Source: Pelagibacterium sediminicola (GTDB lineage Bacteria; Pseudomonadota; Alphaproteobacteria; Rhizobiales; Devosiaceae). Taken from it: a DNA stretch of 64,000 nt. The position numbers and the translations under genes are program-made. The stretch spans positions 62,001 to 126,000 of the forward strand of contig NZ_QMEL01000006.1 in the NCBI RefSeq assembly GCF_003390885.1, in the 5' to 3' direction. The first letter of the stretch is position 1. The number at the start of each line of letters is the position of its first letter. The notes beneath the pieces are model-generated. The model saw nothing but the letters and a program-made list of their open reading frames with translations. It did not search any database and was not told the DNA's origin. Shown piece after piece: positions 1 to 64,000 of the stretch.

Positions 1-81
1 CACAGGAAAGGATTGCCGGGGCCATCCGGTTCACCTTTGATTCAGGGCCATCGGCAAAACTACGCAGCTTGAATTGGGGGA

Positions 82-2220
82 GTGCAGTTGAACGTGATGC
101 GACGAGACGGGACCGATAACGCCCTGGCGGTCGAGACGGTGCTCGATTCGATGCCGTATGGCATGTGCCTCTGGGGCAAGGATCACACGATCCTGCTGTT
201 CAACCATGCCTACGCCGCCGCATTCGGTCTTGAGGAGGGGGCGTTCCGGGCCGGAATGCACCTGCGCGAGGCGATAAAGCTGGTACTCGATGCCGGAAAC
301 TATTTCGGCTATTCGGTCGACGATCTTTACGAGAACATGCTCGAACGCTTCGACCGGCAGGTCGAGGGAGCGCTGCCCCGCGAATACCAGCAGGTGCTGC
401 GCGACCGGAACATCCGCACCACCTATTCGGCCCGCGCCGGGCTCGGCTGGCTCGTGACCCACGAGGATATCACCGACGCCAACGACCACATCACCGCGCT
501 CTCGCGCCGCGAAGCGGAACTCGCCAAGCAGGCCATGCGGTTCGAGACGGCAGTGGACAACATGGCCCACGGCCTGTGCATGATCGACCCCGATCACCGC
601 CTCGTCATCTGCAACTCGAACTATGCGAGCCTTTACGAGCTGCCCGAAGATCTCCAATGCCCCGGCACGCTTCTGACCGACATCATGGACTACCGCTTCG
701 ATAACGGCATGCGGCCCAAGGATGGCCCCATCGCCTTTCTCCAGCGCCGCGTGCAGACCATAACGGAAGGCAAGCGGGCCATCGATATCTGCGAGTTCGA
801 GAACGGCCAGATCATCTCGGTCGTCCATCAGCCCATGGCCGATGGCGGCTGGGTCGAAACCCATCAGGATATCACCGAGCAGCGCCGTTCCGAAGCACGC
901 ATCCATCACCTCGCCCGGCACGACGCGCTTACCGACCTGCCCAACCGGACTCTCTTCGCAGAGGAAATGGTGATGGCCGAATCCCGCGTGCGGCGCGGGG
1001 AAATGATGGCCGTTCTGTGCTTCGATCTCGATCACTTCAAGATCATCAACGATACGCTGGGTCACGCCATTGGCGATGCGGTTCTCAAGGAGGTCGCGGC
1101 GCGGATCAACCATACCAAGCGCGAGCACGAAACCGCCGCCCGGCTCGGCGGCGACGAGTTCGCCCTTCTGGCCGGCCCGCTCAAGGGACCGAAGGACGTT
1201 GCCGCGCTGTCGGAACGCTTGATCGCCGCGATCAGCGAACCCATGGATATCGAAGGGCATCGCGTGATGGTCGGCACCTCCATCGGCATTGCTATCGCGC
1301 CGACCGACGGGGAAATCGGCGAGACCCTCATGAAAAACGCCGACCTTGCGCTTTACCGCGCCAAGGGCGACGGACGGGGCAATTATCGCTTTTTTGAAAA
1401 GGGCATGGACGCCACCATGCAGCACCGCCGCCTGCTCGAAAGCGGGCTCAAGCTTGGGATTATCCGCGATGAGTTCTCGCTGGTCTTCCAGCCGCTGATG
1501 GAACTCGAAAGCAACCGCGTGTCATGTTTCGAGGCGCTGCTTCGCTGGGACAATGCCGAACTTGGCGTTGTCTCGCCGGTCGAGTTCATTCCGGTTGCCG
1601 AGGAAATCGGTTTCATCGTTCCGCTGGGTGAATGGGTGCTGCGTGAGGCCTGCCGGGTCGCTGCGACCTGGCCGGGCGAAACCCGCATCGCGATCAATCT
1701 TTCCCCCATCCAGTTCAAGAGCCGCCGCCTGCTCGATGTCGTGCGCGATGCTCTCGATGAGGCGGGACTGTCCCCGAACCGGCTCGAACTCGAAATTACC
1801 GAATCCGTCATGCTCGCGGATTCCGAACAGACCCTCGAAACGCTGCACGATTTGCGGGCCATGGGCGTGCGGATTTCCATGGACGATTTCGGCACGGGCT
1901 ATTCCTCGCTCTCGTACCTGCGCGCCTTTCCCTTCGACAAGATCAAGATCGACCGGTCCTTCATCGAGGACGTCGGCTCGACCGACGCCAATTTCGAGAT
2001 CATCAAGGCGGTCATCGCGCTTGGCCGGAGCCTTGGCATGTCGACAACGGCGGAAGGGGTGGAAACCGAAGCCCAGCTCGACGCCGTCCGCGCCCATGGC
2101 TGCGACGAGATCCAGGGTTTCCTCTTCTCGCGCCCCTTGAGCGAACGCGATGCCGCCGAACTCATCCATCGGCTATCACCCGGTGCTGCCGTAACGGGAG
2201 AAAAGCGCGAGGCGGGGTAG
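82..2220 (+). CDS. PAS-PAS-GGDEF-EAL cyclic-di-GMP signalling protein
   Basis: Predicted cytosolic enzyme that makes and/or degrades c-di-GMP. Two PAS-like sensor regions (about residues 15-130 and 150-270) precede a GGDEF domain (about 280-440; intact GGDEF at 356-360, metal-site FDLDHF upstream) and an EAL domain (about 450-700; EAL at 484-486, DDFGTG loop, TAEGVE catalytic Glu). Both catalytic halves therefore look intact. The allosteric I-site, normally RxxD five residues before GGDEF, reads REHE, so product inhibition may be weakened. No membrane segment is seen. The start is unsettled: GTG 82, TTG 88 and ATG 97 are in frame, and GGGGGA at 76-81 best fits TTG 88. It is convergent with the oxidoreductase downstream across a repeat. 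Confidence 0.9.
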   Translation: MQLNVMRRDGTDNALAVETVLDSMPYGMCLWGKDHTILLFNHAYAAAFGLEEGAFRAGMHLREAIKLVLDAGNYFGYSVDDLYENMLERFDRQVEGALPREYQQVLRDRNIRTTYSARAGLGWLVTHEDITDANDHITALSRREAELAKQAMRFETAVDNMAHGLCMIDPDHRLVICNSNYASLYELPEDLQCPGTLLTDIMDYRFDNGMRPKDGPIAFLQRRVQTITEGKRAIDICEFENGQIISVVHQPMADGGWVETHQDITEQRRSEARIHHLARHDALTDLPNRTLFAEEMVMAESRVRRGEMMAVLCFDLDHFKIINDTLGHAIGDAVLKEVAARINHTKREHETAARLGGDEFALLAGPLKGPKDVAALSERLIAAISEPMDIEGHRVMVGTSIGIAIAPTDGEIGETLMKNADLALYRAKGDGRGNYRFFEKGMDATMQHRRLLESGLKLGIIRDEFSLVFQPLMELESNRVSCFEALLRWDNAELGVVSPVEFIPVAEEIGFIVPLGEWVLREACRVAATWPGETRIAINLSPIQFKSRRLLDVVRDALDEAGLSPNRLELEITESVMLADSEQTLETLHDLRAMGVRISMDDFGTGYSSLSYLRAFPFDKIKIDRSFIEDVGSTDANFEIIKAVIALGRSLGMSTTAEGVETEAQLDAVRAHGCDEIQGFLFSRPLSERDAAELIHRLSPGAAVTGEKREAG

Positions 2221-2243
2221 GCGGTATCCGGCGTTTACAGCAA

Positions 2244-2386
2244 GCATCGCTGGCCCCCTCACCCGACCTCCGCTTCGCTTCGGCCACCTTCTCCCGCAAG
2301 GGGAGAAGGGGAATCGGGGCTCCTCGGCTCTTGAGCCCCCCTCTCTCCTTGCGGGAGAGGGGTTGGGGTGAGGGGGCTGCGATGCC
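2244..2386. repeat. Family A hairpin repeat, copy A1
   Basis: GC-rich element bounded by inverted GCATCGC/GCGATGC ends. It holds two hairpins: CTTCTCCC...GGGAGAAG-like, then CTCTCCTTGCGGGAGAG-like, separated by a spacer containing CGGCTCTTGAG. The same architecture recurs at seven other full or partial sites in this window. It fills the gap between two convergent genes, where it could act as a bidirectional 3' end structure. Confidence 0.85.
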
Positions 2387-2413
2387 TCCCCAAACGCAGA
2401 GTGCCCACAGGCC

Positions 2414-3673
2414 CTAACGCCGATAGCTCCCCGCGAACCGGTCCATCCCGAACGGCGCGATGTCGATGGCCGGTTTTTCCCCCGTCATCACCTGCGCCAG
2501 AAGGTGGCCCGTTGCAGGCCCCAGCGTGAAGCCGTGATGGGCGTGCCCGATCCCGGTCCACAGGCCACGATGCTTGGGCGCGGGGCCGATGATCGGCATC
2601 ATGTCCGGCGTGCAGGGCCGCGCGCCCTTCCACGGTTGCGGATCGAGCCGTTCCCCGAGCGGGAACATTTCCCTTGCCGCCTTTTCCGCGCGGCCAAGCT
2701 GGATGGGGGAGGGGGCGGCGTCGCGCATGGCAAATTCCGCACCCGTCGTCAGCCGGATGCCCCGCGCCATCGGCGCGAGCAGATAGCCGATATCGGCATC
2801 GATGATCCAGTTGTTGAGGGTGGCGCCGCCCTCGGTGCCGTAATGCATGTGGTAGCCGCGCTTGACGAACAGCGGCAGCCTGTAGCCCAGCGGTTCGAGC
2901 ACTTCCGGCGCCCATGGCCCAAGGGTAACGACCGCCTCCCGGCCCGAAACCTTCTCGCCCTCGATTTCGACCGCCCATCCATCGGCGTCCTGGTGCAGAT
3001 TTTTGGCCGCGCCGTGCCTGAACTGCCCGCCAAGCGATTTGTAATACTCGAAATAGGCCGCGACCAGCGCGCCGGGGTCCTTGATCGTCCACGGATCGGT
3101 CCACTGGATCGCACCCGCCAGCTTGATACGGAAATCGGGCTCGATCGCCGCAACGTCATCGCCCGACAGCAGGGCGTGGTTGACCCCGTAAAGCTCGTGG
3201 TCTTCCTGCGCCCTTATTTCCTCTTCGCGCAGCTTGCCTTCGTTGCGGAACCCCAGCAGCCAACCCTTTTTGACCACCAGATCCTCGGCGCCGGATGCCG
3301 CGATCAGGTCGGCGTGTTCATCGATCGAAAGGCCGATCAGTGGCGCATAGCTCTTGACGATCTTTTTGTAGTGGCTGGGCGAGGACTCCCACCAGTATCG
3401 CAGCAGGGGCGGCGTGATGCGGGGCAGGGCCAGCGGATCGTATCGCGCCGCTGTCGAAAGATGCAGCCCCACCTGCATCAGCATCGCAAGATCGCGCGGG
3501 AAGGCGTGCGGGCGCACCCCTTCGCGCTGGATGATCCCCGCATTGCCAAACGAGGTCTCGAGCCCCGGCTCGCGCTTGTCCACCAGAAGGACGGACCGCC
3601 CCCGCCGCGTGAGATGAATGGCGGTGGAAACCCCGACGATACCGGCGCCGAGAACTATCACATCGTATTTCAT
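2414..3673 (-). CDS. DadA-like FAD-dependent D-amino-acid oxidoreductase
   Basis: 419 residues of the DAO/DadA flavoprotein family. The N-terminus has the dinucleotide motif GAGIVG (residues 9-14) followed by an acidic strand end (LLVDK). The C-terminus has the family pattern ARPCTPDMMPIIGP and a second FAD-contacting stretch around WTGIGHAHHGFTLGPATG. It is expected to oxidatively deaminate D-amino acids (or related amines) and pass electrons to the respiratory chain; the substrate cannot be read from sequence. Only 8 bases separate it from the yejA-like stop, so it is probably the last gene of the peptide-importer operon. That suggests it handles D-amino acids released from imported peptides (inference). 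Confidence 0.85.
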   Translation of the reverse strand: MKYDVIVLGAGIVGVSTAIHLTRRGRSVLLVDKREPGLETSFGNAGIIQREGVRPHAFPRDLAMLMQVGLHLSTAARYDPLALPRITPPLLRYWWESSPSHYKKIVKSYAPLIGLSIDEHADLIAASGAEDLVVKKGWLLGFRNEGKLREEEIRAQEDHELYGVNHALLSGDDVAAIEPDFRIKLAGAIQWTDPWTIKDPGALVAAYFEYYKSLGGQFRHGAAKNLHQDADGWAVEIEGEKVSGREAVVTLGPWAPEVLEPLGYRLPLFVKRGYHMHYGTEGGATLNNWIIDADIGYLLAPMARGIRLTTGAEFAMRDAAPSPIQLGRAEKAAREMFPLGERLDPQPWKGARPCTPDMMPIIGPAPKHRGLWTGIGHAHHGFTLGPATGHLLAQVMTGEKPAIDIAPFGMDRFAGSYRR

Positions 3674-3681
3674 ACTTGCCC

Positions 3682-5535
3682 CTATCGTGCAGTGCCGCCT
3701 GTCGCAGCCGCCTTTTCCTCATCCCACCACCAGATCTCGGGGAAACCGATGGCATAGTAGGGAAGCTCCTCGGGATGGCTGAACCGGTTCCAGTGCGCGA
3801 TGCGGAACACGTTGCTCGTATATGTCGGCACGATGAAGTGATTCCACAAAAGGACGCGGTCGAGCGCCTTTGTCGCCGCCACCAGCGTTTCCCGGTCCGG
3901 CGCAAAGATGATGCGGTCGATCAGATGGTCGATGGCCGGGTCCGATATCCCTGCGTAGTTGCGCGAACTGTCGACATCGGCCGACGAGGACCCCCAGAAA
4001 TCGCGCTGCTCGTTGCCCGGCGACATGGACTGGGCCCATGACGCATAGATCACATCGTAGTCCCGTGCGCGGACGCGGTTGATATATTGCGGCGAATCCA
4101 CCGTGCGCACCGTGACGTTTGCCCCGATGGTATTGAGGTTTTCCGCAAAGCTCAGGGCAACCGCTTCCAGCAACGGCCCGTTGAGCAGGATCTCGAAGCC
4201 GAACTGCGTGCCGGCTTCATCGACGAGCCGCGTGCCGTCAAGCCGATAGCCCGCCTCGTTGAAAAGCCTCAGCGCCTCGCGCAGATTCTCGCGTGAGGCA
4301 TCCTCGTCCCCCCCGACCGGATTGGTGTAGCGTTCCGTGAACACTTCGGGCGGAACGCCGTCCCGTACCTCTTCGAGAATTTCCAGTTCGAGCCCTTCGG
4401 GCAACCCTTCATGGGCAAGCTCGGAGTTGAAGAAATAGGAATCGATGCGCTGGTAGAGCCCGTAGAACAGCGTGCGGCTCAGCTCCTCGAAGTCGAACGC
4501 GTAATTGAGCGCTTCGCGCACGCGCATATCCTGGAACTTCTCCTCGCGCAGATTGGGCAGGAAGCCCAGCATCAGCCCCGCGCTGCGATAGGGTTCTTCG
4601 AATTCCTCGCGCACGATGCGCCCGTCATTGACCGCGGGAAAGTCGTAGGCCGTAGCCCAGCGGCGTGCGGTGTTCTCGAGCCACCAGTCGAATTCATCGG
4701 CCTTGAAGGCCTCGAACATGATGGTCGAATCGCGGAAATACTCGACGCGGTATTCGTCGAAGTTCGAGGACCCGATATTCACCGGAAGGTCGGCTCCCCA
4801 GTAATCCTCGACCCTGCGGAACGTGACCGTGCGGCCCGGCACGAAGCTCTCCAGCCTGTATGGGCCGGAGCCCAGCGGCGGTTCGAGCGTCGAAGCGCGG
4901 ATGTCGCGTTTCTCCCCATTGGCGTTCTCGCCTTCCCACCAGTGCCTGGGCAGCACGAGCAACTGGCCCATGATGTGGGGGAGTTCGCGGTTTCCCGTTT
5001 CATCGAACCGGAACGTGACTTCTCCGGGCGCCGGGATTTCGACCTCGCTCACATTGGCATAATAGCTCTGATAGAACGGGCTGAGTTCAAGCAGCGTCTC
5101 GAAAGACCAGACCACATCCTGGGCTGTCACGGGTTCCCCATCGTGCCAACGGGCATCGGGGTCCATGCGGAAGGTGACCGAGGAGTAATCGTCGGGGTAG
5201 CGCAGGGCATCGGCCAAAAGGCCGTATTGGGTGTAAAGCTCGTCCTGCGAACTGGTCATCAGGGTCTCGAACAGCAGCCCCAGTCCGGTGGCCGTCTCGC
5301 CTTGGGGCAGTATCGGATTGAACGTATCGAACGTCCCCTGCGCCGAAAGGCGCACGGTACCACCCTTGGGTGCGTCGGGGTTGACGTAATCGAAATGCGG
5401 AAAGCCTTCAGGGTATTTCGGCGCCTGCTCGGTGAGATCGGTGGCATGAAGCCAGCCGCTGTCGTCCTGCGCGTGGAGTGGCATCGCAAGGCCCATCAGG
5501 GCGGCAAGCGAAAGTCCGATGGCGAGGGGTTTCAT
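3682..5535 (-). CDS. yejA: Periplasmic peptide-binding protein of a Yej-type ABC importer
   Basis: 617-residue family 5 extracellular solute-binding protein (oligopeptide/microcin C type). A signal peptide spans about residues 1-22 (hydrophobic core, then AMPLHAQ, cleavage before DDSG). The mature part has the family start TDLTEQAPKYPEGFPHFDYV and the SBP_bac_5 core, including FRMDPDARWHDGEPVTAQDV. The frame is open further upstream, but ATG 5535 is chosen because it begins the signal peptide and has GGAG about 8 bases upstream. It lies last among the transporter genes, 70 bases after the ATPase, followed closely by the DadA-like gene. In Yej systems this subunit captures peptides in the periplasm for the permease pair. 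Confidence 0.9.
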   Translation of the reverse strand: MKPLAIGLSLAALMGLAMPLHAQDDSGWLHATDLTEQAPKYPEGFPHFDYVNPDAPKGGTVRLSAQGTFDTFNPILPQGETATGLGLLFETLMTSSQDELYTQYGLLADALRYPDDYSSVTFRMDPDARWHDGEPVTAQDVVWSFETLLELSPFYQSYYANVSEVEIPAPGEVTFRFDETGNRELPHIMGQLLVLPRHWWEGENANGEKRDIRASTLEPPLGSGPYRLESFVPGRTVTFRRVEDYWGADLPVNIGSSNFDEYRVEYFRDSTIMFEAFKADEFDWWLENTARRWATAYDFPAVNDGRIVREEFEEPYRSAGLMLGFLPNLREEKFQDMRVREALNYAFDFEELSRTLFYGLYQRIDSYFFNSELAHEGLPEGLELEILEEVRDGVPPEVFTERYTNPVGGDEDASRENLREALRLFNEAGYRLDGTRLVDEAGTQFGFEILLNGPLLEAVALSFAENLNTIGANVTVRTVDSPQYINRVRARDYDVIYASWAQSMSPGNEQRDFWGSSSADVDSSRNYAGISDPAIDHLIDRIIFAPDRETLVAATKALDRVLLWNHFIVPTYTSNVFRIAHWNRFSHPEELPYYAIGFPEIWWWDEEKAAATGGTAR

Positions 5536-5605
5536 GGCGAACTCCACAGCAAGGATATGAAAGGCGATCTTAACGCGTCCTGCGCGAATTTCGAGGCGTG
5601 AATTG

Positions 5606-7213
5606 TCACGGGGCCGCATCGTCCAGCGCGGCTGCGAGCAACGTCCTTGTATAGTCGTGCCGTGGGGCATTGAAAATGTCAGCGGTGGGCCCTTGCTCGA
5701 CGATTTTGCCCGCCAGCATCACGACGACCTCGGAGGCAAGCGCCCGTACGACGCGCAGATTGTGCGATATGAACACATAGGTCAGCCCGCGCTTTTCCTG
5801 CAGATCGCGGAGCAGCTTGACGATCTGGGCCTGCACGCTCATGTCCAGCGCCGAAGTCGGCTCATCGAGAATGATCAGGTCCGGTTCGAGCACCAGCGCC
5901 CGCGCAATGGCGATCCTCTGGCGCTGTCCGCCGGAAAATTCGTGCGGATAGCGGTGCCCCATCCCGGGGTCGAGGCCGACCTCCCCGAGCACTTCGGCCA
6001 CCCTTTGCCGCCGCTCGGAGGCCGAAAGGCCCCGCTGGTGGACCAGCAGCCCCTCGGCGATGATGTCCTCGACCGTCATGCGCGGTGAAAGCGACCCGTA
6101 GGGGTCCTGAAACACCACCTGCATGTTGCGCCGCAGCGGCCGCATCGCCTTCCATGAGCGGCCCGCGATGTTCTCGCCCAGAAAGATGACCCGGCCCCTG
6201 GACGACACCAGCCGCAGCATGGCGAGCCCCAGCGTCGTCTTGCCCGATCCGGATTCCCCTACGACGCCAAGTGTCTCGCCCCGTTTTACGGCGATGCTGA
6301 CCCCGTCGACCGCCTTGATATGCCCCGTCGTCTGGCGCAGCACGCCGGATTTTACAGGAAACCATACTTTCAAATCCTCGGTCGCGATGAGAGGGGCCCC
6401 GGTGGCCTGCGATGGCGGCGGCGCATCGAGCAGTTCTGCCGAAAGCAATTGCCGCGTGTAATCATGTTGCGGAGCGGCGAACAGCGCTTCGGTCGTGTTG
6501 CGCTCGACGATCTCGCCCTTCTGCATCACGCACACCGTGTCGGCGACGCGCCGCACGATCCCGAGATCGTGCGTGATGAACAGCATCGCCATCCCCATCC
6601 GCGCTTGCAGGCGTTTGAGCAGGTCGAGGATCTGCGCCTGCACCGTGACATCGAGGGCGGTGGTTGGCTCGTCGGCGATCAGCAGGTCCGGCGCGTTGGC
6701 CAGCGCCATGGCGATCATCACCCGCTGCCGCTGCCCGCCCGACAATTGGTGCGGATAGGCGCCGAGCCGCGATTCCGGGTCGGGAATGCCGACCGCATCG
6801 AGCAGCTCGAGCACCCGCGTCCGCGCCGCTGCTCTCCCCAGCCCCATATGGATCGATAAAATCTCGCTGATCTGCTTTTCGATGGTGTGGAGCGGATTGA
6901 GCGATGTCATCGGCTCCTGGAAGATTATCGAAATATCGTTCCCCCGCACCCCCCGCAGCGCCTTCTCGTCCGCATCGAGCAGGTTCCGGCCTTTAAAGAG
7001 GATTTCCCCTTTTGGATGATGCGCCGATGGATAAGGCAGCAGCCTGAGCACTGAAAGCGCCGTCACCGACTTGCCCGACCCCGACTCCCCGACCAGCGCC
7101 AGCGTCTCGCCCCTGGCGATATCGAAACTGACATCGCGCACCGCGTTGACGACGGTGTCACCCGTGCGGAAATCGGCATGGAGGTTGCGGATGGAGAGGA
7201 GGGGGGAGGTCAT
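5606..7213 (-). CDS. yejF: Tandem-ATPase subunit of the Yej-type peptide ABC importer
   Basis: 535 residues carrying two complete ABC ATPase domains fused in one chain, as in YejF. The N-half has Walker A GESGSGKS, signature LSGGQRQR and Walker B LLIADEP. The C-half has [16 protein letters not shown] and LIILDEP. Each half ends with the peptide-family HDYTR(Q/T)LL motif (oligopeptide-transporter C-terminal region). It energises import through the two permeases encoded just upstream. ATG 7213 is preferred: GGGTGA lies about 9 bases before it, and the upstream permease stops at 7219. A GTG at 7222 overlapping that stop is the alternative. Confidence 0.93.
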
Positions 7214-7218
7214 TGCTG

Positions 7219-8313
7219 TCACCCGAATGTCTTGCGCGGATCGAATGCGTCGCGCACCGCTTCGCCTGCGAAAACCAGAAGGCTCAGCATGATCGAGATG
7301 ACGGCGAAGCCCGTAAGGCCCAGCCATGGCGCCTGGATGTTGTTCTTGCCCTGCGCCAGCAATTCGCCGAGCGAGGGCGAGCCGGGAGGCAGGCCGAAGC
7401 CGAGAAAGTCGAGGGCCGTCAGCGTCGTGATCGAGCCGCCGAGGATGAACGGCATGAAGGTGAGCGTTGCGACCATGGCGTTGGGCAGAAGGTGCCGGAA
7501 CATTATGGTCCAGTTGCCCACCCCCAGCGCCCGTGCCGCGTTGACATACTCGAAATTGCGCCCGCGCAGGAATTCGGCGCGCACCACTCCCACCAGAGCC
7601 ACCCACGAGAACAGGAGGATGATGACCAACAACACCCAGAAGCCTGGGACGATGACGCTCGAAATGATCAGCAGCAGGTAAAGCGAGGGGATAGAGGTCC
7701 AGATTTCGATGAAACGCTGGAACAGCAGATCCGTCCAGCCCCCGAAATAGCCCTGCACCGCCCCGGCCACCACGCCCACGACCGACGAGAGAAGCGTCAG
7801 CGTGACTCCGAACAGCACCGAGATGCGGAACCCGTAAACGAGCCGCGCAAAGACGTCGCGCCCCTGATCGTCTGTGCCCAGAATGTGCGAATTGCCCAGA
7901 ACGCACATGGCATCGTTCACCCCGTCTCGATGGCGCGCGCACACTTCTTCTGCCGGCATCATCCATGATGGCGGAGCAGGCGCGGGCACGGGCAGGGCGC
8001 TGTCCACGGTCCGGTGCGAATAGCGGAACAGCGGCCAGATCATCCAGCCATGCCCGTTGATTTCCTCCTGGATCACCCGCGAACGATACTGCGTCACTGC
8101 CAGGAACCCTCCGAACTTGCTTTCGGGATAGTCGACAACGATGGGAAACAGCAGTTCGCCCTTGTAGATTGCGATGATCGGGCGGTCATTGGTGATGAGT
8201 TCGGCAAAAAGGGTCAGCCCCACCAGTAAGATGAATATCCAGAAGGCCCAGTAGCCGCGCCTGTTGCGCCGGAAATTATCCAGCCTGCGCCGGTTGAGCG
8301 CCGAAAGCTCCAT
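7219..8313 (-). CDS. yejE: Inner-membrane permease of Yej-type peptide ABC importer
   Basis: 364 residues with an N-terminal membrane anchor (about 20-42), a long periplasmic segment typical of YejE, then the BPD_transp_1 core with at least five membrane helices. The cytoplasmic EAA-type loop is seen as EYVNAARALGVGNWTIMFRHLLPNA. The sequence LGTDDQGRDVFARLVYG is the DppC/OppC-like family signature. It pairs with the YejB-like subunit; the genes are 6 bases apart. The start ATG 8313 follows the yejB stop at 8320 immediately. Confidence 0.93.
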   Translation of the reverse strand: MELSALNRRRLDNFRRNRRGYWAFWIFILLVGLTLFAELITNDRPIIAIYKGELLFPIVVDYPESKFGGFLAVTQYRSRVIQEEINGHGWMIWPLFRYSHRTVDSALPVPAPAPPSWMMPAEEVCARHRDGVNDAMCVLGNSHILGTDDQGRDVFARLVYGFRISVLFGVTLTLLSSVVGVVAGAVQGYFGGWTDLLFQRFIEIWTSIPSLYLLLIISSVIVPGFWVLLVIILLFSWVALVGVVRAEFLRGRNFEYVNAARALGVGNWTIMFRHLLPNAMVATLTFMPFILGGSITTLTALDFLGFGLPPGSPSLGELLAQGKNNIQAPWLGLTGFAVISIMLSLLVFAGEAVRDAFDPRKTFG

Positions 8314-8319
8314 AGGCTT

Positions 8320-9444
8320 CTAGACCTCCCGCGTCTCGAAATCGATCCGGGGATCGATCCACATATAGGTGAGGTCCGAGATCAGCCCGATGACGAGCCC
8401 GGCGAGCGAAAACATGTAGAGCGTGGCAAAGACCACCGGATAGTCACGGTTGAGGACCGATTCAAAGCCTAAGAGGCCCAGTCCGTCGAGCGAGAAGATC
8501 GTCTCTATCAGCAGCGAGCCGCCGAAAAATGCACCGATGAATGCGCCGGGAAAGCCCGCGATGACGATGAGCATGGCGTTGCGGAACACATGGCCATAAA
8601 GCACCCGGCGTTCGGTCAGCCCCTTGGCCCGCGCCGTCATCACATATTGCTTGCGGATTTCATCGAGAAAGGAATTTTTGGTCAGGAGCGTCGTCGTCGC
8701 GAACGCCCCCAGCGCCATCGCCGTGATGGGCAGCGCAAGGTGCCAGAAATAATCCAGCACCTGGAGATGCAAGGGCAGGGTGCTGAAATTGGCCGAGGTC
8801 AGCCCCCTTAATGGAAAGATCGACCAGAAGCTGCCGCCCGCAAAGAGGATGATGAGCAGCACGGCGAACAGGAAGCCCGGGATCGCATAGCCGATGATGA
8901 CCACCCCCGAGGTCCAGAGGTCAAACCGCGATCCGTCGCGTACGGCCTTGGCAATGCCGAGCGGAATGGAAATGCCGTAGGAGATCAGCATCATCCACAG
9001 CCCCAGCGAAATCGAAACCGGCATCTTCTCGATGATGAGGTCGATAACGGAGATATCGCGATAATAGGATTGGCCGAAATCGAAGCGGATATAATCCCAG
9101 AGCATCTTGCCGAACCGCTCGAGCGGCGGGCGGTCGAACCCGTACTGGCGTTCGAGCTGGGCGATGAACTGGGGCGAGAGCCCCCGCGCGCCGCGATAGG
9201 CGCTGGGTTGCGTATCGGTGGTTTCGGCTGCCCCGCTGGTATCGATGCCGCTTTGGCCCGCAAAATCACCCTCGACGGTCCCCGTCACGCGTGAAAGCGC
9301 CTCGACGTTCATCCCGCTCATGCGCGCGATCGCCTGCTCCACCGGGCCGCCGGGCGCGAACTGGATGACGAGGAACGAGACGGCCATGATCCCCAACAGG
9401 GTCGGGATCATCAGCAAAAGGCGTCGTAGTATATAGGCGCCCAT
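8320..9444 (-). CDS. yejB: Inner-membrane permease of Yej-type peptide ABC importer
   Basis: 374-residue DppB/OppB-like permease. It begins with the family pattern MGAYILRRLLLMIPTLLGI, has a periplasmic insertion (about 65-125), and then the transport core with an EAA-type loop around TARAKGLTERRVLYGHVFRNA. It is the first gene of the yejBEF-yejA-oxidoreductase operon. ATG 9444 has GGGAGAG about 6 bases upstream. Known Yej systems import small peptides, microcin C and, in some alphaproteobacteria, peptidoglycan fragments; which applies here is not visible. Confidence 0.93.
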   Translation of the reverse strand: MGAYILRRLLLMIPTLLGIMAVSFLVIQFAPGGPVEQAIARMSGMNVEALSRVTGTVEGDFAGQSGIDTSGAAETTDTQPSAYRGARGLSPQFIAQLERQYGFDRPPLERFGKMLWDYIRFDFGQSYYRDISVIDLIIEKMPVSISLGLWMMLISYGISIPLGIAKAVRDGSRFDLWTSGVVIIGYAIPGFLFAVLLIILFAGGSFWSIFPLRGLTSANFSTLPLHLQVLDYFWHLALPITAMALGAFATTTLLTKNSFLDEIRKQYVMTARAKGLTERRVLYGHVFRNAMLIVIAGFPGAFIGAFFGGSLLIETIFSLDGLGLLGFESVLNRDYPVVFATLYMFSLAGLVIGLISDLTYMWIDPRIDFETREV

Positions 9445-9542
9445 AATCTCTCCCTCGGCTTGCGGCCCGCCGACCTCGATTCACGAGGCGCAGCATGTCG
9501 GTTTTTTGGTGGCAGGCCAAGGGCCTTGCGTCCCGGAGCAGA

Positions 9543-10253
9543 TCAGGAATTTCCGGTTGATGGGCGAGAGGATCGCACGATAAAATACGCCGCCGTGCTG
9601 CACGCGATCGCCCAGGCGGCACCAAGCGCCCATCCCGCCAGCACGTCGCTGGGATAGTGGACGCCCAGCATAACGCGCGTCACCCCGACAAGCGCCGTCA
9701 GCAGGATCGCCGTGCCGACATAAAACCAGCGCAGCCGGCTGCTTTGTGTAAAGCGCGAGAGCAGCGCCCCGATGGTGAGAAAGGTGATCGCCGACAGCAT
9801 GGCGTGGCCGCTCGGGAAGCTGGCCGACATTTCGGCGGCGATGGTCGAATATTCCGGGCGCGGGCGGGCGAATATTTCCTTCAGCCATTCGCTGAGAGCC
9901 GTCCCGCCCAGCACCGAAACCAGCATGAGCAGCGCCGCCGCCCGTTGCCGGGTCAACAGCAGAAAGGCCGTGGCCAGCAGAACGATGATGGTGAGCACCG
10001 CAAAGCTGCCCAGCGCGGTGACGTCCCGCACGGCCTCCTGCACGCGGTGGGAGCCGATCATCTGTGATGGATCGTCGGGCGCTCGGAACATCTCGATGAT
10101 CGCGATATCGAGTGCATGGGTGTCGCTGCCGGTCGCAACCGATGTCATCCGCAGGAAGACGAACAGCAGGGCGCAGCCAAGGGCGACCGCCGCCAGCGCG
10201 ACATATTCACCCGTGATGAAGGCACGCAGCCGCTTCAGCCAGTCCCCGCTCAT
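9543..10253 (-). CDS. PAP2-superfamily membrane phosphatase
   Basis: 236-residue integral membrane protein with about six hydrophobic segments and the three PAP2 active-site motifs: K-x6-RP (KEIFARPRP), PSGH (SFPSGHAM) and R-x5-H-x3-D ([11 protein letters not shown]). Members dephosphorylate lipid phosphates such as phosphatidate or undecaprenyl diphosphate at the membrane. Its ATG overlaps the cobM stop (ATGA), so it is translationally coupled to the cobalamin operon. That position makes a role on a membrane-associated cobamide phosphate conceivable, but nothing in the sequence proves it; a generic lipid phosphatase is equally possible. Confidence 0.9.
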
Positions 10254-11014
10254 CGCCCTTCGCGCCCCCGGAACCGCCGTTGGTAAGCGGCATCGTAAAG
10301 CGCGCTGTCTCTAAAATCCCCGAAATCGAGCGTGCGGCCCACGAAAATGATCGCGGTGCGCTCGATCGGGGTTCCCGCGATTTTTGCGACAATGTCGCCC
10401 AGCGTTCCGCGCACGACTTTTTCCCTCTCCCAGCTTGCCCACGCAACGATCGCGACCGGGCAATCGGTTCCATAAAGCGGGACCAGTTCGGCTACGACGG
10501 TTTCGAGTGCATGGATTGCCAGATGGATGGCGAGCGTTGCCCCGGTCGCGCCGAACCCGGCAAGCGTTTCGCCTTCCGGCATGGGCGAGGCGCGGCCCGA
10601 TACGCGGGTGAGAACCAGCGATTGCGCCAATCCAGGCTTGGTCAATTCCTGCCCCAGCGCCGCCGCAGCAGCCGCAAAGGCCGGAACGCCCGGCGTCAGC
10701 GTATAGGGAATGTCCAGAGCTTCGAGCCGCCGCGCCTGCTCGGCCACCGCGCTCCACACCGAAAGATCGCCCGAATGGAGCCGCGCCACGTCCAGCCCGG
10801 CTTCATGCGCCGCCACATATTCGGCCTCGATTTCATCGAGCGAAAGCGGCGCGGTATCGACCAGCCTTGCCCCTTGCGGGCACCAGTCGAGCATTTCCTT
10901 TGGAACGATGGACCCCGCATAAAGACAGACCGGACACCGCGCGAGAATATCCCGCCCGCGCACCGTTATGAGGTCCGCCGCTCCCGGTCCCGCGCCGATG
11001 AAATGGACGGTCAC
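10250..11014 (-). CDS. cobM: Precorrin-4 C11-methyltransferase
   Basis: 254-residue SAM-dependent tetrapyrrole methylase. The N-terminus [20 protein letters not shown] is the conserved uroporphyrin/precorrin methylase P-loop-like start. [18 protein letters not shown] and [12 protein letters not shown] are CobM/CbiF hallmarks. It methylates C11 of precorrin-4 to give precorrin-5 in aerobic cobalamin synthesis. The start is taken as GTG 11014, whose TG overlaps the cobL stop (GTGA). The frame is open further upstream, but that would intrude into cobL. Its own stop overlaps the PAP2 phosphatase start. Confidence 0.95.
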
Positions 11015-12234
11015 GATGCTGCTTCCTTGGCCCAGGCCCATTGCGTGACCGGCATGGCGGGTTTCCAGCCGCTCATCGATCCCAGCGCTTCGGCGCGGGT
11101 GATCTGGATGCGGACGAGCTTTCCACCCATCTGGCCGTGGAGCAGGGCGAGCAGCGCCTCCATCTCCAGCGTCACCGCATTGGCCACCAGCCGACCGCCG
11201 GGCCGGAGCGCCGCGATGGCCGCATCGATCACCCCGTCATCGGTTCCACCGCCGCCGATGAAGATGGCGTCCGGCTGCGGCAACCCCTTGAGCGCTTCAG
11301 GCGCGCAGCCGGTCTTGAGCGTCAGCCCCGGCACACCCATTTGCGCCGCGTTCCGGGCGATCCGGTCAAGCCGTGTTGCATCGGCCTCGATGGCGATGGC
11401 GCCAAGCGAGGGGTCGGCCAGCATCCATTCGATTCCCACCGAGCCCGAACCCGCCCCGATATCCCAGAGCAATTCTCCTCTTCGCGGCGCGAGCGCCGAA
11501 AGCGTCAGCGCACGGATTTCACGTTTGGTGATCTGCCCGTCATGGTCGAAAAGACCGTCGTCGAGCCCCGGCGCAAGCGGCAGGATGCGCGCATCCTCTC
11601 CGGCAGCAACCTCGATCGCCAGAACGTTCAGCGCATCGGCCTTGCCCAGATCGAACCCGGCGGCGGTGGCGTGCCTGATCTTTTCACGCGGGCCCCCCAG
11701 CGCTTCAAGCACGGCAAGCCGGCTTCCCCCGAAACCGCTAGTGGCGAGAAGTTGCGCGATCTGTTCCGGGCCATGCCCGTCCGAGGTCAGCGCCAGGATT
11801 TTCCGTCCCGGATGCAGGTGCCGCCGCACCAGATCGACGGGCCGCCCATGGAGCGACAATACGGTCACGTCCTGTAGGCCCCACCCCATCCGCGCGGCAG
11901 CCAGCGAAAACGCCGACGGCGCGATGATAACCACCATTTCCGACGCCGGAACTCGCCGCGCCAGCGTTGCGCCGATCCCGAAGTGGAACGGATCGCCGCT
12001 CGCCAGAACGCACACCCGCTTGCGCCCCCGCAGCCGCACCACTTCCTCGATCGAGGTTTCGATGGGGCTTTGCCAGCGCCGTTTTTCCGCAAGGTTGAGC
12101 CGGGAGACCAGTTCGAGGTGCCGCACCCCGCCGAATACGATTTCCGCGTGGGCGATGAGACTCTTGGTGAGATCGGTGAGCCCGTCCAGCCCGTCCTCGC
12201 CGATCCCCACGACTGTCAGCCAGCGCTCAGCCAT
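11011..12234 (-). CDS. cobL: Precorrin-6Y C5,15-methyltransferase (decarboxylating)
   Basis: 407-residue two-domain enzyme. The N-terminal CbiE-like tetrapyrrole methylase (about 1-205; begins [11 protein letters not shown], has [11 protein letters not shown]) is fused to a CbiT-like Rossmann methyltransferase (about 220-400; [19 protein letters not shown] motif, [10 protein letters not shown]). It methylates C5 and C15 and decarboxylates the acetate side chain of ring C, giving precorrin-8x. ATG 12234 overlaps the cobJ end by 8 bases and is the start that gives the normal [10 protein letters not shown] beginning. In the classical gene order cobK would separate cobJ and cobL; here they overlap. 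Confidence 0.95.
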
Positions 12235-12988
12235 GGGCGGGCACCGAGCGCGGCGTATAGAGGAGGGCAGGGCGCTCGCCCCGTTCAACGATGCGCGTAT
12301 GGACGTTGCCGATGATGATGCAGGTCGCCATATCGGCCATCTCCGGCCTCGCTCCGTCGAGCGTCGTCATGGTGATACGCTCGTCGGGCCGCCCCGCCGC
12401 GCGCCCGAAGACAACCGGAATCTCCATGGGCAGAACCGCGCGCAAGATATTGAAAGCCTCACCCAATTGGTGCGGCCGCGCCTTCGAGATCGGATTGTAG
12501 AGCGCTATGGCAAACCCCGCCTCGGCGGCCAGCCTCAGCCGCTTTTCGATCACGTCCCATGGCTTGAGGTTATCCGAGAGCGAAATGGCGCAAAAGTCGT
12601 TGCCCAGCGGCGCGCCCACCCGCGCGGCAACGGCGAGCATCGCGGTGACCCCCGGCACGACGATCAACTCCACCTCGCGCCACGCTGCCGGTCCCTTATC
12701 GATCGCTTCGCAAACTGCGGCGGCCATCGCGAACACCCCGGCATCGCCGCCCGAGACCATCGCCGCGGTTTCGCCCTCAGCCGCCATATCGAGTGCCGCG
12801 CCCGCACGCGCCAGTTCCTCGCGGTTGTCTGATGCCACGGCCTGCTGGTCGGCGCGCAGATCCAGCCGGTCGAGATAGGGCTTGTAGCCGAAAAGATGCG
12901 TTGCCGCCGAGATTGCCTCGCGCGCCTCGGGTGTCATCTGCCCGGGGGCGCCCGGCCCGGTCCCCACAACGAACAGCCGCCCGCTCAT
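12227..12988 (-). CDS. cobJ: Precorrin-3B C17-methyltransferase
   Basis: 253-residue tetrapyrrole methylase. It starts with RLFVVGTGPGAPGQMTPEA and contains GYKPYLDRL, SGGDAGVFAMA, VPGVTAMLAVAARVGAPLG and ALYNPISKARP, all typical of CobJ/CbiH. The reaction is ring contraction with C17 methylation, precorrin-3B to precorrin-4. Its start overlaps the cobI stop (ATGA) and its end overlaps cobL, consistent with a tightly coupled operon. Confidence 0.96.
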   Translation of the reverse strand: MSGRLFVVGTGPGAPGQMTPEAREAISAATHLFGYKPYLDRLDLRADQQAVASDNREELARAGAALDMAAEGETAAMVSGGDAGVFAMAAAVCEAIDKGPAAWREVELIVVPGVTAMLAVAARVGAPLGNDFCAISLSDNLKPWDVIEKRLRLAAEAGFAIALYNPISKARPHQLGEAFNILRAVLPMEIPVVFGRAAGRPDERITMTTLDGARPEMADMATCIIIGNVHTRIVERGERPALLYTPRSVPAHG

Positions 12989-13719
12989 GGCCGTCCCGCC
13001 CAGCCGGGAACGAGGACCACCGAGAAGTAGGGGGCAGGGGCATCGTTGCGCCCCGCCAGCGGCATGACGGCGGCATCGCTCATCGTGCCGCGCTCGACAT
13101 AGACCGCCCCTTCGAGCTTGCCCGCCCCGGTCAGCGCCTCACGAATCTTGGGCAGGTTTCGCCCCACCTTCATGATCGCCGCCGCCTCGGTGCCCTTGAG
13201 CTTTTGCGTCAGGGCTTCGAGAGAAAGCGTGCCGGGCAGAACGGTGAACACATCATCGCCCTGCATCAGCGGCAGGCCAGCGTCCGACCAGCAGCCCGAA
13301 AGGCTCGTCACCCCCGGTATCACCTCGGTTGGATAGCGGTGGGCCAGCCGCACATGAATGTGCATGTAGGACCCGTAAAACAGCGGATCGCCCTCCGAGA
13401 GCACCGCAACGCTGCGTCCGGCATCGAGATGGTCCGCGACCTGTGCCGCCGCATCATCGAAGAACCCGGCGATTGCCCCGCGATAACCGGGCTCTTCGCG
13501 CGCGATCTCGGTCGTCACCGGATAGGGCAGCGGCAACTCGATCGCATTGTCCGGCCAGTGCGCCGCAACGATGCTCCGCGCATTGCCCTTGCGCCCGGCC
13601 TTGAAGAAATGGGCGATGACGTCCGCTTCCCCGATGGCCCGCAGCGCCTTGAGCGTCAGCAATTCAGGGTCGCCCGGGCCCGTCCCGACGCCGATCAGGC
13701 GTCCCGTATTCTTGCTCAT
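12985..13719 (-). CDS. cobI: Precorrin-2 C20-methyltransferase
   Basis: 244-residue tetrapyrrole methylase beginning RLIGVGTGPGDPELLTLKA, with LSEGDPLFYGSYMHI and VIPGVTSLSGCWSDAGLPL, the CobI/CbiL pattern. It methylates C20 of precorrin-2 to precorrin-3A, the first committed corrin step. ATG 13719 overlaps the cobH stop (ATGA) and its stop overlaps the cobJ start. Confidence 0.96.
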   Translation of the reverse strand: MSKNTGRLIGVGTGPGDPELLTLKALRAIGEADVIAHFFKAGRKGNARSIVAAHWPDNAIELPLPYPVTTEIAREEPGYRGAIAGFFDDAAAQVADHLDAGRSVAVLSEGDPLFYGSYMHIHVRLAHRYPTEVIPGVTSLSGCWSDAGLPLMQGDDVFTVLPGTLSLEALTQKLKGTEAAAIMKVGRNLPKIREALTGAGKLEGAVYVERGTMSDAAVMPLAGRNDAPAPYFSVVLVPGWAGRP

Positions 13720-14348
13720 ATACCCGGCCTTGCCAGCGCGTTGAGTGCCGCTGCCGTCATGGCGCTGCCCCCGAGCCTGCCTTCGACGATCGCAAAGGGA
13801 ACGCCATAGGAGTTTTCAAAAAGAGCCTGTTTGGATTCCGCCGCACCCACGAACCCAACCGGCATCCCGATGATCGCCGCTGGTTTGGGCGCGCCATCGC
13901 GCAGCAATTCGAGCAACTGGAACAGCGCCGTGGGCGCATTGCCGATGGCGACCACCGATCCCGCCAGCCGGGGCAGCCAGATATGGAGAGCCGCCGCCGA
14001 GCGGGTCGTCCCGTAATCTTTTGCCAGATGAGGCGTTTCGGGGTTGTTGATCTCGCAGATGACGTCGTTGTTTGCGGGCAGGCGCGCCCGCGTCACCCCG
14101 CGCGCCACCATCTCCGCATCGACAAAGATCGGCGCCCCGCCAACGAGCGCGCCACGCGCCGCTGCAACGAAACCGTCCGAGAACCGGAAGAACCGCGCCG
14201 CCTCGACCATCCCGCAGGCATGGATCATCCGCACGGCGACATCCGCCTCCTCGGACAAAAAGCGCGAAAGTTCGGCCTCCGCCCTGATCGTGGCGAAGCT
14301 CTGGCGATAGATCGTCTCGCCATCGCGGATATAGTCATATTGCGTCAT
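13716..14348 (-). CDS. cobH: Precorrin-8X methylmutase
   Basis: 210-residue CobH/CbiC. It contains VAVRMIHACGMVEAARFFRF with the catalytic His of the methylmutase family, DAEMVARGV, GNAPTALFQLLEL and GMPVGFVGAAESK. It moves the C11 methyl group to C12, converting precorrin-8x to hydrogenobyrinate. The frame is open upstream, but ATG 14348 (MTQYDYIRDG) gives the usual N-terminus. It overlaps the cobG end by 14 bases. Confidence 0.96.
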   Translation of the reverse strand: MTQYDYIRDGETIYRQSFATIRAEAELSRFLSEEADVAVRMIHACGMVEAARFFRFSDGFVAAARGALVGGAPIFVDAEMVARGVTRARLPANNDVICEINNPETPHLAKDYGTTRSAAALHIWLPRLAGSVVAIGNAPTALFQLLELLRDGAPKPAAIIGMPVGFVGAAESKQALFENSYGVPFAIVEGRLGGSAMTAAALNALARPGI

Positions 14349-15669
14349 GGCGCTCCAGGAACTCCAGCGTCGTTTCGCCCGACTTTCTTCCCTCACGGAT
14401 TCGCCGGGCCAGCAAGACGAGCCCGGCTTCAATAGCCCTAGGATCGAGCCTTGCAAACGGCTTTTGTGCCGCGCCCCGATAGATCGCCAGATCATTACCC
14501 GCAAGCACGATGCCGGGCCGCCCGGCATAAGCGCACCCCTTGGCGCATGTCGAGACATGCAGATGGACCGAACCATCCATCAGATCCGGCGCCGCCCCGG
14601 CAAGCGCCCGCGCGACGTCCGCCGCATGGATAACACCCCCTTCCGCCGCCTCGGCCCCCGAGCACAGCGGGAATCCGGGAGCGCCGAACCTGAGCGCGGC
14701 AAGGGCAGGCGTAAGAGCTTCGGAGGCCCCGATCAACACCAGCGTCCGCCCCGGCGCCGGGCGAGCCTCGGCAACGCCATGCGCGTCCATGAGATGTGCC
14801 AGTTCTACGAGTTGCTCTCCCCCGGCCTGCCCAAATGGCAGTCCGGTCCGCAGGGCCTTCATATCCGACTTGAGAGCGAATACGGCGTTTCTGGCTGGCA
14901 CCGCAGGACCCCTCACCCCCAACCCCTCTCCCTCAAGGGGAGAGGGGGGCTCGTAAGCCGAGACATCCACGGAGTCCCCTTCTCCCCTTGAGGGAGAAGG
15001 TGGCCGGAGCGAAGCGGAGGTCGGATGAGGGGTGCTGCGGTGTTTCGGCCATCGCGGAGTATCCCCATATCCAAGATCACTCCCCCGTGCTCTCGGCCCA
15101 AGCATCTGTAGCCGCCCGAGTACGTCAGCGATGGCGGCAGGAACCTTATCTTCGGAGAGCGTGCCGACGGCTTGCCCGCCGGCCATCATCTCCCAACCAT
15201 CGGCATGAGCGGTCAGCCGAATATCCGCCTTGAGCCCCGAGAGGCACACCTGGCCGCCGCTATCGAGAACGATCGAGAGTTTGGGCGACAACGGCCCGTC
15301 AGCCGCCGCCCTTTCACAAGCAGCGCCGATCCGGTCCGTCAGCAATCGCGGATCGCGGATTTCTTCCGGGTCCTCCCCCGCAATGGGCGAAATCTCGATG
15401 GCAACCCCCGTCTTCGCCTCGATCCCCGCCGCATCCATCGACGCCCGGAAATCGCCTTCCGTCTCCCGCGTCAGCCCCCGCACCTGAACGCTGCCGCGCG
15501 CCGTGATCTCGACCCGCCCGTTTCCGAACGTCTCGGCGGCCCGCCCCAAAACGCCCATTTGCGCGGGCGTCAGCCCATGGGCCGGGCGAAACCGTACCAG
15601 CAATCCGTCCGCAACCGCCATCGGTGCGGCAAGCGTTGGGCAGGCGCCGCGCGGGGAAGGGGGATTCAA
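14335..15669 (-). CDS. cobG: Precorrin-3B synthase carrying an in-frame repeat insertion
   Basis: 444-residue sulfite/nitrite-reductase-like monooxygenase that uses O2 to hydroxylate precorrin-3A, marking the aerobic B12 route. The family start RGACPTLAAPMAVADGLLVR and the Fe-S/siroheme motif CAKGC (Cys 375 and 379) are present. TTG 15669 is chosen: GGAGG sits 6 bases upstream and the codon overlaps the cobF stop (TTGA); ATG 15705 is the alternative. Residues about 207-262 are encoded by a family A intergenic repeat (14899-15042) read through in frame. They are Pro/Ser/Arg-rich and sit in the linker between the two reductase-like halves. Whether the enzyme tolerates this loop is unknown, but the frame is intact. 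Confidence 0.9.
   Translation of the reverse strand: MNPPSPRGACPTLAAPMAVADGLLVRFRPAHGLTPAQMGVLGRAAETFGNGRVEITARGSVQVRGLTRETEGDFRASMDAAGIEAKTGVAIEISPIAGEDPEEIRDPRLLTDRIGAACERAAADGPLSPKLSIVLDSGGQVCLSGLKADIRLTAHADGWEMMAGGQAVGTLSEDKVPAAIADVLGRLQMLGPRARGSDLGYGDTPRWPKHRSTPHPTSASLRPPSPSRGEGDSVDVSAYEPPSPLEGEGLGVRGPAVPARNAVFALKSDMKALRTGLPFGQAGGEQLVELAHLMDAHGVAEARPAPGRTLVLIGASEALTPALAALRFGAPGFPLCSGAEAAEGGVIHAADVARALAGAAPDLMDGSVHLHVSTCAKGCAYAGRPGIVLAGNDLAIYRGAAQKPFARLDPRAIEAGLVLLARRIREGRKSGETTLEFLERHDAI
14899..15042. repeat. Family A hairpin repeat A2, inside cobG
   Basis: The same two-hairpin element found in intergenic gaps lies entirely within the cobG coding sequence. Boundaries are GCACCGCAG on the left and CTGCGGTG on the right; hairpin parts are CTCTCCCTCAAGGGGAGAG and CTTCTCCCCTTGAGGGAGAAG. 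The span is about 144 bases (48 codons), keeps the reading frame and contains no stop in the cobG frame. Confidence 0.9.
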
Positions 15670-16415
15670 AGGGCCCTCCGCAACAGGTAAACGTCCATGA
15701 TCCATCCATGCGCCGCCCGTGCTGCGTCGCGCGCCACCGCGATCCGGTCCGCCACCTCGGCTAGCGGGCCTTCTATCAGCACCTGTTTTTCCATGCCCAG
15801 ATAGGCCCCCCACCAGATACGAAGCCCCGCCGGATCGATATGGGCAAAGCTCTTCTGGCCGTCGAGCATCACGACGACGCTGTCGACCCCGTCTGGCCAG
15901 CCCTCGCGCAGCTTGCGGCCCGTGGTGATGGTCACCGGGTTGCCGATCGTGTTGAGCGGGATGGCAAACGCCGCCGTCAGGGCCTGAATGGCGGTGATGC
16001 CCGGCACGACCTTCACAGAGAACGCAAAGTTCTCCGTCCGCACCCGTTCGAGAATGCGCAGCGTGCTGTCATAAAGCCCCGGATCGCCCCAGACGAGGAA
16101 CGCCCCGGTCTGCCCCTCGCCCAGCGCACCGATCAACTCACGATAGCGCCCGGCAATTTCCGCGTGCCAGTCATCCACCCCGGCTTCGTATCGAGGGTTG
16201 GCCGCATCCCGGACGGGAAGCGGAAACTCCATGATACGCGCCGAAGCCCCCGCATGCCGCGCGCAGATCTCCCGGCGCACCGCCGCAAGCTCGGCCTTCT
16301 CGTCTCCCTTGGTGGGAACGAACACGATATCGGCCCGCGCAAGCGCTGCCACGCCTTCAAGGGTCATGTGATCGGGATTGCCCGTGCCGATGCCGATAAC
16401 GAGAAGTTCGCGCAT
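15666..16415 (-). CDS. cobF: Precorrin-6A synthase (deacetylating)
   Basis: 249-residue tetrapyrrole methylase beginning RELLVIGIGTGNPDHMTLEG, with FVPTKGDEKAEL, LVWGDPGLYDSTLRI and VVPGITAIQALTAAF, typical of CobF. It methylates C1 and removes the acetyl group in the aerobic pathway (precorrin-5 to precorrin-6A). It is the first gene of the cob operon. ATG 16415 is chosen for its normal N-terminus, although the frame is open to 16472. No cobalamin riboswitch B12 box is recognisable in the 205 bases upstream. Confidence 0.95.
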   Translation of the reverse strand: MRELLVIGIGTGNPDHMTLEGVAALARADIVFVPTKGDEKAELAAVRREICARHAGASARIMEFPLPVRDAANPRYEAGVDDWHAEIAGRYRELIGALGEGQTGAFLVWGDPGLYDSTLRILERVRTENFAFSVKVVPGITAIQALTAAFAIPLNTIGNPVTITTGRKLREGWPDGVDSVVVMLDGQKSFAHIDPAGLRIWWGAYLGMEKQVLIEGPLAEVADRIAVARDAARAAHGWIMDVYLLRRAL

Positions 16416-16620
16416 ATGCGTCTTTTGGGTCCGGATGCCGGAGAAGTCAAAGGGTGCGCAGCCTCGACGCAAAAGCCCGGCGAAGCCAGCGCGGGAAAAG
16501 CTATGATGCGAGGAAAAAAAGATTCTTCCCCAACCACTTGTGCACCCTCCTTACATTCATTAAATCAGCCCCGTCCACACCATCCGGCCTGACCGCCGCA
16601 AGGAGGTTCGATCGCAAGAA
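16416..16620. other. Divergent cobF / nspC intergenic region
   Basis: About 205 bases between divergent genes, so it should hold promoters for both. It is more AT-rich in the middle (16510-16570). AGGAGG at 16601-16606 serves nspC. I looked for the conserved B12-box and the pseudoknot arm of a cobalamin riboswitch on the minus strand and saw neither. No confident sigma-70 boxes could be assigned. Confidence 0.5.
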
Positions 16621-17727
16621 TTGACGCCACAGACGCCTTACTACCTGCTCGACAAATCGGTACTTCTCCGAAACCTGGAAAAAATATCGTATTTGCGTCA
16701 GGCTTCCGGCGTAAAATGCGTCCTTGCGCTCAAGGCCTTCGCCACGTGGTCCGTGTTCGACCTGATGCGGGAACACATGGACGGCACCACGTCCTCATCG
16801 CTCAATGAAGTCAGGCTCGGCCGGGAGAAATTCGGCGGCGAGACCCATGCCTATTCGGTCGCCTGGGCCGATCACGAGATCGACGAGGCGCTCGCCCTTT
16901 CCGACAAGATCATCTTCAATTCGGTCAGCCAGTTCGAGCGTTACGCGCAAAAGGCCGAGGCGCTGGGCAAGCCGGTCGGGTTGCGGCTCAACCCCGGCAT
17001 CTCCCATTCGCACTTCATCCTCGCCGATCCGGCCCGCCCATTCTCGCGGCTGGGCGAGTGGGACATGGAGCGCATAAAGCCGGTTCTTGACCGGCTCTCG
17101 GGCGTGATGTTCCACTTTAACTGCGAGAACGACGAGTATGACAGCCTCGATGCGCTGCTCACGCAGATCGAGGAGCGCTACGCCGATATTCTTCATAAGA
17201 TGGAATGGGTTAGCCTCGGCGGCGGAATCCGTTTCACCAATGACGACTACCCCATCGACAGGCTCGCCCAACGCCTCAAGGCCATGAGCGAGCGCTATGG
17301 CGTCCAGCTCTATCTCGAGCCGGGCGAGGCGTCGGTCACAAAGTCGACCACCCTTGAGGTTACCGTTCTCGATACCGTCTTCAACGGCAAGCACGTCGCT
17401 ATCGTTGACTCATCGACCGAAGCCCATATGCTGGATTTGCTGATCTATAGCGAGCATGCCAGCGTGGCCCCCAATACCGGGCCATACACGTATATTGTCT
17501 GCGGCAAAACCTGTCTTGCCGGAGACATTTTTGGAGAGTTCCAGTTCGAGACCGAGCTCAAGGCCGGGGACCGTATCTCGTTCCTCGATGCTGCCGGCTA
17601 CACCATGGTCAAGAAGAACTGGTTCAACGGGGTCCAGATGCCGTCTATTGCGGTACGTCACCTGGACGGACAGGTGGAACTCGTCCGCGAGTTCACGTTT
17701 GAGGACTACGCGCAGAGCCTTTCGTGA
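16621..17727 (+). CDS. nspC: Carboxynorspermidine decarboxylase
   Basis: 368-residue PLP-dependent fold III decarboxylase of the alanine-racemase type. TPYYLLDKSVLLRNLEKI opens the protein; the PLP lysine is Lys38 in LALKAFATWSVFDLM. GTTSSSLNEV, LNPGISHSH, SLGGGIRF and LEPGEA follow, as in NspC. It decarboxylates carboxy(nor)spermidine to (nor)spermidine. The start is TTG 16621 with AGGAGG about 14 bases upstream, a long spacing; no better start keeps the conserved N-terminus. It is followed 72 bases later by its pathway partner. Confidence 0.93.
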   Translation: MTPQTPYYLLDKSVLLRNLEKISYLRQASGVKCVLALKAFATWSVFDLMREHMDGTTSSSLNEVRLGREKFGGETHAYSVAWADHEIDEALALSDKIIFNSVSQFERYAQKAEALGKPVGLRLNPGISHSHFILADPARPFSRLGEWDMERIKPVLDRLSGVMFHFNCENDEYDSLDALLTQIEERYADILHKMEWVSLGGGIRFTNDDYPIDRLAQRLKAMSERYGVQLYLEPGEASVTKSTTLEVTVLDTVFNGKHVAIVDSSTEAHMLDLLIYSEHASVAPNTGPYTYIVCGKTCLAGDIFGEFQFETELKAGDRISFLDAAGYTMVKKNWFNGVQMPSIAVRHLDGQVELVREFTFEDYAQSLS

Positions 17728-17799
17728 CTGGGTTGAGACCCCGATGACGACAGACTGGCGTAGCTTGGTTCAACTTCTCAAAAAGGTGTTACGTGCGAA

Positions 17800-19086
17800 G
17801 TGAAAAAGAACGTTCTGATTATCGGAGCCGGAGGTGTGGCGCAGGTCGTCGCCCATAAGGCCGCAATGGCAAATGACGTGCTGGGCGACATCCACATCGC
17901 CTCGCGCACGCTCTCCAAGTGCGAAGATATTGTCGCAAGCGTCCTCGAAAAGAAGTCGCTCAAAAAACCCGGCGTCATCAGGGCCCATGAGCTCGATGCC
18001 CTCGACGTCGAGGCGACAAAGGCCCTGATCGCGAAAACGCGGTCCCAGATCGTCATCAATGTCGGTTCCGCCTTCATCAACATGCCGGTCCTCGAGGCCT
18101 GCATCGAGACCGGTGCCGCCTATATCGATACGGCCATCCACGAAGACCCCGCCAAGATTTGCGAGACGCCGCCCTGGTATGGCAACTACGAATGGAAGCG
18201 GCGCGAGCGGTGTGAAAAGAAGGGCGTTACCGCCATTCTGGGCGCAGGGTTCGATCCGGGCGTCGTCAACGCCTATGCGGCGCTGGCGGTCGAGGAATAT
18301 TTCGATACCGTCGAAAGCATCGACATCATCGACATCAACGCGGGCAGCCACGGGAAATATTTCGCGACCAATTTCGATCCCGAGATCAACTTCCGCGAGT
18401 TCACCGGCAGGGTCTACACCTGGCAGGACAACGAGTGGCAGACCAACAAGATGTTCGAGGTCAAGCGCACCGACGACCTGCCGGTCGTGGGCGAGCGCAC
18501 GTCCTATCTCACCGGCCACGACGAGATCCATTCGCTTTCGCAAAATCTCGACGTGCCCAACATCCGCTTCTGGATGGGTTTTGGCGAGCACTACATCAAC
18601 GTCTTCACGGTCCTCAACAATCTCGGCCTTCTGTCCGAAAAGCCGGTCGTGACCGCCGAGGGGCTCGAAGTCGTGCCGCTCAAGGTGGTGAAGGCCGTGC
18701 TGCCCGATCCGTCCTCGCTGGCGCCCGAATACGAGGGCAAGACCTGTATCGGCGATCTGGTCAAGGGCACCAAGGATGGCGTCGAGCGCGAGGTGTTCAT
18801 CTACAACGTCGCCGACCACAAGGACGCCTATAACGAGGTCGGCTCGCAGGGCATCTCCTATACCGCCGGTGTGCCGCCGGTCGCCGCCGCGATCCTCATC
18901 GCCAAGGGCGTCTGGGACGTCCACCGGATGGTCAACGTCGAGGAACTGCCCCCGCAGCCTTTCCTTGGCCTTTTGAACCAGATGGGTCTCCAGACCTCGA
19001 TCCGCGATGAAAACGGCGAACGCGACCTGTCCTTCGAGGGCTGGGAAGCAAAGCACGCCGCCGGAAAGGCCACCGCGCGCCGGTAG
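17800..19086 (+). CDS. Carboxynorspermidine dehydrogenase (saccharopine-dehydrogenase-like)
   Basis: 428-residue NAD(P)-dependent enzyme with the Rossmann motif GAGGVAQ at residues 9-15 and the saccharopine-dehydrogenase family layout (INVGSAFINMPVLEAC, GAGFDPGVVNAYA, MGFGEHYINVFTVLNNLG). It condenses aspartate semialdehyde with a diamine and reduces the product to carboxy(nor)spermidine, the substrate of the decarboxylase encoded just upstream. The pair replaces the S-adenosylmethionine-dependent spermidine route in many bacteria. The start is GTG 17800 with a weak AAGG upstream. A repeat follows the stop. Confidence 0.92.
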   Translation: MKKNVLIIGAGGVAQVVAHKAAMANDVLGDIHIASRTLSKCEDIVASVLEKKSLKKPGVIRAHELDALDVEATKALIAKTRSQIVINVGSAFINMPVLEACIETGAAYIDTAIHEDPAKICETPPWYGNYEWKRRERCEKKGVTAILGAGFDPGVVNAYAALAVEEYFDTVESIDIIDINAGSHGKYFATNFDPEINFREFTGRVYTWQDNEWQTNKMFEVKRTDDLPVVGERTSYLTGHDEIHSLSQNLDVPNIRFWMGFGEHYINVFTVLNNLGLLSEKPVVTAEGLEVVPLKVVKAVLPDPSSLAPEYEGKTCIGDLVKGTKDGVEREVFIYNVADHKDAYNEVGSQGISYTAGVPPVAAAILIAKGVWDVHRMVNVEELPPQPFLGLLNQMGLQTSIRDENGERDLSFEGWEAKHAAGKATARR

Positions 19087-19098
19087 AGCCTGCATCGG

Positions 19099-19180
19099 GC
19101 ACCGCAGCACCCCTCACCCCCAACCCCTCTCCCGCAAGGGGAGAGGGGGCTCGTGGGGCGGATGAGGGGGGCAGCGATGC
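19099..19180. repeat. Family A hairpin repeat A3, shortened
   Basis: Starts GCACCGCAGCACCCCTCACC and ends GGGGGGCAGCGATGC. It keeps the CTCTCCCGCAAGGGGAGAG hairpin but lacks the second hairpin and most of the spacer, so it is an internally deleted copy. It lies 12 bases after the dehydrogenase stop. Confidence 0.8.
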
Positions 19181-19303
19181 CTGCCACGTTCTTCAATGCC
19201 CGCTGCCAAAAAGACCGTCCGTGCCGAAAAGCGCGGGCGGCTTGCCTTTTTGGCAATGGCCTTGTGAGTGCCGACTGTCTAGGCCATGCTCATAACACTT
19301 AAC

Positions 19304-19407
19304 TGTCACCTCGGCATTCATTGCCGGGGTCCAGCCGGAGCGTTCAACAAGCGCCGACGCGCGTGGTGGCATCGCACTGGATTTCGGCAATGAATGCCGG
19401 AATGACA
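19304..19407. repeat. Family D long inverted repeat upstream of iclR-type gene
   Basis: Arms TGTCA...CGGCATTCATTGCCG...TCCAG (from 19304) and CTGGA...CGGCAATGAATGCCG...TGACA (to 19407) are near-perfect reverse complements about 45 bases apart. The element ends 20 bases before the regulator start, so it is in its leader or promoter. Related sequence units occur at 35208-35294 and 48069-48100. Confidence 0.75.
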
Positions 19408-19426
19408 TCGGGGAGAGGTGAGCCAT

Positions 19427-20233
19427 ATGGATACCAGCGCCACACCCAAGGAAAAGCGCTCCGGCACCGTCCAGTCGGTCGAGCGCGCGCTCGCCATCCT
19501 TTCGGTTCTCGGCGATGATGAGGAAGGCTATCGCCTGACCGATCTCGCCCAGCGCACCGGCCTTTCCATTTCCACCGTCCACCGGCTCCTGACCACGCTC
19601 GAACAGCACCGTTTCGTCCAGTTCGACCGCTCGGAAGGCACATGGCATGTGGGGCGCGCCGCGTTCAGGGTCGGCTCGGCCTTCGTGCGCCAGCGCAATT
19701 TCGTGGCGCCCGCGCTGCCCATCCTGCGGCGCCTGCGCGACCAGACGCGCGAAACCGCCAATCTGGGCGTCGTCGACGATGGCGAGGTGGTGGTGCTGAC
19801 CCAGGTGGAAAGCCGCGAGATCATGCGCGCCATCACCCGGGTCGGGGGCAGGGCGCCCATGGTTTCCTCGGGCATGGGCAAGGCCATTCTCTCCACCTAT
19901 GGCGACAACGATGTCGATGCGGTCATCCGCCGGTATGGGATGCGCAGATTGACCGAGAAGGCGATCACCGTCCCCTCGATGCTCAAGGCCGATCTGGCCG
20001 AAACCCGCAGGCGCGGCTATGCGGTCGATGACGAAGAGTATGTCGTCGGCCTGCGCTGCGTTGCCGCCACGGTCTACAACCATCAGGCCGAGGCGCTGTG
20101 CGCCATTTCCGTTTCCGGCCTCACCGCGCGCGTCACCGAGGATCGGGTCGAGCGCATCGGCGCGCTGGTCGCCGATGCGGCGCGCGAGTTGACCGGCATC
20201 GTCGGGGGCACGATGCCGGGCGCCAATCTATAG
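19427..20233 (+). CDS. IclR-family transcriptional regulator
   Basis: 268 residues. The N-terminal winged helix-turn-helix (about 15-75; SVERALAILSVL, LTDLAQRTGLSISTVHRLLTTLEQHRFV) is followed by an IclR effector domain (about 90-260; GRAPMVSSGMGKAILST, RRRGYAVDDEEYVVGLRCVAATVYN). Such proteins sense sugar acids or aromatic acids. ATG 19427 has GGAGAGG about 8 bases upstream; GTG 19418 overlaps that Shine-Dalgarno and is less likely. It converges on, and overlaps by 6 bases, the lactonase gene at the end of the dgo cluster, so it is a likely regulator of those genes (inference). Confidence 0.92.
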   Translation: MDTSATPKEKRSGTVQSVERALAILSVLGDDEEGYRLTDLAQRTGLSISTVHRLLTTLEQHRFVQFDRSEGTWHVGRAAFRVGSAFVRQRNFVAPALPILRRLRDQTRETANLGVVDDGEVVVLTQVESREIMRAITRVGGRAPMVSSGMGKAILSTYGDNDVDAVIRRYGMRRLTEKAITVPSMLKADLAETRRRGYAVDDEEYVVGLRCVAATVYNHQAEALCAISVSGLTARVTEDRVERIGALVADAARELTGIVGGTMPGANL

Positions 20234-21091
20234 GACGACCTGATATTCGGGCAGGCCGCGCCCCACACCATCGGCGCGGTACACCATGCCGCTTTCGGGG
20301 AACTGCGCGATGGCCTTGATGTCCATATTCTCACGCGCCGTGGTGATATAGAGCGCTGAAAGATCCGCCCCGCCAAAGGCCGGGCAGGTGACCTGCGGTA
20401 CGGGGACCTTGATCTTTCTCACAAGCTTTCCCGCCCCGTCATAGGCCGCAACGCACGATGCGCCCCACTGCGCGATCCAGATCAGCCCTTCGGCGTCGAT
20501 CACCGCCCCATCGGGGTTGAGTTTATCCGCGCTGAAATCGATATGGACCGACGGATCGCCCGAGGGCCATCCCGTAGCCGGATCGAGCGCCACCTGCATG
20601 ACCTTGTGGGTTACCGTGTCGGCAAAGAACGCCCGTGAGCGGTCGGCGGCAAAGCAGGTGGCGTTGGGAATGGCGATCCCGCCAAACAGCTTGCGCAACT
20701 CGCCCTTGTAAAAGCGATAGAACGCGCCCGCGTCTTTGGTCGGTGTCTTGCCCATCGTGCCGATCCAGAACCCGCCCCAGGGGTCCGCGCGCCCGTCATT
20801 GCAGCGCGTGTCGGGATTGTCGGCTTCGAGCGCCACGAGCTTTTCCCGCGCGCCGGTCGTAACGTTGAAGCGCCAGAGCCCCGTTTCCGTGGCGATGAGC
20901 AGGTGATCCTCATCGATCCATCCCGCTGCCGACCCATATTCGCCAAGGTCCCAGGACTGGCGGCCGCGCGCATCCCGCGTATGCAGCTTGCCGCCCAGAA
21001 TGTCGAACCAGAAAAGCTGCTTGCGCAGGGGATGCCAAAGCGGACCTTCCGCCAGCGCCGAAATGCGGTCGTCATATACCATGCTTGTCAT
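20228..21091 (-). CDS. SMP-30/gluconolactonase-family lactonase
   Basis: 287-residue six-bladed beta-propeller hydrolase. The metal ligands of the family are visible: Glu15 in AEGPLWHP, Asn in RCNDGRADPWGGFWIGTM and Asp in NPDGAVIDAEG. It should hydrolyse a sugar lactone to the aldonic acid in the cytosol. Next to dgoA and dgoK the likely substrate is galactono- or a related lactone (inference). Its ATG overlaps the dgoA stop (ATGA), and its stop overlaps that of the convergent IclR gene. Confidence 0.9.
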   Translation of the reverse strand: MTSMVYDDRISALAEGPLWHPLRKQLFWFDILGGKLHTRDARGRQSWDLGEYGSAAGWIDEDHLLIATETGLWRFNVTTGAREKLVALEADNPDTRCNDGRADPWGGFWIGTMGKTPTKDAGAFYRFYKGELRKLFGGIAIPNATCFAADRSRAFFADTVTHKVMQVALDPATGWPSGDPSVHIDFSADKLNPDGAVIDAEGLIWIAQWGASCVAAYDGAGKLVRKIKVPVPQVTCPAFGGADLSALYITTARENMDIKAIAQFPESGMVYRADGVGRGLPEYQVVL

Positions 21092-21693
21092 GCCATTACC
21101 TCGTCATAGGCTGCCACCAGCCTCTGCGCGCGTTCTTTGACGTCCCCGGCGCTGAGGCCGGGCTTGTAAATGGCCGTGCCGATCCCGAACCCGTTCGCCC
21201 CGGCCTCGCGCCACTGCGAAAAATTGTCCGCGCCGACCCCGCCCACCGCATAGACGTCCCGGTCAGCCGGCAGCACCGCGCGCAGCGCCGCCAGCCCCTC
21301 GGGCCCCATGGTGAAGGCCGGGAAGATCTTCAGCCCGTCTGCCCCCCCCCGAAGGGCCGCGAAACATTCGGTGGCCGTAAAGACGCCGGGATAGGATGCC
21401 AGCCCCAGCGCCTTGGTCCGTTCGATGACCCCGGTGTCGCAATTGGGCGAAACGATCAGCTTGCCGCCCGCATTGGCAACGTCCTCGACCTCGCCCGCCG
21501 TCAGCACCGTGCCCGCCCCGATCAGCGTGTCGGCGCCGAACCGCTCGGCCATCATCGTAATGCTCTCAAGCGGACGGGGCGAGTTGAGCGGAACCTCGAT
21601 CCGTTCGATTCCCGCCCCGATCAGCACTTCGGTAATGCCCAGCGCCTCCTCCGGCGTGATCCCGCGCAGAATGGCGATCAGCTTGCGGTTCAT
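21088..21693 (-). CDS. dgoA: 2-dehydro-3-deoxy-6-phosphogalactonate aldolase
   Basis: 201-residue KDPG/KDPGal aldolase family class I enzyme. AILRGITPEEA opens it; IEVPLNSP carries the catalytic Glu with the Asn-Ser-Pro wording typical of the KDPGal branch rather than Eda. The Schiff-base Lys lies in GGADGLKIFPAFTMG. It splits the phosphorylated keto-deoxy acid to pyruvate and glyceraldehyde 3-phosphate. The start overlaps the dgoK stop and the stop overlaps the lactonase start. Confidence 0.9.
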   Translation of the reverse strand: MNRKLIAILRGITPEEALGITEVLIGAGIERIEVPLNSPRPLESITMMAERFGADTLIGAGTVLTAGEVEDVANAGGKLIVSPNCDTGVIERTKALGLASYPGVFTATECFAALRGGADGLKIFPAFTMGPEGLAALRAVLPADRDVYAVGGVGADNFSQWREAGANGFGIGTAIYKPGLSAGDVKERAQRLVAAYDEVMA

Positions 21694-22607
21694 TTGCTGC
21701 CTCCGTGCAGTTGATTATAGGCGGAAGCGAGCCCCGCCAGCGTCATCCCTTCGCCCTCGATCTGCTCGGCCTTGCCCCCAGCCACCTCGATGGCCTCGGC
21801 GTAGCGCTTTCCAAGCCCCGAGGCGCCGATCACCACGACAGGTCCGGTTTCCCAGTGCTCGCGCGCCGCCGCCAGTTCCAGGCCCAGCACGATGCCCGAA
21901 AGCCGTGCCCGCGCCGCATCCGGCGCGAGCCCATGCAGCAGCGATTCCGCCCGCAGCCGGAACAGTCCGCCCATGGCCGCTGCCGGTTCGGCAAGGCTTT
22001 CCCTCAGCGATGATCTGAAGGCGCTGGCGTCCCAACCATCACCGGCAACGCTGTGGCGAAGCACCGATTGCTTCGAGAGCAGTCCGAACACTTCTCCTGA
22101 CATATAGGTCGAAAATCCCGTCACCTCGCCGCCCGCAATCCGGGCCCATTTGCTGTGGGTGCCCGGCAGCACGATGTTACCCGCAAAGCCGGGGTTGTCC
22201 GCCAGATACCCCGCGATCTGCGTTTCCTCGCCACGCATGACGTCGGCGGGCTGCTCCTGCATCAATCCGGGAAGGATCGAGACGCGGATGCGCGGATCGG
22301 TTCCTGGAACCAGCAGCGCATCGCTCCCCGCCGGAGAGCAGGGCACCGCGCGATAATCCGCCTCCATCCAGCCCTGCCGTGCGCCGACCATGCCACAGGC
22401 GAGCACGTTGGTGATACGATCCTCATCGAGCCAGTTTCCGACGAGCGCCAACAACGCATCCTCGAACTGATCCGGCTTGAGCCGCCCCATGCCCTTATCG
22501 GATTCCCGCATGGCAAGCGGCGTCCCGTCCCGGTCCATGGCCCAGGCCCTCAGGTTCGACGTGCCCCAGTCGACGGCGATCCACTCGGCGGTGACCGTTG
22601 CGGCCAT
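21690..22607 (-). CDS. dgoK: 2-dehydro-3-deoxygalactonokinase
   Basis: 305-residue sugar kinase of the DgoK family. IAVDWGTSNLRAWAMD is the N-terminal phosphate-binding motif. MGRLKPDQFE, GMVGARQGW, GEETQIAGYLA, VLPGTHSKWARI and STYMSGEVFGLLS are family hallmarks. It phosphorylates 2-keto-3-deoxygalactonate for the adjacent aldolase. ATG 22607 has GGAGGG about 8 bases upstream; the frame is open 21 bases further. The 72-base gap to uxuB makes co-transcription with the uronate genes likely. Confidence 0.92.
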   Translation of the reverse strand: MAATVTAEWIAVDWGTSNLRAWAMDRDGTPLAMRESDKGMGRLKPDQFEDALLALVGNWLDEDRITNVLACGMVGARQGWMEADYRAVPCSPAGSDALLVPGTDPRIRVSILPGLMQEQPADVMRGEETQIAGYLADNPGFAGNIVLPGTHSKWARIAGGEVTGFSTYMSGEVFGLLSKQSVLRHSVAGDGWDASAFRSSLRESLAEPAAAMGGLFRLRAESLLHGLAPDAARARLSGIVLGLELAAAREHWETGPVVVIGASGLGKRYAEAIEVAGGKAEQIEGEGMTLAGLASAYNQLHGGSK

Positions 22608-22679
22608 GAAAACGTCCCTCCCTCGCAATCCCGAGTGGAACCTACACCGGGGGCCGCCAGGTTTGAAGCCGTTAAGGGA

Positions 22680-24122
22680 TTATATCAGTTCGGCTTTCAC
22701 GGCCACGCGGGGATCATCGGCAAGGAACCGGCCCAGTGCGCGCACGACGAGGTGGAACCAGGCGGGGTTGTGCCGGAGCTCGTCGGGCACGAAGCCCGGC
22801 AGTTCCGAAAGCGCGGCGGCAATGGCTTCAGCGCTTCCGTCCGCTGAGGCAAGCGCGCGGGCTATTTCCGTCTCACGTGGATCGCGCAGCGCGTAGGTCT
22901 CGCCATCGGGCTTTCGCCCTTGCGCATAGGCCATCCACGACGCTGTCGCAAAGGCGAAGGGCTCAAGCGGCTGGTTGCGATCCATGGCCATCAGCGCCGC
23001 CTGAAAAATGCGTGGCGGCAGCTTTTGCGAGCCGTCCATGGCGATGCGATAGGTCTCGTCGGCCATGGCCGGATTGGCGAAGCGGGCGAAGAGGTCTTCG
23101 GCGTAGGCGGCAAGGTCTATCCCCGGCACGGGCGGCAGGGTCGCCGCGGCGGCATGCACATGCCTGCGCACCAGCGCTTCGAGATCGGGGTCGGCCATCA
23201 CGTCGCGCACATAGCGGTGCCCGAGCAGGAACCCCGTATAGGCGAGCAGCGAATGGGTGCCGTTGAGCATCCTCAGTTTCATCAGCTCGAACGGGCCCAC
23301 ATCGTCCACGAACAGCGCCCCGCCCGCTTCCCAGTCGGGCCGCCCGGCGCAGAACGCGTCCTCCACCACCCATTGGATGAACGGTTCGGCCTCGGTCGCC
23401 GCCTTGTCCTCGACGCCGAGCGTGCGGGCGACATCGGCAAAGGTTTCCTCGCGTGTCACCGGCGTGATGCGGTCCACCATGGTCGAGGGGAAGGTGACGG
23501 TTTCGGCAATCCATTGCGCCAGCGCCGGGTCAACCCGTTGCGCCATGTCCATAACCAGCGTGCGGATCACCGCCCCGTTGTGGGGAAGATTGTCGCAACT
23601 GAGCACCGTGAAGGGGCCGACGCCGCTTTCCCGGCGCGCCCGCAGCGCCGCCGTTATGAGCCCTGCCGCGCTCGCTGGCCGGGCAAGACCATCGGCCAGA
23701 TCGGCTGCGATGGCGGGATCGTCCGCCCCATAACCCTTTTCGGTGATGGTAAGGCTCACGATCCGCGTTTCCGGCGCCGCGAGCAGTGCCATCAGCCGCT
23801 CATGTTCCTTCGGGGCGAGGATGACCCCGGCGACCGACCCAACGATCCGCATGACCGGGTTGCCGGGCGCGCGCTCCACCAGCGTATAAAGCCCGTCCTG
23901 GGGGTTGAGCTGTTCGGCAACACCCGCCGAACGCAGGCTCACGCCCATGATCCGCCAGTTGCCGCCCTGTGCAGCCAGCGCATCGTCGGTATAAACGGCG
24001 ATATGCGAGCGCATGAAACCGCCGGGGCCCAGATGCACGATACCCGTCCCGTGCGCCTGCGGCGTATAGGCGGGCAGGGTGGCCTTGCCCGACAACCCTT
24101 CAAGACTGGAAAGTCGTGTCAT
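22680..24122 (-). CDS. uxuB: Fructuronate reductase (mannitol-dehydrogenase family)
   Basis: 480-residue long-chain polyol dehydrogenase. GTGIVHLGPGGFMRSHIAVY is the nucleotide-binding start, and LKMLNG-type active site K-x5-N-x2-H appears as KLRMLNGTHSLLAY. It reduces D-fructuronate to D-mannonate with NADH. With uxaC upstream and uxuA in the same operon, fructuronate reductase is more likely than tagaturonate reductase, but the sequence alone does not separate them. ATG 24122 overlaps the uxaC stop (ATGA). Confidence 0.88.
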   Translation of the reverse strand: MTRLSSLEGLSGKATLPAYTPQAHGTGIVHLGPGGFMRSHIAVYTDDALAAQGGNWRIMGVSLRSAGVAEQLNPQDGLYTLVERAPGNPVMRIVGSVAGVILAPKEHERLMALLAAPETRIVSLTITEKGYGADDPAIAADLADGLARPASAAGLITAALRARRESGVGPFTVLSCDNLPHNGAVIRTLVMDMAQRVDPALAQWIAETVTFPSTMVDRITPVTREETFADVARTLGVEDKAATEAEPFIQWVVEDAFCAGRPDWEAGGALFVDDVGPFELMKLRMLNGTHSLLAYTGFLLGHRYVRDVMADPDLEALVRRHVHAAAATLPPVPGIDLAAYAEDLFARFANPAMADETYRIAMDGSQKLPPRIFQAALMAMDRNQPLEPFAFATASWMAYAQGRKPDGETYALRDPRETEIARALASADGSAEAIAAALSELPGFVPDELRHNPAWFHLVVRALGRFLADDPRVAVKAELI

Positions 24123-25534
24123 TTCAGATTGTATGCCTTCCTGGCTGCACCGTGGCACATATATGCAGCGATCTCTCTGGCATGGCTATGCGAAATCCGG
24201 TGCTCGCTGGCAAGGTGTGCGAGGAACCGGCACACCTCGCGCCGCCAGACATCGTGCCGCGCGGGGATGGAGAGCAGCGCGCGGGTATCGTCATTGAAGC
24301 CCGCAAGGTTATGAAAACCGGCGGTTTCGTGCACGGCGTCGAGATAGCGCCTGATCCCGTTGGGGCTGTCGTGGAACCACCAGGGCGGCCCGATCATCAC
24401 CGAGGGCCAGTATCCCGCAAGCGGCGCAAGTTCGCGCGCATAGGTCGATTCGTCGAGCGTAAAGAGAATCAGCCGGAATTTCTCCGCATTCCCGAAACGT
24501 GCCAGCAGGGGCGCCAATCCGTCGACGAAATCGGTCCGGCACGGGATATCGGCGCCAAGGTTGGGGCCGTATTCGGCCAGCAGCGCCGGGTCGGTGCTGC
24601 GCCGGACACCGGCATGCAGTTGCATCACCATGCCGTCCTGGGCTGACAGCGCCGCCATCTCCGTCAGCATCTGCGCGCGGAACTGCCCGGCTTCCTCCGT
24701 GCCGATCGCCCCGCTCAGCGCCTTGTCGAGCAGTGCCTGCTTTTCGTGGGCTACAAGGTCCACCGTCCGCGCCGAAGGCACGCCATGATCGGTTGCGGTG
24801 GCTCCGTATTCGCGGAAAAAGGCGCGACGCACGCCATGCGCCCGGATCATTCCATCCCATCGGCTCGTGTCCTCGCCGGTCATTTCGCCAAAGCGCGCCA
24901 GATTGGCGGCAAAGCCGGGCAATTCGGGGTCGGTCACATCATCGGGTCGGTAGGTGGTGCGGATGCGCCCGATGAGCCCCTTTTCCTTGAGCACGCGGTG
25001 GTGTTCGAGCGTGTCGAGCGCGAATTCGGTCGTTGCGATGACTTCCACCCCCGCGCGGTCGAGCACCGCCATGGGCCGCAGCGCCGGGGTTTTCAGCCCC
25101 GCATCGATAACGTCGTAGATGCTGTCCGCCGTTTCCGCCGAAAGCGGCTCGGAGATGCCAAAGAACATCTCCAGCGAATGCTCGATCCAGAGCTTTGAGG
25201 GTGTGCCCTCGAACAGATGCCAGTGGGAACAAAAGAGTCGCCACGCCTCCCGTCCCTCTGCCACCGGCGTGCCATCCTTGCGGAGAACCCCCAGCTGGTC
25301 GTAGGAAATTCCCGCGCTATGCAGCATCCGCAACACGTAATGATCGGGCGTGAGGAATAGGCTCGCGGGGTCGGCGAACGCCGTATCCTGCGCAAACCAT
25401 GACGGATCGGTATGCCCGTGCGGGGAAACGATCGGCAGGTCCTTGACGCCCTCGTAAAGCTCACGCGCCAGCCCGCGCACGTGTGGTTCGGCGGGAAACA
25501 GCCGGTCGGGATCGAGGAAGGGTACCCCGCTCAT
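24119..25534 (-). CDS. uxaC: Uronate (glucuronate) isomerase
   Basis: 471-residue metal-dependent amidohydrolase-fold isomerase. The family opening LPIVSPHGHTDPSWFA supplies the HxH metal site. SCGISYDQLG-like AGISYDQLGV, ATTEFALDTLEHH, MVMQLHAGVRRS and GPPWWFHDSPNGIRRYLD are UxaC signatures. It converts D-glucuronate to fructuronate and D-galacturonate to tagaturonate. Its start overlaps the uxuA stop (25531-25534) and its stop overlaps uxuB. Confidence 0.95.
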   Translation of the reverse strand: MSGVPFLDPDRLFPAEPHVRGLARELYEGVKDLPIVSPHGHTDPSWFAQDTAFADPASLFLTPDHYVLRMLHSAGISYDQLGVLRKDGTPVAEGREAWRLFCSHWHLFEGTPSKLWIEHSLEMFFGISEPLSAETADSIYDVIDAGLKTPALRPMAVLDRAGVEVIATTEFALDTLEHHRVLKEKGLIGRIRTTYRPDDVTDPELPGFAANLARFGEMTGEDTSRWDGMIRAHGVRRAFFREYGATATDHGVPSARTVDLVAHEKQALLDKALSGAIGTEEAGQFRAQMLTEMAALSAQDGMVMQLHAGVRRSTDPALLAEYGPNLGADIPCRTDFVDGLAPLLARFGNAEKFRLILFTLDESTYARELAPLAGYWPSVMIGPPWWFHDSPNGIRRYLDAVHETAGFHNLAGFNDDTRALLSIPARHDVWRREVCRFLAHLASEHRISHSHAREIAAYMCHGAARKAYNLK

Positions 25535-26748
25535 CGTGCAAGGCCATAAACGGAGTGTTCGAGTGTCCGCATCACGCCTCGCAACTCGGCTAGCCCCTTG
25601 AGCCGCCCGATGGTCGGGTAGCCCGGCTGCGCCTTGCGGTGGAGGTCATCGATGATGTCCTGTCCGTGGTCGGGCCGCATCGGAATCTGGTGGTCGGCGC
25701 GGCCCTCGGCCTTGCGCCGCGCTTCCTCGCGGATGATGGCGGCAATCAGCGCGATCATGTCGGTATTCCCGTCAAGGTGCTCGTCTTCATAGAACGATCC
25801 GAATACGGCATCGGTCTCGCGTGTCACATTGCGCAGATGCAGGAAATGCACCCGCGGCCCCAGCCGCTCCATCATCCCCGGCAGATCGTTGTCCGCCCGC
25901 GCGCCGAGCGAGCCCGAGCACAGCGTGATCCCGCTCGCCGGGCTGTCCACGGCCTCGAGGATACGCACGTAATCGGCTTCCGTCGACATGACGCGCGGCA
26001 GGCCCATCAGCCCATAGGGTGGATCGTCGGGGTGGCAGCAGAGGCGCAGCCCCAGCCGTTCGGCGACGGGTACGACTTCCGAGAGAAAATCGATCAGATG
26101 GCCGCGCAACCGGTCGGGCGAAATATGCCCGTATTCCGCCAGATGCTCCCTCACTTTTTCCAGCGTCAGGCGCGTTGCATCGCCCGGCAGCCCGAACATG
26201 ACGTTTTGCGTCAGCGCAAGCCGCTGCGCCTCGCTCATCTGATGGAACCGCTCTTCAGCCCCGGCAACGATCTCGTCCGGAAATTCCGACGCGGCCTCCT
26301 TGCGCTTGAGGATGTGGATATCGAACGCGGCAAAATCGATGAAATCGAACCGCATGCAGGTGCCGCCATGGGCAACGCGAAAGGCAAGGTCCGTGCGCGT
26401 CCAGTCCAGTACCGGCATGAAATTGTAGCAGACCGTCTCGATACCCGCCGCCGCGATGTTTTCGAGGCTGATCCTGTAATTGGCCACATGATTTCGCCAG
26501 TCGCCGGTCCGCTTCTTGATGTCTTCCGAGACGGGAAGGCTTTCGACCACCTCCCAGGCCATGCCGGACGGCGCGCCGGAGCCGGTGTGGGCTATCTCCG
26601 CCTGCCGCCGCGCGATCTCCTGCGGTGTCCAGACTTCGCCATAGGGGACATGGTGCAGGGCCGACACCACGCCCTCGGCACCCGCCTGCATAACGTCCTC
26701 TATTCTCGTCACGTCCTTGGGCCCGAACCAGCGCCAGGTCTGCCGCAT
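25531..26748 (-). CDS. uxuA: D-mannonate dehydratase
   Basis: 405-residue TIM-barrel dehydratase. MRQTWRWFGPKDVTRIEDVM is the UxuA N-terminus, with metal-site stretches in LRLCCHPDDPPYGLMGLPR, ITLCSGSLGARADND and MRPDHGQ. It dehydrates mannonate to 2-keto-3-deoxygluconate. It lies 18 bases after the TRAP large permease, so transport and catabolism are encoded together. Confidence 0.95.
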   Translation of the reverse strand: MRQTWRWFGPKDVTRIEDVMQAGAEGVVSALHHVPYGEVWTPQEIARRQAEIAHTGSGAPSGMAWEVVESLPVSEDIKKRTGDWRNHVANYRISLENIAAAGIETVCYNFMPVLDWTRTDLAFRVAHGGTCMRFDFIDFAAFDIHILKRKEAASEFPDEIVAGAEERFHQMSEAQRLALTQNVMFGLPGDATRLTLEKVREHLAEYGHISPDRLRGHLIDFLSEVVPVAERLGLRLCCHPDDPPYGLMGLPRVMSTEADYVRILEAVDSPASGITLCSGSLGARADNDLPGMMERLGPRVHFLHLRNVTRETDAVFGSFYEDEHLDGNTDMIALIAAIIREEARRKAEGRADHQIPMRPDHGQDIIDDLHRKAQPGYPTIGRLKGLAELRGVMRTLEHSVYGLAR

Positions 26749-26765
26749 AACTTGATGCCTCCAGA

Positions 26766-28043
26766 TTAAAACACCAGCCGGGGCAGGAACAGCACCAGGT
26801 CAGGCAGGAACAACAGGACCAGAACGAGAATTACGGCAGTCGCAATAAAAGGCATGACTTCTTTTGCGTAGTCGTCGATCCGGCAATTGAGCAGGCTGCA
26901 CACCGCAAACATTGCGACCCCGACCGGGGGAGTCATTCCGCCCAGCGTGACAATGGTCATCATCAGGATGCCGAAATGTACAGGATCGACGCCCACGGAC
27001 GTGACAATAGGTACGAAAATCGGCGTGAGCAGCAGGACCATGACCGTCGACTCGACGAACAGCCCCATGACGAACAGGATCGCCAGAATTGTCATGACGA
27101 TGAGCGCGGGTTCACTGATGCCGCCCAGGATGACGCCCGAAACCTGTTGAGGTACTTGCAGGAACGTAATGGCGAAACCGATCATGCCCGACATCAGGAT
27201 AATAAGCATGATCATGCCGATGTCGGATACCGCGTGATTGAACGCGGTGACGATTTTGTCCCAGTTCAGTTCGTGGTGGGCAAAAAAGCCGACCGCCAGG
27301 GCATAAACGACCGCCGCCGCGCCAACTTCAGAGGGGGTGAACAATCCACCGCGGATCGAGAATACGAGAAGTATCGGGAAAAGCAGGGCCCATTTGGCGT
27401 CCCACATGGCCGAGAAAAACTCGCGCGCGGTGGGCAGGCGCGTGTCGGCGGCGCGGTAATTGCGCTTCTTTGCGATGAGGTAGGTCGTGACCATCAGCGC
27501 CAGCATCATCAAAATGCCGGGGATGATACCCGCCATGAACAGCCGCCCGACCGAAACGTTGCCCACATAACCGTAGAGAATGAGCCCGATCGCCGGGGGC
27601 AGGGTGGCTGTGATCAGCGATGTCACCGCTATGACCGAAGCCGAAAACCCCTTTGAATAGCCCTCCTTGAGCATGGACGGCCCGAGGATACGCGCTTCCA
27701 TGGCCGCTTCCGCGACGGCGGAGCCCGAAACGCCGCCCATCAATGCCGAGAGAATGACCGAAACCTGCGCCAGTCCCCCGGCCATCCAGGAGACGGCGAC
27801 ATTGGCGAACTTGAACAGGCGTTCGGTAATCCCGCTTGCATTCATCAAGTGCCCGGTCAAAACGAAAAATGGAACTGCCAGCAGGGGAAAGCTCTGGCTC
27901 ATCGTCGCGATACGCTGCACGCCGATCGAGAGCGGCATGATGTCGGAGGTCATGAAGAACACGAACCCTGCGATACCGATCGCGAATGCGGCGGGTGCGC
28001 CGATGAACAGCAGAATGAAGAAGACGCCACCAATCAGCCACAT
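26766..28043 (-). CDS. dctM: TRAP transporter large permease
   Basis: 425-residue DctM-like permease with about 12 hydrophobic segments. Typical motifs are GAPAAFAIGIAGFVFF, the re-entrant stretch GGVSGSAVAEAAMEARILGPSM and the C-terminal VDPVHFGILMMTIVTLGGMTPPVGVAMFAVC. It forms the ion-coupled translocation channel of a tripartite importer. The adjacent uronate genes point to hexuronates as the substrate (inference). It is 3 bases downstream of the small permease. Confidence 0.95.
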   Translation of the reverse strand: MWLIGGVFFILLFIGAPAAFAIGIAGFVFFMTSDIMPLSIGVQRIATMSQSFPLLAVPFFVLTGHLMNASGITERLFKFANVAVSWMAGGLAQVSVILSALMGGVSGSAVAEAAMEARILGPSMLKEGYSKGFSASVIAVTSLITATLPPAIGLILYGYVGNVSVGRLFMAGIIPGILMMLALMVTTYLIAKKRNYRAADTRLPTAREFFSAMWDAKWALLFPILLVFSIRGGLFTPSEVGAAAVVYALAVGFFAHHELNWDKIVTAFNHAVSDIGMIMLIILMSGMIGFAITFLQVPQQVSGVILGGISEPALIVMTILAILFVMGLFVESTVMVLLLTPIFVPIVTSVGVDPVHFGILMMTIVTLGGMTPPVGVAMFAVCSLLNCRIDDYAKEVMPFIATAVILVLVLLFLPDLVLFLPRLVF

Positions 28044-28046
28044 GGC

Positions 28047-28559
28047 TCAGACCTCGGACCTTGCCGGACCATCGAAATCCGGGCGGGAATAGATGAGCGT
28101 CTTGCCGTCACGCCGGCGCCATGCGTCGATCACATTGTAGATCAGCGAACCTGAAAGAAGCAGACAGCCGAACGGCACCGCGACCGTGACAAATCCATAG
28201 GAAATGCCGCTGTCGCCATAGACGCGTTGCCGATTGAGCATCGTGAGGTTTGCGCCTTCCTTGGTCAGCGCGATGAGAAAAGCGATGATGATGACGGTGA
28301 TGACCGTCTCGATCACGAGACGCCACGTATGGGGAAAATGTCGTATGAGCGCGTCGACGCCCAGATGCCCTTTTTCCCGCACCGCGCGGGTCGCGCCGAA
28401 AAAACATAGCCAGATGAACAAAAGCTGCGCCATGTCCATGGACCAGATCAGCGGGTGGCCGAAAAAACGCATGATCGCGGCGATGAAAACCAACCCGGTG
28501 ATCAGGGCAAGCAGGCCACCGGCGATGGCAAATTCGATCTGCTCGAGTCTTTTGAGCAT
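28047..28559 (-). CDS. dctQ: TRAP transporter small permease
   Basis: 170-residue four-helix DctQ protein. A conserved WSMDMAQLLFIWLCFFGATRA segment (with the family Trp/Glu-region and GATRAVREKGHLGVD) lies between helices 2 and 3. It stabilises or assists the DctM channel. ATG 28559 has GGAGG about 9 bases upstream. Confidence 0.93.
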   Translation of the reverse strand: MLKRLEQIEFAIAGGLLALITGLVFIAAIMRFFGHPLIWSMDMAQLLFIWLCFFGATRAVREKGHLGVDALIRHFPHTWRLVIETVITVIIIAFLIALTKEGANLTMLNRQRVYGDSGISYGFVTVAVPFGCLLLSGSLIYNVIDAWRRRDGKTLIYSRPDFDGPARSEV

Positions 28560-28634
28560 AAACGTGCCTCCAGGGAAAGGAAGGCCGCCTCCGGGAACGA
28601 GCCCCGGAGGCCGGACGGGCGAATGGAGGATGCC

Positions 28635-29615
28635 TTATTCGCCCACGATATCTTCGATAAGCACGCGCAGGCCGCTATAGCCCAGCGAATCGTAGACCCC
28701 GGACGTTGCTTCAACGAAGGGTGTGATGTCGATATGATCGACGGAAACACCTGCCGCGACGAGGTCCGCCTCGATCCCGGCCAACGCATCGGCCGTGCCG
28801 TAGGAAGCGACATCACCGGCGGCGAGGGCCTCTTCACGCAGGATGACCTGAAGGTCTTCAGGCAGCGTATCGAACCACGAAGCGCTGGTCACCAGGCCGG
28901 TGATGAGGTTGATGTGGCCGGTCATGGTCACATGCGTGATCACTTCCTGCAGATTTGCCCCGACAAGGGCGGGAAGCTGCACTTCGGTCCCCTCGATGAC
29001 GTTCTGCTGGATTGCGCTGTAGACTTCGGCAAACGGCATGGGCGTGGGCACCGCGCCCATTGCGGCGACGGTCTCGAGCCATACGGGCGCGCCCGGGGTG
29101 CGCAGGCGCTGGCCCGCCAGATCGGCAGGCGTCTTGATGGCCTTCTTGGTGACCACGTGACGCTCGCCCTGCCACCAGTTGAACGACAGGACCTGGTGGC
29201 CCGAAGCTTCGCGAAGCATGTCGACCCATTCCTCGAAGATGTCCGAGGTCACGACTTTGCGAATGCCGTCATAACCCTGCGCGAGATAGGGTGCGCCCAG
29301 AATGCCGAATTCATTGACGAACACGGCAAGGCGCCCCCCATCGACGACGACCGCGACGGGAGCGCCCGCGCGGGCCTGCTCGAGCACATCCTCATCGGGG
29401 CCGAGTTGCGAGTTGGGGAAAAGCCTTACTTCGAGGCGCCCGTCCGAACGCTCGGCGACCTTCTCGACAAAAGATTCGAGCCCCGCATAGAGCGGATCAT
29501 TGGTTGCCAATGCCGTGTTGACGCTCAGTGTATAATCCTGCGCATTGGCGGCCGTGGCGATGGTGAAGCTGGCGGTGGCCGCGAGAAGCAGCCCGGTGAA
29601 GCGGTGAAATGTCAT
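28635..29615 (-). CDS. dctP: TRAP transporter periplasmic solute-binding protein
   Basis: 326-residue DctP-family receptor with a cleavable signal peptide (hydrophobic 8-22, ANAQ/DYTL). The mature protein has FPNSQLGPDEDVLEQARAG, LRTPGAPVWLETVAAMGAVPTPMPFAEVYSAIQQ and VIEGTE, the DctP pattern including the region of the substrate-carboxylate-binding Arg. ATG 29615 is chosen: GGGAGG lies 6 bases upstream and the signal peptide begins there. It is the first gene of the dctPQM-uxuA-uxaC-uxuB operon, divergent from a GntR regulator. Confidence 0.94.
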   Translation of the reverse strand: MTFHRFTGLLLAATASFTIATAANAQDYTLSVNTALATNDPLYAGLESFVEKVAERSDGRLEVRLFPNSQLGPDEDVLEQARAGAPVAVVVDGGRLAVFVNEFGILGAPYLAQGYDGIRKVVTSDIFEEWVDMLREASGHQVLSFNWWQGERHVVTKKAIKTPADLAGQRLRTPGAPVWLETVAAMGAVPTPMPFAEVYSAIQQNVIEGTEVQLPALVGANLQEVITHVTMTGHINLITGLVTSASWFDTLPEDLQVILREEALAAGDVASYGTADALAGIEADLVAAGVSVDHIDITPFVEATSGVYDSLGYSGLRVLIEDIVGE

Positions 29616-29669
29616 CGATGTCCTCCCTGACGTTCCGGCCACAGGGAAAATGGCCGGCGTGACTTCCCA

Positions 29670-29699
29670 ATACTAGTATGGTAGTACGGTAGAAGTCAA
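29670..29699 (-). promoter_or_regulatory. Likely sigma-70 promoter of the dctPQM-uxu operon
   Basis: On the minus strand TTGACT (29699-29694) is followed after 18 bases by TAGTAT (29675-29670), close to the consensus and 55 bases before the dctP start. The boxes were read by eye; no transcription start is known. Confidence 0.5.
29671..29698. promoter_or_regulatory. Operator-like repeats for the divergent GntR regulator
   Basis: The dctP promoter is overlapped by TACTAGTA (29671-29678), by the inverted pair TACTA (29671-29675)/TAGTA (29682-29686), and by the 8-base tandem units AGTATGGT, AGTACGGT, AGAAGTCA (29675-29698). GntR/FCD repressors usually bind short palindromes between divergent genes, so binding here would block dctP transcription (inference). 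Confidence 0.45.
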
Positions 29700-29780
29700 T
29701 CGCTTGACTTGCCCCGCCCCTCATAGTCCTTACTCGGCGGGCCGCAAGGGCAGGGCGGCACAGGTTCAGGCGGGAGTGTC

Positions 29781-30521
29781 ATGGCGGAAACGCAAAGCGA
29801 AGATATTGGCATGGTTGAGGAATTCGAGCTGGCGCTGCTGGCCGATAACGGCGTCAGCTCGCGCCGGGCGACCATCGGCTACCGCGTTTACCAGGCGCTC
29901 CGGCAGGCCATCGTGCGTGCCCGCTTCAAGCCCGGCCATTTGCTGTCCGAAGCCGAGATCGCCCGCCAACTGGGCGTTTCGCGCCAGCCCGTACGCGAGG
30001 CGTTCATCAAGCTGGCCGAACTGGGTCTCGTCGAAATCCGCCCCCAGCGTGGCACGCAGGTGCTGCTCATTTCCCGCAAGGAAGTGGAGAATGCGCGTTT
30101 CATCCGCGAGGCGATCGAGGTCGCTGTCGTCCGTCGCGCCGCCGAAATGGCCATGCCCGAGGATGTGAAGGCATTGCGCGAACTGGTCGACCGGCAGGCC
30201 GCCGCCGGGGATCACCCCGAGCAGGCCCATTTCCTCGCCCTTGACGACAGTTTCCACCAGATGATCTCGCGGATCGTCGAGTGCGAAAATGCCTGGCGCG
30301 TCGCCGAGGACCTGAAAGTCCAGATGGACCGCGTGCGCTTCCTCTCGCTCGCCAATGCCACCCCGGTCGAAACCATCGTCAGTCAGCACACGGCCATCGT
30401 CGATGCCATCGAGGCCGGCTCGGGCGACGCCGCCGAAGCGGCCATGCGCCTCCACCTCACCGAAGTGCTCCATTCACTCCCCGGAATTGCAGAGGCGCAC
30501 GCCGAGTTCTTCGTGCCTTAG
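29781..30521 (+). CDS. GntR-family (FCD domain) transcriptional regulator
   Basis: 246 residues. The N-terminal winged helix (about 30-100; YRVYQALRQAIVRARFKPG, LSEAEIARQLGVSRQPVREAFIKL) is followed by an FCD ligand domain (about 110-235). Metal-site residues are visible as D..H in LDDSFHQMI and His in SQHTAIVDAI and RLHLTEV. Relatives such as UxuR/ExuR sense hexuronate intermediates. It is divergent from the TRAP-uxu operon, so it is the probable repressor. ATG 29781 has GGGAG about 6 bases upstream. Confidence 0.93.
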   Translation: MAETQSEDIGMVEEFELALLADNGVSSRRATIGYRVYQALRQAIVRARFKPGHLLSEAEIARQLGVSRQPVREAFIKLAELGLVEIRPQRGTQVLLISRKEVENARFIREAIEVAVVRRAAEMAMPEDVKALRELVDRQAAAGDHPEQAHFLALDDSFHQMISRIVECENAWRVAEDLKVQMDRVRFLSLANATPVETIVSQHTAIVDAIEAGSGDAAEAAMRLHLTEVLHSLPGIAEAHAEFFVP

Positions 30522-30575
30522 CAAGTGTCTACACTTCCTGGGGTTATTCCGGCTTTGGTGGAGTCGCCCCCCTTT

Positions 30576-30632
30576 GCTTCTCCGGCGAAAGCCGGAGTCC
30601 ATCTGGTTTCCGGCTTTCGCCGGAAAAGCGAG
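30576..30632. repeat. Family C double-hairpin repeat, copy C1
   Basis: Left hairpin CTCCGGC-GAAA-GCCGGAG (30580-30597) is followed by GTCCAT, then right hairpin TTTCCGGC-TTTC-GCCGGAAA (30607-30626). The two hairpins are inverted copies of each other, with a GAAA tetraloop and its complement. It lies between the convergent GntR and PCuAC genes. Confidence 0.8.
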
Positions 30633-30677
30633 GGGAGCGTGCAAGGCCATTTCCATCGAACCTGAAAAGCTCCAGGA

Positions 30678-31232
30678 TCAATGGGTGTGCGCGGCGTCCT
30701 CATGTTCGCCATGCCCGCCATGGGCGGGGTGATCGTCGGGAGCGCCGCGCGCACCTGCCGCTGCAATGGCAAACGAGACCTCGACCTCGCCCGCCCGCTC
30801 GAATTCGAGCGTCACGGTCACGGTTTCACCTTCGACCAGCGGCTCGGACAGCCCCATGAACATCAGGTGATAGCCGCCCGGCTGGAGTGTAACGGTTTCC
30901 CCGGCCGGAATAGCAAGGCCATCGGCCAGTTCGCGCATGTTCATCACGTCGTTGACGACGGCCATCTCGTGCACCTGCACGTCGCCTGCAAAGCTGGCGG
31001 CGCCATCGAGCAGCCGGTCGTCCTCATCGCCGGTATTGGTGATGACGAGATAGCCGCCCCCCGCCGGCTGGCTTGGCAGGGTGGCCCGCGTGAACGCCCC
31101 CGAGATTTCAAGGTCGCCCACGACGACCGGTCCCGCCTCGCCATGATCGTGCCCGTCATGGGACAGGGCAGGGGCGGCAAGAACGAGCAGGCTGGCAGCG
31201 GCAAGGGCTGCGCGCGAAAGAGTGCGGATCAT
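30678..31232 (-). CDS. Periplasmic copper chaperone PCu(A)C family
   Basis: 184 residues with a signal peptide (about 1-24, ALS/HDGHDHGE). The mature N-terminus and the C-terminal tail (HPAHGGHGEHEDAAHTH) are His-rich. The core has the PCuAC copper-binding set: His/Met in VHEMAVVNDVMNMREL and in GGYHLMFMGL. The family binds Cu(I) in the periplasm and supplies the CuA site of cytochrome c oxidase. It is followed by a DUF2946-like gene transcribed in the same direction upstream, a pairing often seen in copper loci. Confidence 0.92.
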   Translation of the reverse strand: MIRTLSRAALAAASLLVLAAPALSHDGHDHGEAGPVVVGDLEISGAFTRATLPSQPAGGGYLVITNTGDEDDRLLDGAASFAGDVQVHEMAVVNDVMNMRELADGLAIPAGETVTLQPGGYHLMFMGLSEPLVEGETVTVTLEFERAGEVEVSFAIAAAGARGAPDDHPAHGGHGEHEDAAHTH

Positions 31233-31293
31233 GATGTGTCTCCAGCAAATTGAATCTGATTTTTATGCGGCACGCTCGCCGCGTTCGTGAAAA

Positions 31294-31680
31294 TCAGGCC
31301 AGGGCTGGCGGCGCGCGCGGATAGGCGTCCGTATAATAGGTGCTGGAGGGCGGAACCGGCAGCGTACCGAAACGGGCGGCGTCCACCGCCGGCCCGAGCC
31401 GGACCGGCGCTGCTGCGGGCAGCATGGCCAGCGCCAGATCCTTCTTGCCGGTACCCGCCATGGGACATTTGGCAGCGGTCGGCGTTTCCGAATCGCTCTG
31501 CGCATCGGCCGTGGCCGTGCAGATCGACCATATCCCCGCCGTCTCGTACCCCAACTCGGCAAAGCCGCGCTGGGTGGCGGCAGCCTGATGGAGCGGCATC
31601 AGCAGCGTCAGCACATAGATCGAGAGCACGGCAAACGCCGCGCCAATTTCCCTGATCAATGCGCGCATCGTTGAAGACAT
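31294..31680 (-). CDS. DUF2946-like small exported protein
   Basis: 128 residues. An N-terminal hydrophobic segment (about 12-30, FAVLSIYVLTLLMPL) could be a signal peptide or anchor. The rest is Ala/Pro-rich with Cys in WSICTA and KCPMAG, and ends with YPRAPPALA, the Arg-Ala-Pro-Pro tail common in DUF2946 proteins. Its function is unknown; such genes tend to accompany copper handling genes, and here the PCuAC gene is 61 bases downstream. ATG 31680 is chosen over an in-frame TTG at 31689; neither has a strong Shine-Dalgarno. Confidence 0.6.
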   Translation of the reverse strand: MSSTMRALIREIGAAFAVLSIYVLTLLMPLHQAAATQRGFAELGYETAGIWSICTATADAQSDSETPTAAKCPMAGTGKKDLALAMLPAAAPVRLGPAVDAARFGTLPVPPSSTYYTDAYPRAPPALA

Positions 31681-31812
31681 ACGCTTCAACTACCGCGACA
31701 ACCGGCCCCCGGCAACGCCCATTTTGCCGCGCCCCCTCGGAGCGCCAGAGAGCCGCATAGCGCGGCTTTAGCGCGTCATGCGGCGAACGGTGCGGCGCGT
31801 GAGAGAAAAAAA

Positions 31813-31888
<76 letters not shown>

Positions 31889-32061
31889 ATCCGTTCGGAC
31901 ACCCCTTGACGGAACATCCTGCAATGCAGGCTGGGTCATATCGCAAACTTTGCGGCCCGCAAAGAGGAAAGTGCACCCTCCCGGCGCCATTCCCGATTTT
32001 TGTCCGTCTGCTCGCCTTGTGCGTATGGGCCGCGCGCCCTGCTATGTGACGGCTTGGGCAT

Positions 32062-32392
32062 CGATGCTTCGGCTTGCGCCGAATCCCCCCTCCCCTTGCT
32101 GCGCTCGCAAGGGTCCACTGGACCCTTGCGTTCCGGCGATGCCGGAACCGCTTGCAAGTCCCCCATAAGGGGGGAGGTGTTGGCCTTGTGCGTATGGGGG
32201 CGCCCAGGAAAAGAAAGCACCCTCCCCTTGATGGGGAGGGCCGGGGAGGGGTGAGGCCACAAGCACAAATCCATATGCGATAGCCCTGCACAAGGGGGGA
32301 CTTTCAGGCGGTTCCGGCAACGCCGGAACGCAAGAGTCCAGTGGACCCTTGCGAGCGCCGAAAGGGGATTCGGCGCAAGCCGAAGCATATGG
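32062..32392. repeat. Family B hairpin repeats B1, two inverted copies
   Basis: A 540-base gap between the tRNA and the next gene is mostly repeat. One family B unit runs from about 32062 to 32283 (ends CTTCGGCTTGCGCCGAATC and a CCTCCCCTTGATGGGGAGG hairpin). A second, inverted partial unit runs from 32288 to 32392 (ending GGATTCGGCGCAAGCCGAAG). Each holds the nested two-hairpin module (32097-32162 and 32297-32365). Confidence 0.8.
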
Positions 32393-32428
32393 CGTCAGCC
32401 CCCGCCGTCGTCCCCAGTTCTTCCACCC

Positions 32429-33055
32429 CTAATCGATCGGCAGCGCCAGCGCGATGAGGCCCGGCAGGGTTTGCGTCGGCTCAAAGCCGAGGTTGAAGCA
32501 GTTTTCGTTGAATAGCGTCACCCAGGCCTGTGCCGTCTCGTTGAGATAGGCGGCCCGTTCCGGCTCCGCGCCGGTGGCTGTAGGCTCCGTCGCCTTGGCC
32601 CGTTCGACCGCCGCCATGAACTCGTCATCGGCGAAATACGCGCAGCGATCGATCTCGATGCTTTGCCACGCGATCAGCGCGATGTCGGTCACATCCCGCG
32701 CGATCTGCCTGTTGAAATCGAGGAACGGCTCCAGCCCCGGCGCGCCGCAGGCAATGGCGTTGGCTTCGTCCCGCATCACCGAAATCTCGTCGGGCAGGTC
32801 CTCGACGGCACCGGCCAGCACGGTTTCCACCTCGCGCCTGCGAATCTCGACGGCCGCCGCTTCGAGCGGGGTGAGATAAGCAAGGCTCGAATCGTAAAGC
32901 GCGCACCGCGTCGTCACCTGCGTACCGATGATCATCGCATCGAGATCGGTCAGCAACTGCCCGACCTCCTCGTCCGCTTCTTGCGAAAATGCAGCCGAGG
33001 GCAGGGCGCAGGCCAGTAGGGCAAGGCTGAGGGCGCGTGGCCGGCGCATGGGCAT
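32429..33055 (-). CDS. Exported protein of unknown function
   Basis: 208 residues not recognised as a known family. A signal peptide covers about residues 1-24 (LSLALLACALPSAAFSQ, cleavage before EADEE). The mature part is acidic, mostly helical in appearance, and holds four Cys residues (in TTRCALY, AIACGAP, DRCAYF and NENCFNL) that could form two disulfides. Its location would be periplasmic. ATG 33055 is chosen: AGGAG lies about 9 bases upstream. It is divergent from the porin gene and has no operon partner. Confidence 0.75.
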   Translation of the reverse strand: MPMRRPRALSLALLACALPSAAFSQEADEEVGQLLTDLDAMIIGTQVTTRCALYDSSLAYLTPLEAAAVEIRRREVETVLAGAVEDLPDEISVMRDEANAIACGAPGLEPFLDFNRQIARDVTDIALIAWQSIEIDRCAYFADDEFMAAVERAKATEPTATGAEPERAAYLNETAQAWVTLFNENCFNLGFEPTQTLPGLIALALPID

Positions 33056-33491
33056 AATGTCTATCTCCTGCATCGTGCCGGTAGGGAGCGGCTACACAGC
33101 AGCTTTATGGCCATTTTGCGTTGCCGGTCCCCTGCATACATCGATCCCGCCCGGAAGCGAACGGGCAATCGGCCCGCCTCGATAACCACCCCCAGATGTC
33201 GCCCCGATGCCCGGTTTGCCGCCCCTCAACCCAAGTCTTAACAAGGCGTTTCTTTTTGTGTGGTCAATTTGCAACAACTCGCCCGCAACCCTGCCCGAAC
33301 CCCTGTTGAACGCCGTATGGGTTGTTGCGAACGGCGCGCGGGTCGGTAGAGTGGCGCTTGCGAGTCCATGCATGGGATCGTTTGTCGGTCGCAGCGCGAC
33401 GGCAACACACGACACAATAACAATTGTAGTCGCGTTTCGACAAACCGCCGGAAACCCCGGCAAACTGAATGACTGACTTTGGAGGTCAATT
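33056..33491. other. Porin upstream region
   Basis: A 436-base gap between divergent genes, AT-richer than average from 33225 to 33270 and from 33405 to 33480. It should carry the porin promoter and leader. GGAGG at 33481-33485 is the porin Shine-Dalgarno. A possible leader hairpin GCCGT (33310-33314)...ACGGC (33329-33333) is visible. No family A-D repeat occurs here, in contrast to most long gaps in the window. I could not assign promoter boxes with confidence. Confidence 0.45.
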
Positions 33492-34769
33492 ATGAAACTC
33501 AAGAGCCTTTTTCTGGGTTCTGCAGCAGCTCTCGCCCTCACCTCGGGCGCTCTTGCTGCTGATCCGCGTTCGAGCTTCGTTTCGCTCGACGTGTGCGATG
33601 CCTACGGCATCACCGGTCTGACCATTGCTTCTTCCGACACCTGCCTGAAGATCTCGGGCGAAGTGTCCTATAACTTCCAGTGGGGCGATTACACTGGCGG
33701 TCCCGCCTATACTTGGGCCGGCGGCACTGCTGCCCGCACCATCGACAACAGCGACGGTGCTGCCGATTGGCGTTCGCGCGCACTGGCCATCCTGAAGTTC
33801 GAAGCCACCACCCAGACTGATGCCGGCGCCGCCAAGGCCGTCATTTCCCTTCGTCACCGTGAAGGCTATATCAACGGTACTCGCGAGGCCGCTGGGGACT
33901 GGAGTCTTGCGAACGATCTTCACGTCAATGAAGCCTATGTTTCGTTCGGCGACACCACCGTCCTGATGGCCGGTAAGAAGGGTACGATTGCCAAGCTTGG
34001 TAACGATGAGCCGTTCAACTACCTCGGCCTGGCGAACTCGTCGCAGGTCGAGGACGGTGTTCTCACCAACGCCTTCCCGGCGCGTGGCGGTCACGTCATC
34101 CAGGTCGTTTCCGAAGTCGCCGATGGCGTCTCGGTCGGTGCTGCTCTCGAAAAGCTTGATACGCCTACCGGTTCGTTCGTTGGCTTCGTTGAAGCCAACG
34201 GTGGATGGGGCAATGCACACGCGACTGTCGTCGCTGGCAACATCCTCGGCGCTGGCGCGACCACCTGGGGTCTCCACACCGGCGCAACCTTCAACTTTGA
34301 TAACTTCAAGGTTCGTGGTGCTCTGGCGCTCGACGACACCGGTGACTGGAATGCTCTGCTTTCCGGCGAAGCTGCGTTCGATATGTTCACGCTCGCTGCC
34401 TCGGCTGAGTTCCTGAACACCGCTGGCGTTAACGAGCTTGGCCTCGGCGCTTCGGTTGGCTTCCAGGCCACCGAAACCGTCAAGATCAACGCTGGCTTCC
34501 GCTACTTTGATCCGAACACCGCTGCTGCCAACGACGAAGGCTGGCAGGCTGCCCTGCAGGTCGTTGCTGCGGTTGCCGAAGGCATCGAAGCTTCGGCTGC
34601 TGTCGGTGCGTACGGCGGTGGCACCATCCCGGCTGCCAACGATCCGGTCGCCTATGTCGACCTCGGCCTCACCTACAAGCCCGGTGGCGGGTTCGAGACC
34701 GGTGTCGGCCTCGAAGCCAACGCTCTCGGTGCTTACAAGGTCAAGTTCAACGCCAAGAAGTCCTTCTAA
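33492..34769 (+). CDS. Outer-membrane porin (alphaproteobacterial Porin_2-like)
   Basis: 425-residue beta-barrel protein. Signal peptide residues 1-22 (LFLGSAAALALTSGALAA, then DPRSSF). The mature chain is Gly/Ala/aromatic-rich with alternating strands and two Cys near the N-terminus (DVCDAYG, DTCLKISG) as in rhizobial porins. It ends in Phe (NAKKSF), the BAM recognition signal. GGAGG is 7 bases upstream of the ATG. Codons GCT, GGT, CGT and TTC are favoured, unlike the C-ending neighbours, which suggests very high expression. A strong terminator follows. Confidence 0.93.
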   Translation: MKLKSLFLGSAAALALTSGALAADPRSSFVSLDVCDAYGITGLTIASSDTCLKISGEVSYNFQWGDYTGGPAYTWAGGTAARTIDNSDGAADWRSRALAILKFEATTQTDAGAAKAVISLRHREGYINGTREAAGDWSLANDLHVNEAYVSFGDTTVLMAGKKGTIAKLGNDEPFNYLGLANSSQVEDGVLTNAFPARGGHVIQVVSEVADGVSVGAALEKLDTPTGSFVGFVEANGGWGNAHATVVAGNILGAGATTWGLHTGATFNFDNFKVRGALALDDTGDWNALLSGEAAFDMFTLAASAEFLNTAGVNELGLGASVGFQATETVKINAGFRYFDPNTAAANDEGWQAALQVVAAVAEGIEASAAVGAYGGGTIPAANDPVAYVDLGLTYKPGGGFETGVGLEANALGAYKVKFNAKKSF

Positions 34770-34798
34770 TCAGGCTTCGCGTTACGCGATCTTTTGGG

Positions 34799-34830
34799 AA
34801 AGGCCCGGCTCTGCCGGGCCTTTCTTTTTT
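34799..34830 (+). terminator. Rho-independent terminator after the porin gene
   Basis: Perfect 11-bp stem AAAGGCCCGGC/GCCGGGCCTTT (34799-34809, 34813-34823) with loop TCT, followed by a run of T to 34830. It lies 30 bases after the porin stop codon. Confidence 0.95.
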
Positions 34831-34865
34831 ATGTCCAGCCATTTCGTCCACGCGGCAGGCACGAA

Positions 34866-35168
34866 AGCTCCCGCTCCATCGCTTCCCTCCCCCTTGAGGG
34901 GAGGGATTGAGGGTGGGGGGAGCGGAGGCTGCTGGAAACGCAGCGTTTTCGGAAGCATCGCTGCACCCCTCCCCAGCCCTCCCCATCAAGGGGAGGGTGT
35001 TTCCTTTGCTTGGCTGTCTCCATACGCACAAGGCCAGCACCTCCCCCCTTGTGGGGGACTTTCAAGCGGTTCCGGCAACGCCGGAACGCAAGGGTCCAGT
35101 GGACCCTTGCGAGCGCAGAAAGGGGAGGGGGGATTCGGCGAAAGCCGAAGCATATGCGATAGCCCTGT
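34866..35168. repeat. Family B hairpin repeat region B2
   Basis: A divergent unit (34866-34930, CCCTCCCCCTTGAGGGGAGGG) is followed by a full family B copy from about 34960 to 35168, ending GGGGGATTCGGCGAAAGCCG. The copy contains the nested module at 35055-35125, with hairpins GTTCCGGC/GCCGGAAC and GCAAGGGTCC/GGACCCTTGC (loop AGT). Confidence 0.85.
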
Positions 35169-35207
35169 CTCAAGCGGGAAAGGGCCGAAAGAACCGATGC
35201 CACCGCG

Positions 35208-35294
35208 CTGGATTCCGACAATGACATGGCAGATGGTTGCTGTTTTCCGGGTCTTCCTCCCCCTGTCACCCCGGGATTTATTCCCGGGGTCCAG
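35208..35294. repeat. Family D inverted repeat, copy D2
   Basis: Left unit CTGGATTCCGACAATGACA (35208-35226) and right unit TGTCACCCCGGG...TCCAG (35264-35294), the latter containing the hairpin CCCCGGGA-TTTAT-TCCCGGGG. It lies upstream of the OmpA-like gene and resembles D1 and D3. Confidence 0.7.
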
Positions 35295-35377
35295 CAGCAG
35301 CACCCGCCGCGCGCCTCATGATGATACAATCCACACCGAATCGCCGCCCGTCCTTTCGCCTTCATTTCGAGACAGCC

Positions 35378-36418
35378 ATGCCGTCCAGCCAGAACCTCAA
35401 GCCCGTCCTTTCCGCCGCCGGTCTGTTTTGCGCGCTGGCCCTGTGCGTTAACGCTCCCGCACTGGGGCAATATCAGGTGCTCGAGGTTGCGCCCGGCGAG
35501 GAACCGGCTGCGGATGCGATCCGGGAGCCGGAAACCGGAAGCGATGCCACCATCGCTGCCCCCGAGAAGGACATCGAGGAGAACGATACCGAACCGGCGG
35601 AAACATCGCCCGGCATCGCCCTGCCCGAAACGCCGATCGATCCCCCAGCCACCCCGGAGCCTGCCGCCGATACAGCCGCGCTCGCCGTGCCGGACTATAC
35701 GTTCCAGGCCGTCAAAGGCGCCGATGGCACGATAACGCTCAAGGGCAATGCGCCCGCGTCCGTCCTGCAAGCCATGCTGGCGCTTGAGGAATTATCTGTA
35801 AACATTGGGCGTTTCACGATGAATCCCGCCGCGCCGGAAGGGTTTGCGGAAACGGCGATGGCCGGTCTTCACGCGCTCGCCAGCTTCCAGACCGGCCAGA
35901 TCGTGCTGCGCGACGGGCAATGGCTGTTGAGCGGCAACGCATCGACCGACGCTGTCAGCACCGCCGCCATTGCGGCGCTGGAGGCCGAGACGCCCGGCGT
36001 TTCGTGGAACACGCTCATCCGCGCGCCCAGCGCCGTCGCTGTGTGCCGCGATGAGGTCGCCGCCTATATGAACGGCAAGGCGATCCTTTTCCCCTCGGGA
36101 GGAACGGCGCCGACGCCCGCCTCGCTCGACCTGCTCCCCGGTTTGACCGAACGCCTCGCGATCTGTCCCGATGCGCCGGTCTATGTCGAAGGCCACACCG
36201 ATGCCGACGGCACGGCCGAGGCCAATCTCGCCCTTTCGATCCATCGCGCCGAAGCCGTGGTCGATGCGCTGATCGGGCTGGGCGTCGATCCAGCCCGGCT
36301 TTATGCCGTGGGCTATGGCGCTAGCCTGCCGGTGGCGTCCAACACCACGGCGGACGGCAAGCGGCAGAACCGGCGCATCGTCTTTGCGTTCGAGGATATC
36401 GCCCAGCCGCTCCCGTAA
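35378..36418 (+). CDS. OmpA-family peptidoglycan-binding envelope protein
   Basis: 346 residues. A signal peptide (about 1-30, AAGLFCALALCVNAPALG) is followed by a low-complexity acidic and Pro/Glu-rich linker (about 35-105), a BON-like alpha/beta segment (about 110-225) and a C-terminal OmpA domain (about 235-340). The OmpA domain has LFPSGG, VYVEGHTDADGTAEANLALS and the Arg-containing peptidoglycan contacts LSIHRAEAVVDAL and KRQNRRIVFAFE. It probably anchors the envelope to the cell wall. ATG 35378 is chosen because the signal peptide follows it directly; the frame is open further upstream through repeat DNA. Confidence 0.85.
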   Translation: MPSSQNLKPVLSAAGLFCALALCVNAPALGQYQVLEVAPGEEPAADAIREPETGSDATIAAPEKDIEENDTEPAETSPGIALPETPIDPPATPEPAADTAALAVPDYTFQAVKGADGTITLKGNAPASVLQAMLALEELSVNIGRFTMNPAAPEGFAETAMAGLHALASFQTGQIVLRDGQWLLSGNASTDAVSTAAIAALEAETPGVSWNTLIRAPSAVAVCRDEVAAYMNGKAILFPSGGTAPTPASLDLLPGLTERLAICPDAPVYVEGHTDADGTAEANLALSIHRAEAVVDALIGLGVDPARLYAVGYGASLPVASNTTADGKRQNRRIVFAFEDIAQPLP

Positions 36419-36488
36419 ATCGGGGCCGTGGCTTGCGTTATGCGCCGGATTGCCTGTATTGAAAACCTGATTGGGAAGGGGCTCGAAA

Positions 36489-36617
36489 ATGTCCGTCAGC
36501 GCGATTTTTTACCTGTTGCAGACCTATTGGCCGTTCCTTTTGATCGCGGCCGTGATCGGCATTGCCACGGGCTGGTATAGCCAGGTCGAAGGCGAGGGCA
36601 AGGAGGGCACGCACTGA
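36489..36617 (+). CDS. 42-residue single-pass membrane protein
   Basis: Small gene starting MSVSAIFYLLQTYWPFLLIA and ending in a charged tail with GEGKEGTH. One membrane helix (about residues 13-32, LLIAAVIGIATGW) leaves a short hydrophilic C-terminus. GGAAGGGG lies 7 bases upstream of the ATG. Its stop overlaps the next start (ATGA at 36614-36619 region), so the two membrane proteins are translationally coupled and may act together. No known family is recognised. Confidence 0.75.
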   Translation: MSVSAIFYLLQTYWPFLLIAAVIGIATGWYSQVEGEGKEGTH

Positions 36618-37117
36618 TGAACGCGACCCCCCATATCATCGAAAGCGCGCTGTTGCTGCTCGTGGCGTTCCTGCTCGGCTGCGTCGTCGGCTACTTCGCC
36701 CGCCGGTTTTCAGGTCGAAGCGCGCCCGCCGCCCCGGCTCCACAGGCCACGCCCCTGCCTGTCGAACCAGCCCCGGTCCGCGCGCCTGTCACCAGCATTC
36801 CGGCGGCTGAAACGCCGCCCGCCGCCAAGCCCGTCCCGGCCGGGACTGCTCGCAAAAAACCAGCGGCCAAAAAGCCCGCTCCCGCGCCAAAAGCCCCCAA
36901 ATCGCAGCCCTTGCCTGACGATCTCAAGAAGATCCGCGGCATCGGCCCCCGCATCGAAGCCGGGCTCAACTCCCACGGCGTTTACCGCTACGCCCAGATC
37001 GCCAGGTGGTCGAGAAAGAGAATCACCGAACTCGACACCCACCTGACCCTGCGCGGCCGCATCGACCGCGAACAATGGGTCGAACAGGCCAAGGCGCTGA
37101 GCAAGGCGGCGAAGTAG
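36617..37117 (+). CDS. Membrane-anchored protein with a helix-hairpin-helix-like domain
   Basis: 166 residues. One N-terminal membrane helix (about 8-30, ALLLLVAFLLGCVVGYFA) is followed by a Pro/Ala/Lys-rich linker (about 38-95) and a C-terminal domain (about 98-160) with DDLKKIRGIGPRIEAGLNSH, a helix-hairpin-helix type motif. The same domain type occurs as the C-terminal extension of NuoE in rhizobia and in predicted 5'-nuclease-like proteins; it usually contacts nucleic acid or protein. Function is unknown. Its start overlaps the small membrane gene upstream. Confidence 0.8.
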   Translation: MNATPHIIESALLLLVAFLLGCVVGYFARRFSGRSAPAAPAPQATPLPVEPAPVRAPVTSIPAAETPPAAKPVPAGTARKKPAAKKPAPAPKAPKSQPLPDDLKKIRGIGPRIEAGLNSHGVYRYAQIARWSRKRITELDTHLTLRGRIDREQWVEQAKALSKAAK

Positions 37118-37140
37118 GGTGGACCTAACCAATCCTGCTG

Positions 37141-37270
37141 GCACCGCAGCCCCCTCATCCGACCTCCGCTTCGCTCCGGCCACCTTCTCCCACGAGGGGA
37201 GAAGGGGACACCGTGGATGTGTCGGCTCTTGAGCCCCCCTCTCCCCTCGTGGGTGAGGGGGCCAGCGATG
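37141..37270. repeat. Family A hairpin repeat, copy A4
   Basis: Starts GCACCGCAGCCCCCTCATCC and ends CCAGCGATGC. Contains CTTCTCCCACGAGGGGAGAAG and CTCTCCCCTCGTGGGTGAG hairpin parts and the spacer with TCGGCTCTTGAG. It lies between convergent genes, 24 bases after the HhH-domain gene. Confidence 0.85.
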
Positions 37271-37329
37271 CCGGCCAGAAACGCAAGGGCCAGCCAGATC
37301 ATTTCAGATTTTGCCGGATCAGCCTCAAG

Positions 37330-37425
37330 CTCCTTTGCTGCCCCGGCGAAAGCCGGGGCCCATGCTGCAAAGTCCACCGTGTTGGATGGTACGCTGTGGA
37401 GCCCGGGATAGCGGCGGAGGCAAGC
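37330..37425. repeat. Family C hairpin repeat, copy C2 (right half degenerate)
   Basis: CCCCGGC-GAAA-GCCGGGG (37341-37358) followed by CCATGC; the inverted right half is reduced to GCCCGGGATAGCGG near 37402. Compare C1 and C3. Confidence 0.65.
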
Positions 37426-37461
37426 TGATCGTTTCCATCAAAACCTGAAACGATCCAGCCC

Positions 37462-38433
37462 TCACGCCACCTCCTCGGAATCTTCCGGCGCATCGATCCC
37501 TGCACAAAACGCCCCGATCGCCCGCAACTCCTCCGGCCCGTCGAGCAGGGCAGGGCTGCCCGCGCCCGAGATCGCCAGCCGCCCCGCGTCGGGCCGCCGC
37601 CGCGCCATTTCATCAAAAGTTTCGCGCCGCAACTGGTCGCTGAGCTGGGTTCTGACCAGCATCAGCGGGAAGGGCGCCAGCGCGTCGAACAATTGCCATT
37701 GCGGTTCGAGCACATCGTCGAACTCGAACGCATCGAGCTGGGCGATGAGCGCGGGGTCGAACAGTGGGTCCAGCCGCCCCCGCCCGTCGCTGCGGTATTG
37801 CCGCGCCACAAGTTCGGCCAGCCGCGCTTCGCTCTCTCCGGGGTAGTCCGCCGCCGCGATCTTGCCCGCCGCATCGCGCGCCGCACGTTCCGATTTCAGG
37901 GCCGCGATATGCCGGAAATTGGTGCGCACCCGTACGATGCCGCGCGGGTCGGTCACCGGCCCCGCGTCCACCAGCATCACGCCGGCCAGCAGCGGAGGCC
38001 GTTTGCGCGCAACCAGCATCGCAATCTGCCCGCCATGCCCCTGCCCAAGCACGATCGCGCCCCTGATCCCCAATGCGGTCAGAACCTCGATCACCGCATC
38101 GGCGTCATCGAGCGTCGAATACTGCGCTTTGGGGGGCAGGTATGCGGACCGGCCGCGCCCCGGCAGGTCGATGGCAACGATAGCCCGCTCGCCATCTTCC
38201 GTCAGCCGGAAGCCGCGGATGAAATCGGCAAAATCGAGCATGTTGCGCGTATAGCCGCCCAGGCAGACGATGGGAGCGCGGCCCCCCGCGCCAAGCCGCC
38301 CGGCCACATGGACGGCAAGTTGCAGATGCGCCGGCCCGGCCGTCACCATCCGCACCGGCATGGCCGCGAAGGGGGGGTGATCCTCGATCTTGTCGCGCTT
38401 GCGCAGAAAGGAAAGCATCCGCCTTGATATCAT
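37462..38433 (-). CDS. Alpha/beta-hydrolase fold protein
   Basis: 323 residues. The hydrolase core shows IVCLGGYTRNMLDFADFIRG (oxyanion region), a nucleophile-elbow-like GQGHGGQIA in which the usual Ser is His (G-x-H-G-G), and late Asp in the MLVRTQLSDQ and later segments. The substitution of the usual GxSxG nucleophile is odd and may mean a non-hydrolytic or altered function. Best read as a member of unknown substrate. ATG 38433 is the first reasonable start; the Shine-Dalgarno is weak. It is divergent from dapA. Confidence 0.75.
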   Translation of the reverse strand: MISRRMLSFLRKRDKIEDHPPFAAMPVRMVTAGPAHLQLAVHVAGRLGAGGRAPIVCLGGYTRNMLDFADFIRGFRLTEDGERAIVAIDLPGRGRSAYLPPKAQYSTLDDADAVIEVLTALGIRGAIVLGQGHGGQIAMLVARKRPPLLAGVMLVDAGPVTDPRGIVRVRTNFRHIAALKSERAARDAAGKIAAADYPGESEARLAELVARQYRSDGRGRLDPLFDPALIAQLDAFEFDDVLEPQWQLFDALAPFPLMLVRTQLSDQLRRETFDEMARRRPDAGRLAISGAGSPALLDGPEELRAIGAFCAGIDAPEDSEEVA

Positions 38434-38631
38434 GTCCGTGCAAGCCCGCAACAGCGGCGCAAATGCCGCTGGACCATACGTTTCCCGCGTTTCTTGTGCT
38501 TGTCGTGCCGCAGAACTGACACTAATGTGCGGCTCCATTCGGCTCCGGGCTTGCAATCGGCCCGCGCCGTGCTGCAAAAGGCAGTGAAACAGCCACCGGG
38601 CGCGCCGGCTGGCGACAACTGAGGAACAATA

Positions 38632-39513
38632 ATGTTTAGCGGGTCGATCCCGGCGTTGATAACGCCGTTCCACAATGGTGCCATTGATGAAGATGCGTTC
38701 GTGCGTTTCGTCAAATGGCAGATCGACGAAGGCTCTAACGGGCTGGTCCCGGTCGGCACCACGGGCGAGTCGCCCACCGTCAGCCATGAGGAGCATCGCC
38801 GTGTCATCGAATTGGCCGTCGAGGCGTCCGCCGGCCGGGTCCCCGTCATCGCGGGCGCGGGCTCCAATTCGACGCGCGAGGCGGTCCACCTCGCCGAATT
38901 CGCCGAAAAGGCGGGGGCCAATGCGGTTCTCTCCATCGTGCCCTATTACAATAAGCCCAGTCAGGAAGGACTGTTCCAGCACTTCCGCGCCGTGGCCCGC
39001 GCCACCAGCCTGCCGGTCATCCTTTATTCGGTTCCGGCCCGCACCACGGTCGATCTGACCGTTGAAACCATCAAGCGCCTGCGCGATGAGTGCCCCAACA
39101 TCGTCGGGGTCAAGGATGCCACCTCCGACATGGGCCGGGCTTCGCTCCAGCGCCTCATGCTGGGCGAGGATTTCGTCATGCTTTCGGGCGAGGACGTGAC
39201 CGCGCTGGGCTTCAATGCCCATGGGGGCAGGGGGTGCATTTCGGTGACGGCCAACGTCGCGCCAAGGCTCTGCGCCGCCTTCCAGAGCGCCTGCACGGCC
39301 GGCGATTTCGCCACCGCGCTCACCATTCAGGACCGGCTGGCTCCGCTGCACAAGGCCCTGTTCCTCGAGCCTAGCCCCGCCGGGGTCAAATACGCCGCCA
39401 GCAAGCTTGGCCTGTGCGGCGAGGACTTGCGCCTGCCCATGGTCCCGGCGTCCGAAGCGGCGCGCAAGGTGATCGACGATGCGCTGATTCGCGCCGGGCT
39501 GACGAACGGCTAG
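38632..39513 (+). CDS. dapA: 4-hydroxy-tetrahydrodipicolinate synthase
   Basis: 293-residue class I aldolase-fold enzyme. The start [33 protein letters not shown], the catalytic Tyr in [13 protein letters not shown] and the Schiff-base Lys161 in [14 protein letters not shown] identify DapA. It condenses pyruvate and aspartate semialdehyde in the lysine/diaminopimelate pathway. ATG 38632 has GAGGAAC about 6 bases upstream. It is followed by smpB. Confidence 0.96.
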
Positions 39514-39518
39514 GGAGA

Positions 39519-39563
39519 GCGTTTCCAGAATAAGTGGGCACCACTTATTCGGTTCGGAAACGC
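39519..39563. repeat. Palindromic element between dapA and smpB
   Basis: Outer arms GCGTTTCC (39519-39526) and GGAAACGC (39556-39563) enclose an inner perfect pair AATAAGTGG (39529-39537)/CCACTTATT (39541-39549) with a GCA loop. It starts 5 bases after the dapA stop and ends 19 bases before smpB. There is no T-run, so a canonical terminator is unlikely. It looks like one of the short rhizobial intergenic palindromes. Confidence 0.75.
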
Positions 39564-39582
39564 GACAAATCAAGAGAGTTCG

Positions 39583-40062
39583 ATGGCGGCCAAGAAGCAG
39601 AGCGGAATGATCTCCCACGGGTCCGTCGCCGAAAACCGGCGGGCCCGCTTCGACTATGAGGTCCTCGATACGCTCGAGGCAGGGATCGTTCTCACCGGCA
39701 CCGAAGTCAAATCGCTCCGCAGCGGTCAGGCGCAGATCGCCGAATCCTATGTCTCGACCGAGGATGGCGAACTCTGGCTCATCAACTCGACCATCCCCGA
39801 ATACCTCCAGGGCAACCGTTTCAACCACGATGAAAAACGCCGCCGCAAGCTGCTGGTCTCCAGAAAGGAACTGGCCAGGTTCGCCCGCGGCGTCGAGCGG
39901 GCCGGGAACACCATCGTGCCGCTAAAGCTTTATTTCAACGAGCGCGGCATCGCCAAGCTCCTGATCGGGCTGGCCAAGGGCCGCAAGAATTTCGACAAGC
40001 GCAACGTCCAGAAGGACCGCGACTGGGCGCGCGACAAGCAAAGGCTCTTGAAGCAGGGGTAG
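39583..40062 (+). CDS. smpB: SsrA-binding protein
   Basis: 159-residue Smp[56 protein letters not shown] and a basic C-terminal tail ([20 protein letters not shown]) are characteristic. It binds tmRNA to rescue stalled ribosomes. It stands next to dapA, as is usual in Hyphomicrobiales. Confidence 0.97.
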
Positions 40063-40075
40063 TACATTCCCTTCT

Positions 40076-40166
40076 TCGCTTCCCCGGCGAAAGCCGGGGT
40101 CCATGCTTCCGCATACACGGGGGCAGAAACAATGGATTGCGGCTTTCGCCGGGATAGCGAGAAGAG
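40076..40166. repeat. Family C double-hairpin repeat, copy C3
   Basis: Left hairpin CCCCGGC-GAAA-GCCGGGG followed by TCCATGC, and right inverted half GGATTGCGGCTTTCGCCGGG ending near GCGAGAAG. It lies between the convergent smpB and uracil-DNA glycosylase genes. Confidence 0.8.
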
Positions 40167-40173
40167 CCGCCGG

Positions 40174-40812
40174 TCATTCGCGGATATAAGCCGCCGCCCG
40201 CCCGATCACGTCCTCGAACATTTCCGTCGTCAGCCGCCCCGTATTGGTGTTGTAGCGCGAGCAGTGGAAGCTGTCGAAAAGCATCCGCCCGTCGCTCAGC
40301 CGATGCGTGGCGCCGTGCCCGAATTTGAACGCCGCCCGCCTTTCGCCCAGCGCCGATAACAGGGAGTCATGACCGATCCGCCCCAGCGCCAGCATCGCCT
40401 TGGCCTGCGGGTTGGCCTTGATGGTTGCGACGAGGAACTGCCGGCAGGTGGCGATTTCGGCCCCCGTGGGCTTGTTCTGCGGGGGCACGCAGCGCACCGA
40501 ATTGACGATCAGCGTGTCGCGCAGGACGAGGCTGTCATGCGGGTCGGCCTCATATTCTCCTTCGGCCAGCCCGAATTTCTTCAAGGTCGCATAAAGCAGG
40601 TCGCCCGCGTAATCCCCGGTAAACGGACGCCCCGTCCGGTTGGCTCCCTTGAGGCCGGGCGCGAGCCCCACGATCAGAAGGCGCGGCGCCTCATCGCCCC
40701 AATTGGGCACGGGTCCGTTGTGCCAATCGGGAAACTTTGCCCGTGCCTCCTCGCGAAAAGCCACGAGGCGAGGGCACAGCGGACAGTCATGCGAAGGATT
40801 GGTAGGGGTCAA
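40174..40812 (-). CDS. Family 5 (UDGb-type) uracil-DNA glycosylase
   Basis: 212-residue Fe-S uracil-DNA glycosylase. Four Cys suited to a 4Fe-4S cluster are present (CPLC at 10-13 in HDCPLCPRLV, then VRCVPP and ATCRQF). Motif 1 is GLAPGLKGANRTGRPFTGD and motif 2 HCSRYNTNTGRLT, the wording of the UDGb subfamily. It removes uracil and other deaminated bases from DNA. The start is TTG 40812 without a clear Shine-Dalgarno; no other start precedes the first cluster Cys pair. It is 5 bases downstream of the NYN gene. Confidence 0.9.
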   Translation of the reverse strand: MTPTNPSHDCPLCPRLVAFREEARAKFPDWHNGPVPNWGDEAPRLLIVGLAPGLKGANRTGRPFTGDYAGDLLYATLKKFGLAEGEYEADPHDSLVLRDTLIVNSVRCVPPQNKPTGAEIATCRQFLVATIKANPQAKAMLALGRIGHDSLLSALGERRAAFKFGHGATHRLSDGRMLFDSFHCSRYNTNTGRLTTEMFEDVIGRAAAYIRE

Positions 40813-40817
40813 GGCGG

Positions 40818-41381
40818 TCAGGCGGGTTCGCTGTTTTCCGAGCCGGAACGTTCACTCTGGGCGCGGCCCACCTTTTTGGCAAGCGTTGAAATTTCGAGGA
40901 AATGATCGGCCTGCCGCCGCAAATCGTCCGAGATCATCGGCGTCGCTGTGGTGAGGGTGGAGGCGACGGTCACCTTCTTGCCCCGCCGCTGCAATGCCGC
41001 GACAAGCGCGGTAAAGTCCCCATCGCCCGAAAACAGCACGAAATGATCATAATGGGGCGCCATTTCCAGCGCGTCGATGGTCAGTTCGATGTCCATATTG
41101 CCCTTCACCTTGCGACGCCCCTGCGCGTCGGTGAACTCTTTGGCCGGCTTGGTGACGACCGTGTAGCCGTTGTAATCGAGCCAGTCGACGAGCGGGCGAA
41201 GCGAGGAATACTCCTGATCCTCTATCAGCGCCGTGTAGTAATAGGCGCGCAGGAGATAGGCCTTTTCCTGAAAGGACGAGAGCAACAGCCTGTAATCTAT
41301 ATCGATGCCAAGTGCGCGTGATGTTGCATAAAGGTTGGCGCCATCAATGAAGAGGACGACCTTCTCCCTCGGATCGAACAT
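40818..41381 (-). CDS. NYN-domain (LabA/DUF88) putative RNase
   Basis: 187-residue PIN-like nuclease fold protein. Acidic metal-site residues appear in VVLFIDGANLYATSR (Asp), KGNMDIELTIDAL (Asp) and FVLFSGDGDFTALVAAL (two Asp). Members are predicted metal-dependent RNases. It starts MFDPREKVV and is common beside rpoZ in Hyphomicrobiales; here it diverges from rpoZ. Its specific RNA target is unknown. Confidence 0.9.
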   Translation of the reverse strand: MFDPREKVVLFIDGANLYATSRALGIDIDYRLLLSSFQEKAYLLRAYYYTALIEDQEYSSLRPLVDWLDYNGYTVVTKPAKEFTDAQGRRKVKGNMDIELTIDALEMAPHYDHFVLFSGDGDFTALVAALQRRGKKVTVASTLTTATPMISDDLRRQADHFLEISTLAKKVGRAQSERSGSENSEPA

Positions 41382-41541
41382 GAGTGCGGAGACCCCGGAC
41401 TTTGATGATTGTAGAACGCAGCAGGACGAGCGAATGTTGCGCTGAAGCCCAAGCTAACACGTTAGCTGGCCCAATCCAATTGCACCGGCCACCCGTTTCA
41501 AGTTATTCATGAGTTTAAAGCCCCCGGACCAAGCGCCCTGC

Positions 41542-41570
41542 TTGTCATCGCCCGGTTATTCGTGTAGACG
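41542..41570 (+). promoter_or_regulatory. Possible sigma-70 promoter of rpoZ
   Basis: TTGTCA (41542-41547), 17-base spacer, TAGACG (41565-41570), 37 bases before the rpoZ start. The -35 box is good, the -10 box only fair. An inverted pair GACGGTC (41567-41573)/GACCGTC (41599-41605) would place the Shine-Dalgarno region in a leader hairpin. Confidence 0.3.
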
Positions 41571-41606
41571 GTCCGCTCACTCCCCCTAGCTCAATGGAGA
41601 CCGTCC

Positions 41607-41975
41607 GTGGCGCGTGTCACCGTAGAAGACTGCATTGAAAAGATTCCGAACCGCTTCGAGCTGGTTCTCATGGCCGCCCATCGCGCCCGGATGATTTCAT
41701 CCGGCGCCGCGATCACCGTCGACCGCGACAACGACAAGAATCCCGTCGTTGCCCTGCGCGAGATCGGCGATGCGACCATTTCGCCTGAAGACCTCAAGGA
41801 AGACCTCATCCATTCGCTCCAGAAATACGTCGAGGTCGACGAGCCCGAGAATGAAGCGGCCCCGATGATCGAGACCGCCTCGGACGAGGATGGTCCGGTT
41901 TTCGATACGATCAGCGAAGAGGAACTGCTACGCGGCATCGAGTCGCTTTCGCCGCCTGAACGCCGCGACGATTGA
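41607..41975 (+). CDS. rpoZ: RNA polymerase omega subunit
   Basis: 122 residues. [20 protein letters not shown] and [13 protein letters not shown] are the conserved omega core. The acidic C-terminal extension is usual in alphaproteobacteria. It assists RNA polymerase assembly and contributes to the (p)ppGpp site, fitting its position before the stringent-response gene. The start is GTG 41607 with TGGAGA about 6 bases upstream. A hairpin AAGGCGTC/GGCGCCTT (42007-42035) followed by TTATTGATTTT may attenuate or terminate transcripts before rsh. Confidence 0.95.
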
Positions 41976-42079
41976 TCGTTAACTCCCTTTTCCTATATTA
42001 TCTTTTAAGGCGTCTGGCGGTCAGCCGGGCGCCTTATTGATTTTCAGCCTCTGGCCCTGATCTTGGAGTGTTCCGACGC

Positions 42080-44356
42080 ATGATGCGTCAGTACGAACTT
42101 GTTGAGCGTGTTCTGGCCTACAATCCGAACGCCGATGAAAACCTGCTCAACAGGGCCTATGTTTATGGCATGCAGAAGCACGGCTCCCAGACCCGCGCTT
42201 CCGGCGACCCTTATTTTGCCCATCCGCTCGAAGTCGCCGCGATCCTCACCGACCTCAAGCTCGACGACGCCACGATCGCCGTGGCGCTCCTGCACGACAC
42301 CATCGAGGATACCGACGCGACCCGCGCCGAGATCGATGAGCTGTTTGGCGCCGAGATCGGCCAGATTGTCGATGGCCTCACCAAGATCGACCGCCTGAAC
42401 CTCGTTTCCCGCGAGGAGGCGCAGGCCGAGAACCTAAGGAAGCTCCTGCTCGCCATCTCTCAGGATGTGCGGGTGCTGCTCGTCAAGCTCGCTGATCGCC
42501 TGCACAATATGCGCACGCTCGAATACATGCCCGCCCACAAGCGGGGCCGCATCGCGCAGGAAACCATGGATATCTATGCCCCGCTCGCCGGGCGCATGGG
42601 CATGCAGGACATGCGCAACGAGCTTGAGGACCTTGCCTTCAAGACGCTGCACCCTGAACATTACAACGCCATCACCCAGCGGCTCGCGGCCATGGAGCTG
42701 TCCAGCCGCGAGATCATCGCCGAAATCCGCTCCGAACTCGAAAGCCACCTGACGGGGCAGGGGATCAGGGCAAAAGTGTCCTCGCGCCTGAAATCGGCCT
42801 GGTCGATCTACACCAAGATCGAGCGCAAGGCGATTGCGCTGGAACAGCTTTCCGACATGATCGGCTTCCGCATCGTCGTCGATACGATCGACGAATGCTA
42901 CCGCACGCTGGGGGTGATCCACACGCAATGGAAGGTCGTGCCGGGCCGGTTCAAGGATTATATCTCGGTCCCCAAGCACAACGATTATCGCTCGATCCAC
43001 ACCACCATCGTCGGGCCGGGCCGCCAGCGTGTGGAATTGCAGATCCGCACTCATGAGATGCATGCCATCGCCGAATTCGGCATCGCCGCGCACCAGCTCT
43101 ATAAGGAAGCCATCTCGGGCGACATGCACAGGCTCGAGGAGGAGAGCCAGGCCTATAACTGGCTGCGCACCACCATCGCGCATCTGACCGAAGGCGAGAA
43201 CCCGGAAGAATTCGTCGAGCACACCAAGCTCGAACTGTTTCAGGATCAGGTGTTCTGCTTCACCCCGCGCGGGCGGCTGATCGCCCTGCCGCGTGGTGCG
43301 ACGCCCATCGATTTCGCCTATGCCGTCCACACCGATGTCGGCGACAGTTGCGTGGGCTGCAAGATCAACGGCTCGGTCATGCCGCTCATCACCCAGCTCC
43401 ATTCCGGCGATGAGGTGGAGATCCTGCGCGATCCCGCCCACACTCCTCCGCCCAACTGGGAGAACATCGCTGTCACCGGCAAGGCGCGCTCCGCCATTCG
43501 CCGCGCTGTGCGCCTTGGTGCCCAACAGCGTGCGCTCTCGCTGGGCGAGCAGGTTCTGATCGCCGTCCTCGAACGCGAATCTCTCACCTTTACCGATGAG
43601 GATACAGCGACCCTCGCCGAGCGCCTCAACGCTGCGGACCGCCAGAACCTTTTCATCGAGATTGGTGAAGGCCGCATCAGCGCCGATGACGTTGCGCGCG
43701 AAGCCGCCGCCATGAAGGGCAAGCGCCGCCGCCGCTCCAGCCTGTCCCTGCCGGTTGGCGACAATTCCGAGGGCTGGTTCTCGCTCCGGCAGGCCGAATA
43801 CTTCAAGTTCCGCATGCCGGGCGGCCAGCGCAGTTCTGTCAAGCGCTTTGCCGCTCTCGTCGGGTTCGATTTCAATATGCCGGTCGAGCTTTCCCGTGAG
43901 GGCGTCGTGCCCGGCGACCGCCTCATCGCCATCCTGTTTCAGGACGGGACGATGACCGTTTACCCCGCCGAATCCGATGCGCTGGCCGAATATCACGACA
44001 AGGATGTGGGCTGGATCGACGTGCGCTGGGACCTCGAAGGCCAGCCCGACCGGCTGTTCCGCGTGATCATCGCCATGCACTCGGCCAACCGGCCCGGCGC
44101 GCTGGCCCAGATCACCTCTGCGATCGCCGCATGCGATGCCAATATCTCCAACCTCGTCATGCGCGCGCTCGGCCAGGATTCCCACGAAATGATCTTCGAG
44201 CTCGAGCTTCGCGATCTCGCGCAGTTGACAGATGTGCTCGCAACGCTCAAACGCACTCCGGGGCTTTCCAGGGTCCAGCGGGCGAGCGTGCTTCAGGCCA
44301 GCGCCATCGCCGGGATGGAAGGCGTCTTTTCGGCCGATGAGGAGAAACCGCAGTGA
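42080..44356 (+). CDS. rsh: Bifunctional (p)ppGpp synthetase/hydrolase (Rsh)
   Basis: 758-residue RelA/SpoT homologue. An N-terminal HD hydrolase (His72-Asp73 in [13 protein letters not shown]) is followed by the synthetase domain (about 230-360; [19 protein letters not shown]), TGS (about 405-465; [20 protein letters not shown]) and C-terminal ACT (about 685-755; [16 protein letters not shown]). Both catalytic sites look intact, as in the single alphaproteobacterial Rsh. ATG 42080 ([11 protein letters not shown]) is the family-conserved start; GTG 42068 is in frame but overlaps the GGAG ribosome site. The stop overlaps the pyrE start. Confidence 0.95.
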
Positions 44357-44934
44357 CCCGCGACGAAGTGCTCGATGTTTTCCGTTCCTGCGATGCTTTG
44401 CTCGAAGGCCATTTCATCCTGTCCTCGGGCCTGCGCTCGCCGGTGTTTTTGCAAAAGAACCGCGTCTTCATGTTTCCGGCCAAGGCCGAAAAACTCTGCA
44501 AGGCACTTGCCGAAAAAATCCGCGCCGAAGGCTTTGGCGACGTGTCACAGGTCGTCTCGCCCGCGCTGGGCGGCATCATCCCGGGCTATGAGACCGCCCG
44601 TCATCTGGGCGTGCCGGCCATCTTCACCGAGCGCGTCAACGGCGTCTTCGAGCTGCGCCGCAGCTTCTCGGTCGAGCCTGGCGAAAAGGTCATCATCGTC
44701 GAGGACATCGTCTCGACCGGCCTGTCGATCCGCGAATGTATCGATTGCGTCAAGGCGCTTGGCGCCGATGTGGTCGCGGCGGCCTGTATCGTGGACCGCT
44801 CGGCGGGCGAGGCCGATATTGGCGTGCCGCTCGTTGCGCTCACCGAATTCAAGGTGCCCGCCTACGCCCCGGATGCGCTTCCGCCCGAGCTTGAAGCCAT
44901 CCCGCCCGTCAAGCCCGGAAGTCGGGGATTGTAG
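44353..44934 (+). CDS. pyrE: Orotate phosphoribosyltransferase
   Basis: 193 residues. The PRPP-binding motif is [35 protein letters not shown] and [15 protein letters not shown] are PyrE features. It forms orotidine 5'-phosphate in pyrimidine synthesis. GTG 44353 overlaps the rsh stop (GTGA). The last two bases of its TAG stop are the first bases of the 266-bp inverted-repeat element. Confidence 0.95.
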
Positions 44935-45198
44935 GACCATCCATTGGAGCTAGACGCATCATGAGATCGAGTTTTCGTCCGGATATGGCAGGCGCCGCGC
45001 GCCGCGCGATGTACACCATCGCGCAAGCGCGGCAACGCACCATATGCGAGGCGAAAATCGACCCGAAGGGCGGCCAGACACCGTCTGTGGACGTTGTTCC
45101 GTCGCATTGGCGATGGAAAACATCGCCTGCTGCGACGCGCCTAGCCACAGACGGTGTCTGGCCGTCTCATGATGCGTCTAGCTCCAATGGATGGTCCT
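44933..45198. mobile_element. 266-bp element with perfect 34-bp terminal inverted repeats
   Basis: Arms 44933-44966 (begins AGGACCATCCATTGGAGC) and 45165-45198 (ends GCTCCAATGGATGGTCCT) are exact reverse complements over 34 bases. Inside are a second perfect 20-bp inverted pair (45071-45090 and 45145-45164, CGGCCAGACACC...GGTGTCTGGCCG) enclosing nested stems GTCGCA/TGCGAC and GGCGATG-GAAAA...CATCGCC, and a separate hairpin GCGCGATG...CATCGCGC near 45005-45023. No protein is encoded. It spans exactly the pyrE stop to the acpS start region. It could be a MITE or a structured RNA; no target duplication was found. Confidence 0.75.
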
Positions 45199-45199
45199 C

Positions 45200-45607
45200 A
45201 TGATCGTCGGGATGGGAAACGACATCTGCGAGATCGCCCATGTCGAGCGCACGCTTGCCCGTTTCGGCGAGCGCTTCACGCATCGCTGCTTTACCGAGAT
45301 TGAGCGTGCCAAGTCCGACCGCCGCCGCCTCCGCGCCGCCTCCTACGCCAAGCGCTTTGCCGCCAAGGAGGCCTGCGCCAAGGCGCTGGGGACCGGCCTT
45401 TCAAATGGCGTATTCTGGCGCGACATGGGGGTGGTGAACCTGCCCAGCGGCAAGCCGACCATGAAGCTGACCGGCGGCGCGGCCAAACGGCTGGCCCAGC
45501 TTGTCCCCGAAGGCCACGAGGCCCATATTCACGTGACGATCACCGACGATCTGGGGCTCGCGCAGGCCTTCGTCATCATCGAGGCGCTTCCGGTTGACCG
45601 GACCTGA
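45200..45607 (+). CDS. acpS: Holo-[acyl-carrier-protein] synthase
   Basis: 135-residue 4'-phosphopantetheinyl transferase. [15 protein letters not shown] (metal-binding Asp) and [16 protein letters not shown] (Glu/Lys) are the AcpS motifs. It activates acyl carrier protein for fatty-acid synthesis. ATG 45200 gives the family-normal N-terminus. An in-frame ATG at 45191 lies inside the right arm of the inverted-repeat element. No good Shine-Dalgarno is seen, and an RNA hairpin from that element would occlude this start, so expression may be affected. Confidence 0.93.
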
Positions 45608-45643
45608 CCTCTCCCGTAACAGACTAGGAAGACGTTCAACATC

Positions 45644-46417
45644 ATGAGCAGCCCGATGTCGGAGACCGAATCCAAAAAGAAAAAGTCCGGCAAGGGCGAA
45701 TTGCGCGAGACGGTTGTCGTGATCGTCCAGGCGCTGCTCATCGCGCTCGTCTTCCGCACCTTCGCGTTCGAGCCCTTCTCGATCCCCACCGCCTCGATGC
45801 AGTCCAATCTCATGATCGGCGACTACATCCTTGCGTCCAAATATTCCTACGGTTATTCGCGCTATTCTCTGCCCTTTACAGAAGTGCCATGGCATGGCCG
45901 GATTTTCGGCAGCGAGCCCGAGCGCGGCGACGTGGTCGTCTTCCGCCCGGTCCCGCAGCGCGAAAATTACGTCAAGCGCGTCATCGGCCTGCCGGGCGAC
46001 CGCATCCAGGTCACAGGCGGCATCCTGCACATCAATGGCGAACCGGTGGAGCGCGAACTGGTGGGGCAGACGCAGGACCGCGACAGCAATTCGACGACCC
46101 TGCCGGTCAATATCTACCGCGAGACGCTGCCCAACGGCACGAGCCACATCATCCAGGAAATTTCCGATAACGCGCAGTTCGACAACACGCAGGAATATGT
46201 CGTGCCCCCCGGCCATTTCTTCATGATGGGGGATAATCGCGACCGCTCGCTCGACAGCCGCTCGCTTTCGAGCGTCGGCTTCGTGCCGTTCGAGAACCTG
46301 ATCGGCAAGGCCGAGTGGCGGTTCTTCTCGATCGAGGACAACATTCCGCCCTGGCAGATCTGGCGCTGGCCGGGCAATGTCCGCCTCGACCGCATGTTCA
46401 CCTCGATCTACCAATGA
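45644..46417 (+). CDS. lepB: Signal peptidase I
   Basis: 257-residue membrane serine protease. One N-terminal membrane helix (about 22-42) is followed by the catalytic Ser51 in IPTASMQSNLMIGD and the general base Lys111 in ENYVKRVIGLPGDRI; box E GDNRDRSLDSR is present. It removes signal peptides on the periplasmic face. ATG 45644 has AGGAAG 12 bases upstream. Its stop overlaps the rnc start (ATGA). Confidence 0.96.
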   Translation: MSSPMSETESKKKKSGKGELRETVVVIVQALLIALVFRTFAFEPFSIPTASMQSNLMIGDYILASKYSYGYSRYSLPFTEVPWHGRIFGSEPERGDVVVFRPVPQRENYVKRVIGLPGDRIQVTGGILHINGEPVERELVGQTQDRDSNSTTLPVNIYRETLPNGTSHIIQEISDNAQFDNTQEYVVPPGHFFMMGDNRDRSLDSRSLSSVGFVPFENLIGKAEWRFFSIEDNIPPWQIWRWPGNVRLDRMFTSIYQ

Positions 46418-47121
46418 GTCTCCGCGCGCGCGACCGGGAACAGCTTGAACAAAGACTGGGTTACCAATTTCAGGACCCGGTCCTTCTGGCGCGCGCGCTC
46501 ACCCATTCGAGCGCGGTGGCGCCCTCGCGCCGGACCTCGGAATCCTATCAGCGTCTCGAATTTCTGGGTGACCGCGTGCTGGGTCTCGTCATCGCCCACA
46601 TGCTCTCCGAGCGCATGCCCAAATCCAATGAGGGCGAACTTTCACGTACCCTCAACAGCCTCGTGCGCAAGGAGACCTGTGCCCGCGTCGCGCGCCGGCT
46701 CGGGCTTGGGCCGTTCCTGCATCTGGGAGAGAGCGAAGCGCGCACCGGCGGCGCCGAGAAGGACGCCATCCTTGGCGACGTCTGCGAAGCGGTGATCGGC
46801 GCGATCTATGCCGATGGTGGGCTCGACCCGGCCTTCACCTTCGTTACGCGCATGTTCGGGGACAATCTCGATGTGACGCAAGCCCGCCGCGCCGACGCCA
46901 AGACAGCCCTTCAGGAATGGGCGCAGGCGCAGGGGCTCGAACCGCCCAGCTACATCGAAACCGCCCGCAGCGGCCCGGATCACGCCCCGGTTTTCACCAT
47001 CTCGGTTTCGGTGCGCGGCTACGAGCCTATCACTGCGACCGGCAACTCGAAAAAACTGGCCGAACATCAGGCCGCCGAAAAATTCCTCGTCCGCGAGGAT
47101 GTCTGGAGCCATCCCCAATGA
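46414..47121 (+). CDS. rnc: Ribonuclease III
   Basis: 235 residues. The RNase III signature RLEFLGDRVLGLVIA and the second catalytic segment AILGDVCEAVIGAIYAD are intact. A double-stranded RNA-binding domain (about 160-230) ends GNSKKLAEHQAAEKFL. It processes rRNA precursors and other double-stranded RNA. ATG 46414 overlaps the lepB stop, and the rnc stop overlaps the era start, giving a coupled lepB-rnc-era unit. Confidence 0.96.
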   Translation: MSLRARDREQLEQRLGYQFQDPVLLARALTHSSAVAPSRRTSESYQRLEFLGDRVLGLVIAHMLSERMPKSNEGELSRTLNSLVRKETCARVARRLGLGPFLHLGESEARTGGAEKDAILGDVCEAVIGAIYADGGLDPAFTFVTRMFGDNLDVTQARRADAKTALQEWAQAQGLEPPSYIETARSGPDHAPVFTISVSVRGYEPITATGNSKKLAEHQAAEKFLVREDVWSHPQ

Positions 47122-48017
47122 CTGCCCCAACCAAATGCGGATTCGTTGCCCTGGTCGGCGCGCCCAACGCCGGCAAGTCGACGCTCCTCAACGCGCTGGT
47201 CGGCACCAAGGTGTCCATCGTCACCCACAAGGCCCAGACCACCCGCGCGCAGGTGCGCGGCGTCGTGACGATCGAGGAGACCCAACTGGTCTTCATCGAC
47301 ACCCCCGGCATCTTCGCCCCCAAGCGCCGCCTCGACCGCGCCATGGTCCAGTCCGCCTGGACCGGGGCAGGGGATGCCGATATGGTCGCGTTGATCATCG
47401 ATGCCAAAAAGGGCCTTGCCCCCGATGTCGAAGCCCTGCTCGAAGGCCTCGAAAACATCCGCCAGCCCAAGGTGCTGGTCATCAACAAGGTCGACACGGT
47501 AAGGCGCGAAACGCTCCTCAAGCTCTCCGAGGCGCTCAACGAAAAGGGGCGTTTCGAGGCTACCTTCATGATTTCGGCGCTGAAGGGCGATGGCGTGGCG
47601 GACTTCACCAACTGGTGCATCGCAAACGCGCCCATGGGCGAGTGGCATTTCCCCGAGGAGCACCTGACCGACCTCACCCTTGCGCTAACCGCCGCCGAGG
47701 TCACGCGCGAAAAACTGTTCCTGCGGATCCACGAGGAGATCCCCTACAACGCCACCGTCGAGACCGAGAGCTTCAAGATCCAGCCCGACGGTTCCTACCG
47801 CATCGATCAGGTCATCTACGTCACCCGCGACACCCACAAGAAGATCGTTCTAGGCGCCAAGGGGCAGGCCATCAAGGCCATCGGGGCCGAAGCCCGCGCC
47901 GAGATGATCGAGATGTTCGAGACCCCGGTACATCTCTTTTTGTTTGTAAAGGTCCGTGCCAACTGGGCTGACGACCCCGAACGCTACCGCGAGATGGGGC
48001 TGGACTGGACGAAATAA
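47118..48017 (+). CDS. era: GTPase Era
   Basis: 299 residues. The GTPase motifs are G1 GAPNAGKST (Lys20), G3 DTPG and G4 NKVD. A C-terminal KH domain (about 215-290) includes ATVETESFKIQPDGSYRI and KKIVLGAKGQAIKAIG. It binds 16S rRNA in 30S maturation. ATG 47118 overlaps the rnc stop (ATGA); the frame is open further upstream only because it overlaps rnc. Confidence 0.96.
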   Translation: MTAPTKCGFVALVGAPNAGKSTLLNALVGTKVSIVTHKAQTTRAQVRGVVTIEETQLVFIDTPGIFAPKRRLDRAMVQSAWTGAGDADMVALIIDAKKGLAPDVEALLEGLENIRQPKVLVINKVDTVRRETLLKLSEALNEKGRFEATFMISALKGDGVADFTNWCIANAPMGEWHFPEEHLTDLTLALTAAEVTREKLFLRIHEEIPYNATVETESFKIQPDGSYRIDQVIYVTRDTHKKIVLGAKGQAIKAIGAEARAEMIEMFETPVHLFLFVKVRANWADDPERYREMGLDWTK

Positions 48018-48068
48018 AGAAAGCACGGTGTTCGTAGCGGGGGAGGGGCGGAAATTGTCGTTTCTCCA

Positions 48069-48100
48069 ATGTCATTCCGGGACTTGTTCCCGGAATCCAT
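48069..48100. repeat. Family D hairpin, copy D3
   Basis: GTCATTCCGGGA-CTTGT-TCCCGGAATCCA: a TTCCGGGA/TCCCGGAA stem in the 122-base gap between era and recO, related to the units at 19304 and 35264. Confidence 0.7.
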
Positions 48101-48139
48101 GAGCCCCACGCTCCGAACCCTCAAGTCGGAAACGCAAAG

Positions 48140-48853
48140 ATGGAATGGTCCGCCGAAGGGCTCATCATCGGCGTCAGGAAACACGGGGAAACCAGCCTCA
48201 TCCTCGAAACCATGATCCCGGGCAGGGGGCGCTGGATGGGGCTCGTGCGCGGCGGTCGCAGCCCAAAACAGGCCGCCTTTCTTCAACCCGGCAACTCCGC
48301 CCTCCTCACCTGGCGGGCGCGGCTCGAAGACCATCTGGGCATGTTTACCGCCGAGGCCACCCGCCTGCGCGCCGCCGAAATGCTCAGTGACCGCAAGCGG
48401 CTCTATCTCGGCCAGCTTCTCGCCGATCACCTTCGGCTCCTACCCGAACGCGACCCTCATGATGTACTGCTCGAAGGCGTCGTCTCGCTGCTCGATACCC
48501 CGTGCAGCCCCGCTGAACTCGGCGCGGAACTGGCCCGTTTCGAGCTTTACCTGCTCGAAGAGCTCGGTTTCGGCCTCGATCTTCAATCTTGCGCCGCGAC
48601 CGGTGCGCTCGATGACCTTACCTACGTCTCTCCTCGCACGGGCCGGGCGGTCTCGGCGCAAGCCGCCGAACCTTACCGCGACCGCCTCCTGCGCCTCCCC
48701 GCCTTCCTGCGCTCGGAAACCGAACCCGGCCAGGGCGACATCGACGCCGCCTTCCGCCTTACCAGCCACTTCCTCGACCGCCACGTGTGGGCAGCACGCG
48801 GAATAGCCCCTCCCGCTACCCGCGAGTGGCTGGTTGGGGTGCTGGCGGGGTAA
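48140..48853 (+). CDS. recO: DNA repair protein RecO
   Basis: 237 residues. The N-terminal OB fold (about 1-78) has EWSAEGLIIGVRKHGETSLI and GLVRGG; the helical C-terminal part has ELARFELYLLEELGFGLDL and the family pattern CAATGALDDLTYVSPRTGRAVS. It loads RecA with RecR at single-stranded gaps. The zinc-finger cysteines of some RecO proteins are absent apart from one Cys. The position after era is conventional. Confidence 0.95.
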   Translation: MEWSAEGLIIGVRKHGETSLILETMIPGRGRWMGLVRGGRSPKQAAFLQPGNSALLTWRARLEDHLGMFTAEATRLRAAEMLSDRKRLYLGQLLADHLRLLPERDPHDVLLEGVVSLLDTPCSPAELGAELARFELYLLEELGFGLDLQSCAATGALDDLTYVSPRTGRAVSAQAAEPYRDRLLRLPAFLRSETEPGQGDIDAAFRLTSHFLDRHVWAARGIAPPATREWLVGVLAG

Positions 48854-48866
48854 GTGTGTCCGACTG

Positions 48867-48888
48867 GCATCGCTGCCCCCTCACCCCT
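48867..48888. repeat. Family A remnant at the recO/VOC boundary
   Basis: GGCATCGCTGCCCCCTCACC matches the left end of family A copies; nothing of the hairpins remains. Its TCA (48881-48883) is the stop codon of the VOC gene on the minus strand, so the remnant supplies the end of that reading frame. Confidence 0.55.
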
Positions 48889-49291
48889 CCGGCAACGCCG
48901 ACATATCCATGTAAACGGACTCGAACACGTGTCCGTCCGGATCCTCGAAGGCACGTGAATACATGAAGTCCAGATCCTGCTTGTCCTGCACATCGGCTTT
49001 CCCGCCGGATTTCCCCGCCATTTCGGTGATGGCGTCGACTGCATCCCGGCTGTCGAGCGAGATGGCGAAAAGTGCGCCCACCGCTTCCCTGGCATTTGCC
49101 AGCGGCTTTTTCGCAAAAGTGGAAAAATATGCGTGCTTGAGCAGCATGAAGGTGATGGCCTCCGACCAGACCATCGAGATGGCACTGTCGTTGCTGAACT
49201 GCTCGTTCTTCTCGAAGCCGAGCGACCTGTAAAACCGCTCGGATGCTGCAAGGTCCGCGACCGGCAGGTTGATGAAAATCATCTTCGTCAT
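48881..49291 (-). CDS. VOC-superfamily (glyoxalase-like) protein
   Basis: 136 residues of the VOC/glyoxalase fold: MTKMIFINLPVADLAASERF at the start, FYRSLGFEKNEQF, and the late AFEDPDGHVFESVYMD with a typical metal/fold Glu. The His/Glu metal set is incomplete, as in many DUF-type VOC proteins, so no reaction is assigned. ATG 49291 is chosen: AGGAGAC about 7 bases upstream. The C-terminus ends within a family A repeat remnant. Confidence 0.85.
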   Translation of the reverse strand: MTKMIFINLPVADLAASERFYRSLGFEKNEQFSNDSAISMVWSEAITFMLLKHAYFSTFAKKPLANAREAVGALFAISLDSRDAVDAITEMAGKSGGKADVQDKQDLDFMYSRAFEDPDGHVFESVYMDMSALPEG

Positions 49292-49426
49292 TATCTCGTC
49301 TCCTGAACCTGAGGCATTTGCCACCATTCAATGACGATGGAGCTGGCCGGTTCCCGACAGTGAAGCGTCGCCTGCCCCGACCGTCTATACTCCCAACTGA
49401 TTCGATGACCCGACCAAGGATGGCCG

Positions 49427-51688
49427 ATGGCCGAGATTATGGACCCGCCCGGTGAGCAAGATCGCATTGTCGATCTGAAGGCCGCGCTCGAGGAGCGCTA
49501 TCTTTCCTACGCCATTTCCACCATAACCCAGCGCGCGCTGCCCGATGCGCGGGACGGGTTGAAGCCCGTCCACCGCCGCATCCTGCACGCTATGCGGCTT
49601 TTGAAGCTCGATCCGGGGCAGGGGTACAAGAAATCCGCCCGTATCGTGGGTGACGTCATCGGCAAGTTCCACCCGCACGGCGACCAGTCGGTCTATGACG
49701 CGCTGGTGCGTCTGGCGCAGGATTTTGCCGTGCGCTATCCGCTGGTCGACGGGCAGGGTAATTTCGGCTCGATCGACGGCGATGGTGCGGCTGCCATGCG
49801 CTACACCGAAAGCCGCATGACCGAGGTTGCGGGCCGCCTTCTCGAAGGGATCGCCGAGGACGCGGTCGATTTCCGCCAGACCTATGATGGCGAGGATTCC
49901 GAACCCGTCGTCCTCCCCTCCAATTTCCCCAACCTGCTCGCCAACGGGTCGAGCGGCATCGCGGTGGGCATGGCGACGTCCATCCCGCCCCACAACGTCT
50001 CCGAACTCTGCGACGCCGCCCTCCATCTTCTGATGGAGCCCGACGCCTCAGCCGCGGACCTCATGCGCTTCGTTCCGGGCCCCGATTTCCCTACCGGCGG
50101 TATCATGGTCGATGATCCGGCGGGCACCGAACAGGCTTATGCGACTGGCCGGGGCTCGTTCCGCGTCCGGGCGCGCTGGCACCGGGAGGACAAGGGCAGG
50201 GGCGTCTATCAGATCGTCATCACCGAAATCCCCTATGGCGTGCAGAAATCCCGGCTCGTCGAAAAGATCGCCGAACTTCTCCTCGCCCGCCGCCTGCCGC
50301 TTTTGAAGGACGTGCGCGATGAGAGCGCCGAAGACATCCGCCTCGTCCTCGAACCGCGCGCCGGCAATGTCGATCCTACCCTCCTGATGGAATCGATGTT
50401 CAAGCTCACCGAGCTTGAGGCCCGCGTTTCGCTCAACATGAACGTGCTCGACAAGGGGCTCGTCCCCCGCGTCATGAGTCTGGGTGAGGTCATCAAGGCA
50501 TGGCTTGAACACCGCAAGGAGGTCCTCGTCCGCCGTTCGCGCTACAGGCTGGGCCAGATCGAGCATCGGCTCGAAGTCCTCGGCGGCTATCTCATCGCCT
50601 ATCTCAACCTCGATGAAGTCATCCGCATCATCCGCGAGGAGGATGACGCCAAGGCCGAACTGATCGCGCGCTTCAACCTCACCGACGTGCAGGCCGAAGC
50701 GATTCTCAACATGCGCCTGCGCAGCTTGCGCAAGCTCGAGGAAATCGAGATCCGCACCGAGTTCGACAAACTCACGAAGGAAAAGGAGCATCTCGAAACC
50801 CTGCTCGGCTCGGAAAAGCGCCTCTGGGGCGAGGTCCGCAAGCAGGTCGAGGCGCTGAAGACCGCCTATCCCAAGGCCAACCCCGACGGCACCCCGCATC
50901 CGCTCGGTGCTCGCCGCACCGAATTGGCCGCGGCGCCCGAGGCCGATCTTGCCGAGATCGAAACCGCGATGATCGAGCGCGAGCCCATCACCGTGATCCT
51001 TTCCGAAAAAGGCTGGATCCGGGCGCTCAAGGGCCACAACAACGACGTCTCCGCCCAGAGCTTCAAGGCCGATGACCGGCTCATGCTTTCGCTCACCTGC
51101 GAGACGACCGACAAGCTGCTGCTGCTCACCACCGGCGGCAAGGTCTATACGCTGGGGGCCGACAAGCTCCCCGGCGGGCGCGGGCACGGCGAGCCGGTGC
51201 GCATCATGGTCGACATCGAGGAAGGGCAGGACATCGTCACCCTCTTCGTCCACCGCCACGGCGCCAGGCGTCTCATCGCTTCCGATATCGGCAACGGCTT
51301 CATCGTTTCCGAGGACGAGATGATCGCCAATACCCGCAAGGGCAAGCAGGTCCTCAACGTCTCCGCCCCCCGCGAGGCGAGCCTGTGCGTGCCCGCCGAA
51401 GGCGACATGGTCGCGGTGGTCGGCAAAAATCGAAAGCTCCTGGTCTTCCCCCGCGACCAGCTCCCCGAAATGTCGCGCGGCAAGGGCGTGCGCCTGCAAA
51501 AATACAAGGATGGCGGTATTTCTGACGCACGGCTTTTCTCCTCCGCCGACGGCCTCACCTGGACCGACAGCTCAGGCCGCACCTACACCAAACCCATGGA
51601 CGATCTCCGCGACTGGCTGGGCGAAAGAGCACAAGCCGGCCGCCAGGTGCCAACGGGCTTCCCGCGGAACAACCGGTTCGTGGGGTAG
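49427..51688 (+). CDS. parC: DNA topoisomerase IV subunit A
   Basis: 753 residues. The winged-helix/tower part contains [55 protein letters not shown] with catalytic Tyr126, and [18 protein letters not shown] ParC-type C-terminal domain with [12 protein letters not shown] lacks a full GyrA box. It decatenates chromosomes with ParE. At positions matching E. coli quinolone-determining Ser80 and Glu84 this protein has Gln and Asp. It is followed by repeat A5. Confidence 0.95.
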
Positions 51689-51882
51689 CATCGCAGGCCC
51701 CCTCATCCGACCTCCGCTTCGCTCCGGCCACCTTCTCCCACGAGGGGAGAAGGGGAGCCGTGGCGCAACCATACGAGCCCCCCTCTCCCCTCGCGGGACT
51801 TCGAGGCGGTGGCGCAGCCACCAATCGCTCCAGTGGAGCGATTGGAGCTGAAGAAGGGTTGGGGGTGAGGGGGCAGCGATGC
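51688..51882. repeat. Family A hairpin repeat A5 with nested module
   Basis: Ends GCATCGCAGG...CAGCGATGC, hairpin part CTTCTCCCACGAGGGGAGAAG and the spacer variant GCAACCATACGAG. The second hairpin is interrupted by a ~63-base module (51795-51857) carrying hairpins GGTGGC-GCA-GCCACC and CAATCGCTCC-AGT-GGAGCGATTG. Between convergent genes. Confidence 0.85.
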
Positions 51883-51900
51883 CAGTAGCAGCCTCCGCAC

Positions 51901-52920
51901 CTAAACATCCCCCACCGAAAACCGCAAAATAATCGGCAAATGATCCGACCCGCTCGGCTCGCCGCGCTCGATCTCGTGCACAGATATCCCGCCCCGGCTC
52001 ATCACATGGTCGATGGGCAGGAAGGCCGGGGTCCAGCGCCAGCCGCGCAGATAGTACCAGAGCTTTGGAAAGGTCGGCAGGTTGAAGGTGTGCCGCGTCA
52101 GCCCGGCCTCGGTGACGAACCGGCGCAAGGCGTAGGACCATGGCGTCGAGTTGAAATCGCCCACCAGCATCAGCGGCAGTGCCACGGTTGAAAGCGCATC
52201 GCGCAACGAGGCGAACTGTTCGGCCTGCCGGGTCACCGGCGCGGGCCAGTCATGATGGGTGGTCGCCAGCGCGAAGGGCGCGCCGTCCTCGGGCGCGAAC
52301 CCCACGACGATCCGCGCGATCCGTTCCGGGTTGGCAATGCTGGGCGAACACGCATCCTCGCTCAGCGGCTCGAAGGCGAACTTGCTGTATAGCCCCACGA
52401 AGGCCCGCTGCCCGCCCGCGCAATACTGGAAATGGACGTAATGCCCGGCCAGTGCCGGGTGAATGGCGCGCCGCACCTCGGGGCTGTATTCCTGCAGCGC
52501 CACGATATCGGCATCGGTCGCGATGATATAATCGGCCAGCACATCGGGCTCGGAATTGCGCCCGAAGACGTTGAACGTCATTAGGGAATAGACTGGCCGA
52601 TCGACGGGCAGCGGCGCGTGGCGCACGGCGAATCCGTCGACGAATTCTGGCACATAGGTCATCGCCGAGGCCGCGAACCCGGTCGCCGCAATCGCCAGCG
52701 TCAGCGGCCGCAGAAGGCGGGTCCGGACGAAAAAGCCGCAAAACAGCATCGCGGCCAGCAAACCGTAGAACAGCACCGGCTGGGCGTGGTTGAAAAGATC
52801 GGCAACCGGATGGGCAAAGCCCAGCACGGCCGTAACGGCCATGGCGCCCAGCAACAGGCATCCGGTGAAATAAAGCCCCGCAACGATCCCCGGCAGCAAT
52901 GACGTCTCCCGTCGCCTCAC
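51901..52920 (-). CDS. Endonuclease/exonuclease/phosphatase-family membrane protein
   Basis: 339 residues. Three N-terminal membrane helices (about 8-30, 40-60, 65-85) are followed by an EEP hydrolase domain: SLMTFNVFGRN (metal Asn), VALQEYSP (Glu), TTHHDWP, MLVGDFNSTPW (Asp-x-Asn) and IDHVMSR...GSDHLPIIL (Asp-His). The domain should face the periplasm; whether it cleaves DNA, a lipid phosphate or another diester is unknown. GTG 52920 overlaps the bpt stop (GTGA), so it is coupled to that gene. Confidence 0.88.
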   Translation of the reverse strand: MRRRETSLLPGIVAGLYFTGCLLLGAMAVTAVLGFAHPVADLFNHAQPVLFYGLLAAMLFCGFFVRTRLLRPLTLAIAATGFAASAMTYVPEFVDGFAVRHAPLPVDRPVYSLMTFNVFGRNSEPDVLADYIIATDADIVALQEYSPEVRRAIHPALAGHYVHFQYCAGGQRAFVGLYSKFAFEPLSEDACSPSIANPERIARIVVGFAPEDGAPFALATTHHDWPAPVTRQAEQFASLRDALSTVALPLMLVGDFNSTPWSYALRRFVTEAGLTRHTFNLPTFPKLWYYLRGWRWTPAFLPIDHVMSRGGISVHEIERGEPSGSDHLPIILRFSVGDV

Positions 52921-53681
52921 GCGCCGCCGTCGCCCGGCCCGGCTGGAGCATCGAGCGCGATCCACCCGCGCGCGCCGCGTTGTACTTCGAGCGGTTGGAA
53001 GCTGGCCTTGTAGGCCATCTTGGGCGAATTGTGCACCCAATATCCCAGATAGAGATAGCCATTGTCCGCGCTGACTCGCGCGATGTGATCGAGGATCATG
53101 AAATTGCCCAGCCCGCGCCTGGGCAGCGCCGGATCGTAAAAGCTGTAAACCATGGAGAGCCCGTCGGGCAGCACATCGGTCAGAACCGCCGCCACCAGTT
53201 GCCCCGCATCGCCATCGGGCCCGTTTTCGGACAGCCGGTATTCCACAAGCTGGGTCTGCACGGGCGTGTCCTCGACCATGAATTCATAGTCGAGATAGCT
53301 CATCTGCGTCATCCCGCCATCGGCGTGCCGCGCATCGAGATAGCGCCGGAAAAGCCCGTACTGTTCGGAGGTCGCAATCGGCGGGACCGCTTCGGCGCGC
53401 ACATCGGCATTGCGCCGCAGGATGCGCCTGTACCGCTCCGAAGGCGTAAAGCGCGCCGCGACCACGCGGATGGACTGGCATGCGTCGCAATCGAGACACG
53501 CGGGGCGATAGATGAGGTTCTGGCTGCGCCTGAACCCGTGATCGGACAATAGCTGGTGCAGCGCCCCCGCGCGGCGGCCCGAAAGATGGGTAAAGAGTTT
53601 TCGCTCCTGCCGCCCCTCGAGATAGGGGCAGGGCGAAGGCGCGGTCAGGAAGAACTGGGCACTTTCTGGCGTATGGTCCAT
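52917..53681 (-). CDS. bpt: Aspartate/glutamate leucyltransferase (arginyltransferase family)
   Basis: 254 residues. The N-terminal part has FFLTAPSPCPYLEGRQERKLF and PACLDCDACQSIRV; the C-terminal GNAT-like part has YSFYDPALPRRGLGNFMILDHI and YLYLGYWVHNSPKMAYKA. These are the Bpt/Ate signatures. It adds leucine to proteins starting with Asp or Glu and marks them for ClpS-ClpAP degradation. The assignment of leucyl rather than arginyl transfer rests on the bacterial subfamily. Confidence 0.92.
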   Translation of the reverse strand: MDHTPESAQFFLTAPSPCPYLEGRQERKLFTHLSGRRAGALHQLLSDHGFRRSQNLIYRPACLDCDACQSIRVVAARFTPSERYRRILRRNADVRAEAVPPIATSEQYGLFRRYLDARHADGGMTQMSYLDYEFMVEDTPVQTQLVEYRLSENGPDGDAGQLVAAVLTDVLPDGLSMVYSFYDPALPRRGLGNFMILDHIARVSADNGYLYLGYWVHNSPKMAYKASFQPLEVQRGARGWIALDAPAGPGDGGA

Positions 53682-53762
53682 AAGGGCTCACTCACAGGGC
53701 TGCGCGGGCTCCGGCGCATGCCGAGTGTATCCTTGCCATGGGACGTGTGCAACGCGCTCGCT

Positions 53763-54281
53763 TCAAGCGTTCTGGACACGATGGTGGCGCCAGTGCCGCT
53801 CCATCGGCGAGCGTCGTACCATCAGCACGCCCAAAAGAATATCGTGGAGCAATTGCCGCCGGTTGGTGATGAGACCCACGGCCAGAATGAATGGGGTCAG
53901 CAGCGAGCAGGTCGCCCAGAACGCCACCACATGCAGCATCGCCATCCAGCCGTCGAGCGGCGCGTCGCGGGTGGGCGTGAGGACGATATCCATGGCCCGC
54001 ATCCCAAGCGTCGCCCGGGAGGGCGAGCCCAGAGTCACCGCGTAATAGGCGATGAACACCACGGGAACCATCACCGGAATACTGAGCCACGCCAGGCCGA
54101 GCGTGAAGATTCCCAGAACGCCCGCGACGATCGAAAGCACGACGATCAGGATCGACATGACGACGCAATCGATCACAAACGCCAGCACCCGCCGCGTCAG
54201 GATCGACTCGAACAACTCCGGCGAAGCCGCCGGATTGGGCAGATCGTCACGCACAATGCGTCCAAAGAAATCAGTGGCCAT
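53763..54281 (-). CDS. RDD-family membrane protein
   Basis: 172 residues with about three to four membrane helices. The RDD motif pieces are RRVLAFVIDCVVM near the start, TLGMRAMDIVL in the middle, and RRQLLHDILLGVLMVRR at the end. Function unknown; some RDD proteins transport ions. ATG 54281 with GGGGAG about 9 bases upstream is chosen. The frame stays open upstream through family A repeat DNA, which is not treated as coding. Confidence 0.88.
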   Translation of the reverse strand: MATDFFGRIVRDDLPNPAASPELFESILTRRVLAFVIDCVVMSILIVVLSIVAGVLGIFTLGLAWLSIPVMVPVVFIAYYAVTLGSPSRATLGMRAMDIVLTPTRDAPLDGWMAMLHVVAFWATCSLLTPFILAVGLITNRRQLLHDILLGVLMVRRSPMERHWRHHRVQNA

Positions 54282-54370
54282 GGCCGGTGCTCCCCAATTC
54301 TCCACGGAGATCGTGATTGGCCTGGGCGATGACAAGGGGAGGGGTGCAAATTCCCTTAAGGCAAGTGGCG

Positions 54371-54519
54371 AACACCGCTGCCCCCTCATCCGACCTTTCG
54401 CTTGCGCGAAAGCCCACCTTCTCCCACGAGGGGGAGAAGGGTACTCCGTGGGTGTTTCGGCTCTTGAGCCCCCCTCTCCCCTCGTGGGAGAGGGGCTGGG
54501 GGTGAGGGGGCAGCGATGC
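54371..54519. repeat. Family A hairpin repeat, copy A6
   Basis: Between the same-strand hemB and RDD genes. Contains the extended left arm CTTTCGCTTGCGCGAAAG, hairpins CTTCTCCCACGAGGGGGAGAAG and CTCTCCCCTCGTGGGAGAG, spacer TCGGCTCTTGAG, and right end CAGCGATGC. Confidence 0.85.
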
Positions 54520-54541
54520 TGCCGCAACCCCGTCCTCAAGC

Positions 54542-55555
54542 CTACCCGTTCAACTTCCGCGCCATCTCCAGCGCGAAATACGTCAATATCCCCGAACACC
54601 CCGCCCGCTTGAATGCCATGAGGCTTTCGGCCATCGCCGCCTCGCGGTCGATCGCACCGGCCTCGGCAGCAATAGCGATCATGGCGTACTCCCCGCTCAC
54701 CTGATAGGCAAAGACCGGCACGTCGAACCGGTCCTTTATCAGCCGGCAGATGTCGAGATAGGGCATGCCGGGCTTGACCATGATCCAGTCCGCGCCTTCA
54801 GCAAGATCCTGCTCCACTTCGCGGATAGCGTCTTCGGCGTTGGCCGGGTCCATCTGGTAGGTGAGCTTGGAGCCCCTTAGCCGCGCGCCCGAGCCGACCG
54901 CGTCGCGGAACGGCCCATAGAACGCCGAAGCGTATTTGGCGGCGTAGGAAAGGACGATCGTCCTCTCCAGTCCTTCCCCGTCCAGCACCGCGCGGATCGC
55001 CCCGATCCGCCCATCCATCATGTCCGAGGGTGCGATGACGTCGGCGCCGGACTGCGCCTGCACCAGCGCCTGCCGGGTAAGGATCTCGACCGTCTCGTCG
55101 TTGAGGATTTCCTCGCCCGCCATCACCCCGTCATGCCCGTGGGTGGTGTAGGGATCGAGCGCCACATCGGCCACCAGCCCGATTTCCGGCACCGCATCCT
55201 TGATGGCCGAGAGCGCCCGGCACACGAGGTTATCGCGGTTGAGCGCTTCCTTGCCATCCTCACTGCGCTTGTCTGCCGCCGTATTGGGAAACAGCGCCAC
55301 GGCTGGAATGCCCTCGGCCCGTGCCGCCTTTGCCGCCTCGACCGCCAGGTCGATGCTCATGCGGCTGACCCCCGGCATCGTCTTTACCGGCTGCTGTTCG
55401 TTCTGCCCTTCGATGACGAAGATCGGCCAGATCAGGTCCCCCGGCGTCAGCACGTTCTCGCGCACGAGATCGCGGCTCCATCCCGTCATGCGCGGCCGCC
55501 GCAGCCGCCTGCCGCCCAGAAAGTCCAGATCGTATTTTTGTCCGTTCCCGCTCAT
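54542..55555 (-). CDS. hemB: Porphobilinogen synthase (delta-aminolevulinate dehydratase)
   Basis: 337 residues. GRRLRRPRMTGWSRDLVREN, LFPNTAADKRSEDG, Schiff-base Lys residues in LSYAAKYASAFYGPFRDA and WIMVKPGMPYLDI, and VSGEYAMIAIAAEAGAID identify HemB. The metal stretch reads VALDPYTTHGHDGVMAG, with no Cys, so it belongs to the magnesium-type rather than zinc-type enzymes. It condenses two aminolevulinate molecules; this pathway also feeds the cob operon. ATG 55555 is the normal start; the frame continues upstream through repeat A7. Confidence 0.95.
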   Translation of the reverse strand: MSGNGQKYDLDFLGGRRLRRPRMTGWSRDLVRENVLTPGDLIWPIFVIEGQNEQQPVKTMPGVSRMSIDLAVEAAKAARAEGIPAVALFPNTAADKRSEDGKEALNRDNLVCRALSAIKDAVPEIGLVADVALDPYTTHGHDGVMAGEEILNDETVEILTRQALVQAQSGADVIAPSDMMDGRIGAIRAVLDGEGLERTIVLSYAAKYASAFYGPFRDAVGSGARLRGSKLTYQMDPANAEDAIREVEQDLAEGADWIMVKPGMPYLDICRLIKDRFDVPVFAYQVSGEYAMIAIAAEAGAIDREAAMAESLMAFKRAGCSGILTYFALEMARKLNG

Positions 55556-55647
55556 GCCGTGGTCCCATGCTGTTGGCTGGCCCCTGTTTACCAGCGGCGC
55601 GTACAAGGCGCAAAGCGGCAAAAGGTGCACGCCGGCGTTTGCCGCTG

Positions 55648-55783
55648 GTATTGCTGGCCCCCTCATCCGCCCCTTCGGGGCACCTTCTCCCATGAGGGGA
55701 GAAGGGGGTTTCGTGGATGTCTCGACTCTTGAGCCCCCTCTCCCCCTGTGGGAGAGGGGCTGGGGGTGAGGGGGTGCGATGCC
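55648..55783. repeat. Family A hairpin repeat, copy A7
   Basis: Left end GCTGGCCCCCTCATCCGCC with a short arm CCCCTTCGGGG, hairpins CTTCTCCCATGAGGGGAGAAG and CTCTCCCCCTGTGGGAGAG, spacer TCGACTCTTGAG, right end GTGCGATGCC. It lies in the divergent hemB/DUF6163-like intergenic region, so it is near or within promoters. Confidence 0.85.
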
Positions 55784-55880
55784 AGCGGTAAACGCCGATG
55801 CCGACAGTCCAAGCATCGCCCGCACTTGCTCCCCCACCGCCATTCGCGTTAGCACAGTCTTCCTCGGGGGATTCTGCGAT

Positions 55881-56270
55881 ATGGACTTGGCAATCGAACC
55901 GGCCGGGCTCGCCGCCCGGATACTCGCCATCCTCAGCCTCGTGATGGGGCTGGGCGATGCCGCGCATCTTTTAGGCGTGTGGAGCGGCCCGCAAAGCCCG
56001 CTCACCGCCTTTGGCGTCACCGGCTTTGCGCTGCTCGCCATTCTGGCCGCCGCCCGGCTCTTTGCCGCGCTCGGGCTCTGGCTGCAGGTGCAATGGGGAG
56101 CGGTCCTTCTGGCCGCGGCGCTGGTTGTCGAACTGGGTGCGGTCCTTCTGGGCAACGGCCTTGTTACCATGACTTTGTACAGCTTTATCTTCAAACTTGC
56201 TGTCTTGCTGGCAACCTTTGCGCTGCTCGCCATGAGCTGGTTTATGACCCGCAGGCACGCCGCCGACTGA
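55881..56270 (+). CDS. Four-helix membrane protein, DUF6163-like
   Basis: 129 residues, almost entirely hydrophobic with four predicted membrane helices (about 12-33, 44-66, 70-92, 97-120) and a short charged C-terminus (FMTRRHAAD). It sits directly before ldtR, the position of a DUF6163 family gene in many Hyphomicrobiales; the family name is from memory of that synteny, not from a search. Function unknown. ATG 55881 has GGGGGA about 10 bases upstream. Confidence 0.7.
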   Translation: MDLAIEPAGLAARILAILSLVMGLGDAAHLLGVWSGPQSPLTAFGVTGFALLAILAAARLFAALGLWLQVQWGAVLLAAALVVELGAVLLGNGLVTMTLYSFIFKLAVLLATFALLAMSWFMTRRHAAD

Positions 56271-56384
56271 CCGTCGAGCCCCTTCAGGGGACAAACCGGC
56301 CCCTCCGCTATCCACAGTTTTTCCACCCCGCCGGCCGCGCCGGAGCCCTTGGCACAAACGGCTTTCCCCGCAACGCGGCCCCTG

Positions 56385-56407
56385 TTGACGATCCGTAAAG
56401 GTTACGG
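56385..56407. promoter_or_regulatory. Possible -35 box and palindrome upstream of ldtR
   Basis: TTGACG (56385-56390) is followed by the perfect palindrome CCGTAA-AGG-TTACGG (56393-56407). The rest of the 299-base gap (56271-56569) is AT-rich with an A-run (56430-56450) and no repeats. The palindrome is a candidate MarR-type operator for autoregulation by LdtR; a convincing -10 box was not found. Confidence 0.35.
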
Positions 56408-56569
56408 TTTTCACAACCGGTGTAAGAAAGCAAAAACCAAAAAAACCCAAGTTTCTCCGTAAGATAAAGTTAAGCCTGTCTCTTAAACCGATCTTATGGC
56501 GCGGACGGTAGTTTGCCCTCACAGACACGGAAAACCGTGCTTAAAAAATACGACAGTGAGGCAGAACCA

Positions 56570-57079
56570 ATGGCTACCAATCTCTCCGCCGCAAAGGCAG
56601 AACCGGCCGAACAGCATCGCAGCCTGAAGCCGGCCTATCTCGAAGCGGTGTCGCGGGTCGAACGGCTCCACCGCCGCCTGCTCGATCTTATCAAGGACGA
56701 GTTCGACCGCATGGGCTGGGACGACATCAACCCGGTCCAGGCGCTCCTGATGTTCAACATCGGGGACAGCGAGCTGACGGCAGGAGAGTTGCGCACCCGT
56801 GGCTACTATCTGGGCTCGAACGTTTCCTACAATTTGAAGAAGCTGGTCGAGACCGGCTATATCTTCCAGGAACGTTCGCGCACCGATCGCCGCTCCGTGC
56901 GCATCCGCCTGACCCCCAAGGGAGAGGAAGTGGCCGAGGTGATCGACGATCTTTATGAGCGTCACCTCAAGTCCATCGAGAAGGTCGGCGGTCTTGGCCA
57001 GGACGATTTTTCGGGCCTCAACACTGCCCTCTCGCGCCTCGAGCGCTTCTGGGTCGACCAGATCCTCTACAAGCTCTGA
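56570..57079 (+). CDS. ldtR: MarR-family regulator LdtR
   Basis: 169 residues. The winged-helix part covers about 45-135 (INPVQALLMFNIGDSELTAG, GYYLGSNVSYNLKKLVETGY, RSRTDRRSVRIRLTPKGEEV). The wording matches LdtR of rhizobia and Liberibacter, which controls an L,D-transpeptidase and stress tolerance. The L,D-transpeptidase gene follows after a terminator. ATG 56570 has GAGG about 8 bases upstream; an earlier in-frame start at 56513 would add residues unlike the family. Confidence 0.9.
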   Translation: MATNLSAAKAEPAEQHRSLKPAYLEAVSRVERLHRRLLDLIKDEFDRMGWDDINPVQALLMFNIGDSELTAGELRTRGYYLGSNVSYNLKKLVETGYIFQERSRTDRRSVRIRLTPKGEEVAEVIDDLYERHLKSIEKVGGLGQDDFSGLNTALSRLERFWVDQILYKL

Positions 57080-57123
57080 TTCAGGGCCATGCCTATGTGG
57101 CAAGTCTGCCACATTCGTCCAGC

Positions 57124-57155
57124 AAACGCCGGCCTTTGCGCCGGCGTTTCTTATT
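57124..57155 (+). terminator. Rho-independent terminator after ldtR
   Basis: Perfect 10-bp stem AAACGCCGGC (57124-57133)/GCCGGCGTTT (57140-57149) with a 6-base loop, followed by CTTATTT. It separates ldtR from the L,D-transpeptidase, which must have its own promoter; TATAAATA at about 57193-57200 is a candidate -10 region. Confidence 0.85.
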
Positions 57156-57331
57156 TGCGCCGTAAACCCGTTTTAGCCCCGCCATTGACCGTATAAATAG
57201 CTCCGCTTCTCATGGATCTTTAACGAGTTTGCGTTCGGGTCACAGGACGGTGAGCGGCGTTGAGATCAGATCAAACCTGGTGCACAACTCATCGTGCTGC
57301 ACCGAACCGATGCGACAGGGCAAGAATACCA

Positions 57332-58600
57332 ATGGGTGACTTTTCCAAGACCAACCGGCGCACCGCGCTCAAGACCATTGCGGGCCTTGCGGCCGCCGCG
57401 GCCTTTCCGATGCCGGCGATCGCGCAGGAAGGTCTTCTGGAATCCTTTGCCTCCAGCCGCGTGCTGCGCGATACCGACCGCGAGGCCAATTCCCGCATCG
57501 CGATGGACGCCATCGGCGGTCCCGATCCCATCGTTTCGCTCGATACCGAATATAACCTCCAGCGCGTCGCCGAATATTATCAGCGGCTGACCGCGATGGG
57601 CGGCTGGCCCGAGCCCCCCACCAGCGTCTACAACCTCGTGCTCGGCAACAACCGCAGCCAGGTCCGCGACCTGCGCGAATATCTGATCTACACCGGCGAC
57701 CTTCCCCGCGAGGCCGGGGTCAGCAACATGTTCGATTCCCAGGTCGATGCCGCCGTCCGGGGTTTTCAGGCCCGCCACGGCCTGCAGATCAACGGCAAGG
57801 TGGACGAGATCACCTACTGGACGATGACGGTGCCGACCGCCGAGCGCCTGCGCCAGATCGAGCTCAACCTCGAGCGTGTCCGGGGGCTGGAAGGCAAGCT
57901 CACCGACCGCTACGTCAACGTCAACATCCCCGCCGCAACCATCGAGGCGGTCGAGGGCAAGCAGATCCACCAGCGCCACACCGCAGTCGTGGGCCGCATT
58001 GACCGCCAGACTCCGATCCTGCGCAGCCGCATCCACGAGATCAATTTCAATCCCTACTGGACGGTGCCCAAATCGATCATCCAGCGCGATATCATCGCGC
58101 TGATGAACGAGGACCCCGAATATCTCACCACCTATAACATCCGCATCTTCGACGGGTACGGCAACGAAAAGCAGCCCTCCGAGATCGACTGGTCGACCGA
58201 CGAGGCGGTCCGCTACACGCTCCGCCAGGACCCCGGTTCGGAAAATTCGATGGGGCACGTCAAGATCAACTTCCACAATCCCCACGCGGTCTATCTCCAC
58301 GACACGCCCGACAAGGGCATCTTCTCGGAGAATCAGCGTTTCCATTCATCGGGCTGTGTCCGCGTTTCCCAGGTTGACGAATTCGTCTCGTGGGTCCTGC
58401 GTGACAATGGCTATGACATCGTCGCGGTCAATGCAGCGTTCGCTTCCGGCGAGCGGCTCGACGTTTCTGTACGCAATCCGATCCCGATCTTCACCACGTA
58501 CTTTACCGCTTGGGCGAACCGCAACGGTGTCGTAAGCTTCCGCGATGACGTTTACGAGTTTGACAAGACCGGCAAGACAGACTTCCCCGAGATCGCCTGA
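57332..58600 (+). CDS. L,D-transpeptidase (YcbB type)
   Basis: 422 residues. The N-terminus NRRTALKTIAGLAAAAAFP with two Arg looks like a Tat signal peptide, cleaved after AIAQ. A peptidoglycan-binding domain (about 130-180; VDAAVRGFQARHGLQINGK) precedes the YkuD catalytic domain (about 200-400) with the active-site HSSGCVRVSQ preceded by YLHDTPDKGIF. It forms 3-3 crosslinks in the cell wall. It lies next to ldtR, its likely regulator. ATG 57332 begins the signal peptide; the frame is open upstream without a signal. Confidence 0.93.
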   Translation: MGDFSKTNRRTALKTIAGLAAAAAFPMPAIAQEGLLESFASSRVLRDTDREANSRIAMDAIGGPDPIVSLDTEYNLQRVAEYYQRLTAMGGWPEPPTSVYNLVLGNNRSQVRDLREYLIYTGDLPREAGVSNMFDSQVDAAVRGFQARHGLQINGKVDEITYWTMTVPTAERLRQIELNLERVRGLEGKLTDRYVNVNIPAATIEAVEGKQIHQRHTAVVGRIDRQTPILRSRIHEINFNPYWTVPKSIIQRDIIALMNEDPEYLTTYNIRIFDGYGNEKQPSEIDWSTDEAVRYTLRQDPGSENSMGHVKINFHNPHAVYLHDTPDKGIFSENQRFHSSGCVRVSQVDEFVSWVLRDNGYDIVAVNAAFASGERLDVSVRNPIPIFTTYFTAWANRNGVVSFRDDVYEFDKTGKTDFPEIA

Positions 58601-58626
58601 TTGTCGGGGCAGAGGCATGATTGCGC

Positions 58627-58821
58627 ATGCCCGGTGAACGCCGCGAAGTCCTCTTCGAGTTCCGCCCCGCGGGCAATCAGATCCGCGTGGCGGCCATCGA
58701 TGCGACGACCGGCATCGAAGTCATCGTCATCGCCCCCGTGAATACATCCCAGGCGCAGATGAAGACCGTTGCGCTCGCCAAGCTGCGCCGCCGGCTGGAC
58801 CAGCAGGGCGATAAAGCCTGA
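58627..58821 (+). CDS. Small conserved-position protein of unknown function
   Basis: 64 residues, starting [20 protein letters not shown]. The core [19 protein letters not shown] reads as two beta strands, followed by a basic helix ([14 protein letters not shown]). No membrane segment or known motif. Such a small gene before glyA occurs in related genomes (DUF6898 is my recollection, unverified). TTG 58621 (AGAGG 5 bases upstream) is an alternative start. Confidence 0.65.
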
Positions 58822-58918
58822 CCGTTTTATCTTTGCTTGGAATTGCCGCCCCCCTTGTGCTAATCGGGGCGCGCTTGCTTGCCATTCTCTGCAATTCTCA
58901 AAGGTCGAGGGTCCGCCA

Positions 58919-60223
58919 ATGAGCGCCACCGGGACAACCCCGCTTTTTCCCGATTTCTTCACCCGCACCATCGCCGACCACGATCCCGTCGTCGCGCAGG
59001 CCATCGCGGATGAACGTGATCGCCAGCAGCACGAGATCGAGCTGATCGCTTCCGAGAACATCGTCTCGAAAGCCGTCCTCGAGGCGCAGGGCTCGGTGAT
59101 GACGAACAAGTACGCCGAGGGTTATCCCGGCAAGCGATATTACGGCGGTTGCCAGTATGTCGATGTCGTCGAGAACCTCGCCATCGACCGGGCCAAGGAA
59201 CTGTTCGGCGCCAATTTCGCCAACGTCCAGCCCAATTCCGGCTCGCAGATGAATCAGGCCGTGTTCCTCGCGCTGCTCCAGCCGGGGGATACCTTCATGG
59301 GCCTCGATCTCAATTCCGGCGGCCACCTCACCCACGGCTCGCCCGTCAACATGAGTGGAAAGTGGTTCAATGTCGTTTCCTACGGTGTGCGCCGCGACGA
59401 CCATCTGCTCGACATGGACGAGATCGAGCGCAAGGCCCACGAAACCAGACCCAAGCTCATCGTTGCGGGCGGCACTGCCTATTCGCGCGTCTGGGACTGG
59501 AAGCGCTTCCGCGAGATCGCCGATTCCATCGGCGCCTGGCTCATGGTCGATATGGCCCACATCGCGGGGCTGGTCGCGGGCGGGGTTCATCCCTCCCCGG
59601 TCCCGCACGCCCATGTCGTCACCACCACGACCCACAAATCCCTGCGCGGCCCGCGCGGCGGCCTCATCCTCTCCAACGACGAAGAGATCGCCAAGAAGAT
59701 CAACTCCGCCGTCTTCCCCGGCCTCCAGGGCGGCCCGCTGATGCACGTCATCGCCGCCAAGGCCGTGGCGCTGGGCGAGGCGTTGACCCCTGAGTTCAGG
59801 ACCTATGCCGGGCAGGTCGTCGCCAACGCCCGCGCGCTGGCCGCAACGCTCATGGAAAACGGGCTCGATGTCGTCTCGGGCGGCACCGACAACCACCTGA
59901 TGCTGGTCGATCTGCGCAAGAAGAACGCCACCGGCAAGCGCGCCGAGCAGGGATTGGGCCGCGCCTGGATCACCTGCAACAAGAACGGCATCCCCTTCGA
60001 TCCCGAAAAGCCTTTCGTCACCTCCGGCATTCGTCTGGGCACCCCCGCTGGCACCTCTCGCGGCTTCGGCGAGGCCGAATACCGCGAGATCGGCGAATAT
60101 ATCGTCGAGGTGCTGGATGGGCTGCGCGAGGCGAATTCCGATGATGGCAATGCCGTTGTCGAGGCCGCCGTGCGTAAAAAGGTCAAGGCCCTGACCGATC
60201 GCTTCCCGATCTACCCGGTTTAA
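58919..60223 (+). CDS. glyA: Serine hydroxymethyltransferase
   Basis: 434-residue PLP enzyme. The PLP lysine is Lys240 in [50 protein letters not shown] and [10 protein letters not shown] are family hallmarks. It interconverts serine and glycine with tetrahydrofolate. ATG 58919 has GAGGG about 8 bases upstream. It leads the glyA-nrdR-rib-nusB cluster. Confidence 0.97.
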
Positions 60224-60238
60224 CAGGCGGTCCGGTCC

Positions 60239-60697
60239 ATGCGTTGTCCCTATTGCGGAAACGACGATACGCAGGTCAAGGATTCCCGGCCCACCGAGGA
60301 TTCCAACGCCATCCGCCGCCGCCGCGTTTGCAGCGGCTGTGGCGGACGGTTCACGACCTTCGAGCGCGTCCAGCTCCGCGATCTCATCGTCGTCAAGAAG
60401 TCGGGCCGCAGGGTGCCCTTCGACCGCGAAAAGCTCTCGCGCTCGGTCTATACCGCACTGCGCAAGCGCCAGGTCGATCCCGAGATCATCGAACGCATGA
60501 TTTCGGGCGTCGTGCGCCAGCTTGAAAGCCTCGGTGAGATCGAAGTCACCTCCGACCAGATCGGGGAATACGTCATGGAAGGGTTGAAGGGCCTCGACCA
60601 CGTCGCCTTCGTCCGCTTCGCCAGTGTTTACAAGAATTTCGCCAAGACCGAGGATTTCCAGTCCTTTCTCAAGACGCTCGATGAGGACGCGGGGTGA
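60239..60697 (+). CDS. nrdR: Transcriptional repressor NrdR
   Basis: 152 residues. The zinc ribbon uses Cys3, Cys6, Cys31 and Cys34 ([19 protein letters not shown]). An ATP-cone domain (about 48-140; [20 protein letters not shown]) follows. It represses ribonucleotide reductase genes in response to nucleotide levels. Its stop overlaps the ribD GTG start. Confidence 0.97.
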
Positions 60698-61806
60698 TCC
60701 CCCTTTCGGGCGATGACCTGCGCTGGCTCGATGCCGCCGCCCGCATCGCTCTTCCCTATCGCGGCACGACGGGCGAAAATCCCACTGTCGGCGCCATTAT
60801 CGTTTCGCCCGATGGCGTCATGCTGGGCCGTGGCGTCACCGCCCCCGGCGGCCGCCCGCACGCCGAACCGCAGGCGCTGGCCATGGCCGGTGAAAAGGCG
60901 AGGGGGGCAACGCTCTATGTCACCCTCGAGCCCTGCAACCATTATGGCCGGACCCCTCCTTGCGTCGATGCCGTGATCGCATCGGGCGTTGGGCGCGTTG
61001 TCGTCGGCGCCACCGACCCCGACCCCCGCACCGCCGGAGAGGGCATCCAAAGACTCCGCGCCGCCGGAATTCCCGTAACCGTTGCTGACCGCCATGCCCC
61101 CAGCCAGGAACTTCACGAGGGCTTTTTTTCCCGCATCCAGCGCGGCCGACCCTTCGTCACCGCCAAGCTCGCCGTCTCCGCCGATGGCATGATCGGCCTA
61201 GCCGACAAGGGCAACGTCCCCATCACCGGCGCGGCGGCCCGACGCTGGACCCACATGCAGCGCGCCCTCTCCAACGCCGTGATGGTGGGCGGCCACACCG
61301 CCATCCTCGACCACCCGCGCCTTAACGTCCGCCTGCCGGGACTGGAAGACCGCAAGCCCCTGCGCGTTATCGTGCTGGCGAGGGAGCAGATGAATCATAT
61401 TGCCAACCTTGATACTCAAGGCACTGTATTCATTATTGAAAATGGTGAACCTGAATCAGTTTCTCATCGGCATGAAGCCGTTGAATCGGTTTCCGACATC
61501 ATTGAATCACCCTCTGACGATGGCCGGCCTAACCTTCTGGCGGGCCTTGAAAAACTCGGCCAACGCGGCATCTCCACCGTTCTCGTCGAAGGCGGCGCCA
61601 GGCTCAACGACGCCTTGCTCGACGCCGGCCTCATCGACCGCTTCCACCTCCTCGAAAGCAAAATCGAAATCGGCCCCCATGGCGTCCCCGCCACTGTTCA
61701 CCCTTCCTTGCCACACCGTTTGACCCAACTCGGCTTCGCCCCGGTTGATAACCGCATGCTTGGGTGCGATAGACTGACCACGTTTGAAAACAAGCAGGAT
61801 CAATAG
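60694..61806 (+). CDS. ribD: Bifunctional riboflavin deaminase-reductase
   Basis: 370 residues. The N-terminal deaminase (about 1-145) has the zinc set HAEPQAL and [12 protein letters not shown]. The C-terminal reductase (about 150-365) has [37 protein letters not shown] and [16 protein letters not shown]. It performs steps 2-3 of riboflavin synthesis. GTG 60694 overlaps the nrdR stop (GTGA). Bases about 61386-61515 are clearly AT-richer than the rest of the gene, corresponding to residues about 231-273 in a variable reductase segment. Confidence 0.95.
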
Positions 61807-61816
61807 GCGCGTTTTT

Positions 61817-61958
61817 ACATCGCTGGCCCCCTCATCCGACCTTTCGCTACGCGAAAGCCCACCTTCTCCCACGAGGGGAGAAGGGGAGCCATGGGGCAAC
61901 CATACGAGCCCCCCTCTCCCCTCGTGGGAGAGGGGTTGGGGGTGAGGGGGCGCGATGC
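61817..61958. repeat. Family A hairpin repeat A8 inside the rib operon
   Basis: Ends CATCGCTGGCC...CGCGATGC. Contains CTTTCGCTACGCGAAAG, CTTCTCCCACGAGGGGAGAAG and CTCTCCCCTCGTGGGAGAG, with spacer variant GCAACCATACGAG. It separates ribD from ribE, genes that otherwise belong to one operon. Confidence 0.85.
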
Positions 61959-61995
61959 TTCTGCAAACGCCGCAACCAAGAGAACAACCCAACCC

Positions 61996-62604
61996 ATGTT
62001 CACCGGCATCATCACCGACATCGGCAAAATCCTCGAAATCGACGACCGCAATGACGGTCGCCGCATTCGCATCGGCACGGTCTATGACCCCCAGACCATC
62101 GATCTTGGCGCCTCGATCATGTGCGAAGGAATTTGCCTCACTGTCACCGACAAGGGCACCGACGCCGGAACCAACTGGTTCGACGTCTTCGCCGCCCGCG
62201 AAACCCTCGATGTGACGCGGGTAGGGGACTGGACTGTCGACCGCCGCATCAACCTCGAACGCTCCCTCAAGGCCGGTGACGAACTGGGCGGCCATATCGT
62301 TTCCGGTCACGTCGATGGCCTTGCCACGATCGTCGAGCGCAAGGACATCGGCGACCAGATTACCTTCGTCCTCGAAGCGCCCGCCGATCTTGCCCGCTTC
62401 ATCGCCAAAAAGGGCTCGGTCGCGCTCAACGGAACCTCGCTGACCGTCAATTCCGTTGAAGGCAACAGATTTTCGGTGCACCTCATCCCCCACACGCTGA
62501 CCGCGACAAACTGGCCGGACTACAAGGCGGGGGACGTGGTAAACCTTGAAGTGGACCTCATGGCGCGCTATGCCGCGCGCCTGCTCGAAACAAGGACGAA
62601 CTGA
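61996..62604 (+). CDS. ribE: Riboflavin synthase alpha subunit
   Basis: 202 residues with two lumazine-binding halves. [15 protein letters not shown] opens it; [12 protein letters not shown] in half 1 and [16 protein letters not shown] in half 2 are the repeated ligand motifs, with [11 protein letters not shown] between. It dismutates two lumazine molecules to riboflavin. ATG 61996 gives the invariant MFTGI start; upstream open frame is repeat A8. The Shine-Dalgarno (AAGAGA) is weak. The stop overlaps the ribH start by one base. Confidence 0.96.
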
Positions 62605-63083
62605 TGGCCTCTCACGGCGACGCCCTTTCCATCAAGCCCGGCGCGGCTTCCGGCCAGCATTATCTGATCGTGGAAGCCCGCTTTTACAACGACCTCGCCG
62701 ACGCGCTCCTCGAGGGCGCGGCCAGCGCCTTTCAGGCCGCCGGCGCCACATGGGAAACAGTCACCGTTCCCGGCGCGCTCGAAATCCCCGCCGCTATCGC
62801 CATGGCCAGCGAATTGAAGGGCCCGCGCTACGATGGCTACGTGGCGCTCGGCTGCGTCATCCGCGGCGAAACCACCCATTACGAGATCGTCTCCAATGAA
62901 AGCGCCCGCGCCCTGATGGACCTTTCGGTCGCCGATGGCATCGCGCTGGGCAACGGCATCCTGACCGTCGAGAACGAGGAGCAGGCCTGGGCTCGGGCCC
63001 GCAAGTCCGATCTCGACAAGGGCGGTGGCGCGGCGATCGCCGCCATGACCATGGCCGCGCTCAAAAAGATGTTGGAAGGCTGA
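62604..63083 (+). CDS. ribH: 6,7-dimethyl-8-ribityllumazine synthase
   Basis: 159 residues. [52 protein letters not shown] with the catalytic His, and [17 protein letters not shown] identify RibH. It makes lumazine for RibE. ATG 62604 shares its A with the ribE TGA stop. Confidence 0.97.
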
Positions 63084-63085
63084 CG

Positions 63086-63571
63086 ATGGCCGATCCCCGC
63101 GAAATCCGGCAGGCCAACCAGCGCGGCTCCGCCCGCCTCGCCGCCGTACAGGCCCTCTACCAGATGGATATCGGCCAGCAATCGCTCGAAGACACGCTGA
63201 GCCAGTTCGAGAGCTTCCATCTCGGCCGCGAGGTCGAGGGCGAGCAGTACCTGCCCGCCGACGCCGACTATTTCCGCCATATCGTGCGCGGCGTCGTCGA
63301 GCAGCAGCTAAAACTCGACCCCATCATCGACAGCACCCTCCAGGGTGGCTGGCCGATGACCCGCATCGACGCAACCCTGCGCGCCCTCTTCCGCGCTGCC
63401 GTCTTCGAGCTCACCCAGCGCAAGGATATTCCCTTCAAGGTGGTCATCCGCGAATATGTAGACGTGGCCCTCGCCTTTTACGAGGACGAAGTCCCCGGCA
63501 TGGTCAACGGCGTCCTTGACGCCGTGGCGCGGAAATATTCCGAAGACTACGAGGGGACGGCAAAGGGCTGA
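63086..63571 (+). CDS. nusB: Transcription antitermination factor NusB
   Basis: 161-residue all-helical protein. RGSARLAAVQALYQMDIG at the N-terminus, YFRHIVRGVVEQQ, LRALFRAAVFEL and VVIREYVDVALAFYEDEVPGMVNGVLDAVAR are NusB motifs. It binds boxA RNA with NusE in rRNA antitermination. It follows ribH by 2 bases, the usual rib-nusB coupling. Confidence 0.96.
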   Translation: MADPREIRQANQRGSARLAAVQALYQMDIGQQSLEDTLSQFESFHLGREVEGEQYLPADADYFRHIVRGVVEQQLKLDPIIDSTLQGGWPMTRIDATLRALFRAAVFELTQRKDIPFKVVIREYVDVALAFYEDEVPGMVNGVLDAVARKYSEDYEGTAKG

Positions 63572-63654
63572 GGCCCCGCAACCCTCTTCCCCTCAGCTAT
63601 CCCTAACTCTCCCGTCGCCTCCCGGGCAGCGCTATCGCATAGATTCGCCCGTGT

Positions 63655-63805
63655 GGCTTCACCCCTCCCCAGCCTCCCCATCAAGGGGAGGGTGTATCCT
63701 TTTCCTTGTTGTCTCCTATCGCACAAGGCCAGCACCTCCCCCCTTGTGGGGGAGGTTGGGAGGGGGGATTCGGCGCAAGCCGAAGCATATGCGATAGTCC
63801 TGCTT
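63655..63805. repeat. Family B hairpin repeat B3, without nested module
   Basis: Starts near CTTCACCCCTCCCCAGCC, has CTCCCCATCAAGGGGAG and CCTCCCCCCTTGTGGGGGAGG hairpin parts, and ends GGATTCGGCGCAAGCCGAAG. Unlike B1 and B2 it lacks the inserted two-hairpin module, showing the uninterrupted form of the family. It lies downstream of nusB. Confidence 0.85.
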
Positions 63806-63929
63806 GGATGGGTATTAGCGCCAGCCAAAAATGCCGCATTACAAACCTGTTCACCCTTCCCGCGATAGGCGTAGGATGGAGCCTGTGCGAAATCCGTAAC
63901 ATCTCGGAATCGCCGGACCCAGAAATTAT

Positions 63930-63970
63930 AACTGAACGAATTGAACGCAATCCGTTCAATCCGTTCAGTT
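63930..63970. promoter_or_regulatory. Four-half-site palindrome, probable operator
   Basis: AACTGAACG-A-ATTGAACG (63930-63947) and CGTTCAAT-C-CGTTCAGTT (63953-63970) are reverse complements except one base, with a 5-base centre. This gives four TGAACG/CGTTCA half-sites. A possible start codon ATG at 63991 follows 20 bases later, at the window edge. The pattern suits a TetR-type regulator binding as paired dimers; no T-run argues against a terminator. Confidence 0.5.
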
Positions 63971-64000
63971 AAGCATCGGGAAAATCCCCAATGTCTCACT

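Follow-up and report, generated by a model that had tools for sequence, protein, structure and literature searches.

The window, that is, the whole 64-kb stretch of DNA analysed here, carries a short folded module that is nested in repeats of two families, A and B, and whose stems differ between copies in both arms at once, which raises the question of what kind of element this is and whether its arms are kept complementary at the level of DNA or of RNA. The reading that we favour, with a probability of roughly 0.6, is a mobile but non-autonomous interspersed repeat with a defined structure, belonging to the Hyphomicrobiales and ~85-90 bp long with four helices (P1 to P4), of which the module in the window is a P4-less derivative.

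The type A module lies on the plus strand at 51795..51858 and consists of P1, P2 and P3, without P4. Its P1 is formed by the 5′ arm CTTC (51799..51802) and the 3′ arm GAAG (51853-51856), followed inwards by the P2 hairpin GGTGGC-GCA-GCCACC (51808..51822) and the P3 hairpin CCAATCGCTCC-AGT-GGAGCGATTGG (51821..51845), all on the plus strand. The host is a family A repeat with two CTCCC..GGGAG-type hairpins (51698..51873, plus strand, ends set by eye), and the module is placed after a GGGA within the 3′ arm of the second host hairpin. Three type B modules were observed as well, one in a family B host at 35055..35124 (plus strand), one at 32297..32366 (plus strand) with a single uncompensated P3 change (A.C) and a host whose 5′ hairpin arm is missing, and one at 32093..32162 on the minus strand with the P1 subtype CTTGC/GCAAG. 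The earlier note had placed modules at these four sites, and both sequences and coordinates agree with it. Its statement that five of the ten pairs of the second hairpin differ between the types, CAATCGCTCC/GGAGCGATTG versus GCAAGGGTCC/GGACCCTTGC, was borne out, with the changes at pairs 1, 2, 4, 5 and 7 all compensated and the AGT loop identical, and the two types are homologous outside the loop. The first hairpin, also described there as changing in both arms, does differ in its arms, but not by base-for-base compensation, the lengths being 6 bp and 8 bp. The empty family B site at 63655..63805 (plus strand, host hairpin 63734-63756), which has no module, is real. P1 pair 8-65 is C-G in the type A module at 51795-51858 and T-A or G-C in type B, and folding z scores against 200 shuffles were -4.8 for the type B module at 35055-35124 and -3.3 for the type A module at 51795-51858. 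Module-free family A hairpins (CCTTCTCCC..GGGAGAAGG, CCCCTCTCCC..GGGAGAGGGG) are also found in the window, at 2287-2309, 37183-37205, 54417-54440 and 61862-61935, among others.

A genome-wide collection with a covariance model, proposed beforehand as the way to examine the module, was carried out with R1, a model made from the type A and type B modules, and revealed 24 copies of three types in the own genome (G000; 3.24 Mb, 46 contigs) at E <= 0.004, with four of type A, 14 of type B and six of type C. The 18 matches of types A and B reached E <= 1e-12, and the six of type C (GGGATTGAGGAATGTCCCGAAGGGCAAATCGCTCCAGTGGAGCGATTTG...), a type missed in the earlier note that occupies the first hairpin of family A, stood at E ~0.003. 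The modules start at a GGGA that belongs to the 3′ arm of host hairpins resembling CTCCC..GGGAG; at 32297-32366 the host 5′ arm is missing, and locus L043 was read without its left side. The 9-mer TCCASTGGA alone was uninformative, with 34 sites in the own genome versus 26 for the reversed control; all 34 were examined, and 23 were modules and 11 were not. P1 covaries among the own-genome copies, pair 8-65 being T-A, C-G or G-C, and paired P3 changes are clustered in L021 (GCAGGGC/GCCCTGC). Uncompensated P3 changes were observed in L002, L008, L014 and the window copy at 32297-32366, together with a G.T pair in L043. In the alignment of own-genome types A and B (17 rows, 12 distinct), 97.6% of the cells form pairs, compared with 38-51% when the structure is slid, with a covariation of 0.251 versus 0.053 in shuffles. 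Chance palindromes were therefore rejected, since the folding z scores and this pairing and covariation all exceed their controls.

The full element, ~85-90 bp in length, is a three-way junction of P1, P2 and a P3 capped TCC-RGT-GGA, which is followed by the hairpin P4. P4 has a GA/GA internal loop (GCCAT-GA-GAGC-TAT-GCTC-GA-ATGGC in relatives), and P1 often has GA/GA inside it too. A strict text pattern for P4 was present in 46 of 102 distinct matches inspected, with several others carrying a diverged P4. P4 is absent from the own-genome copies that were read, and the best own-genome match to the whole-element model R2 has an E value of 2.4e-8, versus ~1e-16 in Devosia. The module in the window is a 3′-truncated, P4-less derivative of the ~85-90-bp element, and elements also occur without host repeats; the nesting in two repeat families reported in the earlier note holds, but the module extends beyond these families and is incomplete in the window, being a shortened version of an order-wide element, which is host-free in other places. 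Head-to-tail arrays of elements occur, and the P4 loop may hold another module (L121, L125). Several variant forms were also observed. A mini form that retains P1 and P4 and has neither P2 nor P3 lies downstream of the L315 element (GGGTGAGGAGCGATAGCGACGAACG...) and occurs in L411, L412 and L413; at L083:1392-1442, P1 and P3 are merged into one long hairpin with no P2; and at L182:5961-6045 the usual GGT loop of P3 is replaced by its reverse complement ACC, an inversion that template switching predicts.

Matches to R2 (E <= 0.001) were obtained in 116 of the 136 genomes searched from the family that includes Devosia and Pelagibacterium, and in 55 of 397 genomes of the order, 37 of the latter outside the family and in ten families, while R1 matched 21 of 61 genomes, the own one included, at E <= 0.1; loci and genomes were selected by their matches. 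Four genomes searched singly contained from at least 34 to at least 95 copies each. Copy-rich relatives comprise Pelagibacterium montanilacus (G003), Cucumibacter marinus (G016), Devosia enhydra (G026) and Devosia indica (G027). The exact P4 pattern was found in at least 120 stretches of named genomes, with Devosia, Cucumibacter or Pelagibacterium accounting for 111 among the matches listed. When plasmids were searched with a copy of Rhizobiaceae-like type, the matches listed comprised 27 records from Rhizobium, two from Agrobacterium and one from Neorhizobium.

The element was compared with known RNA families and repeats. Among the 4227 covariance models of Rfam, the window gave a tRNA only at the gathering cut-off, and 11 element loci searched at E <= 0.5 gave no family at gathering score; sX4 overlaps L064 1497-1667 at 30 bits, under its gathering score of 70, and an adjoining tRNA touches the element by one base, while among the matches listed no further one covers an element. 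A known Rfam RNA was rejected on these grounds. The REP/BIME repeats are closer, being short, palindromic and extragenic, with compensated stem changes and some copies close to stop codons. Excerpts of PMC3733652 and PMC12306157 describe sub-families with complementary stem changes, some of them near stop codons, those of PMC3733652 state that G-T pairing is often observed in REPs, and the excerpt of PMC12306157 cites Liang et al. 2015 for REPs within 15 nt of stop codons that stall ribosomes. However, REP/BIME units are 20-40 bp long with tag tetranucleotides, whereas the element has three to four helices with GA/GA motifs, no wobble excess in P3 and no RAYT in its copy-rich genomes.

The last point bears on a classical REP moved by a RAYT (Y1) transposase, for which the short, palindromic, extragenic form and the frequent vicinity of stops would speak. 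The RAYT family PF01797 was matched in 8 of 61 genomes, just one of which (G025) also has R1 matches, and in none of G000, G003, G016, G026 and G027; nor was a GTAG or CGTC tag found conserved beside the stems in the listed copies when compared by eye. A RAYT-moved REP was rejected because PF01797 is absent from the copy-rich genomes, and we regard it as very improbable. No mobiliser was found, PF01797 not tracking the copy-rich genomes. RIME1 and RIME2 are palindromic repeats of ~100 bp, RIME having been described in the chvI-chvG intergenic region. They resemble the element in being ~100 bp long, palindromic, intergenic and multi-copy in Rhizobiaceae. These Rhizobium-specific intergenic mosaic elements are named as S. 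meliloti repeats in the parts of PMC2245857 and PMC2573895 that were available. The S. meliloti plasmid pSymB (1.68 Mb) gave one chance-like match (E 0.06) with no core or P4, and no Sinorhizobium appeared among the 30 matches listed in the plasmid search with the element. RIME was provisionally rejected, to the extent that pSymB, the S. meliloti replicon covered, allows. Br-REP1 of Bradyrhizobium, with three stem-loops in 3′-UTRs (excerpt of PMC5082802), is likewise a three-stem-loop repeat of an alphaproteobacterium, but the core given in that excerpt, CCGGAATCTCGAGATTCCGG, is unlike P2, P3 and P4 of the element when compared by eye alone. Among the matches listed in the literature search, which covered mainly papers outside subscription, there was no Devosia or Pelagibacterium repeat of such kind. 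The best reading of these comparisons is a REP/RIME-like palindromic mosaic repeat that probably forms a separate family.

Mobility rests on presence and absence at two orthologous sites. The first lies on Rhizobium plasmids, at the 3′ end of a gene for the substrate-binding protein of a sugar ABC transporter, where 3 of 11 records, picked from 384 matching, harbor the element (L315, L410 and L412, the latter truncated) and 8 do not. A C-terminal VLG followed by the stop is present in all 11 records, and in the filled ones, read by eye, the TGA of the element occupies the position of the native stop codon. Among the matches listed, the element lies at a sugar ABC-transporter gene in 16 of 30 plasmid records. 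The second site, before an IclR gene on pRL11 of Rhizobium johnstonii 3841, is filled in one of five records and empty in four relatives; the queF gene of another strain likewise ends at the GGGTGA of the element. No clear target duplication was observed at the two empty sites, and, as regards a comparison with MITEs, which have terminal inverted repeats and a target-site duplication, the complementary arms of P1 lie close to the termini of the module.

A preference for gene 3′ ends was observed, with the upstream stop codon often within the 5′ arm of P1. From 172 elements whose context was determined, 31 lie at locus edges, 39 inside a mechanically called ORF (some of these ORFs surely spurious) and 102 between ORFs, the latter comprising 39 tandem co-oriented, 18 tandem opposed, 35 convergent and 10 divergent arrangements. 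A co-oriented ORF ending between -150 and +75 of P1 was present for 74 of 144 distinct elements, and in 26 of these 74 its stop ends at P1 offset 0 to 8, versus ~3 expected under an even spread, a count that is partly built in, as the in-frame stop of the element ends any ORF running into it; the native stop was matched at the same codon at the ABC-transporter site only. Other neighbours were noted as well. A parS-like GATTCACGTGAAAC stands directly before the element in five Devosia-genus genomes (L258, L266, L270, L281, L283), the L064 element of Cucumibacter marinus abuts a tRNA 3′ end, and a tRNA-3′-end-like stretch follows each element in L064, L082 and L099 of that species.

This context raises the possibility of a cis- or trans-acting RNA element at gene 3′ ends, each copy being selected for its RNA structure and serving, for example, to stabilise the mRNA or in translation termination. 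Co-orientation with the upstream gene, closeness to stop codons and the RNA-like three-way junction are in its favour, whereas the upstream gene is on the opposite strand in 28 of the 102 intergenic elements, several own-genome copies are uncompensated, and Rfam gave no gathering-score match.

Orientation was also compared with GC skew. Of 172 loci with a non-zero skew value, most of them from Devosia and not all independent, 141 have the element on the G-poor strand and 31 on the G-rich one. The own genome shows no such bias (10 versus 9), a point against the mobile repeat, and the bias is weak both in the other genera (8 versus 5) and beyond the family (7 versus 4); a replication-strand rule was consequently set aside. 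Exact P4 motifs, by exhaustive pattern search, lie almost all on one strand in G070 (15 to 3) and G080 (14 to 0), but G090 has 9 to 6 and G127 has 14 to 9; G070, G080 and G127 are Devosia-genus genomes. Along the chromosome the sign of the GC skew is for the most part constant and does not switch, with raw values positive in all 20 windows of G070, where the sign is kept across the parS-like cluster, and negative in 16 of 20 of G080. Third-position skew was negative in 9 of 10 in G127 and positive in all four element loci of CP104974.1 (L174, L191, L222, L235). The skew of Pelagibacterium G001 is mixed.

Whether the structure itself is maintained was assessed in larger sets. Alignment A4 holds 28 distinct sequences and was made with MAFFT independently of the structure; in it, 91.8% of the cells are paired versus 31-47% when the structure is slid, both partners change in 19 of 28 pairs (134 cells), and covariation is 0.446 versus 0.122 in shuffles and at most 0.117 for slid structures. 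Alignment A6, with 123 distinct rows fitted to the model and hence leaning towards it, gave 94.6% pairing cells, double changes in 24 of 28 pairs and a covariation of 0.283 versus 0.064 in shuffles. The slid controls carry more weight than the shuffles, because related sequences can exceed shuffles without any structure. Between 20 independent orthologous pairs of copies there were 423 unchanged pairs, 16 compensated changes, seven G.T, four A.C and three other mismatches, and four double changes that were not both standard pairs. This count leaves P2 aside, as in many copies the register of the model puts it in the wrong place; with P2 included, 86 non-independent orthologous pairs gave 66 compensated, 42 wobble, 15 A.C and 67 other changes. 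L242 and L190 differ at 2 of 99 bases, both within one P4 pair, with flanks 83-84% identical, and L146 and L207 show compensated P3 changes between flanks that are 83-89% identical. A4, A6 and the 20 orthologous pairs support what the earlier note proposed, namely selection or copying of the folded form as a structure. Its caution that uncompensated stem changes at the same rate would weaken structural selection applies in part, as 14 one-sided changes stand against 16 compensated ones in the 20 pairs with P2 omitted.

If pairing were kept at the RNA level, one-sided changes to G.U should exceed those to A.C. In P3 of 181 unique elements, found with at least 9 of 11 pairs required and the loop constrained, the one-sided states were 12 G.T, 12 A.C and 19 other. 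The same states were counted for 114 unique copies chosen by P4 only (8 G.T, 12 A.C and 15 other), three of 117 with a weak or masked P3 having been set aside, and for the 123 rows of A6 (14, 12 and 15, respectively). These counts speak against the RNA element when set beside 21 G.T and no A.C in 16 tRNAs from the same loci, a small control in which the finder scores pairing and standing pairs, not changes, were counted. P4 differs, with G.T versus A.C at 9 versus 2 in A6, 5 versus 1 in A5 and 3 versus 3 in A4, A5 and A6 being fitted alignments, and P1 gave 9 versus 6, 2 versus 2 and 2 versus 2, respectively. As a result of the excess in P4, the argument for DNA-level change rests on P3, and the RNA element was weighted up; the retention of structure between orthologous copies and their 7 G.T versus 4 A.C also favour it, and P4 may be under RNA selection. 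Taken as the explanation of the whole element, it is nevertheless unlikely in our estimate. The P3 pattern fits either DNA-level paired change, for example by template switching, or strict selection on moving copies, and proves neither.

Template switching can produce paired stem changes in one event and leaves inverted loops as a footprint, according to the excerpt of PMC8794818; hairpins maintained in this way share the paired stem changes of the element, but it is a mutation mechanism and not a repeat family. Its extreme form would have the arms match only because any palindrome is homogenised, the element being neutral, unselected debris. That agrees with paired P3 changes without wobble excess, with the clustered paired changes in L021 and with the inverted-type loops ACC and ACT, seen once each in the 114 copies. 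It does not agree with the RGT loop, kept in 169 of 181 elements (loop constrained by the finder) and in 99 of 114 copies (loop not constrained), with the conserved GA/GA motifs, or with the presence/absence at sites and the order-wide spread, and we consider it quite improbable. The conserved loops and GA/GA motifs require selection beyond any template switching.

For the mobile structured repeat that we favour, copies would spread as folded single strands through a postulated mobiliser, and the complementarity of the arms would be kept by a restriction of copying to foldable copies, by template switching in replication that transfers the sequence of one arm to the other, or by both. The truncation in the own genome may have arisen by recombination or deletion between the AGAAGG of the element and that of the host hairpin, and hairpins lying in a transcription unit might act on the mRNA 3′ end or the stop-codon region, as is reported for stop-proximal REPs. 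A more specific version, in which the element is copied as a folded single strand with no known transposase, prefers hairpins and stop codons, lends its own TGA as the stop and has arms that co-evolve largely by DNA-level copying, is tentative and, taken as a whole, doubtful.

Covariation is usually taken as proof of a functional RNA. In this large multi-copy family, paired changes abound without enrichment of wobble intermediates in P3, the main hairpin, which is relevant to the question of whether RNA covariation can be imitated by processes at the DNA level. The family also represents an unlisted structured repeat, often on stop codons, of plant-symbiont and soil-bacterial genomes; mRNA ends may be altered by it, and searches for small RNAs may be misled. 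If the reading of folded-strand spread and DNA-level copying were true, compensatory change by template switching could be followed in this family as in a natural experiment.
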